Shown here in pieces: positions 1 to 64,000 of a stretch of DNA of 64,000 nt. The translations under genes and the position numbers were made by a program. The notes beneath the pieces are model-generated. The model was not told the origin of the DNA. It was given only the letters and a program-made list of their open reading frames with translations, and did no database searches. Every line of letters begins with the position of its first letter. Within the stretch, counting starts at the first letter, position 1. This DNA is from Candidatus Poribacteria bacterium (GTDB lineage Bacteria > Poribacteria > WGA-4E > WGA-3G): assembly GCA_958295945.1 (NCBI GenBank), contig OY282386.1:2617864-2681863 (forward strand). Direction: 5' to 3'.

Positions 1-84
1 TTAAATATGTGGGTTGTTGCCGATAATCTTCGTAAAGGTGCTGCTTTGAATGCAATCCAAATTGCAGAAGAACTTTTGTTGTAG
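1..84 (+). CDS. asd: Aspartate-semialdehyde dehydrogenase, C-terminal end (partial)
   Basis: Frame 1 is open from the window edge to a TAG at 82-84 and gives 27 residues including WVVADNLRKGAALNAIQIAE, which is the conserved C-terminal helix of aspartate-semialdehyde dehydrogenase. This enzyme makes aspartate semialdehyde for lysine, threonine and methionine synthesis. The rest of the gene lies upstream of the window. It is followed 32 bases later by mtnK, a methionine-salvage gene on the same strand, so the two may be co-transcribed. The match is short but very characteristic. Confidence 0.85.
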   Translation, partial: LNMWVVADNLRKGAALNAIQIAEELLL

Positions 85-116
85 ATAGAGACTTGTTGTG
101 GATTGTTCTTACCAAA

Positions 117-1250
117 ATGGAACTTAATAGAGAAACCATCCCTCAATACCTTCGTGAACGACAAGTTGAAATAGGTTTTTTTGATTCAGGTGCAGACCTG
201 CATTCTGAAGAGATCGGAGATGGGAATCTCAACTTTGTCTACCGAGTTTCAGATTCAACACACTCGGAAAGGTCTTTGGTGTTAAAGCAGGCACCACCTT
301 ATATTAAAATATTGGGACCTGACTACCCATTATCTTCCGAACGATTGACCTATGAGTCGCGATCACTTCAAGTCTACAACCAATTTGTAAGTGAGACAGT
401 GCCAACACTGTATTATTTTGATGGTGACTCTGCCGTAATCGCTATGGAGGATCTCAAAGACTACAATCTGCTGCGAGATGAACTAATTGCTGGAAATGTC
501 AATCAGACAATCCCTGTATTAATCGGAAGTTTTATGGGAATTGTGCATAGCCAGACCTACACCGATAACCTTGATAAAACTCTTGCTAATAAGTACCAGA
601 AAAACTTTGCAAACACCGTGATGCAGACTATAACTGCCGATTATGTTTTCACTTTTCCTTTTACTAATCACGAAACAAATTACCACACGGAGGGTTTAGA
701 AGCAGCGGTTAACCGATTGAAAACTGACCAACAATTCTTAAAACAGGCAGATGAATTAAAGAGCGTTTTTCTTAGAGTACAGCGTGGGTTGACACACGGA
801 GACCTTCACACTGGTAGTATTATGGTAAAAGGTAATTCTGCCAAAGTTATTGACTCTGAATTTGCTTTTTACGGTCCTGTCGGATTTGACGTTGGTTTGT
901 TCTGGGCAAATTATCTCTTATCTTATTATTCTCATTTAGATAATACTAAAGTTCAGTCAGAAATAATTACTGCAATAATTCAGACATGGAAAACATATAC
1001 TGAACATTTTAAGATGGATTTGTCGCTAAAGCATCGCACCTTGCAAATGATTTTCAGCGAATCTGTAGGATTTGCTGGATTGGAAATGTTGAGACGAATC
1101 ATAGGTGCAGCACATGTCAAAGACATTGAGAATATAGAGGATATACATCGAAAATTGTGTGTGGAAACCGCTATACTGGAATTGGGTAAGACAATCGTGA
1201 AAGAGCGACATAAAATCGCTTCTGTTGATGAAATGATAGAATTATTGTAA
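117..1250 (+). CDS. mtnK: S-methyl-5-thioribose kinase
   Basis: A 377-residue protein that should phosphorylate methylthioribose in the methionine salvage pathway. The N-terminal lobe has the family nucleotide loop GDGNLNFVYRV and the lysine-containing strand LVLKQAPPYIK. The catalytic loop is HGDLHTGSI, the MtnK version of the kinase loop, followed by the metal-binding D-x-E in VIDSEF. Length fits the family (about 390-400). A TTG at 93 would give eight more residues, but the ATG at 117 (MELNRETIP) starts nearer the conserved region; neither has a clear Shine-Dalgarno. No mtnA or other salvage gene is visible downstream, where dnaJ follows after 55 bases. Confidence 0.88.
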   Translation: MELNRETIPQYLRERQVEIGFFDSGADLHSEEIGDGNLNFVYRVSDSTHSERSLVLKQAPPYIKILGPDYPLSSERLTYESRSLQVYNQFVSETVPTLYYFDGDSAVIAMEDLKDYNLLRDELIAGNVNQTIPVLIGSFMGIVHSQTYTDNLDKTLANKYQKNFANTVMQTITADYVFTFPFTNHETNYHTEGLEAAVNRLKTDQQFLKQADELKSVFLRVQRGLTHGDLHTGSIMVKGNSAKVIDSEFAFYGPVGFDVGLFWANYLLSYYSHLDNTKVQSEIITAIIQTWKTYTEHFKMDLSLKHRTLQMIFSESVGFAGLEMLRRIIGAAHVKDIENIEDIHRKLCVETAILELGKTIVKERHKIASVDEMIELL

Positions 1251-1305
1251 ATTTGTATTCTGCGATAAATGAAAATAAACTACTAAATAAATAGCAACAA
1301 AACCT

Positions 1306-2169
1306 ATGAACGACTACTACGAAATTCTTGGCGTTAATCGAGACGCTACTTCAGAAGAAATCAAAAAAGCATATCACAAATTGGCAGTCAAATACCATCC
1401 TGATAAGAACCCCGGGGACAAAGCTGCTGAAGAGAGATTTAAAGAGGCATCTAATGCTTATTCCGTGTTATCTGACCCAGAAAAGCGACGTACCTATGAT
1501 ACCCGCGGTCATGCTGGCGTGCACGGCATGGGATTTGAAGGATTCACCAATGTCAATGACATCTTTTCTCACATAAACTTAAACGATATTCTTGGTCGCG
1601 CGGGTTACGGTGGATTTGGTGATGCATACGGGGATGTATTTGGACCGCAACGGAGAACTACTCGGACATACCGCGGACGTGACCATCGCATAAACCTAAC
1701 TATTTCTTTTGAGGAATCTGTACTTGGAACAAAGAAAGAGGTTACCATACAAGGAAGAAACATTACTATTAAAATTCCACCTGGTATTAAAGACGGTCAA
1801 ACACTACGGGTGCGGGGACAAGGAGAATCCATCGGTGCAGGCACATCAGGTGACCTGATGGTCAAAATATCCGTTCAACCTCATCCAACCATATCACGAG
1901 ATGGACTTGATTTGGTAACAGAGGTAAAAGTGCCTATGACAACCGCAGCTTTAGGTGGCACAGTCCGAGTGCAAACGCTATCAGGAAATGTAGATCTCAA
2001 AATACCTTCAGGAGCACAACCAGGACAACAGTTGCGTATTTGTGGACAAGGAATAGTTGACCCAACCGGACGCAACGGGGACTTGCGTGTTCGACTTGTT
2101 GTGGAAGTTCCCAAAGCCTTGACACGAAAGCAGAAGGATTTACTAAAGCAACTTGCAAAGACGTTATGA
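1306..2169 (+). CDS. DnaJ-family co-chaperone without zinc finger (CbpA-like)
   Basis: A 287-residue J-protein. The J domain covers residues 1-70 and contains the HPD triplet at 31-33 that stimulates DnaK ATPase activity. A Gly/Phe-rich linker follows (residues 75-110), then two beta-sandwich substrate-binding domains (about 125-280). There is no CxxCxGxG zinc-finger region, so this is the CbpA/DnaJ2 type rather than full DnaJ. The stop overlaps the start of the next gene (ATGA at 2166-2169), which implies translational coupling to the Rpn-family nuclease. DnaK and GrpE are not in the window. Confidence 0.85.
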
Positions 2170-3077
2170 CAAAAGAACATAAGGAAATTGATGATACACC
2201 ACAGTTGAGTGGACAATTTGATATTGTTTCTAAACAAATTATTCATAATAATCCAGATGAATGTATCCAATTTTACCTTGGAACACCGGACGCTCAGGCT
2301 ATTAAAGTATTAGAAACCGAGCAACCGGTCGTCAAATGGTATCGTGCGGATAGTTTTATTCATGCAAACGTTCATGGTGAGGAAGCCATCGTACATTTGG
2401 AGTTTCAGACGTACGATAGCAAAGTGATAACGATGCCATACCGTGTCGCGGGCTATGTAGGTTTAGGGGTACGGATGTATCAATTACCTATCTATTCACA
2501 CGTGATTTACCTGCATCCAAATGCTGGACTGAACGACCCAGGGGAATACGTCCAGAATATGTCGGGTTATGAAATTACCATTAAATATAAGGTCATCAGA
2601 CTTTGTGAGTTGGAAGGACAAGGTATTTTAGATGCAAGACTGAAAGGACTCATTCCATTTGCACCATTGATGAAACCACCAGCGGAAATGGAACCTGAGC
2701 AATGGCTGCGGGAATGTGTCAGGGTTGCTGATACAATCCCGATGGATGAACCTGATAAGCCTAATTTTCTTTCAAACATTGCAATTCTGGGTGGTCTAAT
2801 ATTGGACTATGAAACTATCCGCAAAATAATATCGGAGGAAACTATGTACGCATCATCAGTCATTCAGCACTGGACAGAACAAGGTGAGAGAAAAGGGGTT
2901 CTTGAATTACTTTTAAATATATTAGAATTCCATTTTCCACCCGATGAAGTGCAAACGCTAAAACCTATTCTTGAGAACATTGAAGAACTGCAGCAACTCA
3001 AGCAGCTACACCAGCAGGCACTTGAAGTTCCAAACCTTGATGAATTTAAAAGTATCTTGTCATCAAACGGGAATTGA
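2166..3077 (+). CDS. Rpn-family PD-(D/E)XK nuclease / putative transposase-like protein
   Basis: A 303-residue protein resembling the Rpn (recombination-promoting nuclease, PDDEXK) family. Family-type motifs are the acidic residue in RADSF (Asp62) and the core strand HLEFQT, with Glu79-x-Gln81 in the place of the usual E-x-K. Both are followed by the typical [10 protein letters not shown] helix and the strand YSHVIYLHP. The C-terminal third is helical and variable. An in-frame ATG at 2844 has its own strong ribosome-binding site (see separate entry). In E. coli the large Rpn proteins are toxic DNases restrained by a protein made from such an internal start. Start overlaps the dnaJ stop by four bases. 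Family assignment is by motif only; activity is inferred. Confidence 0.7.
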
Positions 3078-3329
3078 ACCGTCTTACTTGAACTATGTAC
3101 GAATCATCAGTCATTCAACACTTTATAGAGCAAGGTATTCAACAAGGTAAGAGAAAAGGGGTTCTTGAATCACTCATAAGTATATTAGAATTCCGTTTTT
3201 CGCCCGATGAAGTGCAAACGCTAAAACCTATTCTTGAGAACATTGAAGAACTGCAGCAACTCAAGCAGCTACACCAGCAGGCACTTCAGGTATCATGCCT
3301 TGATGAATTTAAACACATCTTGTCATCAA
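2840..3329 (+). repeat. Tandem direct repeat of the Rpn 3' region
   Basis: Copy 1 is 2840-3066 and copy 2 is 3091-3329. A block of about 84 bases in the middle (from CCCGATGAAGTGCAAACGC to CAGCAGGCACTT) is identical, while both flanks have diverged by substitutions and one 12-base insertion in copy 2. The left border lies at the AACTATG of the internal start. This is a partial gene duplication rather than a mobile element, as no inverted ends are seen. Confidence 0.85.
2844..3077 (+). CDS. Internal in-frame small protein of the Rpn gene (RpnS-like)
   Basis: An ATG at 2844 lies in frame inside the Rpn-family gene and would give the last 77 residues (starts [13 protein letters not shown]). It is preceded by GGAGG at 2834-2838 with a five-base spacer, one of the best ribosome-binding sites in the window. 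This matches the known arrangement in which Rpn genes also make a short C-terminal protein that binds and inhibits the full-length nuclease. The same module is duplicated as a separate frame at 3095. That it is expressed separately is inferred from the ribosome site and the analogy. Confidence 0.55.
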   Translation: MYASSVIQHWTEQGERKGVLELLLNILEFHFPPDEVQTLKPILENIEELQQLKQLHQQALEVPNLDEFKSILSSNGN

Positions 3330-3346
3330 TTAGGAACAATATATAA
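3095..3346 (+). CDS. Free-standing duplicate of the Rpn C-terminal module
   Basis: An 83-residue protein that is a copy of the last 77 residues of the preceding Rpn-family gene, with a four-residue insertion (IQQG region) and scattered changes. It begins exactly at the codon equivalent to the internal start of that gene. It contains the same Leu/Gln-rich helix ([16 protein letters not shown]). The repeat breaks just before the ATG, so the upstream GGAGG was not copied and no clear Shine-Dalgarno is seen; translation may depend on re-initiation after the stop at 3077. It could be an extra inhibitor subunit, or a decaying duplication. The frame has stayed open despite third-base and coding changes. 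Confidence 0.5.
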   Translation: MYESSVIQHFIEQGIQQGKRKGVLESLISILEFRFSPDEVQTLKPILENIEELQQLKQLHQQALQVSCLDEFKHILSSIRNNI

Positions 3347-3361
3347 AGAGAAGGAGAATTA

Positions 3362-4549
3362 ATGATTTCACTATCACAACGGAGTCAAAACGTAACACCA
3401 TCGTCCACCTTAGCCATCACAGCGAAAATCAACGCGATGATTGCTGACGGCGTAGATGTCGTCAAATTCGGAGCAGGTGAACCCGATTTTGATACACCCG
3501 ACTATATCAAAGCTGCTGCAATAGAAGCACTGGATGCGGGTTTTACCAAATACACACCTGTCCCCGGCATTCCAGAACTACGGGAAGCAATCGTTGAGAA
3601 ATTTCAGAACGACAACGGATTGAGTTATACAACATCCCAAGTCATAGTTTCATGCGGTGCAAAGCACACACTCTATAATATCATGCAAGCGATATGCGAC
3701 CCAGAAGACGAGGTAATCTTTGCTGCACCGTATTGGGTGAGTTATCCACAGCAGATCAAATTGGCAGGTGCAGTACCAAACGTCATTGAAACAACTGCCG
3801 AACAGAACTTCTGTATGCAACCCGATCAGATCGAAGCGGCAATAACACCGAAAACAAAAGCAATTCTGCTCAACAGTCCGAGCAATCCTACCGGCACAAC
3901 CTACGATATTGAAACACTCAAGCAGATAGCCGCACTCGCTGTTGAAAATCAGGTCTACCTTATCTCTGATGAAATCTATGAAGCACTGCTATACGACGGA
4001 GCGACCCATCAGAGTCCCGCTTCATTTAACGAGGAAACGAAAGCAATTACCTTTGTTGTGAACGGTGTGTCAAAAGCCTACTCCATGACAGGATGGCGTA
4101 TCGGGTATACTGCAGGCCCCGAAGATGCGATTTCAGCGATGTCACGCATCCAATCTCATAGCACTTCAAATCCGACCTCAATCGCACAGAAAGGTGCAGT
4201 TGCCGCACTAAAAGAACCGCAGGCTGCCGTTGAGAAAATGCGAAAAGCATTTGAAGAACGCCGCGATGTCATCTGTCAACGTTTTGATGACATTGATGGT
4301 GTGAGTTATGTCAAACCACAAGGTGCATTCTACATCTTTCCCGACTTTTCTGCACACTACGGCAGAACACTTGAGGGCAAAAAGATTGAGGGTTCAATGG
4401 ACATAACTGATTATCTACTTGGCTCTGCTGGTGTCGGTGTTGTACCTGGTAATGGCTTTGGGGCAGATAGCAATTTACGTCTTTCCTTCGCTACCTCTTT
4501 GACAGAGATACATCGTGGGTTGGATCGTATTAAAAAGGCGTTGGCATAG
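3362..4549 (+). CDS. Class I aminotransferase, aspartate aminotransferase type
   Basis: A 395-residue PLP enzyme of fold type I, subgroup Ib, expected to act on aspartate or a close substrate such as prephenate. The substrate-binding FGAGEPDFDTP is at residues 36-46 and NSPSNPTGTTY at 171-181. SDEIYE follows near 202-207. The PLP lysine is Lys238 in GVSKAYSMTGWRIGY. AAGGAG lies about six bases upstream of the ATG, supporting the start. It follows the Rpn repeat region by 15 bases on the same strand and has no obvious functional link to it. The exact substrate cannot be read from sequence. Confidence 0.85.
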   Translation: MISLSQRSQNVTPSSTLAITAKINAMIADGVDVVKFGAGEPDFDTPDYIKAAAIEALDAGFTKYTPVPGIPELREAIVEKFQNDNGLSYTTSQVIVSCGAKHTLYNIMQAICDPEDEVIFAAPYWVSYPQQIKLAGAVPNVIETTAEQNFCMQPDQIEAAITPKTKAILLNSPSNPTGTTYDIETLKQIAALAVENQVYLISDEIYEALLYDGATHQSPASFNEETKAITFVVNGVSKAYSMTGWRIGYTAGPEDAISAMSRIQSHSTSNPTSIAQKGAVAALKEPQAAVEKMRKAFEERRDVICQRFDDIDGVSYVKPQGAFYIFPDFSAHYGRTLEGKKIEGSMDITDYLLGSAGVGVVPGNGFGADSNLRLSFATSLTEIHRGLDRIKKALA

Positions 4550-4607
4550 AAGCAATTCCATGAAAATGGTATGGTATTATAATGTGTTCTATAAATCAAG
4601 GTGAAAT

Positions 4608-5096
4608 ATGGTATTGAATGCGTGGAAAATGCTATACGTTATATTCTTCATTCTCTTAATCTTTTCCATCACTGTTCCGACTCTGGCACAGCAAGAACAA
4701 CAGTCGGATTCCGTGCTATCGCAATCCCAATTTATGCAGATTATTGATCGAATAGATAAATCTGAAGATAATATGCGCAACCATATTGACAAGAAATTTG
4801 GAGAACTTGACAAGAAAATTGATGACCTTGAGACAAAATTCCACGAACTTGATAAGAAGGTTGCGGTTTTAAGATCGGATGTTGATAAATTATTTACGAC
4901 TATAATTGCGATAGCGGTAGCAGTTGGAGCACATCTTTTAATCTTCATTGGTTCACACATTTACACATATTGGCGTAACAAGACTAATGTATTATCCAAC
5001 GTTGTCTCAAATAATCAATTAGAGCAAGATGTTATTTTAAGGCAAGCCTATTATAAAGATAAAACACAAATGGATCCTCATCGTCTAAAGGAATAA
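4608..5096 (+). CDS. Small coiled-coil membrane protein, function unknown
   Basis: A 162-residue protein. An N-terminal hydrophobic segment (residues 9-27, ending TLAQQ) looks like a signal peptide. It is followed by a Lys/Asp-rich heptad region (about 45-103, with DKKFGELDKKIDDLE) predicted to form a coiled coil, then a second hydrophobic segment (about 105-125) and a polar tail. This resembles the general layout of Bdr/DUF1640-like coiled-coil-TM proteins. A shorter protein of the same style is encoded at 39425-39715. A GGTGA precedes the ATG. The TPR gene starts four bases after its stop, so the two probably form an operon. Confidence 0.6.
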   Translation: MVLNAWKMLYVIFFILLIFSITVPTLAQQEQQSDSVLSQSQFMQIIDRIDKSEDNMRNHIDKKFGELDKKIDDLETKFHELDKKVAVLRSDVDKLFTTIIAIAVAVGAHLLIFIGSHIYTYWRNKTNVLSNVVSNNQLEQDVILRQAYYKDKTQMDPHRLKE

Positions 5097-5100
5097 TCGG

Positions 5101-5997
5101 ATGACAAAAGATAATTCTCCCAAAAACGTTGCTAAGTCTGTCAAGAGGTACATTGATAGCGGTAGGAAGTTATTTTATCAGGAAAATTATTGCAATGCAA
5201 TCTCAAATTTTGACGAGGCGATTCTTCTAAAGGTTGATTCAGCAGAGGCTTACTGTTATCGAGGGGCGGCAAAAGTTAAAGAACTTATGTATGGAGAAGC
5301 TATCTCTGACTTAGATAAAGCTATCAGTTTAGATCCAGATTCTGCAATTGCTTACAATTACAGAGGTGTCTCGAAAATTGGTTTAGAACAATATACTGAT
5401 GCTATTTCTGATTTTAATGAGGCAATCAGAAAAGATCCAGACTTAGCAAGAGCATACAACAACAGAGGTTTGGCGAAACGAAAAATTGGACAACATTTTG
5501 AAGCACTAGCTGATATTGAAACAGCCATCCGCTTAGACCCTAAAGCACCAATCCCCTACAACAGTCGGGGCACAGTGAAAGGTGAACTTGGTCACCCTGA
5601 AGCCGCTATCCTTGACTTTGATGAAGTCATTCGTTTAGACCCAAACTTCGCAGATGCTTACTACAATCGTGCCGTAGCGAAACGCATAATTGGACTATAT
5701 TTTGAAGCTATATCCGACCTGGAGACAACCATCCATTTAGAACCAGATTATCCCGATGCATATATTAATAGAGGAGTTGCTAAAGTATGTCTCGGGTACC
5801 CTGAAGCTGCAATTCAGGACTATGACAAAGCCATAAGTCTGAATCCTAGCAATATTGAAGCATACGCGAACCGTGGACTTGCTAAACGTGAAATAGGACG
5901 TAAGGCAGAGTCAGATAAAGATTTTAAGAAGGCATTGAGCTTAGCACAGGTGACGGGAGACATGGAACTTATAGCAAGAATTAAAAAGCAGATGTAA
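5101..5997 (+). CDS. Tetratricopeptide repeat protein
   Basis: A 298-residue protein made almost entirely of about eight 34-residue TPR units, from residue 15 to 285. Each has the A-Y/x-N-R-G start and D-x-A-I-x-L-D-P end, for example AYNYRGVSKIG and DFNEAIRKDPD. No signal peptide or catalytic domain is visible, so it is likely a cytoplasmic scaffold or interaction partner. It follows the coiled-coil membrane protein by four bases, hinting at a shared complex. Repeats 4 to 8 are more alike than the first two. Confidence 0.85.
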   Translation: MTKDNSPKNVAKSVKRYIDSGRKLFYQENYCNAISNFDEAILLKVDSAEAYCYRGAAKVKELMYGEAISDLDKAISLDPDSAIAYNYRGVSKIGLEQYTDAISDFNEAIRKDPDLARAYNNRGLAKRKIGQHFEALADIETAIRLDPKAPIPYNSRGTVKGELGHPEAAILDFDEVIRLDPNFADAYYNRAVAKRIIGLYFEAISDLETTIHLEPDYPDAYINRGVAKVCLGYPEAAIQDYDKAISLNPSNIEAYANRGLAKREIGRKAESDKDFKKALSLAQVTGDMELIARIKKQM

Positions 5998-6032
5998 CCA
6001 TAAACAATAATTGAATAAATGGAGATATTATC

Positions 6033-7742
6033 GTGACACAACCTAATCTTGTTTTCGTTATTACCGACGACCAAGGCTACGGTGATTTAGGATGCACCGG
6101 CAACTCAGTCATTAACACCCCGAATTTAGACGCACTTGCTGGAGAGAGCGTTCAACTGCGCAACCTACATGTCGGACCTACCTGTTCACCGACCCGCGCA
6201 GGAATCATGACCGGTAGATACTGCAACTCAACAGGGGTATGGCATACCATCGGAGGCAGGTCACTCCTCCGCAGTGATGAAGTCACGATGGCAGATATCT
6301 TCAGACGCAACGGCTATAAAACCGGTATGTTCGGGAAATGGCATCTCGGGGATAACTATCCTTTCCGTCCCCACGACCGAGGATTTGAAGAGGCACTCTA
6401 TCACGGTGGTGGTGGAATCAGTCAAACGCCAGACTATTGGGGAAACGACTACTTTGACGACACTTATTTCAGCAACGGTTCTGAACAACCCTTTGAAGGT
6501 TACTGCACAGATGTCTGGTTTCAAGAGGGAATGAAGTTTATTGAACGCAATAAGGAACGTCCATTCTTCTGTTATATTCCGACCAATGCACCGCACGGTC
6601 CCTTTCGCGTTCCCGATGCATATAGTGAAGTTTACCGAAGGAAAGGTGAACCAGAATCACGTGCCTGTTTTTATGGAATGATTACCAACATAGACGACAA
6701 TATGGCGCGACTCCGACACCATCTCAAAGTTCTCGGACTTGAAGAAAATACGATCCTGATCTTTATGACAGATAACGGTTCCGCTAATGGTTGCGACTTG
6801 GATGGACAGCAGTATGTTAAGTCTGGATATAACGCTGGCATGCGTGGCAAAAAAGGGTCGCCTTATGAGGGTGGACATCGTGTGCCGCTCTTTATGCATT
6901 GGCCAAACGGTGGTTTCTCGCAAAAGAAAGAAGTAGATCAGCTTACAGCGAACATTGATCTACTACCAACACTTATTGACCTATGCGATTTAGAAGTGTC
7001 TGACAACTCCCGTTTTCATGGGAAAAGCATCACACCATTATTTCAGGATAAGTTGGAAGAATGGGAAGATCGCGTGGTAGTAACAGATTCGCAGCGGATT
7101 GAAAATCCAGTTAAGTGGAGGCAAAGTGCTACTATGTCCCAAAGATGGAGACTTATCAACGGCACAGAACTCTACGACATTCAAGCAGACCCAGAACAAA
7201 GAGAGGACATTGCTGCGCAGCACACCGATGTGGTTGCGGAACTTCGCGAACACTATGAAGCATGGTGGACATTGGTATCAGAAAGATTTGATGAGGATTG
7301 TCCAATTGTCGTTGGCACGCAAAATGAGCAACTTGCCTGTATTACGACACACGATTGGCACGGCAGTGCCAATGCTTGGAATCAAGGATCTATTCGAAAC
7401 GGAATGGAATGCAACGGATATTGGGCAATTGAGATCCCTGAAGATGGAGAGTATAGCTTTGAGTTGCGACGTTGGCCTCGTGAGGAAAATAAGGCAATCA
7501 CCGAAGGAATCCCCGGTGAGAAAATTGACCTCTACAACGGAGGACGTGCATTAGATTTGAAAACAGCACAAATCCGTATTGGTGATCAATCAGCAACTCA
7601 GCCTATTGCCCCTGATGCAATAGGTGTTACCTTTACATTTGACCTCAAAGCGGGACAGACCCGTATGCACACAGAGTTCTCTGATGAAACAGGTGAATTA
7701 TCGCTTGGTGCGTATTATGTGTATGTGAAACGGGTGATTTAA
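6033..7742 (+). CDS. Sulfatase (formylglycine-dependent)
   Basis: A 569-residue arylsulfatase-type hydrolase that should remove sulfate esters, probably from polysaccharides. Metal ligands are Asp12-Asp13 in VITDDQGYGDLG. The signature C-S-P-T-R at residues 51-55, followed by AGIMTGRY, carries the cysteine to be oxidised to formylglycine. TDNGS near residue 245 and GMRGKKGSPYEGGHRVP nearby complete the site. A C-terminal segment (about 430-569) may be a beta-rich accessory domain. The start is GTG at 6033, with GGAG 8 bases upstream. The protein begins directly at the catalytic core with no signal peptide. No sulfatase-modifying enzyme is in the window. Confidence 0.9.
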   Translation: MTQPNLVFVITDDQGYGDLGCTGNSVINTPNLDALAGESVQLRNLHVGPTCSPTRAGIMTGRYCNSTGVWHTIGGRSLLRSDEVTMADIFRRNGYKTGMFGKWHLGDNYPFRPHDRGFEEALYHGGGGISQTPDYWGNDYFDDTYFSNGSEQPFEGYCTDVWFQEGMKFIERNKERPFFCYIPTNAPHGPFRVPDAYSEVYRRKGEPESRACFYGMITNIDDNMARLRHHLKVLGLEENTILIFMTDNGSANGCDLDGQQYVKSGYNAGMRGKKGSPYEGGHRVPLFMHWPNGGFSQKKEVDQLTANIDLLPTLIDLCDLEVSDNSRFHGKSITPLFQDKLEEWEDRVVVTDSQRIENPVKWRQSATMSQRWRLINGTELYDIQADPEQREDIAAQHTDVVAELREHYEAWWTLVSERFDEDCPIVVGTQNEQLACITTHDWHGSANAWNQGSIRNGMECNGYWAIEIPEDGEYSFELRRWPREENKAITEGIPGEKIDLYNGGRALDLKTAQIRIGDQSATQPIAPDAIGVTFTFDLKAGQTRMHTEFSDETGELSLGAYYVYVKRVI

Positions 7743-7772
7743 GAACACAATCACAATCTATGGATTGTCTCT

Positions 7773-7844
7773 TGTTGGTGGGGTTTCCAACCACGATTTC
7801 TTGAGTCAAAACCGTGAAAATCGTGGTTAGGAATCCCTCCAACA
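7773..7844. repeat. Long imperfect inverted repeat between the sulfatase and LamG genes
   Basis: Left arm 7773-7799 and right arm 7817-7844 form an imperfect stem of about 27 pairs (AACCACGATTT pairs with AAATCGTGGTT; TGTTGG with CCAACA). A smaller hairpin follows at 7872-7898 (ATAGTTCGGT against ACCGAAACTAT). The region 7743-7946 has no gene. It lies between convergent genes, so it may act as a two-way terminator or be a dispersed repeat. Confidence 0.55.
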
Positions 7845-7946
7845 GGAAGATATTGCCTTAAATTGACACCAATAGTTCGGTCTTCCAACCGAAACTATCA
7901 AGATTTAGGCAACATCAGTACCAACAACACATTAAGAATATTTATA

Positions 7947-8705
7947 CTACTGCTGTTTCAGTTTTCCCCAAACCGTAGAAAGTTTGTCGGTAGGTTCCAC
8001 AGCATAGGCAGTATGGTAAATACCATCCTCCATTATCTTCTGGATCTCTTCTTTGGTTAAGGCATCGTTGAAAAGGCCAACATCGTCCATTATAACAGCA
8101 GAAAGAAATCCTGTTCCTCTATCAGTAGCGAGCCATGCCGTCTGGTCTTGGTCTTGGAGCTGAAACTTAGGTACATCTTGTGAAACCTTTTGTTCTCCAT
8201 CAATATAGATTTTTGCTGTGGTCCCATCGTAGACATTAGCTACATGATACCAAGTACCCGCTTTAGCAACTACGCCGCTACCAATGTTCCAGTTATTGGT
8301 CCAACTTCGAAGTACATTTCCGGGATCTTTGTATGGGACATAACGGTTATTGCTTTGATCCCAGATAGAAAAATAGTTTTGTTGTGCTGCCACATCAGTA
8401 AACTGAAGCCACAAGATAAAACTTACTTTATCCTGAATTGTACCTTTGCCGATTGGAATAGTGACAGTCCCTCCTTTGTTAATGCTTAAGGCACCGTTGA
8501 CTTTCCCGTCAACCCAATCTGAATTACTTGCAGTGCCATTTTTTTCATTTTCAGATGCATCTTCAATAGCATCACCATTACCTTCATCAAGTAGCCAAAT
8601 ACCTACGATTTTCTCAGGATCAATCTTTGCATTACTAACACTCACCAAAAGACCTAATGTCAATAAAAGGCATAGTGTTGTTATTACAGTATACTTTATG
8701 TGCAT
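7947..8705 (-). CDS. Secreted LamG-domain protein
   Basis: A 252-residue protein with a clear signal peptide (residues 1-26, hydrophobic core TTLCLLLTLGLLVSV, cleavage after SNA). It is followed by a LamG/concanavalin-A-like jelly-roll domain (about 30-215). Typical elements are WLLDEGNGD, the strand VSFILWLQF, WYHVANVYDGTTAKIYIDG and MDDVGLFNDALT. Such domains bind carbohydrate or matrix glycans. The C-terminus ends TVWGKLKQQ, similar in style to the WADLKRR tails of the two beta-helix proteins in this window. The 259 bases upstream (8706-8964) are AT-rich without a gene. Binding partner unknown. Confidence 0.8.
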   Translation of the reverse strand: MHIKYTVITTLCLLLTLGLLVSVSNAKIDPEKIVGIWLLDEGNGDAIEDASENEKNGTASNSDWVDGKVNGALSINKGGTVTIPIGKGTIQDKVSFILWLQFTDVAAQQNYFSIWDQSNNRYVPYKDPGNVLRSWTNNWNIGSGVVAKAGTWYHVANVYDGTTAKIYIDGEQKVSQDVPKFQLQDQDQTAWLATDRGTGFLSAVIMDDVGLFNDALTKEEIQKIMEDGIYHTAYAVEPTDKLSTVWGKLKQQ

Positions 8706-8964
8706 GTGTATCTCCTTGCTTGAATATTCCTATAATTATATGTTGTCTTTGTTGTTTATGCAAATTAATTGAGTGATAATAGATATTTTGAGATATAAGA
8801 TATAGCATTAGTTTTCCCAAACAAATATTATGTTTTATAGCAGGACTATTTCGTTTTCAATATTCTTGAAGTTTTTTTACTATTACGTTAATGTAATATT
8901 TTAGCATTTGTATCTGTCTTTAGTCCCGTATGAAGATTAAGAAATAAATAGGGTTAATAAGCAA

Positions 8965-9858
8965 TCAACTTGGAAGAGATACTTGCTCTTTTGCGTGATA
9001 GGAACTACGGACTAAGGGACCTGATTCAACATGTCTAAAACCCATTTCTAACCCCACATCTTTTAGTTCGGCAAACTCTTCTGGTGTGTAGTAACGTTGA
9101 ATGGGTAGATGGCGTGGGGATGGTGAGAGATATTGTCCTATAGTCAGGATATCGCATCCAGTGTGCTGAATATCCTGCATAGTTTCCAATAGTTCAACTA
9201 CTGTTTCACCCAAACCAACCATGAGTCCTGATTTTGTGAGTATATTTGGATTTAGTTTTTTACCTGTTTTGAGGAGTGTCAGAGTTTGTTGGTAATTTGC
9301 GTAGGGACGTGCGCGTCGGTAAAGACGTTCCACTGTTTCTGTATTGTGATTGAGCACCTCTGGTTCTGCATTCACAATGACTTCAAGCGCATCCCAATTT
9401 CCTTCTAAATCGGGAATAAGCACTTCAACGGTACAATCTGGTCGTTGTTTGCGTGCTTCATAGATGCAATCTGCGAAGATGGATGCACCACCATCCGGTA
9501 AATCATCACGGTTAACGGAAGTAATCACCACGTGATTCAACTTCAAGTGTGCAACCGCTTCACCAAGTCGTCTTGGCTCATCAACGTCTATACTATTGGG
9601 ATTTCCTTTCTTCACCGCACAGAACATACATCGGCGTGTGCAAACATCACCTAAAATCATAAATGTTGCAGTGCGACTGTTCCAGCATTCCCCAATGTTT
9701 GGACAACGTGCCTCTTCACAGACAGTATGCAGTTGCAAATCACGCATGAGTTTTTTTAACTCTGTGTAGTTATCACCGCCAGGGATACGAGCCTTAATCC
9801 ATGATGGGTGTCTGCGTTTGGTAGAATTTGCGGTGATGATTGGGAGGGATCTCATCAT
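8965..9858 (-). CDS. lipA: Lipoyl synthase
   Basis: A 297-residue radical-SAM enzyme that inserts sulfur into octanoyl groups to make lipoyl cofactor. The auxiliary cluster ligands are in CEEARCPNIGEC and the radical-SAM CxxxCxxC is CTRRCMFC. The C-terminal VRSSYHA supplies the serine ligand of the auxiliary cluster. All seven cluster ligands are present and the length is normal. It is the last gene of a same-strand run with lepB, selB and tRNA-Sec upstream. lipB is not in the window. Confidence 0.93.
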   Translation of the reverse strand: MMRSLPIITANSTKRRHPSWIKARIPGGDNYTELKKLMRDLQLHTVCEEARCPNIGECWNSRTATFMILGDVCTRRCMFCAVKKGNPNSIDVDEPRRLGEAVAHLKLNHVVITSVNRDDLPDGGASIFADCIYEARKQRPDCTVEVLIPDLEGNWDALEVIVNAEPEVLNHNTETVERLYRRARPYANYQQTLTLLKTGKKLNPNILTKSGLMVGLGETVVELLETMQDIQHTGCDILTIGQYLSPSPRHLPIQRYYTPEEFAELKDVGLEMGFRHVESGPLVRSSYHAKEQVSLPS

Positions 9859-9897
9859 TTTGTTTCCAATTTTACTCGTAATGGTTCACTTGGAAAA

Positions 9898-9991
9898 TGG
9901 CGGGAGAGGGTGGGAATCGAACCCACCTATCCACTTGCATGGACAAGCCGGTTTTGAAGACCGGTAGAGCCACCAGACCCTATCCTCCCCC
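9898..9991 (-). tRNA. selC: tRNA-Sec (anticodon TCA)
   Basis: Reading the minus strand from 9991, the 94-base sequence folds as a selenocysteine tRNA. The acceptor stem has 8 pairs (GGGGGAGG with CCTCTCCC, one G-U). A 6-pair D stem (AGGGTC with GGCTCT) closes the four-base loop TGGT. The anticodon stem CCGGT/ACCGG holds the loop CTTCAAA, with TCA at 9957-9955. A long variable arm (TCCA/TGGA) and a T arm (GTGGG-TTCGATT-CCCAC) follow. Discriminator G and an encoded CCA end at 9898. The 8-bp acceptor and 6-bp D stem are hallmarks of bacterial tRNA-Sec. It sits directly after selB. Confidence 0.95.
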
Positions 9992-10025
9992 ATAAATTAG
10001 ATAAAGAAAATTGTAAACATCGATT

Positions 10026-11960
10026 TTATTTCTGTCTGGATGATAATCTGCGGACGTTTCCATCTCTGACGGTAACACTTTGCGTGTCACAATACTCAAG
10101 AAAAGGAACTGCATATTTCCGCGATGTCTTTGCCAATTCCCGAAATTCTGCGACTGATATTGTTTCATTTTTTTGTAAATAATCGGTTAATGACTCTGTT
10201 ATATCCTCATAGACTTTTTTATGAATGAAGTAATTGTCCGCCGCCTTAATAAACTGACCCAAATTCAATAATGCATAAAATGTGGACTCAATCACTTGGG
10301 GTGTATATTCTGACAGTAGCGTATTCAGTTCTTTTAGACTGGGTGTATTGATGCCAGCATTGAGAAATAAATTCTCCAACGTTTCTTTTGCGGTTGACTC
10401 TTCTTCAGAGAATTGTATTTCATGGGATGCTAATCGTAGCAAATTTCCATCTTTGACTAACTCTTTGGTTTTAATGAGTTGGTCAGTGATTTTTTCAAAT
10501 GCCACCTCATCCAGTCCAAGTTCCCGACTCAATTGTGAACTGTTTTGACCTGCCTGCAAAGGTTGTGATTCATGAAATTCGGACAGTGCTGCTAACAACC
10601 TTTTTGTAACGTCTGTGGTGCGGACAGCATCGGAAACAAGTGGCGTTCTTGCAGATTTATCCCAGCGAACAATTTTCCCTTCAGATTCCAAGGTGTTTAG
10701 TATGTCTTTTACTTCAGATTGTGAGTAGGGTAAATAGTAATATAGGAAGGATTCTTCTACGCATAGTGTCGGACTATTTTCTAATAGTGCATTGACGACC
10801 TGTGTGTCGTCAGCTTCTTCCCATTGTGCTAATGTGTTGATGGTTTCTTGCGTGAACCTCTTGTGTTTCGGTGCGAATGGGTTGATGACTTCTCCACCAC
10901 CTACAGTATACTGTGCAGAAAAATCGCGTAATATAATTCTATCTCCTCTGAAGGTTAGTATGGGTTGTTCTAAGCGAAGTTGGACTTGTACTTTGTCACC
11001 CGGTAGAATTGCTTCATCAACCAACAGGATCAATCTACAAAAAAGCTCGCGTGTGCCAAGATAGGCACGAAAACGTCCCCAATGTTCAAGCATTCTTGGA
11101 AACGAGGTTAAAACCTGTAAAGAGATGTCAATATTATCTGTTACCCTTGAAAATTCACTTGGACATATCACATCCCCGCGTTGTATTTCGTCTGCAGTTG
11201 TGCCAGACAGATTTAGAGCAGTTCTTTGTCCGGCATGTGCCACGTTCGCGGGTTCATTATGCACTTGTATTCCTCGAACACGGACGGTGTCTCCTTGTGG
11301 TAGTATTACCATCCGCTGATCTTTATTGATTGAACCGCCGATAAGTGTTCCCGTAACTACGTCACCAAATCCTTCCACTTTAAAAACACGATCAACATAC
11401 AATCTTGGAATTCCATCATGTTCTTGTGCTTTATTCGCAAGGTCTACCTGTTGAACAATCGTCTGTTTTAAATCGTCAATTCCGTCACCAGTGATGGAGG
11501 ATACACTCACTGGTGGGATACCTTCCAGTGAAGTACCAACGAGCATCTCCTGTGTCATCTCCGTTGCTTCTTCCAATTCATCAGGCGATGCTAAATCAGA
11601 CTTTGTCATGACAAGAATGCCATTTGAGATGTTGAGCAGGTCTAATATAGCTAAGTGTTCAAGTGTCTGTTCTTGCACCCCCTCTTTTGCATCAACGACA
11701 AAAAGGACAACGTCCATTCCATAAGCACCCGACAACATATTGCGTATAAACTTCTCGTGACCGGGAACATCAACAATCCCAGCGCGTGAATTATCTGGTA
11801 GGTCAAAGTATGCAAAACCTAACTCAATGGATAAACCGCGTTCTCGTTCCTCCTTTAGTCTGTCAGTTTGAATGCCTGTGAGAGCACCTACCAGAGCAGT
11901 TTTCCCATGGTCAACATGTCCAGCAGTACCGATGATAAGGTGTCGTCTGTCTTGCTGCAT
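10026..11960 (-). CDS. selB: Selenocysteine-specific elongation factor SelB
   Basis: A 644-residue GTPase that delivers Sec-tRNA to UGA codons marked by a SECIS hairpin. The G domain has G1 GHVDHGKT, G3 DVPGHEKF and G4 TKSD. EF-Tu-like beta barrels cover about 175-360. The C-terminal half (about 380-640) is a run of winged-helix modules, the SelB part that binds SECIS RNA and is absent from EF-Tu. It starts in a one-base TGATG overlap with the lepB stop, so it is translationally coupled to lepB. tRNA-Sec lies 34 bases downstream. selA and selD are not in this window. Confidence 0.95.
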   Translation of the reverse strand: MQQDRRHLIIGTAGHVDHGKTALVGALTGIQTDRLKEERERGLSIELGFAYFDLPDNSRAGIVDVPGHEKFIRNMLSGAYGMDVVLFVVDAKEGVQEQTLEHLAILDLLNISNGILVMTKSDLASPDELEEATEMTQEMLVGTSLEGIPPVSVSSITGDGIDDLKQTIVQQVDLANKAQEHDGIPRLYVDRVFKVEGFGDVVTGTLIGGSINKDQRMVILPQGDTVRVRGIQVHNEPANVAHAGQRTALNLSGTTADEIQRGDVICPSEFSRVTDNIDISLQVLTSFPRMLEHWGRFRAYLGTRELFCRLILLVDEAILPGDKVQVQLRLEQPILTFRGDRIILRDFSAQYTVGGGEVINPFAPKHKRFTQETINTLAQWEEADDTQVVNALLENSPTLCVEESFLYYYLPYSQSEVKDILNTLESEGKIVRWDKSARTPLVSDAVRTTDVTKRLLAALSEFHESQPLQAGQNSSQLSRELGLDEVAFEKITDQLIKTKELVKDGNLLRLASHEIQFSEEESTAKETLENLFLNAGINTPSLKELNTLLSEYTPQVIESTFYALLNLGQFIKAADNYFIHKKVYEDITESLTDYLQKNETISVAEFRELAKTSRKYAVPFLEYCDTQSVTVRDGNVRRLSSRQK

Positions 11961-12751
11961 CAGTTGAGTCCATCATCTGTGTGGATGAGTTTACCAATAC
12001 GGTTGAATCTTATATTTTCTATAATCTTCCACACTTCCCATATTTTGGGTTTTGCTTGTCCATTTGCTTGTCCAAATGACCAATATACCATGAACGCTTG
12101 TCCTTTGATACGATCAACATGCACTGGTCCCCAAGCGCGACTGTCACTGCTTTGATCTCGATTATCACCCATTGCAAAGACATGATCTTTTGGAACAAGA
12201 AACGGCTTGCCATTGGGAAATTTGCTTTTAAACTGACTATCTGTCAATGTGTAATCCGCGTATAATTTTTCATCTCTCATATAATCTTCCGTTTTTCGGA
12301 ATGGTGGAAAATCACCTTGCCTAACGAAACGTCCGTCTACGTATTTGGTGTAACTACTATCGTCAACCTGTATACCGTTGACATAGAGATTTCTACCCTC
12401 TGTGTGAACTGTATCACCTTCTACTGCCACAATGCGTTTGATGAAGTTGCGATCTGTTTCATGCGGAGGAATAAATACAAAAACATCACCCCGTGCAGGT
12501 TCATGAAAGTCAAAGACTCTAATGTCCGTTCCAGGAATTTTGAAACCGTAGATAAACTTGCAAACCAGAATTCTGTCGCCGATGAGGAGTGTATCTTCCA
12601 TTGAGCCGGAAGGTATTTTGAATGCTTCTACAACAAAAGGTCGTATGAACCCAAAAACAAGTATGAGTGCAACTGCGATTACTTGGGTATATTCCCAGAC
12701 GACTGTTTTGCGGAATTTTTGCCATTTGGACAATTGAGCATCAGTACTCAT
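11960..12751 (-). CDS. lepB: Signal peptidase I
   Basis: A 263-residue inner-membrane protease that removes signal peptides from exported proteins. A single transmembrane anchor spans about residues 22-41. The catalytic serine is Ser50 in IPSGSM and the general-base lysine is Lys105 in NFIKRIVAVEGD. The downstream box MGDNRDQSSDSRAWG is complete. Length is normal for family S26A. The stop overlaps the selB start by one base. The selenoprotein gene lies 125 bases upstream on the same strand, separated by a hairpin repeat. Confidence 0.93.
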   Translation of the reverse strand: MSTDAQLSKWQKFRKTVVWEYTQVIAVALILVFGFIRPFVVEAFKIPSGSMEDTLLIGDRILVCKFIYGFKIPGTDIRVFDFHEPARGDVFVFIPPHETDRNFIKRIVAVEGDTVHTEGRNLYVNGIQVDDSSYTKYVDGRFVRQGDFPPFRKTEDYMRDEKLYADYTLTDSQFKSKFPNGKPFLVPKDHVFAMGDNRDQSSDSRAWGPVHVDRIKGQAFMVYWSFGQANGQAKPKIWEVWKIIENIRFNRIGKLIHTDDGLN

Positions 12752-12820
12752 TATGTATGAAAACCGTAAATAATACGGTTACCCCTTTCTATAAAAACGT
12801 GAGTTGGGTATATCTGTTAT

Positions 12821-12849
12821 AGGTTGGGTTTCGTTCCTCAACCCAACCT
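12821..12849. repeat. Perfect 10-bp hairpin repeat between lepB and the selenoprotein gene
   Basis: AGGTTGGGTT at 12821-12830 pairs perfectly with AACCCAACCT at 12840-12849 around a nine-base loop. It lies downstream of the selenoprotein stop on the minus strand and upstream of lepB. It lacks a long T run, so it looks more like a dispersed repeat unit than a classical terminator, but it could weaken read-through into lepB. Confidence 0.55.
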
Positions 12850-12876
12850 ACAATCACCTATAGAAGCAAGAAAGAA

Positions 12877-14151
12877 TCAGTCAAGACCTTCCAATGCACT
12901 TATAATACTGGAAGAAGAAGTCCTTGAAGACAGCGAACCAAGAGCTTTCCATCCGATCGTTCCATCTGTCTTAATGATAAAGACTGAAGGACGGGCAATA
13001 TGGTCACTACCTGAAGCTAATACGTTGTAGGCAGAGATTGCCGTTTTGCCGGTATCTGATAGCACAGTGAACGTGAGACTCTGATCATCAACCATTCCCT
13101 TAGCACCGCTAGTGTCATCGGAACTGATCGCGATGAGCGATCCGCCTGCATCTATAATATCATCGTAGTTGTCTTGCAACTCACCGAGTTGCCCTTGACA
13201 AACCGGTCACCACCAACCCCGGTAAAACAAAATTACTATATTACTGCTACCACCGATGTTACCGTCAAAACTGTAGGTGTTTCCATCACTGTCATCCACA
13301 GAGAATGTTGGTGCCGTGACACCGAGTCTTAAGCCTTCACCACGAGCCAGCGGTTGAAGCTGCACAGGTGCTGATTTTGTTGTGAAGGTAATGCTAACTA
13401 CCTTTTCATTATCAGCACTGTCTTTGACAGTCCCCTTTATTTGGTATGTAGTATCGTGACTGAGTTCTTGACCAGAACCTTTTGTGATCGTGATGGTCTT
13501 CCCTGAAATCGTTGCTGTCCAACCGACATCTATATCGTTTTTATACAATTTCAGTTCTCCACTACCGATTGTTTCATTGAAGGTAACCGTGATGCCATTT
13601 GCAGACACTGTTGTCGGGTCAACATCCACTGCACCGTTAGCAGTGCTACTGGTTGAAACTTCTGGCGCGGTTGAATCTTCAACGTTATAGTTCAGTGTTT
13701 TGCTTCCGTCGCCGTTTGTCCACTCAATTTTCAGAGTAAGTGAGCCTTCCGTGAAAGGACCGCTAATAGTCCGTGACGTGCCTGAACCTGCGACTATCTC
13801 TCCATTCACAGTTACTTCACCGGGGTCGTTGTCAAATGTGATTTCAATACTATCATTTACCTTAATATTCCCGTCTGCGGGATCCGCACTCACAAATGCA
13901 GCATCGGGTGTTTGAGGTTCCTCGGATGTCTCCTCTTCCGTAGTTTCAGTCTCAGGAGTCTCCTCTTCCTTTGAATCATCGGTTGTCATAGAAGGATCCT
14001 TCATCGTACCTACGGATGTAACTACTTCATCCTCTGTCGGACCTCCATCTTCAGACACCGTCATAGGTTTCATAACCTGACTTTGCATTTCATCACATCC
14101 CACAGCAAATACAATTAAGAATGTGATTGATATTATATACAATATTTTCAT
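12877..14151 (-). CDS. Lipoprotein selenoprotein: Ig-like domains plus AhpC/TSA redoxin with UxxC motif
   Basis: A 424-residue protein if the in-frame TGA at 13209-13207 is read as selenocysteine. The first 314 codons end FYRGWW; after the TGA the same frame continues PVCQGQLGELQDNYDD to a true stop at 12877. Together these give the redoxin active-site motif with Sec at residue 315 and Cys at 318 (U-P-V-C), where relatives have CxxC. A lipoprotein signal ends at Cys19 (lipobox AVGC). An acidic Glu/Asp/Thr linker (about 30-90) follows, then Ig-like segments (about 88-280) and the redoxin domain (about 285-424). A SECIS-like hairpin follows the UGA, and selB and tRNA-Sec lie downstream on the same strand. 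It probably reduces peroxides or thiols outside the inner membrane. Confidence 0.88.
13169..13201 (-). promoter_or_regulatory. SECIS-like hairpin for selenocysteine insertion
   Basis: On the minus strand the mRNA after the UGA folds into an outer stem TTGTC/GACAA, an internal loop (AAGG against AA), and a perfect 7-bp inner stem GCAACTC/GAGTTGC closed by the loop GGT. The GGU apex lies 22-24 bases after the UGA. This fits known bacterial SECIS elements, which place a small loop with a G-U about 16-37 bases after the codon. It overlaps the coding sequence, as bacterial SECIS elements do. Confidence 0.78.
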
Positions 14152-14202
14152 TAAATATTCCCTTTATACGTTTTATTTTAATGGATTATTTTACCAATTC
14201 TA

Positions 14203-14376
14203 TTAAAACGAATGTTTGTTACTAACTTCCAAACTTCCCACAACTTCATCGGTCGGTTTGCGGTTGACCACATGACCATGATGGAAGAACCCAAAAACGA
14301 AGATCAGTACGAATACAAATCCCTTAATCTGATGCAATTTTGCTGTTTTTATTTTGGTTAGTTGTGATTGCTTCAT
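14203..14376 (-). CDS. Small hydrophobic protein, function unknown
   Basis: A possible 57-residue protein (starts MKQSQLTKIKTAKLHQIKG) with a basic N-terminus, one hydrophobic segment (FVFVLIFVFGFF, about residues 22-33) and a polar tail. AGGTGA sits about six bases before the ATG at 14376, overlapping the end of the beta-helix gene, so re-initiation is plausible. A GTG at 14385 would add three residues. No family is recognised. It could also be a chance frame, as it is short. Confidence 0.4.
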   Translation of the reverse strand: MKQSQLTKIKTAKLHQIKGFVFVLIFVFGFFHHGHVVNRKPTDEVVGSLEVSNKHSF

Positions 14377-14385
14377 ACGGATCAC

Positions 14386-15813
14386 CTATCTTCGTTTCAA
14401 ATCTGCCCATTTTACCAATCGTTTTCCGTGATGGGAAACAGATAGTGGATCTTCTTTCTCTTGTTCCTGCTCATTTTTTTCCTGCTCCACTTCTTCCTGC
14501 ACATCTTCTTCTTGGTCAGCTTCATCACGTTTTCCCATTCCTTCAGCAGGACTATTTGGTTGGAGTGTAAAATCACCAGCGTCTGCATTAACAAACAGCG
14601 GGTCTTCATCTATGTTGTCCACATAGCCTAAAAATCTCTGTCTGCCATCGGGATCAATTCCCATAAGACCATTTTTAATATTGCATGACTTAATGGTTAC
14701 GGATCCTTGTGCAAATACTTCAGCATGTGTTCCATCAGAAGTATTATTCCACACGATTGAATTTGTCAAGGTAAGATGCCCTCGGTCATTAACGTAAATA
14801 CCACCACCCCTATTTCCTGCAGTGTTTTGTGTAATTGTACAATATTTGACAGAGGCGTTGCCAAATCTTGTAAGATCCCATATACCTCCGCCATTCTTCG
14901 TAGCAGTATTGTTTGCAATCACGCAATCCGTGGCAGTTAACCGCGAAGTTGCGCTGCAAAATATGCCACCACCATTTTCCGCTGTATTCTTATCTATAAT
15001 CGAATTCTGAATTGTAATGCCGGAATAGTCTTGACATATTAAACCACCGCCAGAATTTTCAGTGATGTGGCAAGTTGTTAATCCTGCTCCAGCGAAAGAA
15101 TCGAGACTTATACCTCGTCTACCGTTATTCGAAACAGTACAATTATCGATAATTGCGCTTTCAAGCACGCAGTAAATCCCGTTACCCGTATTGTCAGAAA
15201 TAGTACAATTCTTGATAGTCGGTACTATCAAGGTTTCAACCAAACTAACATTATCCTGAATAACATCATCCCGAATAAGCGTTAAAAGGAAATCAATTCC
15301 TCCAATGAGTATACCTGACCCAATATTACGTGAGATAATGGTGTCTGTAACGTTTAGAGCGGAATTAAGACAATATATGCCAGGTCTCAGATTATCCTTA
15401 ACCACACAGTTTTTAATTGTAGGTGAAACAGAAATAAGAGTGATTGCTCCACCAAATTGATGCAATCCATTGATAATAGTAAATCCATCCAATACCGCTT
15501 TGTTTGTCTCTCCATTGTGGAAATAAAATCCTCTGGTTTCAAGTTTCTCCTCACAGTCAATAATCGTTGTGTCAGCACCATTACGAGACTGGACGGTTAT
15601 ACTTTTTCCTTTAAAATCAATGTTCACATTTCCTTCACCTTTGTAGATGCCATCATCTACCAAAACAGTATCACCATTTTGTGATGCATTAATACCGTCT
15701 TGAATTGTCGGTTGGTCTGCAGGTACATTGATCGTAGCTGCAAAAGTAAGTGGACATAAAAAAGAGAAACACACAATAATTATTGAATAGGCGAACATTC
15801 TAATTTGTTTCAT
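14386..15813 (-). CDS. Secreted right-handed parallel beta-helix protein
   Basis: A 475-residue exported protein. The signal peptide is about residues 1-25 (SIIIVCFSFLCPLTFAA). The mature start is TINVPADQPTIQDGI, typical of pectin-lyase-like and NosD-like beta-helix proteins. Repeating units such as NGGGIFCSATSRLTATDC and IENCTVSNNGRRGI run to about residue 420. A highly acidic Glu/Gln-rich stretch (about 430-460) follows. The C-terminus ends HGKRLVKWADLKRR. The start at 15813 has AGGAG upstream; an extended frame to 15894 would put the signal peptide inside. The 15970-17358 gene is a paralog. Likely binds or acts on polysaccharide; no catalytic residues can be assigned. Confidence 0.82.
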   Translation of the reverse strand: MKQIRMFAYSIIIVCFSFLCPLTFAATINVPADQPTIQDGINASQNGDTVLVDDGIYKGEGNVNIDFKGKSITVQSRNGADTTIIDCEEKLETRGFYFHNGETNKAVLDGFTIINGLHQFGGAITLISVSPTIKNCVVKDNLRPGIYCLNSALNVTDTIISRNIGSGILIGGIDFLLTLIRDDVIQDNVSLVETLIVPTIKNCTISDNTGNGIYCVLESAIIDNCTVSNNGRRGISLDSFAGAGLTTCHITENSGGGLICQDYSGITIQNSIIDKNTAENGGGIFCSATSRLTATDCVIANNTATKNGGGIWDLTRFGNASVKYCTITQNTAGNRGGGIYVNDRGHLTLTNSIVWNNTSDGTHAEVFAQGSVTIKSCNIKNGLMGIDPDGRQRFLGYVDNIDEDPLFVNADAGDFTLQPNSPAEGMGKRDEADQEEDVQEEVEQEKNEQEQEKEDPLSVSHHGKRLVKWADLKRR

Positions 15814-15969
15814 GTCTTTTCTCCTATGGATGAGTATAATCTCTTGTTTTGTTTCTAAAACTCCAATGTGGACAATGTTTAACTCAATAAACACCGTTCC
15901 AATAACCTTAGTTCCACCATAAGATTTGTTGGGGTCATACGGCTATTTATTCAACAAAAGTTCCAATTG

Positions 15970-17358
15970 CTATCTTCGTTTTAAATCTGCCCATCTTACC
16001 AAACGTTTTCCATGTTGTGAGACAGCAGTTGGACCGACATGAAACGTTTGTACTCCCATCGCTTCAGCCGGACTACCAGGCTTAAGACGATAATCACCTG
16101 AGTCTGCATCAACGAACATCGGATCCTCATCTATGTTGTTTTCATAGATAAAATCCTCACCATCAGGTTCGTAATCTATACCATCAAGTCCATCCCTAAT
16201 ATCACTAAACCTAATAACTACCTGCCTACCTGCAGCGAATACCTCCGCGTGTGTCCCTTCAGACTTATTCCCCCAAACAATTGAATTGGTTAGGTCAAAA
16301 CCACTAAGAAACATCTTAGCATATATCCCACCACCTTTTTCGTGGGCAGTGTTTTGTGTAATTGTGCAATACTTGACCACTGTTCCGCCCCATTTCGATG
16401 TCACCTCAATACCACCGCCATTCTTGGTTGCTGTGTTTCGTGCAATTACACAGTCCGTGGCCGCTAATACTGAAGTTAGACTACAAAAAATCCCTCCACC
16501 ATATTCTGCTGTATTTCCCACTATGATAGAATTTTGAATTTCCATAACAGAATATTCACGTACTTCTAAACCACCACCACGGTTTTGCTCTATTCGGCAA
16601 TTTGTGATAGGATTCCTGGTGCGTGCCTCGATATTAAAAAAAATACCTCGTCCACTGTTATTGGAGATAATGCACTCATTAATTATCGGGTTGACAGAAG
16701 ATAGTGCATAGATTCCGCTACCGGTATTGTCAGTAATAGAGCAATTTTCTATTGTGGGTGTTGCATCAGTTTCTCTCAAAACAACCCCATCCCTCCACCA
16801 AACACCATGTATGCATATTCCGCCCCCAGAAGTATTTCTTGCTTCATTTCGGATAATTGTGCAGTCGGTTATAATCGGATCTGCATTAAAAATATATATG
16901 CCTCCACCAAGACCAGTCCAACTTCCGTTCCTACGTGCTTCGTTGCTATCAAGGACACAGTTTTTAATTGTTGGGGAAGCATAACTAAGATAGATACCAC
17001 CACCCAATATATGGACCCCATTTTTAATTGTAAAGCCATCTAACACCGAATCAATCGTTTCATCATTATGGAAGGTAAAACCTCTGGTCTCAAGAATTTT
17101 CTCACAATCAATTATCGTTGCATCAGCACCATTACGAGACTTTAGCGTTAGCATTTTCCCCTTGAAATCAATATTAACATTTCCTTCGCCTTTGTAGGTG
17201 CCATCATCTACCAAAACAGTGTCACCGTTTTGTGCGGTATCAATACCAGCTTGAATTGTCGGTTGATCGGCTGGCACATTGATCGTAGCTGCGAAAGTAA
17301 ATGAACTGAATAGAGAAAGCAATACGATGAATAATACATTGATATAGATATACTTCAT
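15970..17358 (-). CDS. Secreted right-handed parallel beta-helix protein, paralog
   Basis: A 462-residue exported protein with a signal peptide (about 1-23) and the same TINVPADQPTIQAGI mature start as the downstream gene. Beta-helix coils with N-G-G-G-I and N-S-x-G-x-G repeats occupy most of the chain (ILGGGIYLSYASPTIKNC). It keeps the tail HGKRLVRWADLKRR but lacks the acidic stretch of its neighbour. A GGAGG precedes the ATG. The two genes lie in tandem, 156 bases apart from stop to start, and share long similar blocks, pointing to an older gene duplication. Substrate unknown. Confidence 0.83.
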   Translation of the reverse strand: MKYIYINVLFIVLLSLFSSFTFAATINVPADQPTIQAGIDTAQNGDTVLVDDGTYKGEGNVNIDFKGKMLTLKSRNGADATIIDCEKILETRGFTFHNDETIDSVLDGFTIKNGVHILGGGIYLSYASPTIKNCVLDSNEARRNGSWTGLGGGIYIFNADPIITDCTIIRNEARNTSGGGICIHGVWWRDGVVLRETDATPTIENCSITDNTGSGIYALSSVNPIINECIISNNSGRGIFFNIEARTRNPITNCRIEQNRGGGLEVREYSVMEIQNSIIVGNTAEYGGGIFCSLTSVLAATDCVIARNTATKNGGGIEVTSKWGGTVVKYCTITQNTAHEKGGGIYAKMFLSGFDLTNSIVWGNKSEGTHAEVFAAGRQVVIRFSDIRDGLDGIDYEPDGEDFIYENNIDEDPMFVDADSGDYRLKPGSPAEAMGVQTFHVGPTAVSQHGKRLVRWADLKRR

Positions 17359-17412
17359 GATTGTCCTCCTGAAAATGAATTAATCCCTATGGTCGCTATG
17401 GCTATGTATATG

Positions 17413-19218
17413 TTAATCATCCGTTGCAAGCATTGCTGTGAATGCTTCTTGCGGCACATCAACATTCCCGATCTGTTTGAGGCGTTTCTTACCTTCCTTC
17501 TGTCTTTCTAACAATTTCCGTTTTCTTGTAATATCACCACCGTAGCATTTTGCAGTCACATTTTTACGAAGCGGTCTGACCGACTCACGTGCTACAATCT
17601 TAGTCCCAATCGCAGCTTGGATCGGTATTTCAAACATTTGTCTCGGTATCAACTCTTTCAGTTTAGATACTAAACTCTTTCCACGGTCTTCTGCCATTTC
17701 GCGTGGTAATATAGTTGAGAGCGCATCAACAGGTTTTCCCATCAGAAGCACATCTAACTTTACCAGTTTCTCTGTTCTATATTCACCGATATCGTATTCA
17801 AGTGAAGCATATCCGCGAGTGAGCGATTTTAACTTCGGAAAAAAATCAACAAGCATTTCACTAAGCGGTAAATCATAGAGGAGTTGTACTCTGCTCACAT
17901 CCAATTGATTCATCCGCTTATATACACCCCGTCGTTTTTGACAAAGTTCCATCGCATTTCCGATATATTCCCGTGGAACGATTATATCAATACTGACATA
18001 CGGTTCTTCAATTCGTTCAATGTCCTGTGTTTCTGGCAGATGTGCGGGATTGTCCACTAACACATCATCACCAGATTTGAGAAAAACCCGATACATCACA
18101 CTGGGGGCAGTACGAACAAGCGAGAGTTCAAATTCTCGTTCAAGACGTTCATGGATGATTTCCATGTGGAGTAGACCTAAGAATCCGCATCGAAACCCGA
18201 ATCCAAGCGCAACAGAGGTTTCTGGTTCAAAGGTGAAAGAGGAATCATTGAGACGTAGTTTTTCCAGTGCTTCTCTGAGTGCCTGAAATTGGTTTGTATC
18301 TGCAGGATACAGACCACTAAATACAAGCGGTTTTATTTCTTGATAGCCTGGAAGTGGTACTTCGGTGGGATGCAGATGATGCGTGATTGTATCGCCAATT
18401 TTAGCATTGTCAATGTCGCGAATACCCGCAATAAGATACCCGACTGCACCTGTTTTAAGTTCGGAAGCGGGTTGCATCTGTGGCGTAAAAATACCCACTT
18501 CTTCAACTTCATAAGACCTTTTAGTCTGCATGAGTTGAATCTTATCACCCGGTGCAATGCTACCATCAAAGATGCGAGTGTAAATAATTACACCACGATA
18601 GTTATTGTAAATGGAATCCAGCACAAGTGCTTTTAATGAGGCTGCAGAGTCCCCAACAGGTGCGGGTATTCGCTTGACAACTGCTTCTAAAATAGCGGGG
18701 ATGCCTGTTCCGGCTTTCGCACTGACAAGAAGGGCATCCGCCGCGGGTATACCAATGACCTCTTCAATCTGTCTTCTGACTTCATCAGGTTGGGCAGCGG
18801 GGAGGTCAATTTTGTTAATTACAGGGATAATTTCCAGTTCATTTTCTACAGCAAGATAGGCGTTTGCCAAGGTTTGCGCTTCAACGCCTTGTGCCGCATC
18901 AACAATAAGGATAGCACCTTCACACGCCGCAAGACTTCGGGACACCTCATAAGTAAAATCTACATGTCCTGGCGTATCAATCAGATTGAGTTCATAGACA
19001 TTTTCATCCTCAGCACGATAATGGAGTTTGACTGCGGTAGCCTTTATAGTGATACCGCGTTCCCGTTCCAAATCCATTAAATCCAGCACTTGTTCCCGCA
19101 TCTCTCTTTCAGCAAGTGTGTTTGTCCGCTCTAAGAGACGATCACTTAATGTGCTTTTGCCGTGGTCAATGTGTCCTAAAATACAGAAATTGCGAATATT
19201 GTGAAGTGTAGCTGACAT
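17413..19218 (-). CDS. lepA: Elongation factor 4
   Basis: A 601-residue ribosome-binding GTPase that back-translocates stalled ribosomes. G1 is GHIDHGKST, the switch region is [11 protein letters not shown]3 is DTPGHVDF and G4 is NKID. EF-G-like domains follow, and the special LepA C-terminal domain ends with [20 protein letters not shown] and VDVPQEAF. Full length for the family. It is upstream of the beta-helix genes on the same strand. The 580 bases upstream of its start are full of short repeats. Confidence 0.95.
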
Positions 19219-19280
19219 GATATAAATAGTATACTACATTTCATGTCAATTTTCCATAAAAATGATGCCTTAATATCCTT

Positions 19281-19388
19281 ATTATAGTGGATTTTGAAAT
19301 TACTTGAACACTCAGCATCGGCGAGGTTAGGAAACATCGCCTACCGTGGGACGAAAGTGTCAACTTATATTTATAATTCACTATAATT
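19281..19388. repeat. MITE-like short repeat, copy 1
   Basis: A 108-base unit bounded by near-perfect inverted ends ATTATAGTGGATT and AATTCACTATAAT. Its centre carries the palindrome CGGCGAGGTTAGGAAAC with CATCGCC. Two more copies follow within 370 bases (19597-19652 partial, 19650-19753). No coding capacity. Confidence 0.7.
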
Positions 19389-19596
19389 TTTACTTGTTTT
19401 TTTAGTTTTTTCTGCATAGTGTTCTCGTTATTGTTATAATGTGGGTTTATGACGGTATTTTGTCTTGACTGAATTTTGAAAAAACAAGTAAATAGGGTAT
19501 TTTTTTTCATTAATTGTTCATTTTTTGGACAGTTCTTGGTACTGTTTTGCAGTGTGTCTCTGTTCTATTTTACAGTTCGTGATATTCTATTCCTCG

Positions 19597-19652
19597 CTTC
19601 ATCGGCGAGGTTAGGAAACCTCGCCTACCGTGGGACGAAAGTGTCAACTTAT
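19597..19652. repeat. MITE-like short repeat, partial copy 2
   Basis: A truncated copy that begins at the central CATCGGCGAGGTTAGG palindrome and runs through CCGTGGGACGAAAGTGTC to ACTTATA. It lacks the left inverted end and abuts copy 3, as if copy 3 inserted into or beside it. Confidence 0.7.
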
Positions 19653-19753
19653 AGTAGATTTTGAAATTACTTGAACACTCAGCATCGGCGAGGTTAGGAA
19701 ACCTCGCCTACCGTGGGGCGAAAGTGTCAACTTATATTTATAATTCACTATAA
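19650..19753. repeat. MITE-like short repeat, copy 3
   Basis: A full-length unit nearly identical to copy 1, with inverted ends TATAGTAGATT and AATTCACTATA and a perfect central palindrome (GGCGAGGTT pairs with AACCTCGCC). With copies 1 and 2 it fills most of the gene-free 19219-19800 region. The remaining bases there are AT-rich without other structure that I can see. Confidence 0.7.
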
Positions 19754-19800
19754 CTTATTAACACGATAGAGGCACGAGAAAACGCACCTCAACCTTCCAT

Positions 19801-20403
19801 CTACAACAGTTTAACCTTTATATTCCGAAACCAAAGTTTTCCACCATGATCTTGAAGACCGATATGTCCTTTACGCGGAAAATCTTTGAGTGCAATACCG
19901 AATTTGTTCCTACTGCCATCAGGATTCTCATGAGGTGTATCCCACTCATCTAAATCTGCGCGGACAATTTCTTCACCGTTCATCTCAACGGCAACGAGGC
20001 TTCCATCACAAGTGATAATCATCTCATTCCATTCACCTGCAGGTTTGCATACGTTCCGAGTCGGTTCCAAAGCATCATAAAGTGCACCACAGCAGTGTTT
20101 CGTAGCAGGTTCTTTGCCGTGCGTGTCTAAAATCTGAATCTCAAGTCCTGTTTGCACTGGACGTTGCAAATCTGCCCAACGTATAAAAATACCACTATTC
20201 ACAGTCGGTTCACTCATATATTCCAATGACAAGACAAAGTTGTCAAATTGCTCTTCTGAATAGAGCATATTACCGCCTTTAACAGTGCAGAGAATAGCAC
20301 CGTCATCCACAGCCCATCCTTCTTCTTTACCAGTGGCACCCCAACCGTTTAGTGTTTCACCATCAAAGAGAGATATCCATCCATTAGTCTGTTTTGCTGC
20401 CAT
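19801..20403 (-). CDS. DUF1080 (3-keto-disaccharide hydrolase-like) protein
   Basis: A 200-residue single-domain protein of the DUF1080 family, a concanavalin-like beta sandwich common in Planctomycetes and Poribacteria and tied to sugar hydrolysis. Typical elements are ISLFDGETLNGWGATGKEE at the start, then NFVLSLEYMSEPTVNSGIFIR, GLEIQILDTHG, AGEWNEMIITCDG, and the C-terminal GHIGLQDHGGKLWFRNIKV. No signal peptide is present, so it is likely cytoplasmic unless the start lies elsewhere. It follows the phosphonoacetate-hydrolase-like gene by 32 bases, but a functional link is not evident. Confidence 0.85.
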   Translation of the reverse strand: MAAKQTNGWISLFDGETLNGWGATGKEEGWAVDDGAILCTVKGGNMLYSEEQFDNFVLSLEYMSEPTVNSGIFIRWADLQRPVQTGLEIQILDTHGKEPATKHCCGALYDALEPTRNVCKPAGEWNEMIITCDGSLVAVEMNGEEIVRADLDEWDTPHENPDGSRNKFGIALKDFPRKGHIGLQDHGGKLWFRNIKVKLL

Positions 20404-20435
20404 AGTTGTATTCCTTTTTCAAAGTATAATTAGTA

Positions 20436-21545
20436 TTAATGCAGACTTTCCAAAAAAAGCCTACCTACATCAAGGTTATATTCAAAATCTGATGCCGACC
20501 AAGGACTGTTATAGCCTATTATCGGCACATAACTTTCGTGACGCGAACCGTGTGAACGAACTGAAATCGGTTCGGATGTCACCTCCAATTCACCAAAAAC
20601 TGTCCCCTTGTCTGCCAATACAAAAACGTCACCAATCCTATCAGGATGAAGGTGAAATATACGCGCTGCGTCTTCAGCAGCATATACTTCCTCAATACCA
20701 GAGGTATCTAATAGGACCTGAACAGCAGCTTCTACGGCATCTCTGTTTTTTAGGAATATATACGCTGCACCGCCTAAATTGCCATGATGTGCAACATATC
20801 TATCCTTAATAATCGGAATAGCGTCTGCTGGGATTCCTTCTTGTGTTAGTATACGTCCGGGATCAAGTGCGACCAATTTGTCCAACATGCCATGATCAGC
20901 AGTGATGTATATTTCGCGTTCCGAGTCATCATCAACTATCTCACCGATAATGCGATCAAGTTCAGCCATGTGTTTCTGTGACATCTCTGCTTCAGGTGCA
21001 AACTTGTGCTGAACCCAATCCGTTGTTGAGCAATACACAACCTGCGGATCGTATTTCCGTAACGTATATTGAACTGCACGCAATAACCACCAGTTGATTT
21101 CAATAGAATAAATCGGTTCGGTAGGACCGATTGCATCAATATATTCAGACGGTGGTGCTTCCGCCGCAACAGCAATATCAGTTCCACCTTCTAACATCCG
21201 CAACAACTTCTGTTTTGTCACGAACAACGCAGTTTTATCGGCAAATTTAGTTGTTTTTGAAATCTCAAATAGTGTTGGTGTCAGCAAGAAACGGTTATCC
21301 TCAATAAATTCACCTATTCCTGTTTTTCTATCAACATAATAATTTGATGTAATGCCGTGTTTCTCAGGAAATGTACCTGTTGCAATACTCACATTATTGA
21401 CATTGGTCACTGATGGAATCACAGCATTTGCGTCCTGATAGAATCCTTCATCTGCTAATTTTCGGATATTCGGGATGTCGCTTGCGGCCAAGTAATCATG
21501 GCTTCCAGCGTCAATACAGAGTATTAAGATTTTCCGTCTTTTCAC
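20436..21545 (-). CDS. Alkaline phosphatase superfamily hydrolase, phosphonoacetate hydrolase-like
   Basis: A 369-residue metal-dependent hydrolase. Asp12 in ILCIDAGSHDY and the likely nucleophile Thr47 in IPSVTNVNNVSIATG match the phosphonoacetate hydrolase pattern, where a Thr-Asn pair replaces the usual Ser or Thr context. The two-zinc site continues with STTDWVQHKF, YITADHGM and VAHHGNLGG. Phosphonoacetate hydrolase splits phosphonoacetate into acetate and phosphate. The next gene downstream on the map (21640) encodes an alcohol dehydrogenase of the type proposed for phosphonate catabolism, which supports this reading. A nucleotide pyrophosphatase cannot be excluded. Confidence 0.7.
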   Translation of the reverse strand: MKRRKILILCIDAGSHDYLAASDIPNIRKLADEGFYQDANAVIPSVTNVNNVSIATGTFPEKHGITSNYYVDRKTGIGEFIEDNRFLLTPTLFEISKTTKFADKTALFVTKQKLLRMLEGGTDIAVAAEAPPSEYIDAIGPTEPIYSIEINWWLLRAVQYTLRKYDPQVVYCSTTDWVQHKFAPEAEMSQKHMAELDRIIGEIVDDDSEREIYITADHGMLDKLVALDPGRILTQEGIPADAIPIIKDRYVAHHGNLGGAAYIFLKNRDAVEAAVQVLLDTSGIEEVYAAEDAARIFHLHPDRIGDVFVLADKGTVFGELEVTSEPISVRSHGSRHESYVPIIGYNSPWSASDFEYNLDVGRLFLESLH

Positions 21546-21639
21546 ATTTTTATACGCTTTACCAATCCAAATTTGTAACGACGATTATAGCACATATTGG
21601 TTAAATCTACTAATTTTTTAAATAGATATAACCAAAGTA

Positions 21640-22737
21640 TTAAGGTTTAATCGCAACACGAATTGTGTCTTGTCTAAACGATGCCTCAAAGGCACTATCA
21701 ATTTTTGATAGCGGATATGTTGCACCAATCAATTCTGCAAACGGATAACGTATCCGACTGTTTTCTACGAAACTTAAGGCAGATTTCAGCACATGAGGAT
21801 GATAGTTGTGAACACCTTGGAGACTGATACATTTTGTAACCAGTTGGTGTAAATTCAGAGGCACATTTTCCAAAGGATAAACATATCCCAATGTCACACA
21901 TCTACCACCCACCGTTAACCACTCAGTCAGATTCGGAATGGCGGGCGGTGCACCACTCACTTCAACACCAAGATCTATGCCATGACCGTGCGTTACATCT
22001 TTCAAGATACGATCAATTTCCTCAGTAGATGTTGTATCAGCGTTAAAGGTGTGTGTTGCCCCAAACTGTTTAGCAATCTGTAAACGGGTTTCATTCTTGT
22101 CTACAATAACAATAATGCTATAGCCATGTTCTCGTAGAAAACATGCAGCATAGAGACCTAACATACCAGCACCGTGGATAACAGCAGTTTCACCGGAGCG
22201 AGTTCCTATTTGCTGTAAACCGTTTACTACAGTTGACAGCGCACAATTTATCGGGACTGCTTCTGCATCGGTTATTGAATCTGGAATATGATAAATAGTT
22301 GTTTCTTTTCGTAGTTTCATGTGCGTTGCAAAACCACCTGTTAGAACATTATCTCCCACTCCTTGAGCATGTCCGTATTTGAACATTGTCATACATTTCT
22401 GTGGAAGGCTCTTGTTTTCACAAAAATGGCATTCACCACATGAAGTAGTCAGACTCCAGACAATTCTGTCTCCAATCCGTAATGGTTTTTCATCAGTAGA
22501 ACAAACATCTGTATGTGCGGCGACAGTCCCAATGGCTTCATGTCCAAGTACACAAGGCACTTCTGCACTGCGTCTCCCGGATACAGTATGAAGATCAGAA
22601 CCGCAAATTGTGGATAATAACACCCTTACCAAGACTGTGTTTACTGAAGATGAAATAGGTACATCACAAAACTCAAAAGGCAGATCAACACCCTTAAATA
22701 GTGCAACTTGTGCAACTTCGTCAGTATTTGCTAACAT
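21640..22737 (-). CDS. Zinc-dependent alcohol dehydrogenase, phosphonate-catabolism type
   Basis: A 365-residue medium-chain dehydrogenase. The catalytic zinc site includes Cys in STICGSDLHTVSGRR and GHEAIG. The structural zinc lobe has the four cysteines of CGECHFCENKSLPQKC. The Rossmann fold is at VIHGAGMLGLYAACF. The combination CGSDLHTVSGRR, LPQKCMTMFKYGHA and AGMLGLYA resembles the dehydrogenase family proposed to act in phosphonate catabolism. The ATG at 22737 is preferred; an upstream start at 22803 would overlap the divergent argB promoter region. It is divergent from argB and same-strand with the phosphonoacetate-hydrolase-like gene. Confidence 0.78.
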   Translation of the reverse strand: MLANTDEVAQVALFKGVDLPFEFCDVPISSSVNTVLVRVLLSTICGSDLHTVSGRRSAEVPCVLGHEAIGTVAAHTDVCSTDEKPLRIGDRIVWSLTTSCGECHFCENKSLPQKCMTMFKYGHAQGVGDNVLTGGFATHMKLRKETTIYHIPDSITDAEAVPINCALSTVVNGLQQIGTRSGETAVIHGAGMLGLYAACFLREHGYSIIVIVDKNETRLQIAKQFGATHTFNADTTSTEEIDRILKDVTHGHGIDLGVEVSGAPPAIPNLTEWLTVGGRCVTLGYVYPLENVPLNLHQLVTKCISLQGVHNYHPHVLKSALSFVENSRIRYPFAELIGATYPLSKIDSAFEASFRQDTIRVAIKP

Positions 22738-22791
22738 AAACTCACTAATATAAATTGATAATTTAGTATTCAAAATTGTGCAACAATTCAC

Positions 22792-22820
22792 TTGCCTTGT
22801 CAAGCATTAATTCGTATAAT
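22792..22820 (+). promoter_or_regulatory. Candidate sigma-70-type promoter of argB
   Basis: TTGCCT at 22792-22797 and a perfect TATAAT at 22815-22820 are spaced 17 bases apart, 38 bases before the argB ATG. It lies in the 120-base divergent gap between the alcohol dehydrogenase and argB. Only sequence match; no start-site data. Confidence 0.45.
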
Positions 22821-22857
22821 AACTTCAAGAAGTACCACCGAAAGGATACACAGAAAT

Positions 22858-23736
22858 ATGATCAGAACTGCAGACGTGCTTATTGAAGCATTACCATATA
22901 TCCGTCGGTTTCACAATCGACGAATTGTTATAAAATATGGCGGTGCTGCGATGGAAGAGGATGCGCTTATAGATTCAGTGATGGAAGACATCGTCCTGAT
23001 GAAATATGTTGGTATGCGTCCGATTGTTGTGCATGGCGGTGGACCAAAAATCAGTGCCTGGATGGATAAGGCGGGGAAGGAAACCGAATTTATTCAAGGT
23101 CTACGCGTTACGGATGCCGAAACTGTTGAAATTGCAGAGATGGTGCTCGCGGGTTCAATTAACAAAGGTATCGTAGCAAAAATCAATCAACACGGTGGAC
23201 AGGCGATAGGAATTTGTGGGAAAGATGCCAATATGATTGTGGCTGAGAAACATACGCCTACCTTCATAGATGAAGATGGAAAGGAAACTGAAATAGACAT
23301 TGGTTTTGTCGGTAATGTCATAGGTGTCAATACGCAACCAATTATTACACTTGATGAGGCTGGATATATTCCAGTTATTGCCCCAAATGGGACAGGCGTT
23401 GATGGACAGACCTATAATATCAATGCGGATACAATGGCAGGGGAAATCGCTTCCGCGCTTCAAGCTGAAAAACTTATACTATTGACAGACATGATCGGTA
23501 TCTGTGAAAATGTTGAGGACATTACTACACTCATATCAACGATTCAAATGCGAGAAATAGAAACTTACATTAACGACGGTATCATTACAGGCGGTATGAT
23601 TCCGAAAATTGAGGCATGTGAGAGAGCACTCCTCGGTGGTGTAGCAAAAACACATGTAATAGATGGCAGAATACCGCATTCACTCCTCCTTGAGGTGCTC
23701 ACTGAAGGTGGTATCGGCACAGAAATAATCAGGTAA
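22858..23736 (+). CDS. argB: Acetylglutamate kinase
   Basis: A 292-residue kinase of arginine biosynthesis that phosphorylates N-acetylglutamate. The ATP-binding strand IVIKYGGAAM, the glycine-rich loop VVHGGGPKISAW, GLRVTDAETVE, and the C-terminal GGMIPKIEACERALLGGV are all present. AAGGA lies upstream of the ATG at 22858; the frame extends further upstream to 22792 but without similarity to the family. Other arg genes are absent from the window. A gene of unknown function follows after 15 bases. Confidence 0.94.
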   Translation: MIRTADVLIEALPYIRRFHNRRIVIKYGGAAMEEDALIDSVMEDIVLMKYVGMRPIVVHGGGPKISAWMDKAGKETEFIQGLRVTDAETVEIAEMVLAGSINKGIVAKINQHGGQAIGICGKDANMIVAEKHTPTFIDEDGKETEIDIGFVGNVIGVNTQPIITLDEAGYIPVIAPNGTGVDGQTYNINADTMAGEIASALQAEKLILLTDMIGICENVEDITTLISTIQMREIETYINDGIITGGMIPKIEACERALLGGVAKTHVIDGRIPHSLLLEVLTEGGIGTEIIR

Positions 23737-23751
23737 TGGACGACTACATCT

Positions 23752-24921
23752 ATGGAACAACGAAAGAAAATCGCAGCTATCATCACTACCTATTTTCCGA
23801 ATTCTCATGCTGACGTGATTGCTACAAAATACATGAAGGGTTATCCTACTGATAAAGGACATCTTGCACCGCGTGTAGATTTAGTATCCATTTATCTGGA
23901 CCAGATTGATTCTCGCGACTTATGTGTTGATTTAGCAGCAGAAAATAATGTACCGATCTATCCCAGTATCCGGCAAGCATTGACACTCGGTGAGAGTGAA
24001 CTTGCCGTTGATGGCGTACTTCTTATCGGTGAACATGGAGACTATCCACATAACGAATTTGAACAACACATGTATCCGCGCCGATATATGTTTGAGCAGA
24101 TATGTGGCGTATTTGCATCAAGTAGTCGGTCAGTTCCCGTTTTTTGTGATAAGCATCTGTCCTACAATTGGGATGATGCTAATTGGATGTTCGCACGGGC
24201 AAATGAACTCAACGTGCCATTCATGGCAGGATCATCGTTACCTGTATGTTGGCGGTCCCCCTTTTTGGAACACCCACTTGGGACACCTTTGGATGCTGCT
24301 ATAGCAATCGGTTACGGTGGTGTTGAGTCCTACGGTTTTCATGCATTGGAGACGTTACAGTGTATGATTGAACGACGGACAGGCGGGGAATCTGGTGTTG
24401 TATCTGTTCAATGTTTGGAGGGACAGGATGTGTGGGACGCAGCAGAATCTGGAGAATGGTCGCTTGATTTGGCTGAAGCAGCTTGTGCACAAATTAAGAA
24501 TAGACCTGATACATCTATCATTGAAGGATGTCCAATTCCTATACTATTTCTGATAGAACATCGTGATGGTTTTCGTTCTGCAGTGTTAATGTTAAACGGA
24601 TATGTAACAGATTTTGCTTATGCAGCACAACAGGGAGATGAGATTCTTGCTACAGAATTTTACTTACAGAACGACACACCTTATGCTCATTTTAGTTATC
24701 TGAGTCTAAATTTAGAAGAGATGTTCGTAACAGGAATTCCACAATATCCAGTAGAACGCACACTCTTAACGACTGGAATCCTTGATGCCATCATGCATTC
24801 ACGCGCAGAAGACTGTAAGAAACTTGACACACCACACTTAGCAGAACTGGCATATCAATCCTACCAAAACAACCTCATCCGACCAACTGCACCACGTCCA
24901 GAAGGTGCGACATTACAATAA
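23752..24921 (+). CDS. Conserved protein of unknown function with Rossmann-like N-terminus
   Basis: A 389-residue protein that I cannot place in a named family. The N-terminus RKKIAAIITTYFPNSHADVI begins a likely alpha/beta fold, with GVLLIGEHGDYPHNEFEQ and VPVFCDKHLSYNWDDANWM as conserved-looking blocks. Two His-containing segments (GEHGDYPHN, DKHLSYNW) could bind metal. FMAGSSLPVCWR follows. No signal peptide or membrane segment. It sits 15 bases after argB and 22 before a VOC protein, upstream of Gfo/Idh dehydrogenases, a context that suggests sugar or small-acid metabolism. This is inference only. Confidence 0.6.
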   Translation: MEQRKKIAAIITTYFPNSHADVIATKYMKGYPTDKGHLAPRVDLVSIYLDQIDSRDLCVDLAAENNVPIYPSIRQALTLGESELAVDGVLLIGEHGDYPHNEFEQHMYPRRYMFEQICGVFASSSRSVPVFCDKHLSYNWDDANWMFARANELNVPFMAGSSLPVCWRSPFLEHPLGTPLDAAIAIGYGGVESYGFHALETLQCMIERRTGGESGVVSVQCLEGQDVWDAAESGEWSLDLAEAACAQIKNRPDTSIIEGCPIPILFLIEHRDGFRSAVLMLNGYVTDFAYAAQQGDEILATEFYLQNDTPYAHFSYLSLNLEEMFVTGIPQYPVERTLLTTGILDAIMHSRAEDCKKLDTPHLAELAYQSYQNNLIRPTAPRPEGATLQ

Positions 24922-24943
24922 CGATCTCACGCAAGGAGGACTA

Positions 24944-25333
24944 ATGAACCCACATATTACTATAGTTACACTCGGTGTAGAAGACTTACAAAGAGCCATC
25001 AACTTTTACCAAAACGGGTTAGGTTTTCCAAGAATGGATGAATCAGAAGGCATCGCATTTTTTCAACTGGAAGGCATAATATTCGGACTGTATCCAAGAG
25101 ACAAACTGGCTGAAGATATAACTATCTCTGATGAAGGCTCGGGATTTCAAGGATTTACACTTGCACACAATGTAGGTTCGCCAGAGGAAGTAGACAAGAC
25201 CTTAGCAGAAGCTGTGGAAGCGGGAGCAGAACTTGTCAAACCCGGACAAAAGGTCTTTTGGGGTGGTTATTCCGGTTATTTCAAAGACCCTGATGGATTT
25301 TATTGGGAAGTCGCACACAACCCTTTTATGTAA
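24944..25333 (+). CDS. VOC (glyoxalase-like) family protein
   Basis: A 129-residue single VOC domain with paired beta-alpha-beta-beta-beta modules (ITIVTLGVEDLQRAINFYQ, then GYSGYFKDPDGFYWEVAHN). Members are metal-dependent isomerases, dioxygenases or antibiotic-binding proteins. The final Glu of DPDGFYWEV is the usual metal ligand, but the first-strand His/Glu is not clear, so catalysis is uncertain. AAGGAGG at 24933-24939 fixes the ATG at 24944. Confidence 0.85.
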   Translation: MNPHITIVTLGVEDLQRAINFYQNGLGFPRMDESEGIAFFQLEGIIFGLYPRDKLAEDITISDEGSGFQGFTLAHNVGSPEEVDKTLAEAVEAGAELVKPGQKVFWGGYSGYFKDPDGFYWEVAHNPFM

Positions 25334-25369
25334 CTATGGTGGAATATTCAAATCATTATACACTTACCT

Positions 25370-25403
25370 CCCGTGGTAGGCGAGGTTTCCTAACCTTGCC
25401 GAT
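25370..25403. repeat. Dispersed palindromic repeat related to the 19281 family
   Basis: CCCGTGGTAGGCGAGGTTTC and the following TAACCTTGCCGAT are the reverse complement of the central part of the repeats at 19281-19753, with one mismatch in the stem. It lies in the short gap between the VOC gene and the first dehydrogenase. Confidence 0.65.
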
Positions 25404-25466
25404 ACAAAATGTCCAAATATTTTTAGAATTCATAATAAGCAAATCAAATCAATTGGAGAATAGAAT

Positions 25467-26498
25467 ATGGAAAAAATAAGAATAGCTTTTATCGGTTGTG
25501 GTGGAATGTCATCTATATTGCAGCAGTGTATTCCGATGGTCCCTGAATTTGAATTTGTTGCTACATGCGATCTTGTTGAAGATAAAGCGAAATCAAACGC
25601 ACGAAGATTTGGTGCACTACGTCACTACGCTGATTACAATGAAATGTTCAAGAATGAAGACCTATATGCCGTCGCAGTTGTCGGTAGACCGGAGGACAAA
25701 CTTCATCGGGACATCGGCATTGAGTGTATGAAAAACGGATACCATATCTATACCGAGAAACCTCCAGCAACGACCGCTGCTGGTGCTAAGATGTTAGTTG
25801 ACGTGTCCAAAGAGACTGGCAAAACTGGTATGGTCGGCACAATGTGGCGGCATGCCCCTGCACATCAAATCGCAAAACGTCTGATTGACGAGGACGATTT
25901 CGGTTCTGCCTGCCAATATCATACACGGTATCTCGCACCAGGTCCACGAGTTAGCGAAGCAGGTTCTCCTTTCGCATGGCACTTCATGCTTGATCAAGTC
26001 ATACATCCTACAGATTGTATGCGATTCTTTATGGGACAAGTCAGTGAAGTATACGCTATTGGCGCAATTGATGCACCATCCAGTAATGTGTCAATATCTG
26101 TTAACCTAAAATATGAGAATGGTGGAATCGGCACAATGACACTCGGTACCGGTCCCGTCTTGGAAGCTATGGTTTTTATCAAAGGCACTAACAATCAAGC
26201 AATTCAGGTGTTTGAAACAATGAAACTAAAACGATATCGAGTCCCAACTTGGCTCGGAGCAGGTGGTGGTTATATTGATACTCCGACAGAAGAGTGGAAT
26301 ATAAATACTGCTTTTCACGGTATCAGTAGACCCGGGTACCTTGAAGAGATGCAACATTGGGCACAATCCTTAAAAGCAGGCACACAACCACACTCAAGCC
26401 TTGAAGATGCATATCAGAACATGCGCGTTTTGGAAGCCATAAGTCAAAGTGTAGAAACTGGAGAGAAAGTGCAAATCCTAAACTATAGTGAACATTGA
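25467..26498 (+). CDS. Gfo/Idh/MocA-family oxidoreductase, copy A
   Basis: A 343-residue NAD(P)-dependent dehydrogenase. The Rossmann start is IRIAFIGCGGMSSILQQC, with the acidic CDLVEDKA loop, and the family EKP motif appears in YTEKPPATTAAGAKM. Catalytic-region residues are in WHFMLDQVIHPTDCMRFF. Substrates of this family are sugars, inositols and related polyols. Bases 25587-26470 are almost identical to 26897-27780 in copy B, while the first 120 bases differ clearly. The ends also differ (VQILNYSEH here). The gene follows a repeat-bearing gap of 130 bases. Confidence 0.88.
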   Translation: MEKIRIAFIGCGGMSSILQQCIPMVPEFEFVATCDLVEDKAKSNARRFGALRHYADYNEMFKNEDLYAVAVVGRPEDKLHRDIGIECMKNGYHIYTEKPPATTAAGAKMLVDVSKETGKTGMVGTMWRHAPAHQIAKRLIDEDDFGSACQYHTRYLAPGPRVSEAGSPFAWHFMLDQVIHPTDCMRFFMGQVSEVYAIGAIDAPSSNVSISVNLKYENGGIGTMTLGTGPVLEAMVFIKGTNNQAIQVFETMKLKRYRVPTWLGAGGGYIDTPTEEWNINTAFHGISRPGYLEEMQHWAQSLKAGTQPHSSLEDAYQNMRVLEAISQSVETGEKVQILNYSEH

Positions 26499-26518
26499 AA
26501 ATAATAGGACAAAGTCCC

Positions 26519-26584
26519 TGTAGGAGCGATCTCTGAATCGCGATATAACTCAGTGATAATCGGGAATCGGAGTTCCCTCCTACA
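26519..26584. repeat. Hairpin repeat between the two dehydrogenases
   Basis: TGTAGGAG at 26519-26526 pairs with CTCCTACA at 26577-26584, with inner ATCTCTGAATCGCG and CGGGAATCGGAGTTCCC blocks. It is a short dispersed repeat of the TGTAGG type, also seen inside the elements at 55271 and 56140. Confidence 0.6.
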
Positions 26585-26634
26585 TCTCAAAATGTCCCAT
26601 TAATTCAAAAGTTTACTATAATCAAGATAATACA

Positions 26635-26723
26635 ATGAGACAAGTAGTCATTTCTCCAGATAAAGATGGTTTTTGAATTGATGAATACCCCAGTTGACTC
26701 GGATGTACGCCACAAGCAATAAC
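26635..26723 (+). pseudogene. Remnant of a HicB-like antitoxin gene
   Basis: An ATG at 26635 starts MRQVVISPDKDGF, then a TGA stands where HicB-like proteins have Trp, then IDEYPS, a second TGA, and LGCTPQAIT. The order matches the N-terminus of the HicB/UPF0150 fold (VVI-P-DG-W-V-E-PSLPGC). Two stops and loss of everything further downstream indicate a decayed fragment. No toxin remnant is seen beside it. Confidence 0.45.
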
Positions 26724-26776
26724 TAAACAGATCATTAACTTTTGAGAAACATCAGCTATAAGTTGGAGAATATTGA

Positions 26777-27796
26777 ATGGACAAAATAAAAATTGCCTTT
26801 ATTGGTTGTGGTAGAATGTCATCCCGATTACAGCAGTGCATTCCAATGATACCTGAGTTTGAATTTGTTGCTACATGTGATCTTGTAGAAAATAAGGCGA
26901 AATCAAACGCACGAAGATTTGGTGCACTACGTCACTACGCTGATTACAATGAAATGTTCAAGAATGAAGACCTATATGCCGTCGCAGTTGTCGGTAGACC
27001 GGAGGACAAACTTCATCGGGACATCGGCATTGAGTGTATGAAAAACGGATACCATATCTATACCGAGAAACCTCCAGCAACGACCGCTGCTGGTGCTAAG
27101 ATGTTAGTTGACGTGTCCAAAGAGACTGGCAAAACTGGTATGGTCGGCACAATGTGGCGGCATGCCCCTGCACATCAAATCGCAAAACGTCTGATTGACG
27201 AGGACGATTTCGGTTCTGCCTGCCAATATCATACACGGTATCTCGCACCAGGTCCACGAGTTAGCGAAGCAGGTTCTCCTTTCGCATGGCACTTCATGCT
27301 TGATCAAGTGGTCCATCCTACAGATTGTATGCGATTCTTTATGGGGCAAGTCAGTGAAGTATACGCTATTGGCGCAATTGATGCACCATCCAGTAATGTG
27401 TCAATATCTGTTAACCTAAAATATGAGAATGGTGGAATCGGCACAATGACACTCGGTACCGGTCCCGTCTTGGAAGCTATGGTTTTTATCAAAGGCACTA
27501 ACAATCAAGCAATTCAGGTGTTTGAAACAATGAAACTAAAACGATATCGAGTCCCAACTTGGCTCGGAGCAGGTGGTGGTTATATTGATACTCCGACAGA
27601 AGAGTGGAATATAAATACTGCTTTTCACGGTATCAGTAGACCCGGGTACCTTGAAGAGATGCAACATTGGGCACAATCCTTAAAAGTAGGTACACAACCA
27701 CACTCAAGCCTTGAAGATGCATATCAGAACCTGCGCGTTTTGGAAGCCATAAGTCAAAGTGTAGAAACTGGAGAGAAAGTATCCATCTCCGAATAG
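26777..27796 (+). CDS. Gfo/Idh/MocA-family oxidoreductase, copy B
   Basis: A 339-residue paralog of the preceding dehydrogenase. It has the Rossmann start IKIAFIGCGRMSSRLQQC (Arg in place of the second Gly seen in copy A), the same EKP motif and the same WHFMLDQVVHPTDCMRFF block. By eye, about 7 base changes separate the two copies over 884 bases, but about 19 in the first 125 bases. That pattern points to gene conversion or recombination after an older duplication. A TTGGAGAAT precedes the ATG in both copies. Confidence 0.88.
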   Translation: MDKIKIAFIGCGRMSSRLQQCIPMIPEFEFVATCDLVENKAKSNARRFGALRHYADYNEMFKNEDLYAVAVVGRPEDKLHRDIGIECMKNGYHIYTEKPPATTAAGAKMLVDVSKETGKTGMVGTMWRHAPAHQIAKRLIDEDDFGSACQYHTRYLAPGPRVSEAGSPFAWHFMLDQVVHPTDCMRFFMGQVSEVYAIGAIDAPSSNVSISVNLKYENGGIGTMTLGTGPVLEAMVFIKGTNNQAIQVFETMKLKRYRVPTWLGAGGGYIDTPTEEWNINTAFHGISRPGYLEEMQHWAQSLKVGTQPHSSLEDAYQNLRVLEAISQSVETGEKVSISE

Positions 27797-27863
27797 AGGA
27801 TTTTACTATAAAATTGATAAGTGCGCTTGCACAACGCACTTATCAAGTCCAGCATTGATATAC

Positions 27864-30800
27864 CTATTCAACCTTTGGCAGGGTGGGAAGAGTTAAGCGG
27901 GGACGATCACCGAAATCGGGGAGTTCAGGTGGGTTTTCTTCCATCTCTTGGAGGAGAATTTCAATAGCTTTGTCAAGTTGTGGATCATCATCTGTCATAT
28001 AATCCTGTGGTTGATAATCCACTTCAATGTCCGGGTCAGTACCGTAGTTTTCTACACTCCAACCCACATCAACAAACCAGAAAGAGTACTCCGGTTGAGT
28101 TGTTCTGCCGCCATCCACAAAACCTTGATGGGGTGAAATACCGATGACACCACCCCACGTACGTTTTCCGATTAATTTGCCTAACTTCATTAACTTGAAG
28201 CAATGGGAGAAAATGTCCCCATCAGAACCCGCATTTTCATTGGTAACTGTGATCATCGGACCTAACACTGAAGCGGTAGGATATGGATTAGGCGTACCCC
28301 ATCGTGGAATAGCATATCCAATACGATGGCGAGACAACTTTTCTAAAATAAGTTGCGATACATTTCCACCCCCGTTGTAGCGAACATCAATGAGGAGGGC
28401 AGGATAACTCACCTCAGCAAGATAGCCTCGATGGAATTCAGCATAGCCGCGACTACCCATATCTGGAATATGAACGTACCCCACTTTTCCATCCGTTTTT
28501 TCGTGCACATATTTCCGATTCTGTGCTACCCATTCACGGTACCGTAGATCCCCTTCACCACCAAGCGTTTTGAGCGTGACAACCCGTTTCTCGCCATCAC
28601 TGGCATTTTTGAATGTGGTTTGCACCTCTTGTCCACCAAGGTTGACTAACAATTCACCTGGGGACACACTCTGACTGAGTTGCTGTCCACCTATAGATAG
28701 AAGGATATCACCCTCTTGGACGTTGATACCGGGGGCATTGAGTGGTGAATCTCTGCGTTCATTCCATGTATCACCTCGAACAATGTGTGTAATGCGGTAT
28801 CCGTTGTTTTCTGCATCGTAGACAAAATCAGCACCGAGGAAGCCTTGTCCATAGTTTGGTGAACTACGGTAATCCCCACCAGATTCATACGCGTGTGATG
28901 TTCCGAGTTCTCCTTGCATTTCCCACATAAGGTCAGAAAATTCACCACGCGTTGCAATTCGATCCAGTAGTGGTAGATAACGTTGATACACATTTTCCCA
29001 ATCAACGTCGGACATATCCTCAGTCCAGAAATAATCACGTTGAAGTCTCCACGCTTCCCGATACATTTGCTTCCATTCGGCAGTAGGAATGACAGATGGT
29101 CGGATGCGGTTTAAGTCTATCCACCCTGTGTGTCTATTAGAACCACCTTTGCTATCCTTTTGACCATCATCAACTTTTTTGCCAGCCTTCACCACACGCA
29201 ACTTATTCCCTGTGCGGTATAGAAGGGATTTATTATCTGCCGAAAGTGTGAATGAAGCAATATCTGAAACAAGCACCTCTTTTTTCTGTTCTTTGAAATC
29301 ATAGGCGTGTAGTTTTCCTTTATCACGTTGTTCATCTTTGCCAGGAACATTAGTCGCATGCTGTACAGGATAGGTGGTGAAGATTGCTTTCCCCTCAACA
29401 CCGTCAATCTGTCCGTAGCGTCCATGTGAATACGGAAATGCAACAACACGTTCTTCAATACCATCTAACTCAATATTGATGGGTTTTTTCTTTTTCTCGT
29501 CCTCTTTCTCTTTAGATTTGTCCTCTTTTTCATCAGTTTTTTCTTCTGAATCCTCATCACCATTTTCCTTCTTTTCTTTATCCTTATCTTCTTCAGGTGC
29601 TGGTGTTGCTGGAATAAATGGGTTCGGTAATTCCTTTTGCAATGTCACCAACAGTGGTCGGGTTGCAATAGGAAAACTCAGTTCAAATTGTAATGCATCA
29701 CCGACAGGATCAAATTCGCGATGAGATAAGAAGTAGAGGTATTTTCCATCAGGATCCCACGCAGGTGCGAAATCTCTGAATTCTGGTTTAGTTATATAAG
29801 CTGTTTCTCCCGTTTCTACATTACAAAGTTTTATTGATGATGTTGTTTCAGTCACAGGGTAACTATAGGCGATCCACTTTCCATCAGGTGACCAAGTTGC
29901 GCCTCCTATTCGTCCGTATTCGCTCTTATCAAGCACTCGCATTTCTGGAGTTTCAAGTTCAATATGCAGGAGTTCAAAACGTTGGTTGACGATGAGGAGT
30001 TGGTCTTTTAAATCATCACCCTTAGGACATACGGTGAGTTGTCTGACATGTCCTATATCAAGTTCGTCAAGTCTACGGACTTCAGCACTGCCATCGCATG
30101 TATGGATTTCTAAGGCTTCTTCACCACCCGCATCGGAAAGAGTAATGACGCGTTTCCCATCGTTCAGCCATCGTGGTACTCTGTATCGTGTTCCGTTGCG
30201 GTCTCCATGTTGGAGAACAGCACCATCCCAATTTGCCATCGTAAAAAGTTTGCCACGGGAAGTCAGTGCAATAGATCTACCGTCGGCAGATGGCATAGAA
30301 TCTTGTAAATATTGGGAGGCACTAACGAATTTGCGTTGACGTTGGATGCGTGGACTTCTAAACTCTACATCAACTTGGTTATTTGTATCGTTATCTATAT
30401 CGTAGACCCATAAATCAGCCCCCGCATGATAGACAATACGCGTGCCATCTGTTTGCGCGGATCGGCAGTAATAGGTTTCCTGATGGGTGTGACGTTGCAT
30501 ATCTTCCCCATTAGTATGGCAGGAATATATGTTTCCAACGCCTTCGTGGTCCGATATAAAGAAGATGCGGTCACCAATCCACATTGGGGTGGTAAAATTG
30601 CTTTCCACTGGTGTGAAAGGATCGAATTGTCCGTCACCGTTTTCGTCAATCCAGAGTTGTCCAGCTGTGCCACCACGATACCGTTTCCATCGTGCGGGTT
30701 CTCGAGTCAACTTACCGAGTATAACCCCGCCATCGTTACCGAATGCAATGTGGTTAGCAGGACCGTAAGGAAGACGTTGCGGTTCACCACCTTCAGGGGA

Positions 30801-31148
30801 AATGCTCCATATCCATGCGCCAAATGCTGAACCTGCGCCGCTGGAATATAGGATATTTTCTCCGTCTGCATCCCATCCGACTATACTGGCGTTACTACCT
30901 TGATAAGTGAGTCTTTTTGCTTCACCACCGAGAGATGGCATGATATATACTTCTGTTGGACCCTCCTCACGACCTGCAAAAGCGAGATGTTCACCGTCTG
31001 GTGATAATTGAGGGGAACCTGTGGCACCGAGGTTTGATGTTAACCTTCGGGCAACACCGCCGTTGATTGGGACTGTCCATAAGTCATCTTCACAAACAAA
31101 AACAACGGTTTCATTAGAAATAGTTGGGAATCGATAGTATCCTGACAT
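27864..31148 (-). CDS. Tricorn-type S41 protease with beta-propeller and PDZ domains
   Basis: A 1094-residue protein with the tricorn layout. N-terminal WD40-like beta-propeller repeats (SPQLSPDGEHLAFAGREEG) run to about residue 510. Then come a very charged Lys/Glu stretch (about 520-560), a second propeller part, a PDZ domain near 800, and the S41 catalytic core. Ser-His of GELGTSHAYE falls near residue 748 and the nucleophile in NENAGSDGD near 970. VENYGTDPD near 1020 supplies the acidic residue. These match the known tricorn positions of about 745, 965 and 1023. Tricorn cuts peptides released by the proteasome in archaea. No signal peptide, so cytosolic. A Pup-proteasome locus lies 17 kb away. 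Confidence 0.9.
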   Translation of the reverse strand: MSGYYRFPTISNETVVFVCEDDLWTVPINGGVARRLTSNLGATGSPQLSPDGEHLAFAGREEGPTEVYIMPSLGGEAKRLTYQGSNASIVGWDADGENILYSSGAGSAFGAWIWSISPEGGEPQRLPYGPANHIAFGNDGGVILGKLTREPARWKRYRGGTAGQLWIDENGDGQFDPFTPVESNFTTPMWIGDRIFFISDHEGVGNIYSCHTNGEDMQRHTHQETYYCRSAQTDGTRIVYHAGADLWVYDIDNDTNNQVDVEFRSPRIQRQRKFVSASQYLQDSMPSADGRSIALTSRGKLFTMANWDGAVLQHGDRNGTRYRVPRWLNDGKRVITLSDAGGEEALEIHTCDGSAEVRRLDELDIGHVRQLTVCPKGDDLKDQLLIVNQRFELLHIELETPEMRVLDKSEYGRIGGATWSPDGKWIAYSYPVTETTSSIKLCNVETGETAYITKPEFRDFAPAWDPDGKYLYFLSHREFDPVGDALQFELSFPIATRPLLVTLQKELPNPFIPATPAPEEDKDKEKKENGDEDSEEKTDEKEDKSKEKEDEKKKKPINIELDGIEERVVAFPYSHGRYGQIDGVEGKAIFTTYPVQHATNVPGKDEQRDKGKLHAYDFKEQKKEVLVSDIASFTLSADNKSLLYRTGNKLRVVKAGKKVDDGQKDSKGGSNRHTGWIDLNRIRPSVIPTAEWKQMYREAWRLQRDYFWTEDMSDVDWENVYQRYLPLLDRIATRGEFSDLMWEMQGELGTSHAYESGGDYRSSPNYGQGFLGADFVYDAENNGYRITHIVRGDTWNERRDSPLNAPGINVQEGDILLSIGGQQLSQSVSPGELLVNLGGQEVQTTFKNASDGEKRVVTLKTLGGEGDLRYREWVAQNRKYVHEKTDGKVGYVHIPDMGSRGYAEFHRGYLAEVSYPALLIDVRYNGGGNVSQLILEKLSRHRIGYAIPRWGTPNPYPTASVLGPMITVTNENAGSDGDIFSHCFKLMKLGKLIGKRTWGGVIGISPHQGFVDGGRTTQPEYSFWFVDVGWSVENYGTDPDIEVDYQPQDYMTDDDPQLDKAIEILLQEMEENPPELPDFGDRPRLTLPTLPKVE

Positions 31149-31197
31149 TCACACCTCCAGATGTGGAATTATAATAGATAAAAGATAATATTTGATA

Positions 31198-31312
31198 GGC
31201 GAGGTCCAATCACACCGTAGTGGATGGACATAACTATACATAGTTTACCACCAGCGATGGGTCCTCGCCCTAACAGATTTCACGGTAAGGTGATGTACCT
31301 GCTTACCTTACC
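31198..31312. repeat. Two nested hairpins between the PPC protein and tricorn genes
   Basis: GGCGAGG at 31198-31204 pairs with CCTCGCC at 31263-31269, related to the GGCGAGG repeat family of this window. A second hairpin pairs GGTAAGGT (31284-31291) with ACCTTACC (31305-31312), followed by a short T run. The second may end transcription of the 31346-34339 gene on the minus strand only weakly. Confidence 0.5.
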
Positions 31313-31345
31313 ATTTTATAGTATATGCGAAATAGCGGAGTATTC

Positions 31346-34339
31346 TTAATTATCGTCTAATTTTGCCTGTTCGTCAGAATCTGGTGGATCTCCGAGCCAG
31401 AGTTCAACAGCAGGACTACTTGCAATGCGACGGTTTCCTACAGAAGCGTTAATAACAAAGGTATAAGGTCTTTCCTGTTTGTTTCCGATGAATGGGTTAC
31501 GTCTTAATTCATCTCTTCCACTGGTAACAATGTTGGGAACAAGTGTTATTGTTGCTTCGGATGTCCCTCTGCGGAGGACAGTTGTTTCTCGTTGGAGTCT
31601 CACGCCAAACGGCAAACCTGCCACAGTTAGGTTCATGTTTTGTCGATTGCCTCTGCGTCGATCAACCTTTACGGTAATATCAACGGGACCATCTGGTGTT
31701 ACCACTACCTCACTGGGTGTAGCCGAAACGATGATGGGGGATGACTCCGTCACACTAACGACAATGCTCTGGCGTTGTACAGTCTGATCATTATTCCGTA
31801 TCCGATACACCTCAATCGGTGTAGCCGCACGACGTATCTGATATCCAGAACTAGTTGTGACATTACCGACAACCTGAACAACGCTATGTGCTAATTCAGC
31901 GTCAGGTGCAGCAGTAAGCGTGAGAAAACCTTCGTTGTTTCCACCTTCTGAAAGAATAGAACTCTTGCTTGCGGTGATACCCGGTGGTAGGTTTTCAACA
32001 GAGAGTAATATCGGTTCGGTAAATCCAACACGACGAAGCAATGTGACTTCCATCAAAACTGTCCCACCTCGACCGATGTTGGGATTGTCCGGTGTAACAG
32101 ATAAAGCAAAGTCTGGCACTGTTGGACGGATGTCTAAGTGATAAACATAACCGTCGCCACCTTTACCGGCGATATCTTCAACGCGGAGGGCATATTCACC
32201 AGGACGTGCAAAACTATAATCAATAATTGCGTTCCGTCTACCACCTCTACCAGCATTATTTCTCAGTACACGACCTTCATCATTCAACAAGGTCAGAGAA
32301 GGACTTAGGGGTGAATTCAGTTTCTCTGCAGATAAATCAATGGAATACCCACCGATATCAGCGAAAAATCCCCACGGACCATATCCGTTTGTTACCTTAA
32401 CAAGGATTTTGTTTCTACCTTTTTTCACTGGCAGCTCTATGACATCATCGCCTCGATTCAGCGGGCGATGCACATATTTGCTAAAGATAAGTTTATCGTT
32501 CACCCAGATTTTGATCGTGTCGTCTGATCCGAGAGAAAGGATGTATTTTTGGTCTTTTTCAGACTGGAAGTAGGTCAAAGCATAGCCTGTAACATCATCT
32601 TCGGGGACACTTGAGAAGACATTTTCGCCTCTGCTATTGGTCCTATACCATTTTATTCTACGTCCCTCTTTCCCAATATATTCTTTTTTTAGATCTATTT
32701 CAACCTCAGGAGGATAGACGGTCTCATATCCTTTTTCGTCGGTATTGTCAAAGGGATGGATGACCCACCATGGACCAAGACGTGATCCCTCTAAAATGGT
32801 AAAGCGGTAATAGTCCACCTCTCCCGGTGTTGAGATACGACCACTTATTGCCCCGGGGGTTGAGAGGGGTTGTGCGCTCTCAATCCGTTTTGCGATTAGC
32901 TGCCCCATACGGACGACTTCTTCAGCAATAAATGCGATAATACGATCACGCTCCGTGTCTGTAATATCAGCGTTTTCTTTCGCTGCCATACGCGTGATGG
33001 TTGTTTCCCATTGTTCAGAAGTAAGCGCGCGGTTATCTGGTGAGCGAAGTTCATGACATGCTGTGCATTTGGTCTGGAAAAGTATTGCAGACTCAGCATT
33101 TTTTGCATGTTCATCGTTTTCTTCAGCAGATGCTGTGTTGTTTACAGCGGTTTCTATAGAACGTTCAATATCTTCAGAGAATTCGTTTGCGATAAACGGG
33201 AAGATTCCATAAGGCGTGCGGATTAACGTAACCCCAGGTTGTTGATTTCTCGGAAGTTTTACTTCCAATTCAGTTTCAGGTAGATTTTCACCACCAATAG
33301 TGGTTTTAATTACGTTCCCGATTTTACCACCTGTCGGGTAAATATATGTGTTGTAAGGGACAACACCTATTGTTATTCTGTAGACAGAATCTGGATTTCC
33401 ACGATAAAGCAAGTCTCGGATGCGGAGGTAATAAGTACCATCATCTGGTAACGCATAGTCAATAAGCGGATCAAGACTGTAAAATCCGTTGCTGCGTATA
33501 AGTTCTTTTCCTTGTGCATCAAAGAGAGTGATCGTCGGATTGAAGAATTGCTGGCTGATGTTATTATATCTATAGGCTTTCACATTGAAGACACAACGTT
33601 CACCTTTTAATCCTTCAAAACTGAAGTAATCTTCATCACCACCTGAACTGATGACACCGTTGACGATGATAGGCAATTCTAAGAAAGTAGCAGCTTCCAT
33701 TTGGTTATTAGATTCTGTTTCAACTGTGTCTTCTACATCAGTAATTTCAAAGGGCCAGGCAGTAGATGCACCATTCTTACCTACAATACGAATCTCGCGT
33801 ACACCAATTTGGGCATCTGCGGCAATATCTAATTCAGCAGTCATACCACCAGTAGCCTTTGCAGCGGACTTCAGGTAGTGTGCAATTTTCGTCTGGTCGT
33901 CTTCACCGATTTCTGCTCCTTTATCCCGTACCATGCGTTTGACAACAGCTTCCCACTGTGTTCCTGTCATGGAACGGTTACTTGGAGAACGCAATTCATG
34001 ACACTGTCCGCAATTCGCTTCAAAAACAGGTTTATGGGTTTCATCAACTTCACCACCACCGACGTTCAGTATACCTTTGATGCCAGGATCGCCTTCAACG
34101 ATAAGGGTATGTGCACCGTCAAGATCGGAACCTTGTATTTTTACTTCAACCTTTTTTCCAACTTGTGCACCCGCGGGAAAGAGAGAATTGAGACGTGGCG
34201 TAGCTTGTGCAAAGAGTGAAATTGGTGTATACATCAAAAGAAGAATACACACAAGCGGAATATATTTTAAACCCCACCTTGATAGTAAATCGAGGCGTTG
34301 ATTTGAATATGAGTATTTACTTTTATTATTGACACGCAT
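31346..34339 (-). CDS. Large exported PPC-domain protein with two cytochrome-c-like CxxCH motifs
   Basis: A 997-residue exported protein. A long basic N-terminus leads to a hydrophobic signal (residues 26-44, before AQATPRL). An IPT/TIG-like start (LNSLFPAGAQVG) follows. The first heme-type motif is C110-GQ-C-H114 with ELRSPSNRSM after it. A PPC-like domain (about 205-330) has DEDYFSFEGLKGERCVF. The second motif is C425-TA-C-H429 with ELRSPDNRAL. More PPC-like and Ig-like beta domains run to the end. Each CxxCH is followed by a similar 45-residue helix region (QWE-x4-RM). Likely covalent heme in the periplasm. Overall role unknown; similar multidomain proteins occur in Planctomycetes-like bacteria. 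Confidence 0.75.
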   Translation of the reverse strand: MRVNNKSKYSYSNQRLDLLSRWGLKYIPLVCILLLMYTPISLFAQATPRLNSLFPAGAQVGKKVEVKIQGSDLDGAHTLIVEGDPGIKGILNVGGGEVDETHKPVFEANCGQCHELRSPSNRSMTGTQWEAVVKRMVRDKGAEIGEDDQTKIAHYLKSAAKATGGMTAELDIAADAQIGVREIRIVGKNGASTAWPFEITDVEDTVETESNNQMEAATFLELPIIVNGVISSGGDEDYFSFEGLKGERCVFNVKAYRYNNISQQFFNPTITLFDAQGKELIRSNGFYSLDPLIDYALPDDGTYYLRIRDLLYRGNPDSVYRITIGVVPYNTYIYPTGGKIGNVIKTTIGGENLPETELEVKLPRNQQPGVTLIRTPYGIFPFIANEFSEDIERSIETAVNNTASAEENDEHAKNAESAILFQTKCTACHELRSPDNRALTSEQWETTITRMAAKENADITDTERDRIIAFIAEEVVRMGQLIAKRIESAQPLSTPGAISGRISTPGEVDYYRFTILEGSRLGPWWVIHPFDNTDEKGYETVYPPEVEIDLKKEYIGKEGRRIKWYRTNSRGENVFSSVPEDDVTGYALTYFQSEKDQKYILSLGSDDTIKIWVNDKLIFSKYVHRPLNRGDDVIELPVKKGRNKILVKVTNGYGPWGFFADIGGYSIDLSAEKLNSPLSPSLTLLNDEGRVLRNNAGRGGRRNAIIDYSFARPGEYALRVEDIAGKGGDGYVYHLDIRPTVPDFALSVTPDNPNIGRGGTVLMEVTLLRRVGFTEPILLSVENLPPGITASKSSILSEGGNNEGFLTLTAAPDAELAHSVVQVVGNVTTSSGYQIRRAATPIEVYRIRNNDQTVQRQSIVVSVTESSPIIVSATPSEVVVTPDGPVDITVKVDRRRGNRQNMNLTVAGLPFGVRLQRETTVLRRGTSEATITLVPNIVTSGRDELRRNPFIGNKQERPYTFVINASVGNRRIASSPAVELWLGDPPDSDEQAKLDDN

Positions 34340-34397
34340 CGAATAGTACCTCCAAAATGAGTGGAATTAATTTACAATTCCTCCCACAATTATGACA

Positions 34398-35447
34398 TTA
34401 GAATTCGTGGGTTATTTTATTCTCTTGGATATTCCAAATTCGCACTTTTCCATCGCGGCTTCCAGCAGCAACATGTGTGCCGTCAGGACTCATCTTTACA
34501 GCATAAACAGCATCTGTAGGTTCATTGAAGGTCCTTCTGCGGTTTCCAGAAAGAATATCCCAGATAATTACAGTTGAATCTGCACTGCCGGATGCTATAA
34601 CTTCTTGGTTGTTCCATACACCACTATCTACACTATAAACAGCACCTTGATGACCATTGAATGTCCGAACAGCTGCGCCTCGTGTATTACCGTTGTTGTC
34701 TTGTGTTACTCGCCAAGCCCGGACTGTGCTATCAGCAGAACCGGAAACAATTTGTTCTGTGCGCGTTCCATAAGCAAGTGAATAAACTGCATCATCATTT
34801 CCATCAAAACTGACAAGCACCGTATAGGTTTTTGGATCCCATACTTTTAAGGTTTTGTCCTCACTTCCAGTGACGAAATAGTTTCCGTTTGGATGATAGA
34901 GGGTAGATAGCACTCTACCGACGTGCTGGGTTAGCCATTTTGCTTGGTCATCTAAAGGAATGTCATCATCAAGATTGTCTATATCAATCACTACACTGTA
35001 TTCATCCATACTTGCAGTGAGTAATTTTCCATTATTTGGACTAATGGCTATTGATTCAATGGTATCAGCGTGAATTTCAAACGTGTTGATGAGACCTTCT
35101 GTCGCAACATCCCATATACGGATTTCTCCGTTTTGTGCTGGTTGACCACCACTTGCATACAACACTTTACCATCTGTGGAAAACTGTATGCATCGGACTC
35201 TGCCGGCATGCGGTTCATAGGCGTGGGTCATTTTCTGTGTCTCTAAATCCCAGAGTTCCACCCATTGATATTTGCCAACCGCAATGGATTTACCATCTGG
35301 GGTAAATTCAAGTGCCCAGACAGGTGATAAGGTTTCCTCTTTTTCTTGTGAGAGTTCATCTGCTCGAAGGAAATTTCCAAGTAAAACAAAACCCCCCAGT
35401 ATTAATACTGTGAATAAAGAGAATGCTATATATTTGCGAATAATCAT
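34398..35447 (-). CDS. Exported WD40-repeat protein
   Basis: A 349-residue protein with an N-terminal hydrophobic anchor or signal (about 8-27) and roughly seven WD40 blades. Examples are WALEFTPDGKSIAVGKYQW, GRVRCIQFSTDGKVLYASG and VYAVKMSPDGTHVAAGSRD. Blades end with W-D dipeptides such as ELWDLETQ and IIWDILSG. It should act as a periplasmic protein-interaction platform. It lies between the PPC/CxxCH protein and the DUF1501 protein on the same strand, a grouping common for planctomycete-type export clusters, but with gaps of 58 and over 190 bases. Confidence 0.85.
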   Translation of the reverse strand: MIIRKYIAFSLFTVLILGGFVLLGNFLRADELSQEKEETLSPVWALEFTPDGKSIAVGKYQWVELWDLETQKMTHAYEPHAGRVRCIQFSTDGKVLYASGGQPAQNGEIRIWDVATEGLINTFEIHADTIESIAISPNNGKLLTASMDEYSVVIDIDNLDDDIPLDDQAKWLTQHVGRVLSTLYHPNGNYFVTGSEDKTLKVWDPKTYTVLVSFDGNDDAVYSLAYGTRTEQIVSGSADSTVRAWRVTQDNNGNTRGAAVRTFNGHQGAVYSVDSGVWNNQEVIASGSADSTVIIWDILSGNRRRTFNEPTDAVYAVKMSPDGTHVAAGSRDGKVRIWNIQENKITHEF

Positions 35448-35640
35448 GTTTACAACTCAATTAAGTTTGTAAAGGTAGGGACAGTAATGATGAGAAAATA
35501 GTAGAGGAATATAGTAGGAACCACATAAGTTACGCTACTACAAGTCAAACGAAAATGTCCCAACCTCAGTTAGCAGCAGATAGCATGAGGTTAACAACTT
35601 ACTGTTAACCTCGCGCTATGACAGATGAATGCTATACTGA

Positions 35641-36954
35641 CTAAGCCAAGACACCTCGGATTGGACGTCCGCCTCGTGAGAGGACAATTCGGACACCATC
35701 AGGCGATTCAATGCTCTGATTATAGTCAATACCGAGACTCTGATAGATTGTAGCTGACAAGTCTTCGGGTCGGACTGGTGTTTCAGCAGGTTCCATGCCG
35801 AATGGATCGGAAGCACCGATTACCTGTCCACCTTGAACACCACCACCCGCTAACATAATTGAAAATACGCGTGAGTGATGATCACGTCCACCATTTCGAT
35901 TGATGACAGGGGTTCTACCGAACTCACCCATAGCAAGAACTAATGTGCTGTCAAGCATACCGCGTTGAGACAGGTCATTGATTAGCGTTGCCATTGTCTG
36001 GTCAAATGCATTGAGTTTCCCCGGCAGTGAGGAGAAGATATTGTTATGATTATCCCAACCACCGTTACTGACAGTGACGAAGTTAACGCCTGCTTCAACG
36101 AGTCTTCTTGCAAGTAGGCAGCTTTGTCCGAAAGTGTCCCGCCGATATGCATCACGCATCTCTTTCGGTTCTTTTGAGAGATTAAATGCGGCGCGGGCAT
36201 CTTTAGAACCCATAAGGTTGTATGCAGCACTATAGAAGTTATCCATTGCTTCAACCTTCGGATTTCCTGCTTCATATTTCTTGAATGCATTGTCAACTGC
36301 TTGACGCAAGTTCTTCCGATTTTCAACGCGTTCAAAAGTAACACCTTTCGGTGGTTGTAAATCACGCACTTTGAAATTATTGCTGGCAGGGTTGCCATCC
36401 GGCGAAAACGGATCAAGCGATGCACCTAAGAATCCACCACCTGCATAAGCAACAGGTGAGGGAATAGCGATATAAGGTGGCAAAGCACTTCTTTGTTCTT
36501 TCAGTTCTGCAACGACTGAACCGTGACCAGGAACAGCAAAACCGGGTAGTGGTTGATAACCTGTGATCATATAATGTGTGCCACGTTCATGTGCAGCTTC
36601 AGGAGATGTCATTGAACGGACAATACACAGTTTATCAGCCTGTTTTGCGAGCCTCGGCATGTGTTCACTAATTTGAACACCGTTGACGTTTGTATTAATA
36701 GGTTTGAACAGACCACGTATCTCTTCAGGTGCATTAGGTTTGAGGTCCCACATATCAAGATGACTTGGACCGCCACCTAACCAGACAAGAATAACCGATT
36801 TGGCAGATGCCGGTTTAGCAGTGGGTTGTGCATCAGCCTTAAGACGAAAATAGTCTGTAAGACCTAACCCAAAAAATCCGAGGACACCAGCCTTTATAAG
36901 GTCTCTGCGATAAAAACCTTCGCAGTCTGTGCTTGTGCAGTCTCTTTGGGGCAT
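35641..36954 (-). CDS. DUF1501 protein with Tat signal
   Basis: A 437-residue member of the DUF1501 family, which has an alkaline-phosphatase/sulfatase-like fold. A twin-arginine signal YRRDLIKAGVLGFFGLG at about residues 15-31 directs folded export. Family blocks include SVILVWLGGGPSHLDMWDLK, FKPINTNVNGVQISEHMP, NFVTVSNGGWDNHNNIF, LVLAMGEFGRTPVINRNGG and GRDHHSRVFSIMLAGGGVQGG. The ATG at 36954 has AGGAG upstream; an earlier frame start at 36981 lacks a ribosome site. Proteins like this are usually paired with DUF1549/DUF1553 cytochrome-type partners; here the CxxCH protein two genes downstream may play that part. Confidence 0.88.
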   Translation of the reverse strand: MPQRDCTSTDCEGFYRRDLIKAGVLGFFGLGLTDYFRLKADAQPTAKPASAKSVILVWLGGGPSHLDMWDLKPNAPEEIRGLFKPINTNVNGVQISEHMPRLAKQADKLCIVRSMTSPEAAHERGTHYMITGYQPLPGFAVPGHGSVVAELKEQRSALPPYIAIPSPVAYAGGGFLGASLDPFSPDGNPASNNFKVRDLQPPKGVTFERVENRKNLRQAVDNAFKKYEAGNPKVEAMDNFYSAAYNLMGSKDARAAFNLSKEPKEMRDAYRRDTFGQSCLLARRLVEAGVNFVTVSNGGWDNHNNIFSSLPGKLNAFDQTMATLINDLSQRGMLDSTLVLAMGEFGRTPVINRNGGRDHHSRVFSIMLAGGGVQGGQVIGASDPFGMEPAETPVRPEDLSATIYQSLGIDYNQSIESPDGVRIVLSRGGRPIRGVLA

Positions 36955-37270
36955 AGTTGTTCTCCTAAAATTGGTTTGCAATTATCTTATTATACAGAAT
37001 ACTTAACAACAATGATGATCTATCGTCACTAACGAGATATATTCTAAAATGTTTCCTGTATACACTTCTTATAGTTTTGTTTGTCAGGTTGAACTATCTC
37101 TCTATTCTAACATTGCTTACATATTACATTGGAGGGTTTTGCCTTAGTAATGATGCGGAATTTGTAGCGGAAAACCTTCATAACCGCACTTCACGACTTG
37201 AATTACTAAATTATATCTTAAGAAAACGTTGATGTCAAGGGAAAAATTGCTTAATGGCACAAACACAACA
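36955..37270. other. Gene-free region between the DUF1501 gene and the defence island
   Basis: No gene or tRNA is recognisable here. It contains the probable promoter of the DUF1501 gene and AT-rich sequence. Short GC-richer matter around 37130-37190 includes GGTTTTGCC and GCGGAAAACC blocks that may form weak secondary structure. This marks the border where gene content switches from export proteins to defence genes. Confidence 0.4.
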
Positions 37271-37978
37271 TCACTGAACTTGTGCTATCACATCACCGAG
37301 TTTCTTGAGAGAATCATTACGCCGCAACGTATCATTGTTAATCTCTATGTGTTCTGCTACTTCAGGTGATATACTCTCCCGGTATTTTCCTCGATCAATT
37401 TTCCTTTGTGAGAGATTGGGATTAAGTTTCTCAAGGATCTTTTTAGAATACTCAATTAGGTGTTCTTTTGCTCCTTTACCACCACTTTCTGCCTCAACAA
37501 GATTCTCAGTATTTCCTTCCTGGTTCTTGCTAACGAAACGTTTGAGTGATGAGTCTGCTGATACTTTTTTACGACAGTTTTCTTTATAGTGTGAGCGATG
37601 TTTAGCTGCGTAATAGCAGAAAATACCAATACAATCTATGAGTAACCACGCCTCAAGTTCTTGTACTGCCTCTACGAGAAAAACTCTATCAACAAAACAA
37701 GGATCGCCAACTATTTGTAGACATTTATTTATATTCGAATTAGCTTGTTTTAATCGTTCATTGCGTGTCATCCGCCCGTCGCTGTCAATAACAATAATTA
37801 CATAGTCGTCCTGCTTGAGGTAATTCTGAATTACGTTCTTGAGTTGTGGTTGAGGACCACCAGCGGTGTAAATTGGGATCGGTGTGAGTTGCATAAAGTT
37901 AACTAACTTATTTGCCAAACATCTGACTACCTTTGCATCGTTGTCTGACTCCAAAGTCCAGATTCTTATGCTCGGCAT
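37271..37978 (-). CDS. DUF4276-like TOPRIM-type protein, partner of the AAA ATPase
   Basis: A 235-residue protein resembling DUF4276, a TOPRIM-like fold. An early acidic residue (Glu10 in WTLES), the D-x-D of VIVIDSDG (Asp65, Asp67) and the acidic VEAVQELEAWLL (Glu103-Glu109) fit metal-binding TOPRIM sites. Its start lies 13 bases inside the end of the upstream ATPase gene, so the two are co-translated. Together they look like an OLD-family nuclease split into ATPase and TOPRIM subunits. Such pairs act in phage defence in several known systems. Nuclease activity is inferred. Confidence 0.65.
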   Translation of the reverse strand: MPSIRIWTLESDNDAKVVRCLANKLVNFMQLTPIPIYTAGGPQPQLKNVIQNYLKQDDYVIIVIDSDGRMTRNERLKQANSNINKCLQIVGDPCFVDRVFLVEAVQELEAWLLIDCIGIFCYYAAKHRSHYKENCRKKVSADSSLKRFVSKNQEGNTENLVEAESGGKGAKEHLIEYSKKILEKLNPNLSQRKIDRGKYRESISPEVAEHIEINNDTLRRNDSLKKLGDVIAQVQ

Positions 37979-39156
37979 TCAGTTTTTTCCTCCATTACGT
38001 CTTGTAGTAGTTCACTGTCAAAAATTGCACTTCCAATTCCGAAATCATCTATCCATCCCTGGAGTGCTTCACGTTCACCACGGTAATCTTCAAGGTTATA
38101 TACCACTGTACCGAAACCAGGACGGTTTTGCAATAACAATACTCCAAGCGATTCCGACAGACTCTCTGGGTCAAAGGCATCAAGTAATTGTGAACTGTGG
38201 GTTGTAATAATGACCTGAGAATATTGTGCAATTTGCTCAAGCACATGTGCGATGTCAGATAGGGCACCGGGGTGGAGATTTCGTTCCGGTTCTTCAATTG
38301 CAATGAGCAGAGGCAATTCGGGTTCGTTGAGCAGGATGTTATATGCAATTAGACGGAGTGTTCCATCAGAAGCGTTTTGCAACGGAAGGGGATTATCGTA
38401 TCCTTCCAATATACAAAGTTGATTTTGCCCACCAACCATACAGTGGTCTATTTCAAAATTCGTACTCTTGGCAAGTGAATTGCTGACGTTTTGGAAACTT
38501 TCAAAATAATTCTTGTGCCAATCCCAAAGCACTTCCGGTAGTTGCCCACCATATCTATCAAGTTTTGGGGATACTTCAATCTCTTTCTTTGTAGGGGAAA
38601 ATCGTGTCAAACTTGTGCGTATGTAGTCTATATCAAAATTATAAAATTCCCAATTCTTAATAAATTCAGTTAATGAACGTGTAATTGGTTTGTTGCCATA
38701 ATCGCCAGCAGACTTTAAAGCAAGTTTGTTTGATTTGTAATTTGTTTCAATATTTCCATCTTCATCTTTAACATAGCCTTCTCCATTTTCGATTGATATT
38801 GCTTGAACATCAGTTACACCTGTTAGCAACAACTCTTCAACTACGAAAGGATTGTCAGAATTATCTGAAAGTTCCAGTTTATAAGCAGCTAAAGCGGATT
38901 CAACTTTCGCTTGTAATTCAAAAGCAATATTGTTAGTTTTTCTTGCCCATAAACTATCTTGTATAATTTTAGGTGGTGGTGGATTTTCAGCACTCACCAT
39001 TGCATTTAATAGATGCAATGAACTTAAGACATTAGATTTTCCGCTTGCATTCGGCCCTACCAGAACTGTTAAGTTTCTGAGTGGCATTGTAACATCTCGT
39101 AAACTCAGATAGTTTTTGATGTGTATTTTATCTAAAAACGCTTTCCCTTCAGACAC
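37966..39156 (-). CDS. OLD/RecF-like AAA ATPase
   Basis: A 396-residue ABC-type ATPase of the OLD/RecF group. Walker A is GPNASGKS at residues 34-41 after KNYLSLRDVTMPLRNLTVLV. The Walker B region is LPLLIAIEEPERNLHPGAL and the following VIITTHSSQLLDAF carries the switch histidine. The middle (about 90-270) is a helical and beta insertion without a recognised domain. It overlaps the DUF4276 gene by 13 bases. The pair would work as a two-subunit DNA-acting machine, most likely in defence. A GAGGTGAA lies upstream of the ATG. Confidence 0.82.
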   Translation of the reverse strand: MSEGKAFLDKIHIKNYLSLRDVTMPLRNLTVLVGPNASGKSNVLSSLHLLNAMVSAENPPPPKIIQDSLWARKTNNIAFELQAKVESALAAYKLELSDNSDNPFVVEELLLTGVTDVQAISIENGEGYVKDEDGNIETNYKSNKLALKSAGDYGNKPITRSLTEFIKNWEFYNFDIDYIRTSLTRFSPTKKEIEVSPKLDRYGGQLPEVLWDWHKNYFESFQNVSNSLAKSTNFEIDHCMVGGQNQLCILEGYDNPLPLQNASDGTLRLIAYNILLNEPELPLLIAIEEPERNLHPGALSDIAHVLEQIAQYSQVIITTHSSQLLDAFDPESLSESLGVLLLQNRPGFGTVVYNLEDYRGEREALQGWIDDFGIGSAIFDSELLQDVMEEKTECRA

Positions 39157-39220
39157 GACTATTCACCTCATATTTTCTTTCTTATAATTATACATTGATG
39201 TTTTGTATGTGTCAATCGCG

Positions 39221-39410
39221 TTATAAACGCTGAATATTAGCCAATTCCGAAACAGTCCCTAACCAATCAATAGCCATCTGTTCGTCCTGTTCAATAGCAA
39301 TCTCAACGGCACGTTTAGCATGTTCCAAAAGGTCTTTGGCACGCTGGCGCAAGTCAAACGATTCAAGTACTTTCTCTTGAATTTCGGACTGTTTCTCTTG
39401 GGTAGAATGA
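39221..39410 (-). pseudogene. Detached 3' fragment of an hsdS gene
   Basis: The minus strand reads QEKQSEIQEKVLESFDLRQR, then AKDLLEHAKRAVEIAIEQ and DEQMAIDWLGTV before a stop at 39221. This is a near copy of the last 50 residues of the intact HsdS at 41441. No target-recognition domain or start precedes it, so it is a remnant. It lies 2 kb from the intact gene in the same orientation, evidence of duplication or deletion at the restriction locus. Confidence 0.75.
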
Positions 39411-39424
39411 GATGAGTGTTCTTA

Positions 39425-39715
39425 TTATGGTAATTTGGATGACAGAGATTTAAAAATTAACGGGACAACAATGGTTAGGGCAGCGATGAGTACGCTTACA
39501 CCCGCAAAAATGAAAGTCATGCGCCACTGTAAGCGTGATTCCAATCGACTTATTCTATCATGGAGGTCTCTTTTAACTTCATTAATCCTATCATTTAGTC
39601 TTGATTCAAGTTTCTCTAAGTCTTTATCAACCTTATCAACCATTTGTTCTTTGACACTAAAAATTTCTAACACACGTTGCGCATCTTCAGATATCCCGTT
39701 TTTGGGTTCATTCAC
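39425..39715 (-). CDS. Small coiled-coil protein with C-terminal membrane anchor
   Basis: A 96-residue protein with an amphipathic coiled coil (about residues 22-66: KVDKDLEKLESRLNDRIN and following) and a C-terminal transmembrane segment (about 68-90, FIFAGVSVLIAALTIVVPLIF). The layout matches Bdr/DUF1640-like small proteins. A longer protein of similar design is at 4608-5096. It sits between the hsdS remnant and another small gene in the defence island. GAGAGGAGATT precedes the ATG. Function unknown. Confidence 0.6.
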   Translation of the reverse strand: MNEPKNGISEDAQRVLEIFSVKEQMVDKVDKDLEKLESRLNDRINEVKRDLHDRISRLESRLQWRMTFIFAGVSVLIAALTIVVPLIFKSLSSKLP

Positions 39716-39801
39716 GGCAATCTCCTCTCAAGATTCAATAACCTCATTTTCCACTATTCATCGTGAGGTGGTTAATTACGACACGGTTTAGGAAGTAGGT
39801 C

Positions 39802-40017
39802 TCATAACTTGTCTTTTTGGAGTTCTCTTCTAACTTTCAAGTACTCAAAAAGAGCTCTGGCATACGAATTTCCCGCCCCTTCTGTTATCTCCTTTAAAAA
39901 TTCATCTGTGCAATTAACAAAATCAAAACCTGCTTCTTTGATTGCCTCTTCCATGCTGGACGCTGTTTGCGTGACAAATTCTCTGTTCTTATCAAAATAG
40001 TACATGTCTAAACTCAT
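39802..40017 (-). CDS. Small acidic protein, function unknown
   Basis: A 71-residue protein with an excellent AAGGAG site ahead of the ATG at 40017. The chain (MSLDMYYFDKNREFVTQTAS, then MEEAIKEAGFDFV) looks like a compact soluble alpha/beta protein with a charged tail. No family is recognised. It lies in the defence island between a coiled-coil membrane protein and an AT-rich orphan gene of opposite direction. Could be an antitoxin or regulator by size, but nothing in the sequence proves it. Confidence 0.55.
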   Translation of the reverse strand: MSLDMYYFDKNREFVTQTASSMEEAIKEAGFDFVNCTDEFLKEITEGAGNSYARALFEYLKVRRELQKDKL

Positions 40018-40256
40018 TGTATTTCTCCTTGCTAATTCTTTTCATCAGGGTAGGTGTAGAAAAGAGTATACGTCCAATTTGTAATCAAGTGCTGTCCGAA
40101 ACTGGTTAATGTGTAGTATACCAGAAAAACGGTAAGAATACAATCTTTTCTACGTCCCATTTGAATTTGCCATAGTGTAACTTAACATGTTATAATTATG
40201 GATTAAACAAAACTGATATTAACATCAAGATTACCAAGTTCTAAAAGGCAATACTT

Positions 40257-41345
40257 ATGCTTAGTCTATCTAATTATCGTGCATATTCAATAACCCCTGT
40301 GAAAACACATATTTTACACAGAAACAATAAAAAGAATTGCTATCTAAATTCTGTGAGATATTGGTCTTCCGAATGGGAAATCTACACAGTCCAACAAGAC
40401 ATTTTTATGAATTTATCTGCTTTTTTTAATTCCCTATGTCAACATCTTTTCCTAATAGAAAAAACTTTCAACATAAATTACTATGAGGAAGAAGAACGCA
40501 GTAGAGTCATGGGTTTAGTAAGCAGAAATGATGAAACTGACAGCAATCTATACAAGGCACTATGTTTTGCCAACAATATGGTTAACTTCATCTCCCATGT
40601 TTTATATGATTTACAAAAAAACGATGGTTGGAAAGCATCCAATAATTTGAGAAGTCTCTTTGCCTTCAAAATAGAAGAACAAACCCAATTAACTGATGTT
40701 ATTGATTTGGAGTGTTCTGATAAAGATTACCTCAAATCCTTATTAGAACGTATGAAGTGCGAAAAAACCTACAATCACTTGTTTAGGACACAGTCTGCTT
40801 GTGTGGAAAATTGTACCAACACAAAGAAAGAAAAAATAAAAGTATCTTTCATACTCGATTCCGAGAAGCAATTAAAAGAAAAAGGTTCTTTACAGATTGA
40901 TGTAGATAGCATTGGCAATTTTTTCTATAGTTTTCTATCAAAAATCCTACACCAAGCCATGCCTAATTACCTGTTGCCTAACTCTCGCAAAAGCAGTGAC
41001 TACGCTGATTATAATATCCTATTATCTATTATTTCTATGGAAATCCTATTGATAGTTTCTCAAAAAATCAAGGATTCCTTTCTTTTCGAAGAAAATGAAA
41101 ATGGATTTTTTGATAGTAAAATCTTTAGAAGTATAGTTGAAAAAACGGACCATAACGACCAAGAGATAGCATCTTTCCGGAATAAAATTTTTGAAAGTAT
41201 TGTTAGTTTTAATCAATTCTTCAGATTTCATAAGAAAATTATCACGTCATATACAAATCTTGTTAATCAGTACATTAATTTATTAGGTAGAGCATGGTAT
41301 GACTACAAACCTGCCCTGCATTTAAAGGTCGACTCGATCTACTAA
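40257..41345 (+). CDS. AT-rich orphan protein in the defence island
   Basis: A 362-residue protein of unknown family. It is rich in Asn, Lys, Ile, Phe and Ser, unlike its neighbours, which suggests recent transfer. It appears largely helical, with YEEEERSRVMGLVSRNDETD near 80-100 and several Cys (ECSDKDYL, VENCTNTK). No signal peptide or known catalytic motif is seen. It is convergent to hsdS, with a hairpin at 41415-41445 between them. The frame starts ATGCTTAG with no obvious ribosome site, so an internal ATG (for example MNLSAFFNS at 40407) may be the real start. Confidence 0.5.
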   Translation: MLSLSNYRAYSITPVKTHILHRNNKKNCYLNSVRYWSSEWEIYTVQQDIFMNLSAFFNSLCQHLFLIEKTFNINYYEEEERSRVMGLVSRNDETDSNLYKALCFANNMVNFISHVLYDLQKNDGWKASNNLRSLFAFKIEEQTQLTDVIDLECSDKDYLKSLLERMKCEKTYNHLFRTQSACVENCTNTKKEKIKVSFILDSEKQLKEKGSLQIDVDSIGNFFYSFLSKILHQAMPNYLLPNSRKSSDYADYNILLSIISMEILLIVSQKIKDSFLFEENENGFFDSKIFRSIVEKTDHNDQEIASFRNKIFESIVSFNQFFRFHKKIITSYTNLVNQYINLLGRAWYDYKPALHLKVDSIY

Positions 41346-41414
41346 TCAATATTCTTGCTAATTATTGATGATCCTGAAGTATTTATAATGTTTCGTTTAA
41401 ATACTTCAATCCTC

Positions 41415-41445
41415 TGTAGATGCCTTAATTATCAAGGTATCTACA
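41415..41445. terminator. Bidirectional terminator-like hairpin between convergent genes
   Basis: TGTAGATGCCTT at 41415-41426 pairs with AAGGTATCTACA at 41434-41445 around a seven-base AT loop. It overlaps the hsdS stop codon and follows the orphan gene by 70 bases. Placement between convergent genes supports a terminator role. The flanking T runs are weak. Confidence 0.55.
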
Positions 41446-42868
41446 TAACCGACTCCAACCAATCAATAGCCGCTTGTTCGTCCTGCTCAATGGCAATTTC
41501 AACGGCACTTTTGGCATGTTCTAAAAGGTCTTTAGCATGCTTGCGTAAACGAAAGGATTCAAGCACCTTTTCTTGGATCTCAATCTGTTTCTCTTGAGGT
41601 AGAATAGGAATTACAGTTTGAATAAGATCTTTGGGATAAACATATTGTTGCACCATCCCTCTTTGGAATCTATTAGTAAACAAATATCCAATTCGACTAT
41701 TGAATAAGACAAGCAACGAAAAAGGGTTTATTTTATTCTCATCAACTCTAACCAATGTCACGAAACTCCCTATTGTTGCTTTTATATTTTTATCAAAAAT
41801 TATATTTGCCTTGCCTATATGAGGTGGTCCTCCTACTGTATAAAGTACTAAATCGTTCTTTTTAAGGAGATATTGCGTGTTTTTCTTGACGAAATCCGCA
41901 GTTGTATATTTTGCATCATCACCCAACCAATAACCATCTTTTAGCATATAATCTCCTAAATGTTTTTGGGCAACAATAAAGGTTTTATCTTCAGATTCTA
42001 AATCTGAGTAAGGTGGATTTGACGGATGACCTACTAATTCACACAAACTTTCCAAAGTATCCCAACCACCTGAATACCCTTTAATAGCATTCACAATATC
42101 ATCGTATTTGGGCTGGAAATAGTCAGCGTCAATTCGGGCAGCATCCTCCATGTCTGAAAAGTTTTTGACAAAGGTTAACTGCTGCTTCGGTTGCCAGTCG
42201 GTGAGTCCGAGTTCAGAGAGGAGGAGGGTTTGTGCCTCAATATATCGCGTTTTTGATAACTCCGTTAAATCTTTGGACTGGAGATAGGAGTTTTCGATTA
42301 CGGACGGTAGGGCGTTCCAAACAGGTATCGGAATCTGATATAAAAAAGGTGGAGCAATATGAGGTTGGGCACTACCATATTTGCCTCTCTCTATTAATTT
42401 TGTGCCATACTTCGTATTAAGAAAAATAGTGAGAAAGAAAGGATTTAAGTTTCCGCTTTGTATAATTAGGGTGTCGGACATTGATATAGCATCACTATTT
42501 TCAAGATAAATAGCACACTGACCAACATTTGCTCCTGATCGCATTATCAGAATGTTTTTATAGCGTATGGTGTTTTCCTTCAAACGTTCTGCATCTGCTT
42601 CCGAGATATAAACGGGATTAGATGTCAGATCAATGGATAACGGACGAACGTTTTGCCCTCTCAATAACAGAACGCCATCATCTACATAGTTTCGCTTTAT
42701 CTCTATAGGATGTCTTATCTTGACCTGAAAATCAATTAGTTTATGTGAACCGATCTCTTCAAGTTGGTGTTGAATCTTCAGATAGTCGGGATGGAAAAAC
42801 TCCGCATCAATCCTCATGGAATGAGAAGAATCTAATACAAATTGGTAATCAACAATAGAATAGCGCAC
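41441..42868 (-). CDS. hsdS: Restriction-modification specificity subunit
   Basis: A 475-residue S subunit with two target-recognition domains, each followed by a helical spacer. The first half includes GVLLLRGQNVRPLSIDLTS and IPIPVWNALPSVIENSYLQS. The second includes KNDLVLYTVGGPPHIGKANI and VIPILPQEKQIEIQEKVL. The C-terminal EQDEQAAIDWLESVM recurs in the broken copy at 39221-39410. It determines which DNA site is recognised by the associated fused nuclease-methylase. Three bases separate its start from the stop of the HEPN-like gene. The sequence LTDWQPKQQLTFVKNFSDME links the two halves. Confidence 0.85.
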   Translation of the reverse strand: MRYSIVDYQFVLDSSHSMRIDAEFFHPDYLKIQHQLEEIGSHKLIDFQVKIRHPIEIKRNYVDDGVLLLRGQNVRPLSIDLTSNPVYISEADAERLKENTIRYKNILIMRSGANVGQCAIYLENSDAISMSDTLIIQSGNLNPFFLTIFLNTKYGTKLIERGKYGSAQPHIAPPFLYQIPIPVWNALPSVIENSYLQSKDLTELSKTRYIEAQTLLLSELGLTDWQPKQQLTFVKNFSDMEDAARIDADYFQPKYDDIVNAIKGYSGGWDTLESLCELVGHPSNPPYSDLESEDKTFIVAQKHLGDYMLKDGYWLGDDAKYTTADFVKKNTQYLLKKNDLVLYTVGGPPHIGKANIIFDKNIKATIGSFVTLVRVDENKINPFSLLVLFNSRIGYLFTNRFQRGMVQQYVYPKDLIQTVIPILPQEKQIEIQEKVLESFRLRKHAKDLLEHAKSAVEIAIEQDEQAAIDWLESVM

Positions 42869-42871
42869 TAT

Positions 42872-43675
42872 TTATACTCCAGGTATTATTTTCTTTAGAA
42901 CCAAGTAAGCAGGTTGGTAAACAGTTTGAACTTCTGGACTAGGCGTTATTTCCCCGTGAAAGAGAGCATTTCTCAATTGATAGAGAATTTCAATAATGGC
43001 ACGCGCAATAAGTTTTTTATCACTTGTGAACTTATAGGGTCCGATTTCAGTAGGGATGTTGTCTGAGTTAAGTAAATTGTGAATTGGTGATGATTCTTCA
43101 ATAAGTACCTTTAAATGATTCCGTTGTGAAAGAGTCAATTTCATAAATACACCTTGGTCAACTAATTTCTCAAACCATTTCTCACCTTGAAAAGATTCTT
43201 CTCTCTGCGTAGTGATGATTTCTTTAAATATGTTTTTGCCTGACTTGTTGTCTACTGTAACTTTTCGCGTCTTGTTTTTTTCGTCAATTTTAATTTTATA
43301 TGTAATGCCATTCCTCTTATTGTCAATTGACTTTTTTTCTTGATAATCAGAAATTTGTTGTAACCAAATTCTTTTCCCGTTAGATTTTATAGTTATATCA
43401 GAAAGTGCCTTATGGAGATCCGCTAAATTCGATTGAAACGATTTTTGGTCGGAACCTGTTCCCAACAGAAAATTCTCTATTTTTGAGCAGATATCGCCCT
43501 CGTCATTTTTGATCTTTTCTATGATTTTTCTGTCGCTGAAACGTTTTTTCCCTTGAGGTGGTTTGAAATTATTACTGTACCAAGCATTAAAAGCAACCCA
43601 AGTCTTAACGTACTGACCCAGCCAGTCAACTTCTATCAATCGTTTCCATTGTAATTCATTTCCTATATAAGTCAT
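42872..43675 (-). CDS. HEPN-like protein inside the restriction-modification operon
   Basis: A 267-residue protein whose C-terminal region has IIEILYQLRNALFHGEITPS, the R-x4-H arrangement typical of HEPN RNases and HEPN-like folds. The N-terminal LIEVDWLGQYVKTWVAFNAWY also matches the start of Apea-like HEPN domains. The start chosen is the ATG at 43675, which overlaps the upstream stop by four bases (ATGA); a start at 43708 would overlap by 37. It lies between the fused nuclease-methylase and hsdS. It may be a toxin or defence effector, or a non-catalytic sensor. Function is inferred from motif and context. Confidence 0.65.
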   Translation of the reverse strand: MTYIGNELQWKRLIEVDWLGQYVKTWVAFNAWYSNNFKPPQGKKRFSDRKIIEKIKNDEGDICSKIENFLLGTGSDQKSFQSNLADLHKALSDITIKSNGKRIWLQQISDYQEKKSIDNKRNGITYKIKIDEKNKTRKVTVDNKSGKNIFKEIITTQREESFQGEKWFEKLVDQGVFMKLTLSQRNHLKVLIEESSPIHNLLNSDNIPTEIGPYKFTSDKKLIARAIIEILYQLRNALFHGEITPSPEVQTVYQPAYLVLKKIIPGV

Positions 43676-45768
43676 ACCCAAAAACTTAATCCTTCGCTTT
43701 TTGCCCACTCAATAAAGACTTCTGCAATCCCATCAGGAAGTTCGCCGTTGTGATTGTGTAGGTCGTGATCAACAATCAGATGACCATTTTCGTCTAACCT
43801 ATATTGCCCATCGTTATTTTCAAGAAAGACGTAATCGCCGGAGTTATCCTTGCCAGCTTTCTCTGAGACAGCAAAAAAAGTTGGATAGTTCTCAACTTTT
43901 GGACAAAGCGGTCCTTGGTCTGGATCATCGTTCCATTTCTGCAGAAACAGTACACTGGTTTTGGTGCCAGTGTGGGGTTTAAAGGTATTGGTATCCAAAC
44001 CCACGACTGCCAGAATGCGCGCACGTTCTGCAATAAACTCACGGATATATTTATCAGATGTGTTGTTGAATCTGCCCTGTGGTAACACAATTGCCATTCT
44101 GCCACCGGGTTTGAGAAAGTCTAAATTGCGCTCAATAAACAGAATATCCCTACCCACTTTGCTTTGTGCTTTGCCGTTCCCTTTAAAGCCGAGGGTGTAT
44201 TGGTGGAGAATACGGCTCTCCTTGATGTCACCAGCAAAAGGGGGATTTGCCATCAAAATGTCAAAAGTAAAAAGTTTGTCGCCATCTGGTTCGGCTCTTA
44301 GTGCTTTGAGCCGATCAAAACCGTCTCCATAGGTACGTACCCACCGGCTGTTTCTTTCTGTATTGTCAATCCACCGATCATAATCGAGCGCGTTGAGGTG
44401 CAAGACATTCGTTTCTCCATCGCCAGCAATTAGGTTAAGGGTTCGTGCCACCCTAACTGTCTTTTCATCAAAGTCAATGCCAAAGACTTTGAGGACGTGT
44501 TCCTTGTCTTCACGTGGAATTTCTGCGTTAGTGAAAAGGGTGCCAGTGAGTTTGAAAATAGTATGCACAGGAAACCCACAACTACCAGCAGCGGTGTCAA
44601 TCATATACTCACCGCGTTTCGGGTTAAGCATCTTTACGCACATGTCAATCACATGCCGCGGCGTAAAATATTGGCCCTTTTCACCTTTGGCAGATTTACT
44701 CACAAGATACTCGAATGCCTCGTCAACAATCTGTAAATTGGAGTTAAAGAGTTTGACATCCTGCAAACTTGAGACACAGACAGATAGATGGCTTTCCGAT
44801 AGTTCAAATGTTGTTGAATACTCAGGGAAAACGCCTTTCCATTGGTCTTTTGCGTCATCAAATAGCCTCTGAATTTTGGTTTTTAGTTCAGTGTCGGTTT
44901 GTCCTGTGTTTCTAAATTCCATCAGACGAAAGTCATCATCTGGAATTGCTTCAACCTCTTTCTTCAGAATCTCATAATCTGCATTCTCAACTTCGTAAGT
45001 GCGATCTGTTTCTTGGATAACGGTGTTGATGCTTTGTCGTAAAAGACGGTTAATAAACATTTTGTCGTCTTGACTCTTGAATTCGTCATAGAGTTTGGTA
45101 AAGATCAGTTTGAAAACCTCCTCAAAAACATCAACACCCGCATTGGCGAGAACCTCGTCCTCTAATTCTAAAATGATGTCCTTTAGCGATTTTCGTTCCG
45201 CTGCGAGTTTATCCTTGAGTATGAGGTCTTTAAGGGTAAAACGTTCGCTAAGGATGTCAGCGAGGGTTTGATCGGCGTTGGGAATATCGGTAATATCTTC
45301 AAAGTAATTTGGATCTTTGCGGTGATAATGTGAAATCTGCTGCCCGTTTGTCCAAACACCGATAGGCGCGCCAGTGGCGTTGCAGTAGGAACGGAGCTGC
45401 GACTTGCCATCTAAGAGTTTCGGCTTTTTTACCTCAATGATAATATAAGGGGTATCAAGACGATCCTTGTCAAGGATAACGATATCAGCACGTTTCTTTT
45501 CTCTGCCGAAGTTCACAAGGTGTTCAAACCGGATGCGATCTGGACTATAGTGATAGTGAGCCTTATCCAGAAGTCGACTCGCGTAAAGTTGACGGATAAC
45601 TTCCTCTGGCTTTAATTGAACTACCTTTCTACGAATTGGGCAATATATGTGCGGTTTTTCATTACCTTCGACCTTTTCGCGTAAATCATGGACTTCGGTC
45701 TCTTTGAATAGATCTAGGCGGTAATTGCTGTCTTTCAATATTTTTTGAATGATATCGGGTTGTGACAT
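43672..45768 (-). CDS. Fused restriction nuclease and N6-adenine methylase subunit
   Basis: A 698-residue fusion. Residues 1-150 form an HSDR_N-like PD-(D/E)XK nuclease domain: Asp95 in RADIVILD, then Glu112-x-Lys114 in YIIIEVKKPK, with QLRSY afterwards. The remainder is an HsdM-type methylase with EYLVSKSAKGEKGQYFTPR, the SAM loop DTAAGSCGF and the catalytic NPPF in ILMANPPFAG. No helicase/translocase is present here or elsewhere in the window. Together with hsdS this is the two-subunit plan of BcgI-like type IIB enzymes, rather than classic type I. The upstream region has paired palindromes that could be operators. Site and activity unknown. Confidence 0.82.
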   Translation of the reverse strand: MSQPDIIQKILKDSNYRLDLFKETEVHDLREKVEGNEKPHIYCPIRRKVVQLKPEEVIRQLYASRLLDKAHYHYSPDRIRFEHLVNFGREKKRADIVILDKDRLDTPYIIIEVKKPKLLDGKSQLRSYCNATGAPIGVWTNGQQISHYHRKDPNYFEDITDIPNADQTLADILSERFTLKDLILKDKLAAERKSLKDIILELEDEVLANAGVDVFEEVFKLIFTKLYDEFKSQDDKMFINRLLRQSINTVIQETDRTYEVENADYEILKKEVEAIPDDDFRLMEFRNTGQTDTELKTKIQRLFDDAKDQWKGVFPEYSTTFELSESHLSVCVSSLQDVKLFNSNLQIVDEAFEYLVSKSAKGEKGQYFTPRHVIDMCVKMLNPKRGEYMIDTAAGSCGFPVHTIFKLTGTLFTNAEIPREDKEHVLKVFGIDFDEKTVRVARTLNLIAGDGETNVLHLNALDYDRWIDNTERNSRWVRTYGDGFDRLKALRAEPDGDKLFTFDILMANPPFAGDIKESRILHQYTLGFKGNGKAQSKVGRDILFIERNLDFLKPGGRMAIVLPQGRFNNTSDKYIREFIAERARILAVVGLDTNTFKPHTGTKTSVLFLQKWNDDPDQGPLCPKVENYPTFFAVSEKAGKDNSGDYVFLENNDGQYRLDENGHLIVDHDLHNHNGELPDGIAEVFIEWAKSEGLSFWV

Positions 45769-46231
45769 TATGTTTCTCCGTTGTGCTTTTATTTTGGATT
45801 GAATTTTGCCATGACACAGTCAGGTTGTCAACACAAATGTGTGGTTGGGTTTACAGTACGACGCAAAATAGGAAAAGCTGTTTATGAGATAACTTAATGT
45901 GCGTCATTTTGACACTTAATTCGCTAACACGTTTATGTTGGGGTGCCATTTTGGCACACGTTCTTTAATATCTCTTTAAAATGAGTTGAAATTTGGTATG
46001 GTATTCAATCTGTCTTATCGCCAATAGGTTAGGCTATTCAAGGGCACCTTTAACTAATGGCTTAGATTATGTCATCAGACGGTGTATTGGCACGGAATTT
46101 GCGGATCTGTATTGTTTGTCCGATATTAAATTATCGGTAAAGATTCTACTTTGTAAATTGACCAAAACAGAATTTTAAAAACACCTAAAACAGTTAGCTT
46201 TTAGGTGTTCAACCTTTTTATAGGAGTATAA
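45769..46231. other. Divergent promoter region with two related palindromes
   Basis: A gene-free gap between the restriction operon (minus) and the 46232 gene (plus). Two short palindromes share a CATTTTG core: GTCATTTTGAC at 45903-45913 and GTGCCATTTTGGCAC at 45943-45957, with centres about 42 bases apart (four helical turns). They could be operator sites for a regulator of the restriction operon. A frame at 45993-46178 has no ribosome site and no similarity, so I do not call it. Confidence 0.4.
46181..46210 (+). terminator. Perfect 11-bp hairpin before the 46232 gene
   Basis: AACACCTAAAA at 46181-46191 pairs perfectly with TTTTAGGTGTT at 46200-46210 across an eight-base loop, followed by CAACCTTTTTATA. 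The stem plus short T run suits an intrinsic terminator or attenuator. It ends 21 bases before the ATG at 46232, so a leader attenuator for that gene is possible. Confidence 0.55.
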
Positions 46232-46951
46232 ATGTCAACCAACAATTACCCAAACAATCTACGTTTTACAGATAATAGCCTAAATCCAGAATTCAATCTT
46301 CTATCTAGCCTTGATATGTTAACATGGCGGCTGGAAAATTACAACACCGAAACCGAAGATTGTGAATTCTATACAAATTTGCTACAACGTCAATATATAG
46401 ATCAATATAGAAAAATGGCTGCTAAACTGCTTAAAGATTTTTGCCTTATGGCGTATTCAGAAATGGAATTTTTGCCAGAGGGGGCATACTCGCGGGAGTG
46501 TATAGCACCTCGGGTTGCTCCGAAACTATTTAAGGCTTACGGTCAACACCGTCTTACATGGAAAGGTATTACATACCCTATAGTAACTCGGGCAATAGTT
46601 GAAATATATGGGATGATTTTTCACCTTAAACACCCAAATGAGGTCCGAAAATGCATCAAAATCATTCAAAAGAATGGGGATATAAAGCCTTTCCATTGTG
46701 CAAAGGAAACTCTTGAGGACCTAAAGGAAACTCAGAGGTATAGTATATTAATTGCTTTTAGAGAAATTTATCAAAAACTTAATAAGTCGGTACACATGAA
46801 CCCCCTTATAACATGTGAATTTTTACCACTTATTGAACTTACAACTTTGACAGCTTGGCTTATAGATGAATCATCTGTGCAAAATTTTGTTTTTGCTTCT
46901 GACGTAGAACCGCTTCAGGAACACATGGACAGGCTGCGCAGTGAGCTTTAA
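46232..46951 (+). CDS. Helical protein of unknown function, possibly HEPN-like
   Basis: A 239-residue soluble protein, mostly helical. The region RAIVEIYGMIFHLKHPNE and YSILIAFREIYQKLNKSVHM resembles DUF5677-like and other HEPN-fold proteins, but no clear R-x4-6-H catalytic motif is present. AGGAG lies 8 bases before the ATG. It is followed after about 90 bases by the DUF4238 gene on the same strand. The pair sits between the restriction operon and the proteasome operon, and may be an accessory defence unit. Family link is weak. Confidence 0.5.
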   Translation: MSTNNYPNNLRFTDNSLNPEFNLLSSLDMLTWRLENYNTETEDCEFYTNLLQRQYIDQYRKMAAKLLKDFCLMAYSEMEFLPEGAYSRECIAPRVAPKLFKAYGQHRLTWKGITYPIVTRAIVEIYGMIFHLKHPNEVRKCIKIIQKNGDIKPFHCAKETLEDLKETQRYSILIAFREIYQKLNKSVHMNPLITCEFLPLIELTTLTAWLIDESSVQNFVFASDVEPLQEHMDRLRSEL

Positions 46952-46998
46952 ATGATATGAGAAAGAACAGATGTTAAAACTAAATATAATTTACCAGT

Positions 46999-47024
46999 GC
47001 TTGCCAACCTCAGTGTTGGTAAGC
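46999..47024 (+). promoter_or_regulatory. Leader hairpin before the DUF4238 gene
   Basis: GCTTGCCAAC (46999-47008) pairs with GTTGGTAAGC (47015-47024) around a six-base loop, with one G-U. It lies just before the AGGAGG ribosome site of the DUF4238 gene. It could tune translation or ends the upstream transcript. Its position argues that the coding start is the downstream TTG, not the ATG at 46971. Confidence 0.45.
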
Positions 47025-47042
47025 ATTATAGGAGGTAATCTT

Positions 47043-48056
47043 TTGGCCCCAAAAAGACATCATTATTTACCACAATTTTACTTACGCGGCTTTTTAAAAC
47101 ACAACAGAAATCAACTGACTGTAATTAAAATAGATGACGGAAATTTTTTTCAAACCGACACAAAAAACGTAGGAATTGAAACAGATTGGAATCGAGTCTG
47201 TGATGACAGATCGTCTGCAGAAGAGTACTTCGCAGAAATAGACGGAAAAACTTCACGAATTTTAAAGGATATATTTGAAGGTAAAATCCTGCCAACAGAA
47301 GAAGATGATAGAATTTTGCTTCTTTATTTTGTTGCAAGATTATCTGTCCATAATCCTATTATTAGAAATGTCTTACAAAAGTTTCAAACGGATACTTCCA
47401 ATCATTTAGGGCGATGGTGGACCTCTAGTCCCGGTATCTACTATGAAAAGGTAAAAAGCCAAGATGCTGACAAGTTAATACCTTATGAACACATGAAACG
47501 CTTTATAGAGGAAGAAGCGTATGAGATAAATTTCGATCATGGTTATTTTCTGAAGCATGAAACTGAATTCATACAAGAAACTTTAATCCCTATGCTATAC
47601 AATCTGAACTGGTCATTGTTAATAGTGAAAGATCCAACAGAAAGTTTCGTATGTTCGGACCGCCCTGTTTTTATGAATCCGATGTTTTCTCAACTCCCAG
47701 GTGAAACTGAATTTATTCCTGATTTTTCACTTACCCTACCATTAAGCAAACAGATGTGTTTGTATGGTGATCGTCTTGGTATTGTGCCCGAAATCTACAA
47801 TATATATAAAGAGGATGGATCAGGTGCTTCAACGTTAAGTGTTCCATTTCTTAATAGCAGAACGATATATGGGGCACAACGTCATGTATATGCAGGAGAC
47901 TTAAATTGGGAAATTGGCACTGCCACTGGTGGAAAAAGGGATGCTAATTCTCTTATCGGTAAAAGAATTAGAGATGTGATAGATGCTTGGTATAATGCAT
48001 ACCACTTTGATGACGATTCTCTGAAGAACATGGCACTTGATTCAGTCCGTTCTTAG
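47043..48056 (+). CDS. DUF4238 protein
   Basis: A 337-residue protein of family DUF4238, recognised by its N-terminal KRHHYLPQFYLRGFL and by the later TDWNRVCDDRSSAEEYFAE and ESFVCSDRPVFMNPM. The His-His and the later DRP block are conserved in the family and may form an active site; the biochemical role is not known. The start is taken as TTG at 47043, with GGAGG at 47031-47035, because an ATG at 46971 would put a hairpin and non-conserved sequence in the protein. DUF4238 genes often occur near defence genes, which fits this location. Confidence 0.78.
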   Translation: MAPKRHHYLPQFYLRGFLKHNRNQLTVIKIDDGNFFQTDTKNVGIETDWNRVCDDRSSAEEYFAEIDGKTSRILKDIFEGKILPTEEDDRILLLYFVARLSVHNPIIRNVLQKFQTDTSNHLGRWWTSSPGIYYEKVKSQDADKLIPYEHMKRFIEEEAYEINFDHGYFLKHETEFIQETLIPMLYNLNWSLLIVKDPTESFVCSDRPVFMNPMFSQLPGETEFIPDFSLTLPLSKQMCLYGDRLGIVPEIYNIYKEDGSGASTLSVPFLNSRTIYGAQRHVYAGDLNWEIGTATGGKRDANSLIGKRIRDVIDAWYNAYHFDDDSLKNMALDSVRS

Positions 48057-48142
48057 ATTTGCAATGAAAGCGTGTACGGCACGCGGAGCACGCCTATTAC
48101 CTTTAAGTGCACTTTCATTAATCCATTTTTTTCAAGAATTCT

Positions 48143-49600
48143 CTATAATCCCTGCCGCCGTCTGAGAGATCTAATCCATCTTTGTGCCTTAGGTACCGAT
48201 GTGTCAAAAGGTTCTTTCATTTCAAAACACTCGGTTTGTCCAGCATAGATGTGATGCCAGTCAACAATACACTGCATTTTATGTTTTTTGAGGTTTCGCA
48301 TGAGGTATCCGCGAACTCTTGCACGTGTGTCAAGGGGAGCGTTGCTGATGGCATGGTTAATCTGTTGGTCAGTGATGACACGTCTGATACACCCTTCGTT
48401 TTGAAGTGCGTAGAAGATACCGCTATTGGGGTCAATATTGTGGTATTCTAAATCAATGCTTTTGAGCCACGGGTCATCCCAGGAGAGTTCTTCCTCTTCA
48501 ATTAATGCTTCAAGAAACCACTTTTTCGCTGCCCAATCAATCCGAGTTGTGAGTCGTGTCCAATCAACTTCAAGGTCGTCAAGCACAGATTCCCACTCGG
48601 TGAGAACCCATTCAGCAGTTTCGTTCATGTCAGTTATCATCTCTCGGACAAAGTTCACATATTCACGTTGAAGATCAATAGCCGTGACAACTCTACCGTT
48701 CTGCATCTCAATATACCATTCAAGGGTAGTATCACGTGAAATATGTTTGATAGCAGCAATGGGGTCAAGGAGGTCAATATTGGGCATGGGAAGTTTTTCG
48801 CCATAAATATCGTAATGTTTCTCAATGGCATCAAGGACGAGAGCAGTGGTGCCAACCTTCAGAGCAATGGCATATTCAGACATATTCGTATCACCAACGA
48901 GAAGGTGAAGGCGGCGGTATTTTGTATAGTCACTTAGTGGTTCGTCGCGAGTGTTGATGATAGCACGACTAAACTGAATCCATTCATAGATTTCAGTTAC
49001 GATATGGTCTGCTCTTTGAGATATTTGGTATCCGACAAAGTCAACGTTATATTGTCCATCACCGAATTCAAGGATATCATCATATCCACCGACTCTTCCC
49101 GCACCAGCGAAAATTTGACGTGTTACAAAGAACGGCAATAAGGTAGGAATAACAATTCTATAAAAGGGAACATCACGGCGTGCTTGAAAGTTTTCGTGAC
49201 ATCCGAAAGTGGCACCAGTGTAGTGATCTATATTGTTTTTGTAGAAGGCGACGTGGGAAGAACGACCTGTGTCTTGTAGGATTGCAGTGATGACGTGTTC
49301 AATGGCTTTGTCATAAGCGATTAAGTCAAAAAGATTGGCACATTCTGGTGTGGCATATTCAAGATGTCCCATGTCAATGTAGAGTCTACCACCGTTGAAT
49401 AGAAAACCCCCATTGCCGGGCGGTTCACCCCAATCACGATAGTGGAGATCTGGGATACCGAGCTCAAGTATTTTGAAGGTATAGTCTCTAACATTCGCAG
49501 CGACACCTTCAGGCGATACTTTAATACGTTGGGTCTGCATCGCCTGAGACTGTATCAGGCACCCAAATTCAGTTTCGATTCCCATTATTCTGTGTGACAT
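48143..49600 (-). CDS. pafA: Pup ligase PafA
   Basis: A 485-residue carboxylate-amine ligase-fold enzyme that joins the C-terminal Glu of the Pup-like tag to substrate lysines. The start RIMGIETEFG carries the metal-binding Glu residues (Glu9, Glu11). The catalytic aspartate is Asp76 in LYIDMGHLEYATPEC. Nucleotide and metal residues continue in KNNIDHYTGATFGCHEN, INTRDEPLSDYTKYRRLH and VGDTNMSEYA. There is no Dop-loop insertion, so it is PafA rather than Dop. The D-M-G-H-L-E-Y segment seems one residue shorter than D-x-G-S-H-P-E-Y of actinobacteria. It follows prcA by 14 bases with GAGGA upstream. Confidence 0.92.
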   Translation of the reverse strand: MSHRIMGIETEFGCLIQSQAMQTQRIKVSPEGVAANVRDYTFKILELGIPDLHYRDWGEPPGNGGFLFNGGRLYIDMGHLEYATPECANLFDLIAYDKAIEHVITAILQDTGRSSHVAFYKNNIDHYTGATFGCHENFQARRDVPFYRIVIPTLLPFFVTRQIFAGAGRVGGYDDILEFGDGQYNVDFVGYQISQRADHIVTEIYEWIQFSRAIINTRDEPLSDYTKYRRLHLLVGDTNMSEYAIALKVGTTALVLDAIEKHYDIYGEKLPMPNIDLLDPIAAIKHISRDTTLEWYIEMQNGRVVTAIDLQREYVNFVREMITDMNETAEWVLTEWESVLDDLEVDWTRLTTRIDWAAKKWFLEALIEEEELSWDDPWLKSIDLEYHNIDPNSGIFYALQNEGCIRRVITDQQINHAISNAPLDTRARVRGYLMRNLKKHKMQCIVDWHHIYAGQTECFEMKEPFDTSVPKAQRWIRSLRRRQGL

Positions 49601-49614
49601 GAGGTGTTCCTCAT

Positions 49615-50385
49615 TTAACTTATATCGCGGACTGCTTGAATTTCATCTTGTGTTAGGATACGAAACTTAGTATCTGCAGGTAGAGTATCATCTAATATAC
49701 CTACCTCAATTTCTCCATCTTCTAACTCTGTACTTATTATTTCTTCTATCTCTTCATCAGGCACATCGGTGTCGTCCTCTGCCTCTTCAGAACGTTGACT
49801 TAACACCCTACCGACTGCCCATGTCTTGAGTGCTAATTGCAGTGTAGAAGCAAGATCACTATTGTTCCCATTTTGTGCAGCAGTGAGGTATTCTTGCATT
49901 GCATTTTCTATCTCCAAAGTGCCACCAATCACTGCAGAGTCGTGATCTACTTTGACATTGCCGTCGTAGTTTATATGCGTAAATTGTGTCTGTTCATCAC
50001 CATTACCGATTTCGACGAGAAGCATTTTGATAATATATGCTTCACCGACAATCGCTTCAAACGCTTGTTTGAAGGTATGTGCTAAAACATAATGGGTTAA
50101 GCGGTGTAGGTTAACATCTTCAGTAGCACTTTGAAATGCTTGAACGCTTGCGGTGTCTGTTACAAGCATTCGGAGACGTTCGATGTCAGCGGGGTGACCG
50201 ATTGCGGAGAGTGCAATGCGGTCATGAACTTCAAATATTTTTTGAGCACCTTTTGTAACAGTCAATAGGAGGCAACCTTGTTCAAAGGGCAGTCCGACAA
50301 CAGGACTCCCGAGTCTAAGTTGGTCTTCAATATAGTCGCGCCGGTCCTGAATTGCTTCAATCCAACGATACGGCAGATCGCGCAT
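49615..50385 (-). CDS. prcA: 20S proteasome alpha subunit
   Basis: A 256-residue non-catalytic alpha subunit that forms the outer gating rings. N-terminal LPYRWIEAIQDRRDYIEDQL is the usual H0 and gate region, and GLPFEQGCLLLTVTKGAQKIFEVHDRIALSAIGH is the core strand pair split by the family pattern. A long acidic tail follows the core (about 205-250, rich in Asp/Glu), longer than needed for the fold. The start overlaps the prcB stop by one base (TAATG). It is flanked by prcB and pafA, the standard order for this system. Confidence 0.92.
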   Translation of the reverse strand: MRDLPYRWIEAIQDRRDYIEDQLRLGSPVVGLPFEQGCLLLTVTKGAQKIFEVHDRIALSAIGHPADIERLRMLVTDTASVQAFQSATEDVNLHRLTHYVLAHTFKQAFEAIVGEAYIIKMLLVEIGNGDEQTQFTHINYDGNVKVDHDSAVIGGTLEIENAMQEYLTAAQNGNNSDLASTLQLALKTWAVGRVLSQRSEEAEDDTDVPDEEIEEIISTELEDGEIEVGILDDTLPADTKFRILTQDEIQAVRDIS

Positions 50386-51251
50386 TATGTAGCCTCCACG
50401 TAACAGTCTTTTAGGAAATCATCAGAGAGTGTTTCTACTCCCTGTTGTGTTATGGTTTTAACAGTCGGAAAAATTTCGGCTTTTGCGTTGTAGCCGCTGG
50501 TTGCAGCGTCATATTCGCTTGCGGTGTCAAGGAGTCTTAAAATAGTGATAGTCGCTTGTTGTTGATCCATATCTTCCAATCGGGTTTCACCCCATCTGTC
50601 AATGTATCGTAAGACACCACGTATCCAGATGGAACCTGAACCGGTAGTAGCGAAATCCACATTCTCAAAATGTGCTCCGAGGGCATCATAAAAATATATT
50701 TTACCCCCATTTTCCGATTCATCAGTTTGTGGGGCATACAAAGCAAAGATCGGAATAACCGCACCAATACCCTGCATTGCCATGGGAAGATTATCTCGGA
50801 TAAGACGCGAAAGTGTCCGAAGTTTACCTTCAACACTCAATTCCTGTAACTGGCTTCGTCTGAAATATTGAAAAGAGTGCTTTAAAACACGAGCAATCTC
50901 ATACGCCGTTGCGGGTGCGCCAGAGATCGCAAGAACAGAATGTGAATCAATTGGAAGGACTTTCTCAGCACGGTCATGAATAACAGAGGTGCCTGCAGTT
51001 GCACGCCGATCTCCTGCGATAATTATACCTTCGCTGTAACGCATTGCAACAACCGTGGTAGCTTCCGGTATCTCCAACGTTTTACCGTATGTTGATTTCC
51101 CTTGAAATGGCAACTGTATTGCATCGCGCATCGGTTTTGAGTCATGTGTTAACTTGATATCAGCTTCCGATGAGAGGTTATCCATTTCAGGTGTGCCATG
51201 CAAGGTATCAGCGTGTTTTATTAAACTGAGAAAGTCACCTTTATGGTTCAT
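50385..51251 (-). CDS. prcB: 20S proteasome beta subunit (catalytic)
   Basis: A 288-residue precursor of the protease subunit. A propeptide of about 64 residues precedes the N-terminal nucleophile Thr65 in IPEATTVVAMRYSEG. The catalytic support residues are the Asp of AGDRRATAG and Lys of RAEKVLP. GSIWIRGVL near residue 205 helps form the S1 pocket. The residue before the cut is Ala, where the well-studied actinobacterial enzyme has Gly. The start overlaps the pup stop by one base and prcA overlaps its end by one, giving tight coupling of the three genes. Confidence 0.94.
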   Translation of the reverse strand: MNHKGDFLSLIKHADTLHGTPEMDNLSSEADIKLTHDSKPMRDAIQLPFQGKSTYGKTLEIPEATTVVAMRYSEGIIIAGDRRATAGTSVIHDRAEKVLPIDSHSVLAISGAPATAYEIARVLKHSFQYFRRSQLQELSVEGKLRTLSRLIRDNLPMAMQGIGAVIPIFALYAPQTDESENGGKIYFYDALGAHFENVDFATTGSGSIWIRGVLRYIDRWGETRLEDMDQQQATITILRLLDTASEYDAATSGYNAKAEIFPTVKTITQQGVETLSDDFLKDCYVEAT

Positions 51252-51448
51252 TATTCCCCCGTTCTCTGACGGTATCGCCGGGATTGGTCTTTGTCAACAC
51301 GGCGCATACGCTTGAGCAGTTCTTGGGTGTCCGGTCTGTTGACATCTGGACGTTTCGGTGCGTTATTGTCGTCTCCACCATCATCGGGTTCAAACGGTTT
51401 TGCCGGTTTCTGTTTGCGTTCGGGATAATAGACAATCTGGTCTTTCAT
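51251..51448 (-). CDS. ubact: Pup-like protein modifier (UBact type)
   Basis: A 65-residue tag for protein degradation. It is highly charged and probably disordered, with RRPD-type repeats (PKRPDVNRPDTQ), a helix-forming LLKRMRRVDKDQ segment and a C-terminus RRYRQRTGE. The last codon before the stop is GAA, so the ligatable Glu is encoded and needs no deamidation. The penultimate pair is Thr-Gly rather than the Gly-Gly of actinobacterial Pup. The size, composition and end match the UBact proteins reported in Gram-negative lineages. AAGGAG precedes the ATG; the stop overlaps prcB by one base. Confidence 0.9.
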   Translation of the reverse strand: MKDQIVYYPERKQKPAKPFEPDDGGDDNNAPKRPDVNRPDTQELLKRMRRVDKDQSRRYRQRTGE

Positions 51449-51512
51449 CAGAATTTCTCCTTAATTTGCTTTGTGTAAGCAATTTTATAATCTGCCTCAT
51501 CTATAAAATGGT

Positions 51513-53033
51513 TTAGTTCAATCCAAGTTTTTCAACGAGGGTTTGGGGGTTTGGGGATAGGTCAAGTGCTTCATTATATTTTTGAGCAATTTCAGGATTC
51601 GCGAGTGAGTTCATGTTGACTGTAACGGCTTTGCCTTCAATATCAAAGGTAATGCTGTCCCACTGTACGGTTCTGATTGCGTCTTCAAACTTGTTTAAGG
51701 ACTTGCCTCGGAAATAAGCACGTGTGTCAAGTGGGGGCGTATGCATAGCAGTATGGACTTGTTCATCTGATATAATCCGTTGCATCTGTAGACCATAGAA
51801 CAAACCATCCTCAAGATTTATGTTGTGGTATTCCAAATCAATGCTTTGCAGCCACAGGTCATCCCATTCAATGCCCTCCGAGTCCACGAATGTCTCTAAC
51901 AACCATTTTTTCGCCACCCAATCAAGGCGATCTGTAAGACGCATTGGATCATCTTCTAAAGCATTCAGCGTTTCTTCCCATTCTGTCAACACCCAATCTG
52001 TTTCATCACTTTGATGTGCAAGATGTTCTTGTGCCAGTGCAAGATATTCACGTTGATGATCAATAGCACTCATCATTTTACCATCAACTTTTTGTATCAT
52101 CCAACGATATGTCTGATCGTGTGAAATTAATTTTATAGTATCAATCGGGTTTGCGATTGCGAACGATTTTGGAATTAGTCGTTGTTCTATTAATTCAATG
52201 ACAAGTGCAGTAGTTCCGACTTTGAGAGCGGTCGCGTATTCGGACATATTTGCGTCTCCGACGATACCGTGTAGTCTTCGGTATTTCGCAGGATCAGCAT
52301 GTGGTTCGTCCCGAGTGTTGACAATGGGACGTTTGTGCATCGTATCTACACTTGCTTCAACATGAAAGAAGTCTGCACGTTGTGTAAGTTGAAAATGTCC
52401 GGGTGTTGCAAGTCCTGCTTCTGTTTCTATACCTATTTTGCCTGCCCCAGCATAAATCTGCCGCGTAACAAAAAACGGTAGAATACTGGATTTCAGGTAA
52501 TCAAAAGGCACGTCACGTGCCATTAGGTAATTATCGTGGCATCCGTAACTATGTCCATAAAAATCAGTATTGTTTTTGTATAGTAGCACACGTTGCCCGA
52601 GTTCTTCGCTCCGTCTTTCAGCACATTCTTGGAGTATTCGTTCTCCAGCTTTGTCGTGCGCAACGAGGTCAAAAAGGTTTTGGCATTCTGGTGTTGAATA
52701 TTCAGGATGTGCATGGTCATTATATAGACGCGCACCATTGATAAGGATGCGGTCACTTTTTATCTCACGAAAGGAACGACCCGGTTGCTCGGCAAATCTT
52801 TCCTTGTCTTTTTCCTCTTCTTCAATTTCGTCTGGATGGTTATTGAGATGTTTGGCGCGAAACCCGCGTTCATCCTTAAACGGGTCTTCACCATCATAAT
52901 CCCATTGCGGTAAAAATTTGTGGTCACACTGATAATGCTTGATTAACTCTATGGATTCCTTAACAGGATCAATTTGCTCAGCATTCTCAAGGGTTATACC
53001 GTATTCGGTTTCAATTCCAAATAGTCTGTGCAT
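51513..53033 (-). CDS. dop: Depupylase/deamidase Dop
   Basis: A 506-residue PafA-fold enzyme that removes the tag from substrates. N-terminal LFGIETEYG supplies metal Glu residues 8 and 10. The Dop-specific loop follows (WDYDGEDPFKDERGF at 44-58, then an acidic EEEEKDKERF stretch), then the catalytic Asp106 in LYNDHAHPEYSTPEC. Later blocks NNTDFYGHSYGCHDN and NTRDEPHADPAKYRRLH bind ATP and metal. The ATG at 53033 is used; the frame extends to 53171 into mpa, without family similarity. Because the tag already ends in Glu, its deamidase activity would be dispensable. The gene lies between mpa and pup. Confidence 0.92.
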   Translation of the reverse strand: MHRLFGIETEYGITLENAEQIDPVKESIELIKHYQCDHKFLPQWDYDGEDPFKDERGFRAKHLNNHPDEIEEEEKDKERFAEQPGRSFREIKSDRILINGARLYNDHAHPEYSTPECQNLFDLVAHDKAGERILQECAERRSEELGQRVLLYKNNTDFYGHSYGCHDNYLMARDVPFDYLKSSILPFFVTRQIYAGAGKIGIETEAGLATPGHFQLTQRADFFHVEASVDTMHKRPIVNTRDEPHADPAKYRRLHGIVGDANMSEYATALKVGTTALVIELIEQRLIPKSFAIANPIDTIKLISHDQTYRWMIQKVDGKMMSAIDHQREYLALAQEHLAHQSDETDWVLTEWEETLNALEDDPMRLTDRLDWVAKKWLLETFVDSEGIEWDDLWLQSIDLEYHNINLEDGLFYGLQMQRIISDEQVHTAMHTPPLDTRAYFRGKSLNKFEDAIRTVQWDSITFDIEGKAVTVNMNSLANPEIAQKYNEALDLSPNPQTLVEKLGLN

Positions 53034-53100
53034 TATTTGTGTCTTTCTGCTTACTATGGTATTCTGATAGAAGTGTGAAGTACCTCGTTGAAAAATATCT

Positions 53101-54876
53101 TTAAATAACCGGACTCGGTGATTTACGATGTTCCCTCTTTTCAGACTGAATAGGTGTGACTTTGACAACATTTACCGGATCATAATCTAATAGTTTGAGC
53201 CAATCCTCTGTAGCCTCAGTCGGTGGGAAAATATCATTTTCGCTAAATTCTGCTTGGAGCGCGTTTAATAGGTCGTCTATGGTTATACCTGTTTCTGTAT
53301 CAGGGGCTGCGATAGCACGTTTCATTGCCGTTTCTTTTGCCCTTTGAACGACAGACTCAATGATGGCACCACTACAGAGATGACCACGGTAAAGCACATC
53401 ACGTCTGCCACTGCGGAGGGCAACTTCAAGGAACCGGTTTTCGGATGATTCGCGAAACATTTCATCTGCGACTTGTGAGATCAAGGTATCAACAACATCT
53501 TGGTCTGCTGTTACTCCAAGTTCAGTTTCAATTGGAAGATCGGGAGTAAGGTAAATACTGAATATATCTTTCGCAGCTTCTTTGTTCGGACGTGTCACTT
53601 TAATTTTTCTATCAATACGACCAGGACGCAGAATTGCTGGATCAATCAAGTCGGGTCGGTTCGTCGCTAAAATAATGACCACCTCCTGTAACGGCTCAAT
53701 ACCGTCCATTTCCGCACAGAACATCGGAACTAATGTGTTGGAAATGCTATGTGATCTCATGGCACGACGTGTGCCTAATATAGACTCTGCCTCATCTATA
53801 AATACAAATGCAAGTTTACCTTCTTCCCGTTTTTCACGCGCAGCCAGAAAGATCTCTCTCACTTTACGTTCCGATTCACCGAGCCACATATTGAGGATTT
53901 CAGGACCTTTTATGTGTAGAAAAGTTCCTTCAATCTCTTCACCTGTTTCAGTTCTGAGACGTTCTGTTAGGTTGTAAGCAGTTGCTTTTCCAATAAGGGT
54001 TTTGCCACAGCCTGGAGGACCGTGGAGTAGAAATCCTTTTGGCACTGAATACTGAAACTTCTTAAAAAGTTCCGGATGCAAAATCGGTTGTTCAATAGTG
54101 TCTTTAATCCGCTGAATGGTTTCGTCAAGTCCACCAACTTTTGTCCATGGAATTTCTGGTACTGCTTCAAGGGCATAGTCGTTCCGTTCTTTAGAAGCAA
54201 TTCGTTCAAGTGCTACCCTTAAACTTCCATCAAGTCGGACTTCATCACCTGACTTCAACTTCACATCTGCCAAATCTGCAGCACGTTCAATAATAACAGA
54301 TTGTAAACTCGGTTCTGACCCGACCCGAAGTCTACCATCTGGCAGCACATCGGCAATTGTTGCAATAGGTCCTGATTCGTTATAACCAAGATCACCCACC
54401 ACGACGAACGCTTCGTTCAGTAGAACACTCACACCTTTCTTTAGTTTTTCCTTTTCCAGTTGAGGGTCAATATTTGCATAGTACTCCGACCCACCAACAG
54501 TGACACGCGCTGTGTCGTCTTCTGGGACTGCAAGGAGAGTTCCAATACGGTTTGCTGGTGCCGTAAGTTTTTCAATTTGTTCTTCCATCTCTGTATGGAT
54601 ACGCATCGCTTCCTGCTCAATAGCACGGATCCTTTGACGGAATTCCCCTTCATCGTTGATGATCGCACGACGTAATTCTATGAGCATACGACGTCTTTGG
54701 TCTTCAACCGGTGTATCTGAGATGATTTGATGAACCAATTGTAGAGAATAGCCAGAACTCAATTCTTCTTGCAAATCCTCAACATCATCATATTCCACCT
54801 CATCTTCTTCTTCAAAAAATAGTTTATGATCATCAGGACCTATGCCAGCATTACTACGGTTCTTCTTATCGTACAT
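53101..54876 (-). CDS. mpa: Proteasome-associated AAA ATPase (Mpa/ARC)
   Basis: A 591-residue ring ATPase that recognises tagged proteins, unfolds them and feeds the 20S core. The N-terminal coiled coil that binds Pup is at about residues 60-108. OB-fold domains cover 110-225. Walker A is GPPGCGKT at 286-293, the pore-loop aromatic is Trp331 in NMWLGESE, and Walker B is FVFIDEAES at 358-366. The C-terminus ends RKSPSPVI and lacks the GQYL-type tail used by actinobacterial Mpa to dock on the alpha ring. The ATG at 54876 has AGGAG upstream; an earlier frame start at 54927 is less likely. First gene of the operon. Confidence 0.92.
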   Translation of the reverse strand: MYDKKNRSNAGIGPDDHKLFFEEEDEVEYDDVEDLQEELSSGYSLQLVHQIISDTPVEDQRRRMLIELRRAIINDEGEFRQRIRAIEQEAMRIHTEMEEQIEKLTAPANRIGTLLAVPEDDTARVTVGGSEYYANIDPQLEKEKLKKGVSVLLNEAFVVVGDLGYNESGPIATIADVLPDGRLRVGSEPSLQSVIIERAADLADVKLKSGDEVRLDGSLRVALERIASKERNDYALEAVPEIPWTKVGGLDETIQRIKDTIEQPILHPELFKKFQYSVPKGFLLHGPPGCGKTLIGKATAYNLTERLRTETGEEIEGTFLHIKGPEILNMWLGESERKVREIFLAAREKREEGKLAFVFIDEAESILGTRRAMRSHSISNTLVPMFCAEMDGIEPLQEVVIILATNRPDLIDPAILRPGRIDRKIKVTRPNKEAAKDIFSIYLTPDLPIETELGVTADQDVVDTLISQVADEMFRESSENRFLEVALRSGRRDVLYRGHLCSGAIIESVVQRAKETAMKRAIAAPDTETGITIDDLLNALQAEFSENDIFPPTEATEDWLKLLDYDPVNVVKVTPIQSEKREHRKSPSPVI

Positions 54877-55270
54877 TGTGAACGTCTCCTCAGACAAATA
54901 GGGTGACTTTACGATAAAGTTTAGCACATTCTTAATTTAATATGTGAATTTTAATGCATCTTAGCAAATTAATCAACTAACTTTGTTTTCATAGTTTTGC
55001 TAAAAGTTTGCTTTTCTGTGGCAATTCTCATGAGTCTATCATACTCTGCATACAAACTGCAAGTTAAATGAAAGTGTCTCATCAATAGCCAATGTCATAT
55101 ATTCAACAAAAATATTATGTACGCCCTATTTACAGTCAACAATTATACAGTTCAATTGTAGATATGCAATTACCTCACCTATTGCAATTAAAGTACGGGT
55201 GTACAATTTGTTAAGAAAGTTCTTTAGTTTAACATGCTTTCTTCTTCATGGCAAGTTAAAAGGAAGATTG
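54877..55270. other. Gene-free region upstream of mpa
   Basis: AT-rich sequence that should hold the promoter of the proteasome operon on the minus strand. I see no confident -35/-10 pair, operator or RNA. The right side runs into the inverted-repeat element at 55271. Confidence 0.4.
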
Positions 55271-55443
55271 GGGTGTGTAAAGTTTTTGTCACCGTAGACA
55301 TCAATTCAAGTGAAAAACCTGTCCTCTATTGTAGGGCGGGGTCTCCGTGCCCCGCAATCTTTCAATCTACCAACAATGGCGAGGCACAGAGACCTCGCAA
55401 GACAATGGACAATGTGATATTTTGCCAAAAACTTTACACACCC
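55271..55443. mobile_element. MITE-like element, left copy
   Basis: A 173-base element with terminal inverted repeats GGGTGTGTAAAGTTTTTG at the left and CAAAAACTTTACACACCC at the right end. The interior carries the TGTAGGGCGGGGTCTCCGTG palindrome. No coding capacity. The first 75 bases match the reverse complement of the end of the element at 56140-56313, so the two copies are in opposite orientation. No target-site duplication is evident. Confidence 0.75.
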
Positions 55444-55507
55444 CCATCCAATGACATATATGGATATTATTAGGACGATATGTTATCCTATAATGAGGAG
55501 GGATAAA

Positions 55508-55996
55508 ATGAAAAATTTGTGGATAAAACGCACTATACAGATTATAGGGTGTGTCGTGCTTTTTAGCATCATCGCATGGGCGCAAAAAGATGAGGAACTG
55601 GTGAAGGAAGGTATTACCTTGACTGATCTTGGTGTGACAACGGAACAGAAAACCCAGATTGAAGGAATGTGGAAACTAAAACGTCAGAAACATATAGAAG
55701 CTGTCAAAGATCTTAAGACACTGAACAGACTTGTTAAGGATTCGCTTATTGGAAATGAGGAGATTCGGAAAACATTGGAGACATTCCGAACGAAGCGGAA
55801 GGAATTACAGAAGAAAATTGATAAGGCAGAGACGAAGTTAGTAGAAGTTTTATCTCCACGTGCACAACTTCATTTGACGGTATTAGGTGTTTTAGATAAC
55901 GGTTTAGCACGCAGAATTGTGAAAACACAAAAAGACAGATCAGTACCAGAAAAAAGCAGTGATGTTGCTATTCCGACTGAACAACCGACAGAATAA
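55508..55996 (+). CDS. Small exported helical protein, Spy/CpxP-like
   Basis: A 162-residue protein with a signal peptide (about 1-26, ending AWAQ) followed by a mostly helical, highly charged region. The order DLGVTTEQKTQIEGMWKLKR, then EEIRKTLETFRTKRKELQKK and LVEVLSPRAQLHL resembles the hairpin helices of Spy/CpxP-type periplasmic chaperones or metal sensors, including an L-T-x-x-Q-like element (here V-T-T-E-Q). GAGGAGG sits about seven bases upstream of the ATG at 55508. It is enclosed, with tRNA-Ala, between two inverted MITE-like elements. Family link is moderate. Confidence 0.6.
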   Translation: MKNLWIKRTIQIIGCVVLFSIIAWAQKDEELVKEGITLTDLGVTTEQKTQIEGMWKLKRQKHIEAVKDLKTLNRLVKDSLIGNEEIRKTLETFRTKRKELQKKIDKAETKLVEVLSPRAQLHLTVLGVLDNGLARRIVKTQKDRSVPEKSSDVAIPTEQPTE

Positions 55997-55999
55997 AAA

Positions 56000-56075
<76 letters not shown>

Positions 56076-56139
56076 ACCTGCTTCAACTGATTTAATGATA
56101 ACACATTGGGGCATGAAAAGCAAATTATTTTCGTCTGTG

Positions 56140-56313
56140 GGGTGTGTAAAGATTTTGTCACTAACTTCTCACCAACCATTGTAGGGGCGGGTCTCTGTGC
56201 CCGCCCGTTGCCATACAGGACAAGGAATGGCAGGGCACAGAGACCCCGCCCTACAATAGAGGACAGGTTTTCACTTGAATTGATGTCTACGGTGCCAAAA
56301 ACTTTACACACCC
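56140..56313. mobile_element. MITE-like element, right copy (inverted)
   Basis: A 174-base element with ends GGGTGTGTAAAGATTTTG and CAAAAACTTTACACACCC. The interior has two GC-rich TGTAGGG palindromes facing each other (GGGGCGGGTCTCTGTGCCCG and GGGCACAGAGACCCCGCCC). Its reverse complement matches the left part of the element at 55271. Non-autonomous; no transposase in the window. Confidence 0.75.
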
Positions 56314-56491
56314 ACAACTCTGTTTCACCTTGACATTATTTATGCTACGATATATAATCCATTCATTGCACATACGTCAAGAGTGGTTCCTTATTTCAAC
56401 AATTTTAAGGAAACTCTATATGTAAGACAATAATAAGTTGAATATACTCTCTCAACATATAGTTAGTTAACTCAATATAGGATAAACCATA

Positions 56492-56857
56492 ATGGAACCA
56501 TTAGTTAATTTCTTTCTTAGAAGTATCACTCTTATATTCCAATTAGTATTTATGGCGTGTTTTCTGTTTTTATACATTAAAACAAAGTCTAATGGAGTCA
56601 TCCTGATTTGGATAACACTGCTTATTGGGAAAATCCTCCATTGGTTAACTTTCAGACTATACTTAAATGTTTTCAGTAATAATTCTCGGATTGGTAGTAT
56701 AAGCCCTATTGAGTTGTTCTCCATAGCAAACCATATTATAGGTTGGTTAATTCTGTTACTATCTTCGTGCGGGATCATAATTATCTATAATGAATGGAAA
56801 CAAGGTAAGTTTCAAAATACTTTGCCTATAGACAAACCTGGAATTGATTTACGTTAG
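56492..56857 (+). CDS. Small multi-pass membrane protein, function unknown
   Basis: A 121-residue protein with three likely transmembrane helices (about 8-28, 35-55 and 82-102, with VFMACFLFLYIK, VILIWITLLIGK and IIGWLILLLSSCGIIIIY). The tail is polar. No family recognised. It is 36 bases ahead of tsaB on the same strand. The AT-rich 56314-56491 gap has no other feature. Confidence 0.5.
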   Translation: MEPLVNFFLRSITLIFQLVFMACFLFLYIKTKSNGVILIWITLLIGKILHWLTFRLYLNVFSNNSRIGSISPIELFSIANHIIGWLILLLSSCGIIIIYNEWKQGKFQNTLPIDKPGIDLR

Positions 56858-56893
56858 AATCCTATCAAACACAGAATTACTAATTAACCTTGC

Positions 56894-57574
56894 ATGAAAA
56901 TCTTAGGTATTGACACCTCAACTCCTATCGGCAGTGTTGCCCTCATAGACGATGAGAACATAGTCGCCGAACATACACTCAATATCGTCCAAGCCCATTC
57001 CTCCCGATTGATGCCAGCAATTGATACTGTTCTGAAATGGGGAGAGATTACCCCACATGAATTAGATGGATGTGCAGTCGGTATCGGACCTGGTTCGTTT
57101 ACAGGAATCCGTATCGGTGTGGCAACAACAAAGTCGCTCTGCTATGCAGTAGACAAACCGATTGTCGGTGTATCAACATTAGAAGCAATCGCATATAATC
57201 TTCGATGGTCACATAGTGTTATTTGTCCGATTCTTGATGCGCGCCGTAGTGAAATCTACGGCAGTATCTTTCAAGGTGGTGAAAAATGGCAACGTCTTGC
57301 TGACGATCTCTGCTTATCTATTGATGCATTTTTGGATGAACTTGAAAGTCATACCGCATCAGATGCTATTCCCATTTTTGTAGGAGATGGACTTGCTACC
57401 TACGGAGATATAATCCGTGAACGTCTTGGTGAGAAAGTGCTGTTTGCAGATCCGATCTTTAATGTGCCACGTGGGTCAACTGTTGCAAAACTCGGCGCAC
57501 AACGACTAAAACAAGGGGACACTGATAGTTATTGGACTTTAGTGCCAAACTATGTTAGAATTGGGTTGTATTGA
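56894..57574 (+). CDS. tsaB: tRNA threonylcarbamoyladenosine biosynthesis protein TsaB
   Basis: A 226-residue ASKHA-fold protein that partners TsaD and TsaE in making t6A on ANN-decoding tRNAs. The start ILGIDTSTPIGSVALIDDEN and the block AVGIGPGSFTGIRIGVATTK are diagnostic. It lacks the metal-binding histidines of TsaD, as expected. The C-terminal half is LFADPIFNVPRGSTVAKLG to a short end. tsaD and tsaE are not in the window. A flippase gene follows after about 70 bases. Confidence 0.9.
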   Translation: MKILGIDTSTPIGSVALIDDENIVAEHTLNIVQAHSSRLMPAIDTVLKWGEITPHELDGCAVGIGPGSFTGIRIGVATTKSLCYAVDKPIVGVSTLEAIAYNLRWSHSVICPILDARRSEIYGSIFQGGEKWQRLADDLCLSIDAFLDELESHTASDAIPIFVGDGLATYGDIIRERLGEKVLFADPIFNVPRGSTVAKLGAQRLKQGDTDSYWTLVPNYVRIGLY

Positions 57575-57645
57575 TTCTGAATGCAAACCTACATTGATAT
57601 TAATCTTGGATAACCTACCTATTTTTCTCTTTATTCTACCATGAA

Positions 57646-59067
57646 ATGAAACGTATTCTAAAAAATACAACTACTCTATTGAGTGCTCACCTTCTCGGTC
57701 GTCTTACTTCGCTCATATTAACATTCTGGTTGATGCCTCAGTTTTTTACGGTGAACGAATTAGGTGGCTACTTTGTTGCAATCGCCTTAACCAACCTGAT
57801 TGCAAGTCTAACAGAACTCGGCATACAAAACCCATTAATTCGGGAAATGACACTAAATCTATCCCAAACGCGTCATTTTCTCGGCAACGCACTTCTTGTC
57901 CGAATTGTCTTGTCTGTAATCGCATACACACTCATGATTGTCTTCGGTATCATTTTGTGGTCTACATCAACAATCGTGACAATGGTCGTCTATTTAGGAT
58001 TAGCAGAGATTGTCAATTCCATCGCACAACTCTATAGATGCGTCTTCCGAGCACATGAAGAGATGAAATATGAAGCGGTGACAGTACTGGCAGAACGTGG
58101 AATGCTACTCCTCGTTGGTGGTGGTGCGATCCTACTCGGATATAACATTGTAAATGTATGTCAGGTTTGGTTATTAGCAGGTTGTCTTAACCTTGTTCTG
58201 AGTATTGCATTTGCGCGGTTCCGCTTCACACCGCTAAGTTTTAAACCGAGTCGGAAGGTGATAGTAGGGCTGATGCAGCAAGCACTCCCCTTCGCAGTTG
58301 GCAACCTGTTCAATCTAGTCTATTTTCGAATTGATGCCATCATGCTGTCAAAACTTAGTCCGGACGGCGTAGATGCAAACACATGGTATGGATTAGCGTA
58401 TACGTTAGTCAATGTCTTCACAATCTTACCGGGGGCATTTCTGATGGGAGCGATGTTTCCTGTACTATCTCGTTTGTATGTCAATGAACGTGATAAATTA
58501 CCGCAAGCATACACATTCGCTGTGCGGTGGATGGTAATATGTGGCGTGCCATTAGCAATTGGACTTGCAGTGCTCTCACACGAAATTTCAAATCTGCTGT
58601 TTTTTAAGTACACGCCAGATACTATTGAGAAGATTGCCACAGCGTTGCGTTGGTTAAGTGCAACTGGAGGCATGGTTTTCTTGTCGACTGTCGTTATAAC
58701 AATGCTTCGCGCTGCGGATAAACGCCGTGTGTTTTCAATATTTATGGGGACAACGGCACTTCTGAACATCATTTTGAACTTTATACTGATTCCGCGGCTC
58801 AACCACGTAGGTGCAGCAATTGCAATGGTTATCAGTGAGATATACCTGTTGGTAATCGGGTTTAGCTACATTTCCAAACGAATTGCAAAACTGACTGAGT
58901 TCAGTTTTATTTTTAAGGTTGTTATCATTTCTGCTGTGATGGGTGTGGGGTTGGTGTTGTTGAAAGGGGTGCTGTCTATTTGGATTTTGATTCCGTTGGC
59001 GATGCGCTTTTATTTCGGTGGAATCGTCCTTTGGGGTGAGTTTTGGATTGGGTTTGAATCTGATTAA
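57646..59067 (+). CDS. Polysaccharide flippase (Wzx/MATE-like)
   Basis: A 473-residue integral membrane protein with roughly 12 to 14 transmembrane helices spread along the chain. Typical blocks of the MOP exporter superfamily are AHLLGRLTSLILTFWLMPQF near the start, LIREMTLN, then MQQALPFAVGNLFNLVYFRI and MLSKLSPDGVDANTWYGLAY. It should flip lipid-linked sugars across the inner membrane. No glycosyltransferases are next to it. A short overlapping upstream ATG-AAA-TGA precedes the chosen ATG at 57646. Confidence 0.82.
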   Translation: MKRILKNTTTLLSAHLLGRLTSLILTFWLMPQFFTVNELGGYFVAIALTNLIASLTELGIQNPLIREMTLNLSQTRHFLGNALLVRIVLSVIAYTLMIVFGIILWSTSTIVTMVVYLGLAEIVNSIAQLYRCVFRAHEEMKYEAVTVLAERGMLLLVGGGAILLGYNIVNVCQVWLLAGCLNLVLSIAFARFRFTPLSFKPSRKVIVGLMQQALPFAVGNLFNLVYFRIDAIMLSKLSPDGVDANTWYGLAYTLVNVFTILPGAFLMGAMFPVLSRLYVNERDKLPQAYTFAVRWMVICGVPLAIGLAVLSHEISNLLFFKYTPDTIEKIATALRWLSATGGMVFLSTVVITMLRAADKRRVFSIFMGTTALLNIILNFILIPRLNHVGAAIAMVISEIYLLVIGFSYISKRIAKLTEFSFIFKVVIISAVMGVGLVLLKGVLSIWILIPLAMRFYFGGIVLWGEFWIGFESD

Positions 59068-59185
59068 CTTTCGAAAAAGTGTAAGTTGCTTAATGTCTTC
59101 TGGTATACTCACACTGCATTCATCAATCAGGATATACATGTGCTCGTCTGATACGATAACTTTTACCCGTATAGAGAGATAATGC

Positions 59186-60457
59186 TCATGCATACAATTC
59201 CTGCAGCACTTCAAAATAATCGGGAAACGTCTTACTAACGCAATCAGGGTCTTTAATCCGTATACCAGGCACTTTCAACCCGATAAGTGAAAATGCCATC
59301 GCAACGCGGTGGTCACTATAGGTATCAATCGATGCAGGAGTGATGGAGGAAGGTGAGATTTCAAGTCCATCCTGATGTTCAACCACATCCACACCTAATT
59401 TTCGTAGCTCCGTCACCATTGCGTGGATTCTATCAGTCTCCTGCCAGCGCGTATGTTCTATGTTACGGATAGAGACTTTGCTATCGGCAAAGGGGGCAAT
59501 CGCAGCGAGAGTCAATGCGGTATCTGAAATATCCTTCATATCCACATCAATGCCCTTCAACCGATGTGGTCCGTGGACAGTTATTCCTGCATCCGATACA
59601 GAAATCTGACACCCCATCTGCTCTAAGACGTGCACAAATTGCACATCACCCTGTGCAGAATCTGTGGAGATATGTTGGACATTAACACATCCTCCGGTGA
59701 GTGCAGCTGCGGCGAAAAAGTAGGACGCACTAGATGCATCCGGTTCAATGTAGTATGCACGCGGTTGATACTGTTGACCACCTGCAATATGGAAATATCT
59801 ATAATCTTTGTGCGAAACCTTGACTCCGAACGCTTCCATAACTGCCATCGTAATGTCAATGTAAGGTGTCTTGAGATCTCCGATGACCTCTATCCCCATA
59901 CCCATATCGGCGTAGGGCGCGATGAGCAACAATGAGGTTAGAAACTGACTGCTTTTGCTCGCATCAAGTGATGTTTTGCCACCTTTTAGTCCTGATGCTT
60001 CAACGATGATAGGGAGATGACCGTTCTTATATTGCGAACGAGCGGAAACACCGAGTTGAGTCAGGGCATCAAGTAAATCTGACATAGGACGGCTGCGCCG
60101 CATCGGTTCATCACCATCCAGCACAAATTCTCCGTGTCCGAGAGAGACAAAACTGATTAGTGATCGTGTCGTGGTGCCTGAGTTGCCTACATAGAGTTTC
60201 GCACCGTGGACAGGTATATTTCCACCATGTCCTATGACGTTGAAAGTGGATTGTTCACTATTCTCCGATATTTGAATACCGAGTTGACGGAGTGCGTTGC
60301 ACATATAGTGTGTGTCATCGCTGAAAAGGGCACCAGTCAACGTGGAGTTTCCGTTTGCAAGTGCAGCGACTAACAACGCACGGTTTGTAAAACTTTTGGA
60401 GCCAGGAACTGCAATTGTAACGTTAGGAGGGTATTGAATCGGTTGAATTGATCTCAT
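59186..60457 (-). CDS. aroA: 3-phosphoshikimate 1-carboxyvinyltransferase (EPSP synthase)
   Basis: A 423-residue enzyme of the shikimate pathway, joining shikimate-3-phosphate and phosphoenolpyruvate. Family blocks are VPGSKSFTNRALLVAALA (phosphate-binding Lys and Ser), LYVGNSGTTTRSLISF (PEP loop; Gly-Asn-Ser-Gly rather than the common Gly-Asn-Ala-Gly-Thr), DGDEPMRRSRPMSDLLDAL, and near the C-terminus TYSDHRVAMAFSLIG. The altered PEP loop is worth noting but not unusual across bacteria. The dapA-like gene lies 18 bases upstream on the same strand, likely in one operon. Confidence 0.92.
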   Translation of the reverse strand: MRSIQPIQYPPNVTIAVPGSKSFTNRALLVAALANGNSTLTGALFSDDTHYMCNALRQLGIQISENSEQSTFNVIGHGGNIPVHGAKLYVGNSGTTTRSLISFVSLGHGEFVLDGDEPMRRSRPMSDLLDALTQLGVSARSQYKNGHLPIIVEASGLKGGKTSLDASKSSQFLTSLLLIAPYADMGMGIEVIGDLKTPYIDITMAVMEAFGVKVSHKDYRYFHIAGGQQYQPRAYYIEPDASSASYFFAAAALTGGCVNVQHISTDSAQGDVQFVHVLEQMGCQISVSDAGITVHGPHRLKGIDVDMKDISDTALTLAAIAPFADSKVSIRNIEHTRWQETDRIHAMVTELRKLGVDVVEHQDGLEISPSSITPASIDTYSDHRVAMAFSLIGLKVPGIRIKDPDCVSKTFPDYFEVLQELYA

Positions 60458-60475
60458 TATGTTTTGGCATTGTTT

Positions 60476-61375
60476 TTAGGACAATAATCCTAACTCGGTG
60501 AGTAATTCTTTGAGTTCTGATTTCTCTGTATCATTTAAGGGTAGCAAAGGACTCGTAGTGTATGCGTTGCAAATACCTAAAATCTCCAAACAGGCTTTCA
60601 TTCCACTGACACCTTGTCCGTAAGAATAAAGTTTACTAAGTTTAATCATCCATTTTTGTAGGCGGTCAACTTCATCAATATTCCGTGTTTTCGCGGCATT
60701 GTAGAGTGCGACAGATTCTATCGGTGCAACATTTGAAATGGAGATAACACCACCATCAGCACCGAATAACACTGCTGCGCCGATGATATAATGTGAACCG
60801 ATAAAGATAGCGAAATCGTCGCGATCACCCAGCAAGGAGAGTAGATTGAGACAGTTTATCCAATCACCTGAGCTATCCTTCATCCCAACAATATTATCAC
60901 AATCATCTGCGAGTTGAGCAACAATCTGCGGTTTGATGGCGGTTTTAGCAGTAGATGGAATGTTGTATATCAACACTGGAAGGTCAGTGCTTGCAGCGAT
61001 TGCCTGATAGAATTGTATGATGTCAGCGTCATCAGTAGATGGATAATAATAGCCAGGTGTAGAAGCAACAGCATCTACCTCATATTGCTGGGCAATTTTA
61101 ATGTTTTGGATAACCCGTTGTGTGCTTGTGTCCATCACACAACATATTATAGGCACGCGTCCTGCAACAGTCTTGGTTGCAATGTCTAATGCCCGTTCAC
61201 GTTCTGCATTTGTCAATGTCGTGAACTCGCCTGAAGAACCTAATAGATAAATCCCGTGGACCCCGTTGTCAATCAAGCGGTTGAGTTGTTTGACAAATCC
61301 CAATTCATCAACACGTTCCTTTTCGTCAATCGGGGTTACCGTCGGTGTGAAAATACCTTCATATCTGATATTCAT
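60476..61375 (-). CDS. DapA/NanA-family lyase
   Basis: A 299-residue class I aldolase of the dihydrodipicolinate synthase / N-acetylneuraminate lyase family. The carbonyl-binding GSSGEF is at residues 46-51, the Tyr of LIYNIPS is Tyr137 and the Schiff-base Lys is Lys166 in IVGMKDSSGD. In true DapA the loop is usually GTTGE, so another family substrate is possible. ATG at 61375 is used; an upstream frame start at 61426 lacks family similarity. aroA follows closely. Lysine or sugar-acid metabolism cannot be told apart from sequence. Confidence 0.82.
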   Translation of the reverse strand: MNIRYEGIFTPTVTPIDEKERVDELGFVKQLNRLIDNGVHGIYLLGSSGEFTTLTNAERERALDIATKTVAGRVPIICCVMDTSTQRVIQNIKIAQQYEVDAVASTPGYYYPSTDDADIIQFYQAIAASTDLPVLIYNIPSTAKTAIKPQIVAQLADDCDNIVGMKDSSGDWINCLNLLSLLGDRDDFAIFIGSHYIIGAAVLFGADGGVISISNVAPIESVALYNAAKTRNIDEVDRLQKWMIKLSKLYSYGQGVSGMKACLEILGICNAYTTSPLLPLNDTEKSELKELLTELGLLS

Positions 61376-61508
61376 ATACCCTCTCTTATGTATTTGGTGG
61401 ATTTTAGTGTGATTGCAGTTTAACAAAAGGGTAAATAAATGTCAATAAATTCTATAAATGTGCTATCATAAATACACTACATCTAATCGAATTACGGACC
61501 AATAATCA

Positions 61509-63299
61509 ATGACTATCCGAACACAACTCACACTTAGTTATATAGGTATTGTTCTGCTGGTTCTATTTGCCATGGGGCTTTTTCTCAGTAGTGCACTTAG
61601 AGGAGTGTTAAGTGATCGCATTACGGATGAGTTGGAAGTTCAGGCAGCATTGACCAGAGAATTTCTCCTCGTGGAACTGCCTGAAACCGATAGGTTTTCT
61701 CATAAATTAATAGACGGTCTTGTTGATAGGCTCGGAGAGACAGGGAAGGTGCGTTTGACATTCATCGGTAAAGATGGTACCGTTTGGGGTGATACAGAAC
61801 GAGATGGAGTATCGCTAATTGAGATGAACGACCATTTATCGCGACCAGAGGTACAGAAAGCAATTATGCATGGGTATGGCATGACTGAACGTGAAAGTGC
61901 CACAACACAGACAGAATATCGCTATTTTACGCTTCCAATAGAAAGAGATGGAGAATCAATAGGTTTTTGTCGTGTTGCAATGCCGATGGAAACCATAAAT
62001 ACAGCACTCAGTAACCAACGACGAATGTTGTTATATGCTACTATAGCAGGTTCTGTTCTCGCAATTATATTTGGGATACTTAGCACTGGGGCAATTGTCA
62101 AACCAATTAGGCGATTGACGCAGATCACACAATCTATTGCAGCAGGAGAAACGACATCCAAGGTTGAGGTAAAATCTAACAATGAACTTGGTCAACTGCT
62201 TAAAAACTTTAACCTGATGACTGATAGAGTTCAGAAACAGATTGATAATATCTCAGTTGAGAATCAAAGGTTGGAGTCAATTTTGAATAATATGAATGAA
62301 GGGGTATTACTCGTCAACAATGCATCTGAGATGACTTATGCTAATCCGGCAGCTATTGATATGTTAAACCTTCCTGCGATGTATGCTGGTAAAGCATTAA
62401 TTGAAATCAATCGCATACCAGAGTTACAAGCGTTACTTTCGGAATCAGAACAGACAAGTTCTGTTGCCTTTGCAGAAATACGACTCGCTAATCTGCAAGA
62501 ATCAGAATCAGAAGTAACTATTGTTCCAGTCGCTGCAAAAAGTGGGTATGTCATCGTTATACATGATGTTAGCCATGTTCGTCAACTGGAGCGTATCCGT
62601 GCTGATTTCGTTGCAAACGTCTCACATGAATTACGAACACCTTTGACCACAATACAAGGATACGCAGAGACCTTACTAAGCAGCGAGTCAAAGAAGAGTA
62701 AGAAGCGTAAGGATTTTATTGTCAAAATATTAAATCATTCTAATCGTCTCTCACGGTTGGTTTCCGACTTATTAGAGTTGGCACGTTTGGAATCGGGAGA
62801 CGTGGAATTGAAAGTAGCACCATGCCATTTTAGCACTTTCTACGAACAGATTATGGATGTTTTTGAACCGGTACTGGAAGAATCAGAATTGGTTTTGAAA
62901 TGGGATATTCCCGATGAACTGCCCCAAGTAAATGTAGACCGTCAGTTATTCATGCAGGTTTTTGTAAATCTTATTGACAATGCTATTAAATATACCCCGG
63001 ATGGTGGTGAGATTGAAATTTCAGCGAATATTCATCCAACAAACACAGAAAGTGCAGATGAATTAGTCGTCCATATAAAAGACTCTGGTATTGGAATTCC
63101 ATTAGAGTCGCAATCTCGTGTTTTTGAACGTTTTTATCGTGTTGATACAGGACGTGCTCGTAAGATGGGTGGCACAGGTTTAGGGTTAGCAATTGCCAAA
63201 CATATACTTCTACGCCACAACGGACGGATATGGTTGGAAAGTGAGTTGGGACAAGGCACGGTGTTCTATTTTGCGTTACCTGTCCTGCCAGCAGATTAA
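61509..63299 (+). CDS. Membrane sensor histidine kinase (PhoR/ResE-like)
   Basis: A 596-residue sensor. Two transmembrane segments (about 10-30 and 174-195) bracket a periplasmic sensor domain of about 140 residues. HAMP follows (about 196-250), then a PAS-like domain (252-355). The phospho-acceptor is His373 in FVANVSHELRTPL, and the ATPase part has FVNLIDNAIKYTPDGGEIE and GTGLGLAIAKHILLRHNGR. A PhoR-type kinase normally pairs with a response regulator, but none lies in the window. The last four bases overlap the convergent tenA gene. Confidence 0.9.
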   Translation: MTIRTQLTLSYIGIVLLVLFAMGLFLSSALRGVLSDRITDELEVQAALTREFLLVELPETDRFSHKLIDGLVDRLGETGKVRLTFIGKDGTVWGDTERDGVSLIEMNDHLSRPEVQKAIMHGYGMTERESATTQTEYRYFTLPIERDGESIGFCRVAMPMETINTALSNQRRMLLYATIAGSVLAIIFGILSTGAIVKPIRRLTQITQSIAAGETTSKVEVKSNNELGQLLKNFNLMTDRVQKQIDNISVENQRLESILNNMNEGVLLVNNASEMTYANPAAIDMLNLPAMYAGKALIEINRIPELQALLSESEQTSSVAFAEIRLANLQESESEVTIVPVAAKSGYVIVIHDVSHVRQLERIRADFVANVSHELRTPLTTIQGYAETLLSSESKKSKKRKDFIVKILNHSNRLSRLVSDLLELARLESGDVELKVAPCHFSTFYEQIMDVFEPVLEESELVLKWDIPDELPQVNVDRQLFMQVFVNLIDNAIKYTPDGGEIEISANIHPTNTESADELVVHIKDSGIGIPLESQSRVFERFYRVDTGRARKMGGTGLGLAIAKHILLRHNGRIWLESELGQGTVFYFALPVLPAD

Positions 63300-63973
63300 A
63301 TTCCCCATCGTTGTTCTGTCCATGCCATCTCCCAAAACAGGTATTCATAACGGCTGCTGAGGTGGAAATGGTGTTTTAGTCTCTCTTTTTCCGCTGTGCT
63401 ACTTTCTAATGTAATTTCATTCAATAGGTTTCGCAACCATTCACCTAAAGCAAGGAACTCAGGAGAAGCATACATATCAATCCATTCTTGGTATAGCGGT
63501 TCGGGAGAACCCCCTTGTTCATCAAGGTTTGTGCCGATTTCTGCATAACCCCATTGACACGGTAACACTCCTGCAATCACATCTGCTAATGTGCCTGTTT
63601 GTGCGACGTTTAGTATGTGCCGCGTATATGCATGGGTTGTCGGTGCCATCGGTGCTGCTTCCATTTCAGCAGGTGTAATTCCAAATTTCTCACAATACCC
63701 GCGATGCAAATCCATTTCGGTGTTCAAGGTTTCATTTAGCAATTGGGCAAAGAGTGCCATCGTCTTTTCATCAGGTGCTTTGATAACACCATGTGCAAAC
63801 ACACGGCTATAATCCAATAAGAATAGGTAATCTTGGATGAGGTAGTACTTGAATTTATCTTTAGGCAGACTTCCATCTGCGATACCACGGACGAAGGGGT
63901 GTTTTAGGTCTGCTTCCCAAATAGGAGCAGCATATTGGCGTAGTTCATCGGTGAATTTGGTGTGTTGTGTCAT
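63296..63973 (-). CDS. tenA: TenA-family thiaminase II / aminopyrimidine aminohydrolase
   Basis: A 225-residue all-helical enzyme that hydrolyses aminomethyl pyrimidines in thiamine salvage. The active-site Cys139 is in VLPCQWGYAEIG, Tyr and Asp residues lie in YYLIQDYLFLLDYSR, and the C-terminal Glu is in SRYEYLFWEMAW. Length is normal. The gene's ribosome site (GGAGACGAT region) is at the window edge, upstream of the ATG at 63973. Other thiamine genes may lie beyond the window. It converges with the sensor kinase, overlapping by four bases. Confidence 0.9.
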   Translation of the reverse strand: MTQHTKFTDELRQYAAPIWEADLKHPFVRGIADGSLPKDKFKYYLIQDYLFLLDYSRVFAHGVIKAPDEKTMALFAQLLNETLNTEMDLHRGYCEKFGITPAEMEAAPMAPTTHAYTRHILNVAQTGTLADVIAGVLPCQWGYAEIGTNLDEQGGSPEPLYQEWIDMYASPEFLALGEWLRNLLNEITLESSTAEKERLKHHFHLSSRYEYLFWEMAWTEQRWGI

Positions 63974-64000
63974 ATCGTCTCCTTGAAAATGGAATAGGAC

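Follow-up and report, generated by a model that had tools for sequence, protein, structure and literature searches.

A putative selenocysteine-containing redoxin lipoprotein encoded across an in-frame UGA in Candidatus Poribacteria

We propose, with a probability of about 95%, that a Candidatus Poribacteria gene interrupted by an in-frame UGA encodes one selenoprotein, a lipid-anchored extracytoplasmic redoxin of the peroxiredoxin fold with a U-P-V-C site, produced by the mechanism described below. The gene lies in a stretch of 64,000 nucleotides (hereafter, the window). Computationally, we observed a joined reading frame, a domain that spans the UGA, conservation of the selenocysteine (Sec) column, a hairpin 3' of the UGA, and Sec machinery in the genome.

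Reading frame, domains and predicted fold

On the minus strand, the frame from 14151 to 12877 reads FYRGWW, then TGA (13209-13207), then PVCQGQLGELQDNYDD in the translation of the window, and runs for 109 codons beyond the in-frame TGA to its terminator. A standard gene caller divides it into a 314-aa piece (13207-14151) and a 100-aa piece with a TTG start (12877-13179). The gene-caller output and the translation agree with the original prediction, which held that a naive caller sees two frames where a single frame continues; a frameshift was rejected, as both halves are in one frame. The "real stop" of that prediction does end the frame, but it is itself a TGA (12879-12877), though one with no conserved hairpin 3' of it. 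A ribosome-binding-like AAAGGGA stands immediately 5' of the ATG. The features of the gene are as follows.

12877..14151, minus strand: whole predicted selenoprotein gene, from its ATG to the closing TGA; 424 residues, Sec being residue 315
14095..14151, minus strand: predicted signal peptide with lipobox FAVGC, Cys19 being the lipid anchor site (read from the sequence; similar start in the orthologs L016 and L017 and in many paralogs)
13903..14055, minus strand: acidic Glu/Thr/Ser-rich linker, about residues 33-83 (read from the sequence)
13678..13905, minus strand: probable first beta-sandwich domain, residues 83-158 (no Pfam match of its own)
13378..13677, minus strand: Big_5 Ig-like domain (PF13205), residues 159-258 (Pfam E 1.8e-12)
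12949..13323, minus strand: AhpC-TSA/redoxin domain across the UGA (Pfam, pLDDT, Foldseek)
13207..13209, minus strand: in-frame UGA, proposed Sec315, first residue of U-P-V-C (same-column TGA in 99 homologs)
13198..13200, minus strand: Cys318 of U-P-V-C, putative resolving partner (Cys in 98/99 homologs)

Both halves match one AhpC/TSA-type domain, as had been predicted: the Pfam AhpC-TSA match (PF00578; E 2.1e-24, 86.2 bits against a cut-off of 26) covers residues 277-401 and so spans the UGA at 315, and the AhpC-TSA and Redoxin matches together reach residues 277-408. No NCBIfam redoxin model scored above its own cut-off for the protein, the best being ResA, below cut-off. The N-terminus has a hydrophobic segment and carries FAVGC with its Cys at residue 19, from which lipidation is predicted. 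The lipobox and the acidic linker bear out the earlier description of a lipoprotein with such a linker. That description had Ig-like domains in the plural; Pfam recognizes one, and residues 83-158 resemble a second. A further protein encoded in the same genome matches residues 76-261 at 51%. Among the 99 homologs with a TGA at the same position, 45 pass a strict lipobox pattern, and many of those that fail it combine a hydrophobic segment with a Cys in a looser box (LNC, GFGC); we give no total for lipoproteins since the strict pattern misses such looser boxes. The mature chain has only three thiol or selenol residues, the lipidated Cys19, Sec315 and Cys318, so that Sec315-Cys318 would be the only internal redox pair.

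The AlphaFold2 model of the redoxin domain, built from a 46-sequence alignment (pLDDT 95.4, pTM 0.91), places Sec at the N-terminus of the first long helix, immediately preceding it; the full-length protein, modelled with no alignment, gave a poor structure (pLDDT 43.9) that was discarded. Foldseek found the closest folds in the Bcp and AhpE peroxiredoxins (TM 0.88-0.90), and in alignment to these Sec315 falls at the Thr/Ser of TxxC and Cys318 at the peroxidatic Cys. The nearest folds and the position of Cys318 could indicate that the protein is chiefly a peroxidase (a peroxiredoxin) and not a thiol:disulfide oxidoreductase, while the replacement by Sec of the Thr three residues before the peroxidatic Cys, which yields a thioredoxin-like UxxC, argues against this. 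We regard a mainly peroxidatic role as a real possibility from which we lean away; it concerns function only, and the protein would still be a Sec redoxin.

Conservation of the UGA and the Sec machinery

The UGA lies inside a conserved domain and in a Sec/Cys column, as is expected of a bacterial selenoprotein. In a redoxin-domain search of 98 related genomes, all of the matches listed except the weakest, last one carry exactly one TGA. A profile alignment of 115 distinct redoxin-like sequences has TGA at the UGA column in 99, Cys in 8, Thr in 6, and Ser and Gly in 1 each. Sequences with Thr, Ser or Gly there are classical peroxiredoxins, of which some have Sec or Cys three residues on, at the peroxidatic position; the Cys cases are mostly TlpA-like CxxC proteins, with one clear family member (L118, CPVC). 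The alignment called for by the original prediction thus returned Sec codons in 99 of 115 sequences, the remainder being a Cys homolog, thioredoxin-type CxxC proteins and classical TxxC/TxxU peroxiredoxins. That prediction had placed U-P-V-C where relatives have CxxC; in fact close relatives mostly have Sec in that column, not Cys. Three residues on from the TGA, 98 of the 99 homologs have Cys and 1 has Ser. Sec forms were also found outside Poribacteria, in Chloracidobacterium UBA7656 and in Deltaproteobacteria/Desulfobacterales MAGs.

In the tree, L016 and L017, the two nearest relatives of the window gene, form a fully supported group with it. The dN/dS of the window gene is about 0.38 before the UGA and 0.47 after it relative to L016, and about 0.27 and 0.39, respectively, relative to L017. 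Judged by these ratios, purifying selection acts on the downstream half as it does on the upstream half. A nonsense mutation, with the gene a pseudogene, would account for the frame being split by a standard gene caller, and lineage-wide loss of the downstream half had been named beforehand as an outcome favoring it; that half is instead conserved and under purifying selection. Across many genomes, 99 distinct homologs share a TGA at this column with both halves conserved, selection is similar on either side of it, and synonymous sites 3' of it are constrained (see below). We rejected the pseudogene reading, to which we assign a near-negligible probability, on the column-wide conservation of the TGA with an intact downstream half.

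The genome in which the gene lies is one contig of 5.34 Mb. Its named relatives are MAGs of Candidatus Poribacteria; of those found, jk18xAbins.19 is the nearest, at 67% across the redoxin domain. Poribacteria are sponge symbionts. As had been noted before, the gene is on the same strand as selB and tRNA-Sec; lepB, selB and tRNA-Sec all lie downstream of it.

11960..12751, minus strand: lepB, signal peptidase I (PF10502; TIGR02227 over cut-off)
10026..11960, minus strand: selB, selenocysteine-specific elongation factor (TIGR00475, 362.5 bits against a cut-off of 242)
9898..9991, minus strand: tRNA-Sec (selC), anticodon TCA (ARAGORN; RF01852, 78.1 bits)

The genome also encodes SelA (E 3.6e-161) and SelD (over cut-off) and so holds SelA, SelB, SelD and tRNA-Sec together; SelD has one in-frame TGA of its own, at a UASK site, and SelA was found in 85 of the 96 genomes searched. 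The order redoxin-lepB-selB-tRNA-Sec-lipA is retained in the relatives L070/L142, but the neighbors lepB-selB-tRNA-Sec-lipA were not seen around the third ortholog (L141). In L070, the nearest relative, two lepB-like copies (4233-4865 and 6762-7538) flank the orthologous redoxin, where the window has one. A palindrome, GTAGGTTGGGTTGAGGAACGAAACCCAACCT, lies between redoxin and lepB at window positions 12821-12851, and two more degenerate copies occur in the genome.

Lineages that use genetic code 4 exist, and the residues preceding the TGA are often Trp or Gly, which would suit a TGA that codes for tryptophan or undergoes selenium-independent read-through. However, the gene itself terminates in TGA and uses TGG for all 5 of its Trp codons; among the main window open reading frames ending in TGA that were checked, only this gene reads on for at least 25 codons; and the TGA stands at a redox column that is occupied in remoter homologs by Cys or by the Thr of peroxiredoxins. 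With selA, selB, selD and tRNA-Sec all in the genome, we rejected reassignment on the terminal TGA, the TGG codons and the Sec machinery, and consider either form of this reading extremely improbable.

The hairpin downstream of the UGA

13176..13192, minus strand: bSECIS candidate GCAACTC-GGT-GAGTTGC, 7-bp stem and 3-nt loop starting with G, 14 nt past the UGA

Bacterial SECIS elements have a conserved G in a small apical loop (PMC1088965), and just 3' of the UGA a 7-bp stem closes a GGU loop. The distance between hairpin and TGA is fixed at 14 nt in the family, and the six inner stem pairs are preserved in 97-99 of the 99 genes. In the hairpin region Leu is encoded by CTC in 96/99 genes (21% elsewhere in the same genes), Glu by GAG in 96/99 (30% elsewhere) and a second Leu by TTG in 88/99 (19% elsewhere); because these synonymous sites are nearly invariant, conservation of the amino acids QLxELQ does not explain that of the hairpin. 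The pair formed by Gln position 3 and Leu position 1 covaries, being A-U in 82 genes, G-C in 8 and G-U in 7; the single A.C is in L095, which has another hairpin. L112 has changed C-G to T-A on both sides of the stem. A tree test of covariation counted 1-2 agreeing and 0 disagreeing events per draw, too few for significance. In the Cys homolog L118, which reads CAGTTG GAG GAGTTG, the CARCTC/GAGYTG stem is not preserved.

The pattern TGA-N15-CARCTCNNNGAGYTG occurs at 160 sites in 96 genomes (table sum), all of them encoding U-x-x-C, against 5 for a reversed-pattern control; when a Cys codon at +3 is also demanded, the count is still 160 and the control drops to 0. A looser hairpin search of the window gene's own genome, allowing 3 mismatches, gave 56 matches against 41 for its reversed-pattern control, so only the 4 exact matches count. 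The hairpin of the window gene folds only moderately better than shuffled sequences (z -1.6), and with the folding energy of the single gene this weak, the case for the hairpin rests on comparison. Rfam SECIS families gave no covariance-model match at E <= 1 in the 161 bases searched. We therefore describe the hairpin, on comparative grounds, as a bSECIS candidate.

We propose that tRNA-Sec, delivered by SelB, would decode UGA 315 as selenocysteine, with SelB held by the GCAACTC-GGU-GAGUUGC hairpin starting 14 nt past the UGA. Sec insertion generally competes with termination, and the domains 5' of the redoxin make a complete lipoprotein, so the gene might yield two products, a truncated Ig-like lipoprotein and the full-length Sec redoxin, with selenium supply setting their ratio and both forms being of importance. 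Against such dual decoding, no sequence feature marking a functional truncated form was found, and the upstream half includes about 38 redoxin-domain residues that would be unable to fold alone; we consider it unlikely. Returning to the single full-length selenoprotein, we infer its incorporation of Sec in the cell, its export, its substrate and its electron donor as follows. The protein would be exported and lipidated at Cys19, and the acidic linker and beta-sandwich domains would hold the redoxin domain off the membrane. Outside the cytoplasm, Sec315 would make the nucleophilic attack on a disulfide or peroxide, and Cys318 would resolve the selenenyl intermediate with formation of a Se-S bond. 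The oxidized enzyme would probably be re-reduced by electrons crossing the membrane, for example via the only DsbD-type protein of the genome. In sum, the protein may be an extracytoplasmic disulfide/peroxide reductase, recycled perhaps by that DsbD-type protein.

Paralogs, operons and comparison with known selenoproteins

In a partial census of the selenoproteome, the genome has 22 AhpC-TSA domains, 8 of which (in 7 genes) contain an in-frame TGA. The genome thus holds paralogs whose TGA falls at the column of Sec315. Besides the window gene, the TGA-containing genes include a tandem pair of UxxC lipoproteins (L009) and a UPEC Sec-redoxin gene (L010). A Prx-like gene (L011; G000:C1:3184333-3185034, plus strand) has a UPNS (UxxS) site, a weak hairpin and no evident signal peptide. 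Another gene (L012; G000:C1:4143279-4144400, minus strand) encodes two peroxiredoxin domains, each with a TGA at the peroxidatic position (FTGGU, FGRGU) and a possible stem-loop 3' of it, and is by its sequence a candidate double-Sec peroxiredoxin. A TlpA-like gene with a WUAC (UxC) site and a C-terminal extension (L162; G000:C1:3990245-3990583, minus strand) is, by analogy with the known UGC-TlpA kind, a further candidate selenoprotein. An in-frame short repeat encoding QLANRKLAIQ, single or tandem, occurs in the signal-peptide region of redoxin lipoproteins (L018:740-812 and several genus-g2 relatives: L036-L038, L041, L073, L081).

In 23 of 25 named Poribacteria loci, searched with queries from L075, a DUF362 gene lies 3' of the Sec redoxin on the same strand, its start typically about 12 nt past the end of the redoxin match, and in most of these 23 loci LamG-domain genes precede the redoxin. 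Most of the Poribacteria loci collected (L071-L093, L009) share this operon, with LamG first, then the Sec redoxin in one to three copies, then DUF362. Pfam searches of L009 and L075 confirmed the operon domains, with CarboxypepD_reg domains replacing Big_5, and the DUF362 protein has a Tat-like signal, RRQFL. The window gene lies outside any such operon and has no DUF362 neighbor, which makes function carried over from its operon relatives uncertain. We tentatively suggest, as a conjecture that may well prove wrong, that Poribacteria have a dedicated selenium-dependent extracytoplasmic redox system of duplicated Sec lipoprotein redoxins, many with LamG and a Tat-exported DUF362 partner or substrate, in which one standard SECIS hairpin constrains the protein (QLxELQ). 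Through the operon, DUF362, a domain of unknown function, gains a partner that can be tested.

The bacteria richest in selenoproteins are mainly anaerobes (review, PMC13188914). With these genes a sponge-associated phylum joins those with several selenoprotein genes, and it would be a lineage in which Sec redoxins became an expanded family of secreted lipoproteins. Our literature search found no paper on Poribacteria selenoproteins; selenocysteine and Poribacteria co-occur only in papers with single mentions of selenocysteine. Since no such literature was found and no NCBIfam redoxin model exceeds its cut-off, standard annotation likely truncates the Sec-redoxin genes of Poribacteria; more of them can be sought directly with the near-invariant signature TGA-N15-CARCTCNNNGAGYTG.

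The window protein shares the AhpC-TSA fold and Sec with the classical Sec-peroxiredoxins (TxxU), in which, however, Sec occupies the peroxidatic Cys position; here Sec315 is at the Thr position and Cys318 at the peroxidatic one, and it is the two-domain L012, with its two UGAs, that resembles the classical kind. The cd02970 selenoprotein (PMC13188914 table) has a Prx-like fold and Sec at the same site, but with UxxS instead of UxxC; the separate gene L011 resembles it. ResA/TlpA thiol:disulfide oxidoreductases are likewise membrane-anchored, extracytoplasmic redoxins, but theirs is CxxC, they are without an Ig-like domain, and the structure search favors Bcp/AhpE.

The closest known system is the Prx-like UxxC class (PF00578; PMC1088965, PMC13188914), predicted since 2005 from the Sargasso Sea and named Prx-like with a thioredoxin-like motif because Sec replaces the peroxiredoxin Thr, giving UxxC (PMC1088965); its thiol:disulfide activity has the status of a prediction even in members already known (PMC13188914 table). 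Common to that class and the window protein are the AhpC-TSA domain, UxxC replacing TxxU/TxxC (here UPVC, with UxxC in 98/99 homologs) and a SECIS, here a candidate, right after the UGA. Judged from sequence, the window protein belongs to this class and represents an unusual variant of it, a family of secreted lipoproteins that has expanded. It differs in its fusion to a lipoprotein signal, an acidic linker and beta-sandwich domains, in having several paralogs per genome with a nearly invariant hairpin, and in matching no NCBIfam model over cut-off. Its setting had been called uncommon for a Sec redoxin; within the Poribacteria family it is the normal form. As far as the searched literature shows, the presence and expansion of the class in Poribacteria are new, as are its setting in a lipoprotein with beta-sandwich domains, the uniformity of the hairpin and the operon with DUF362.
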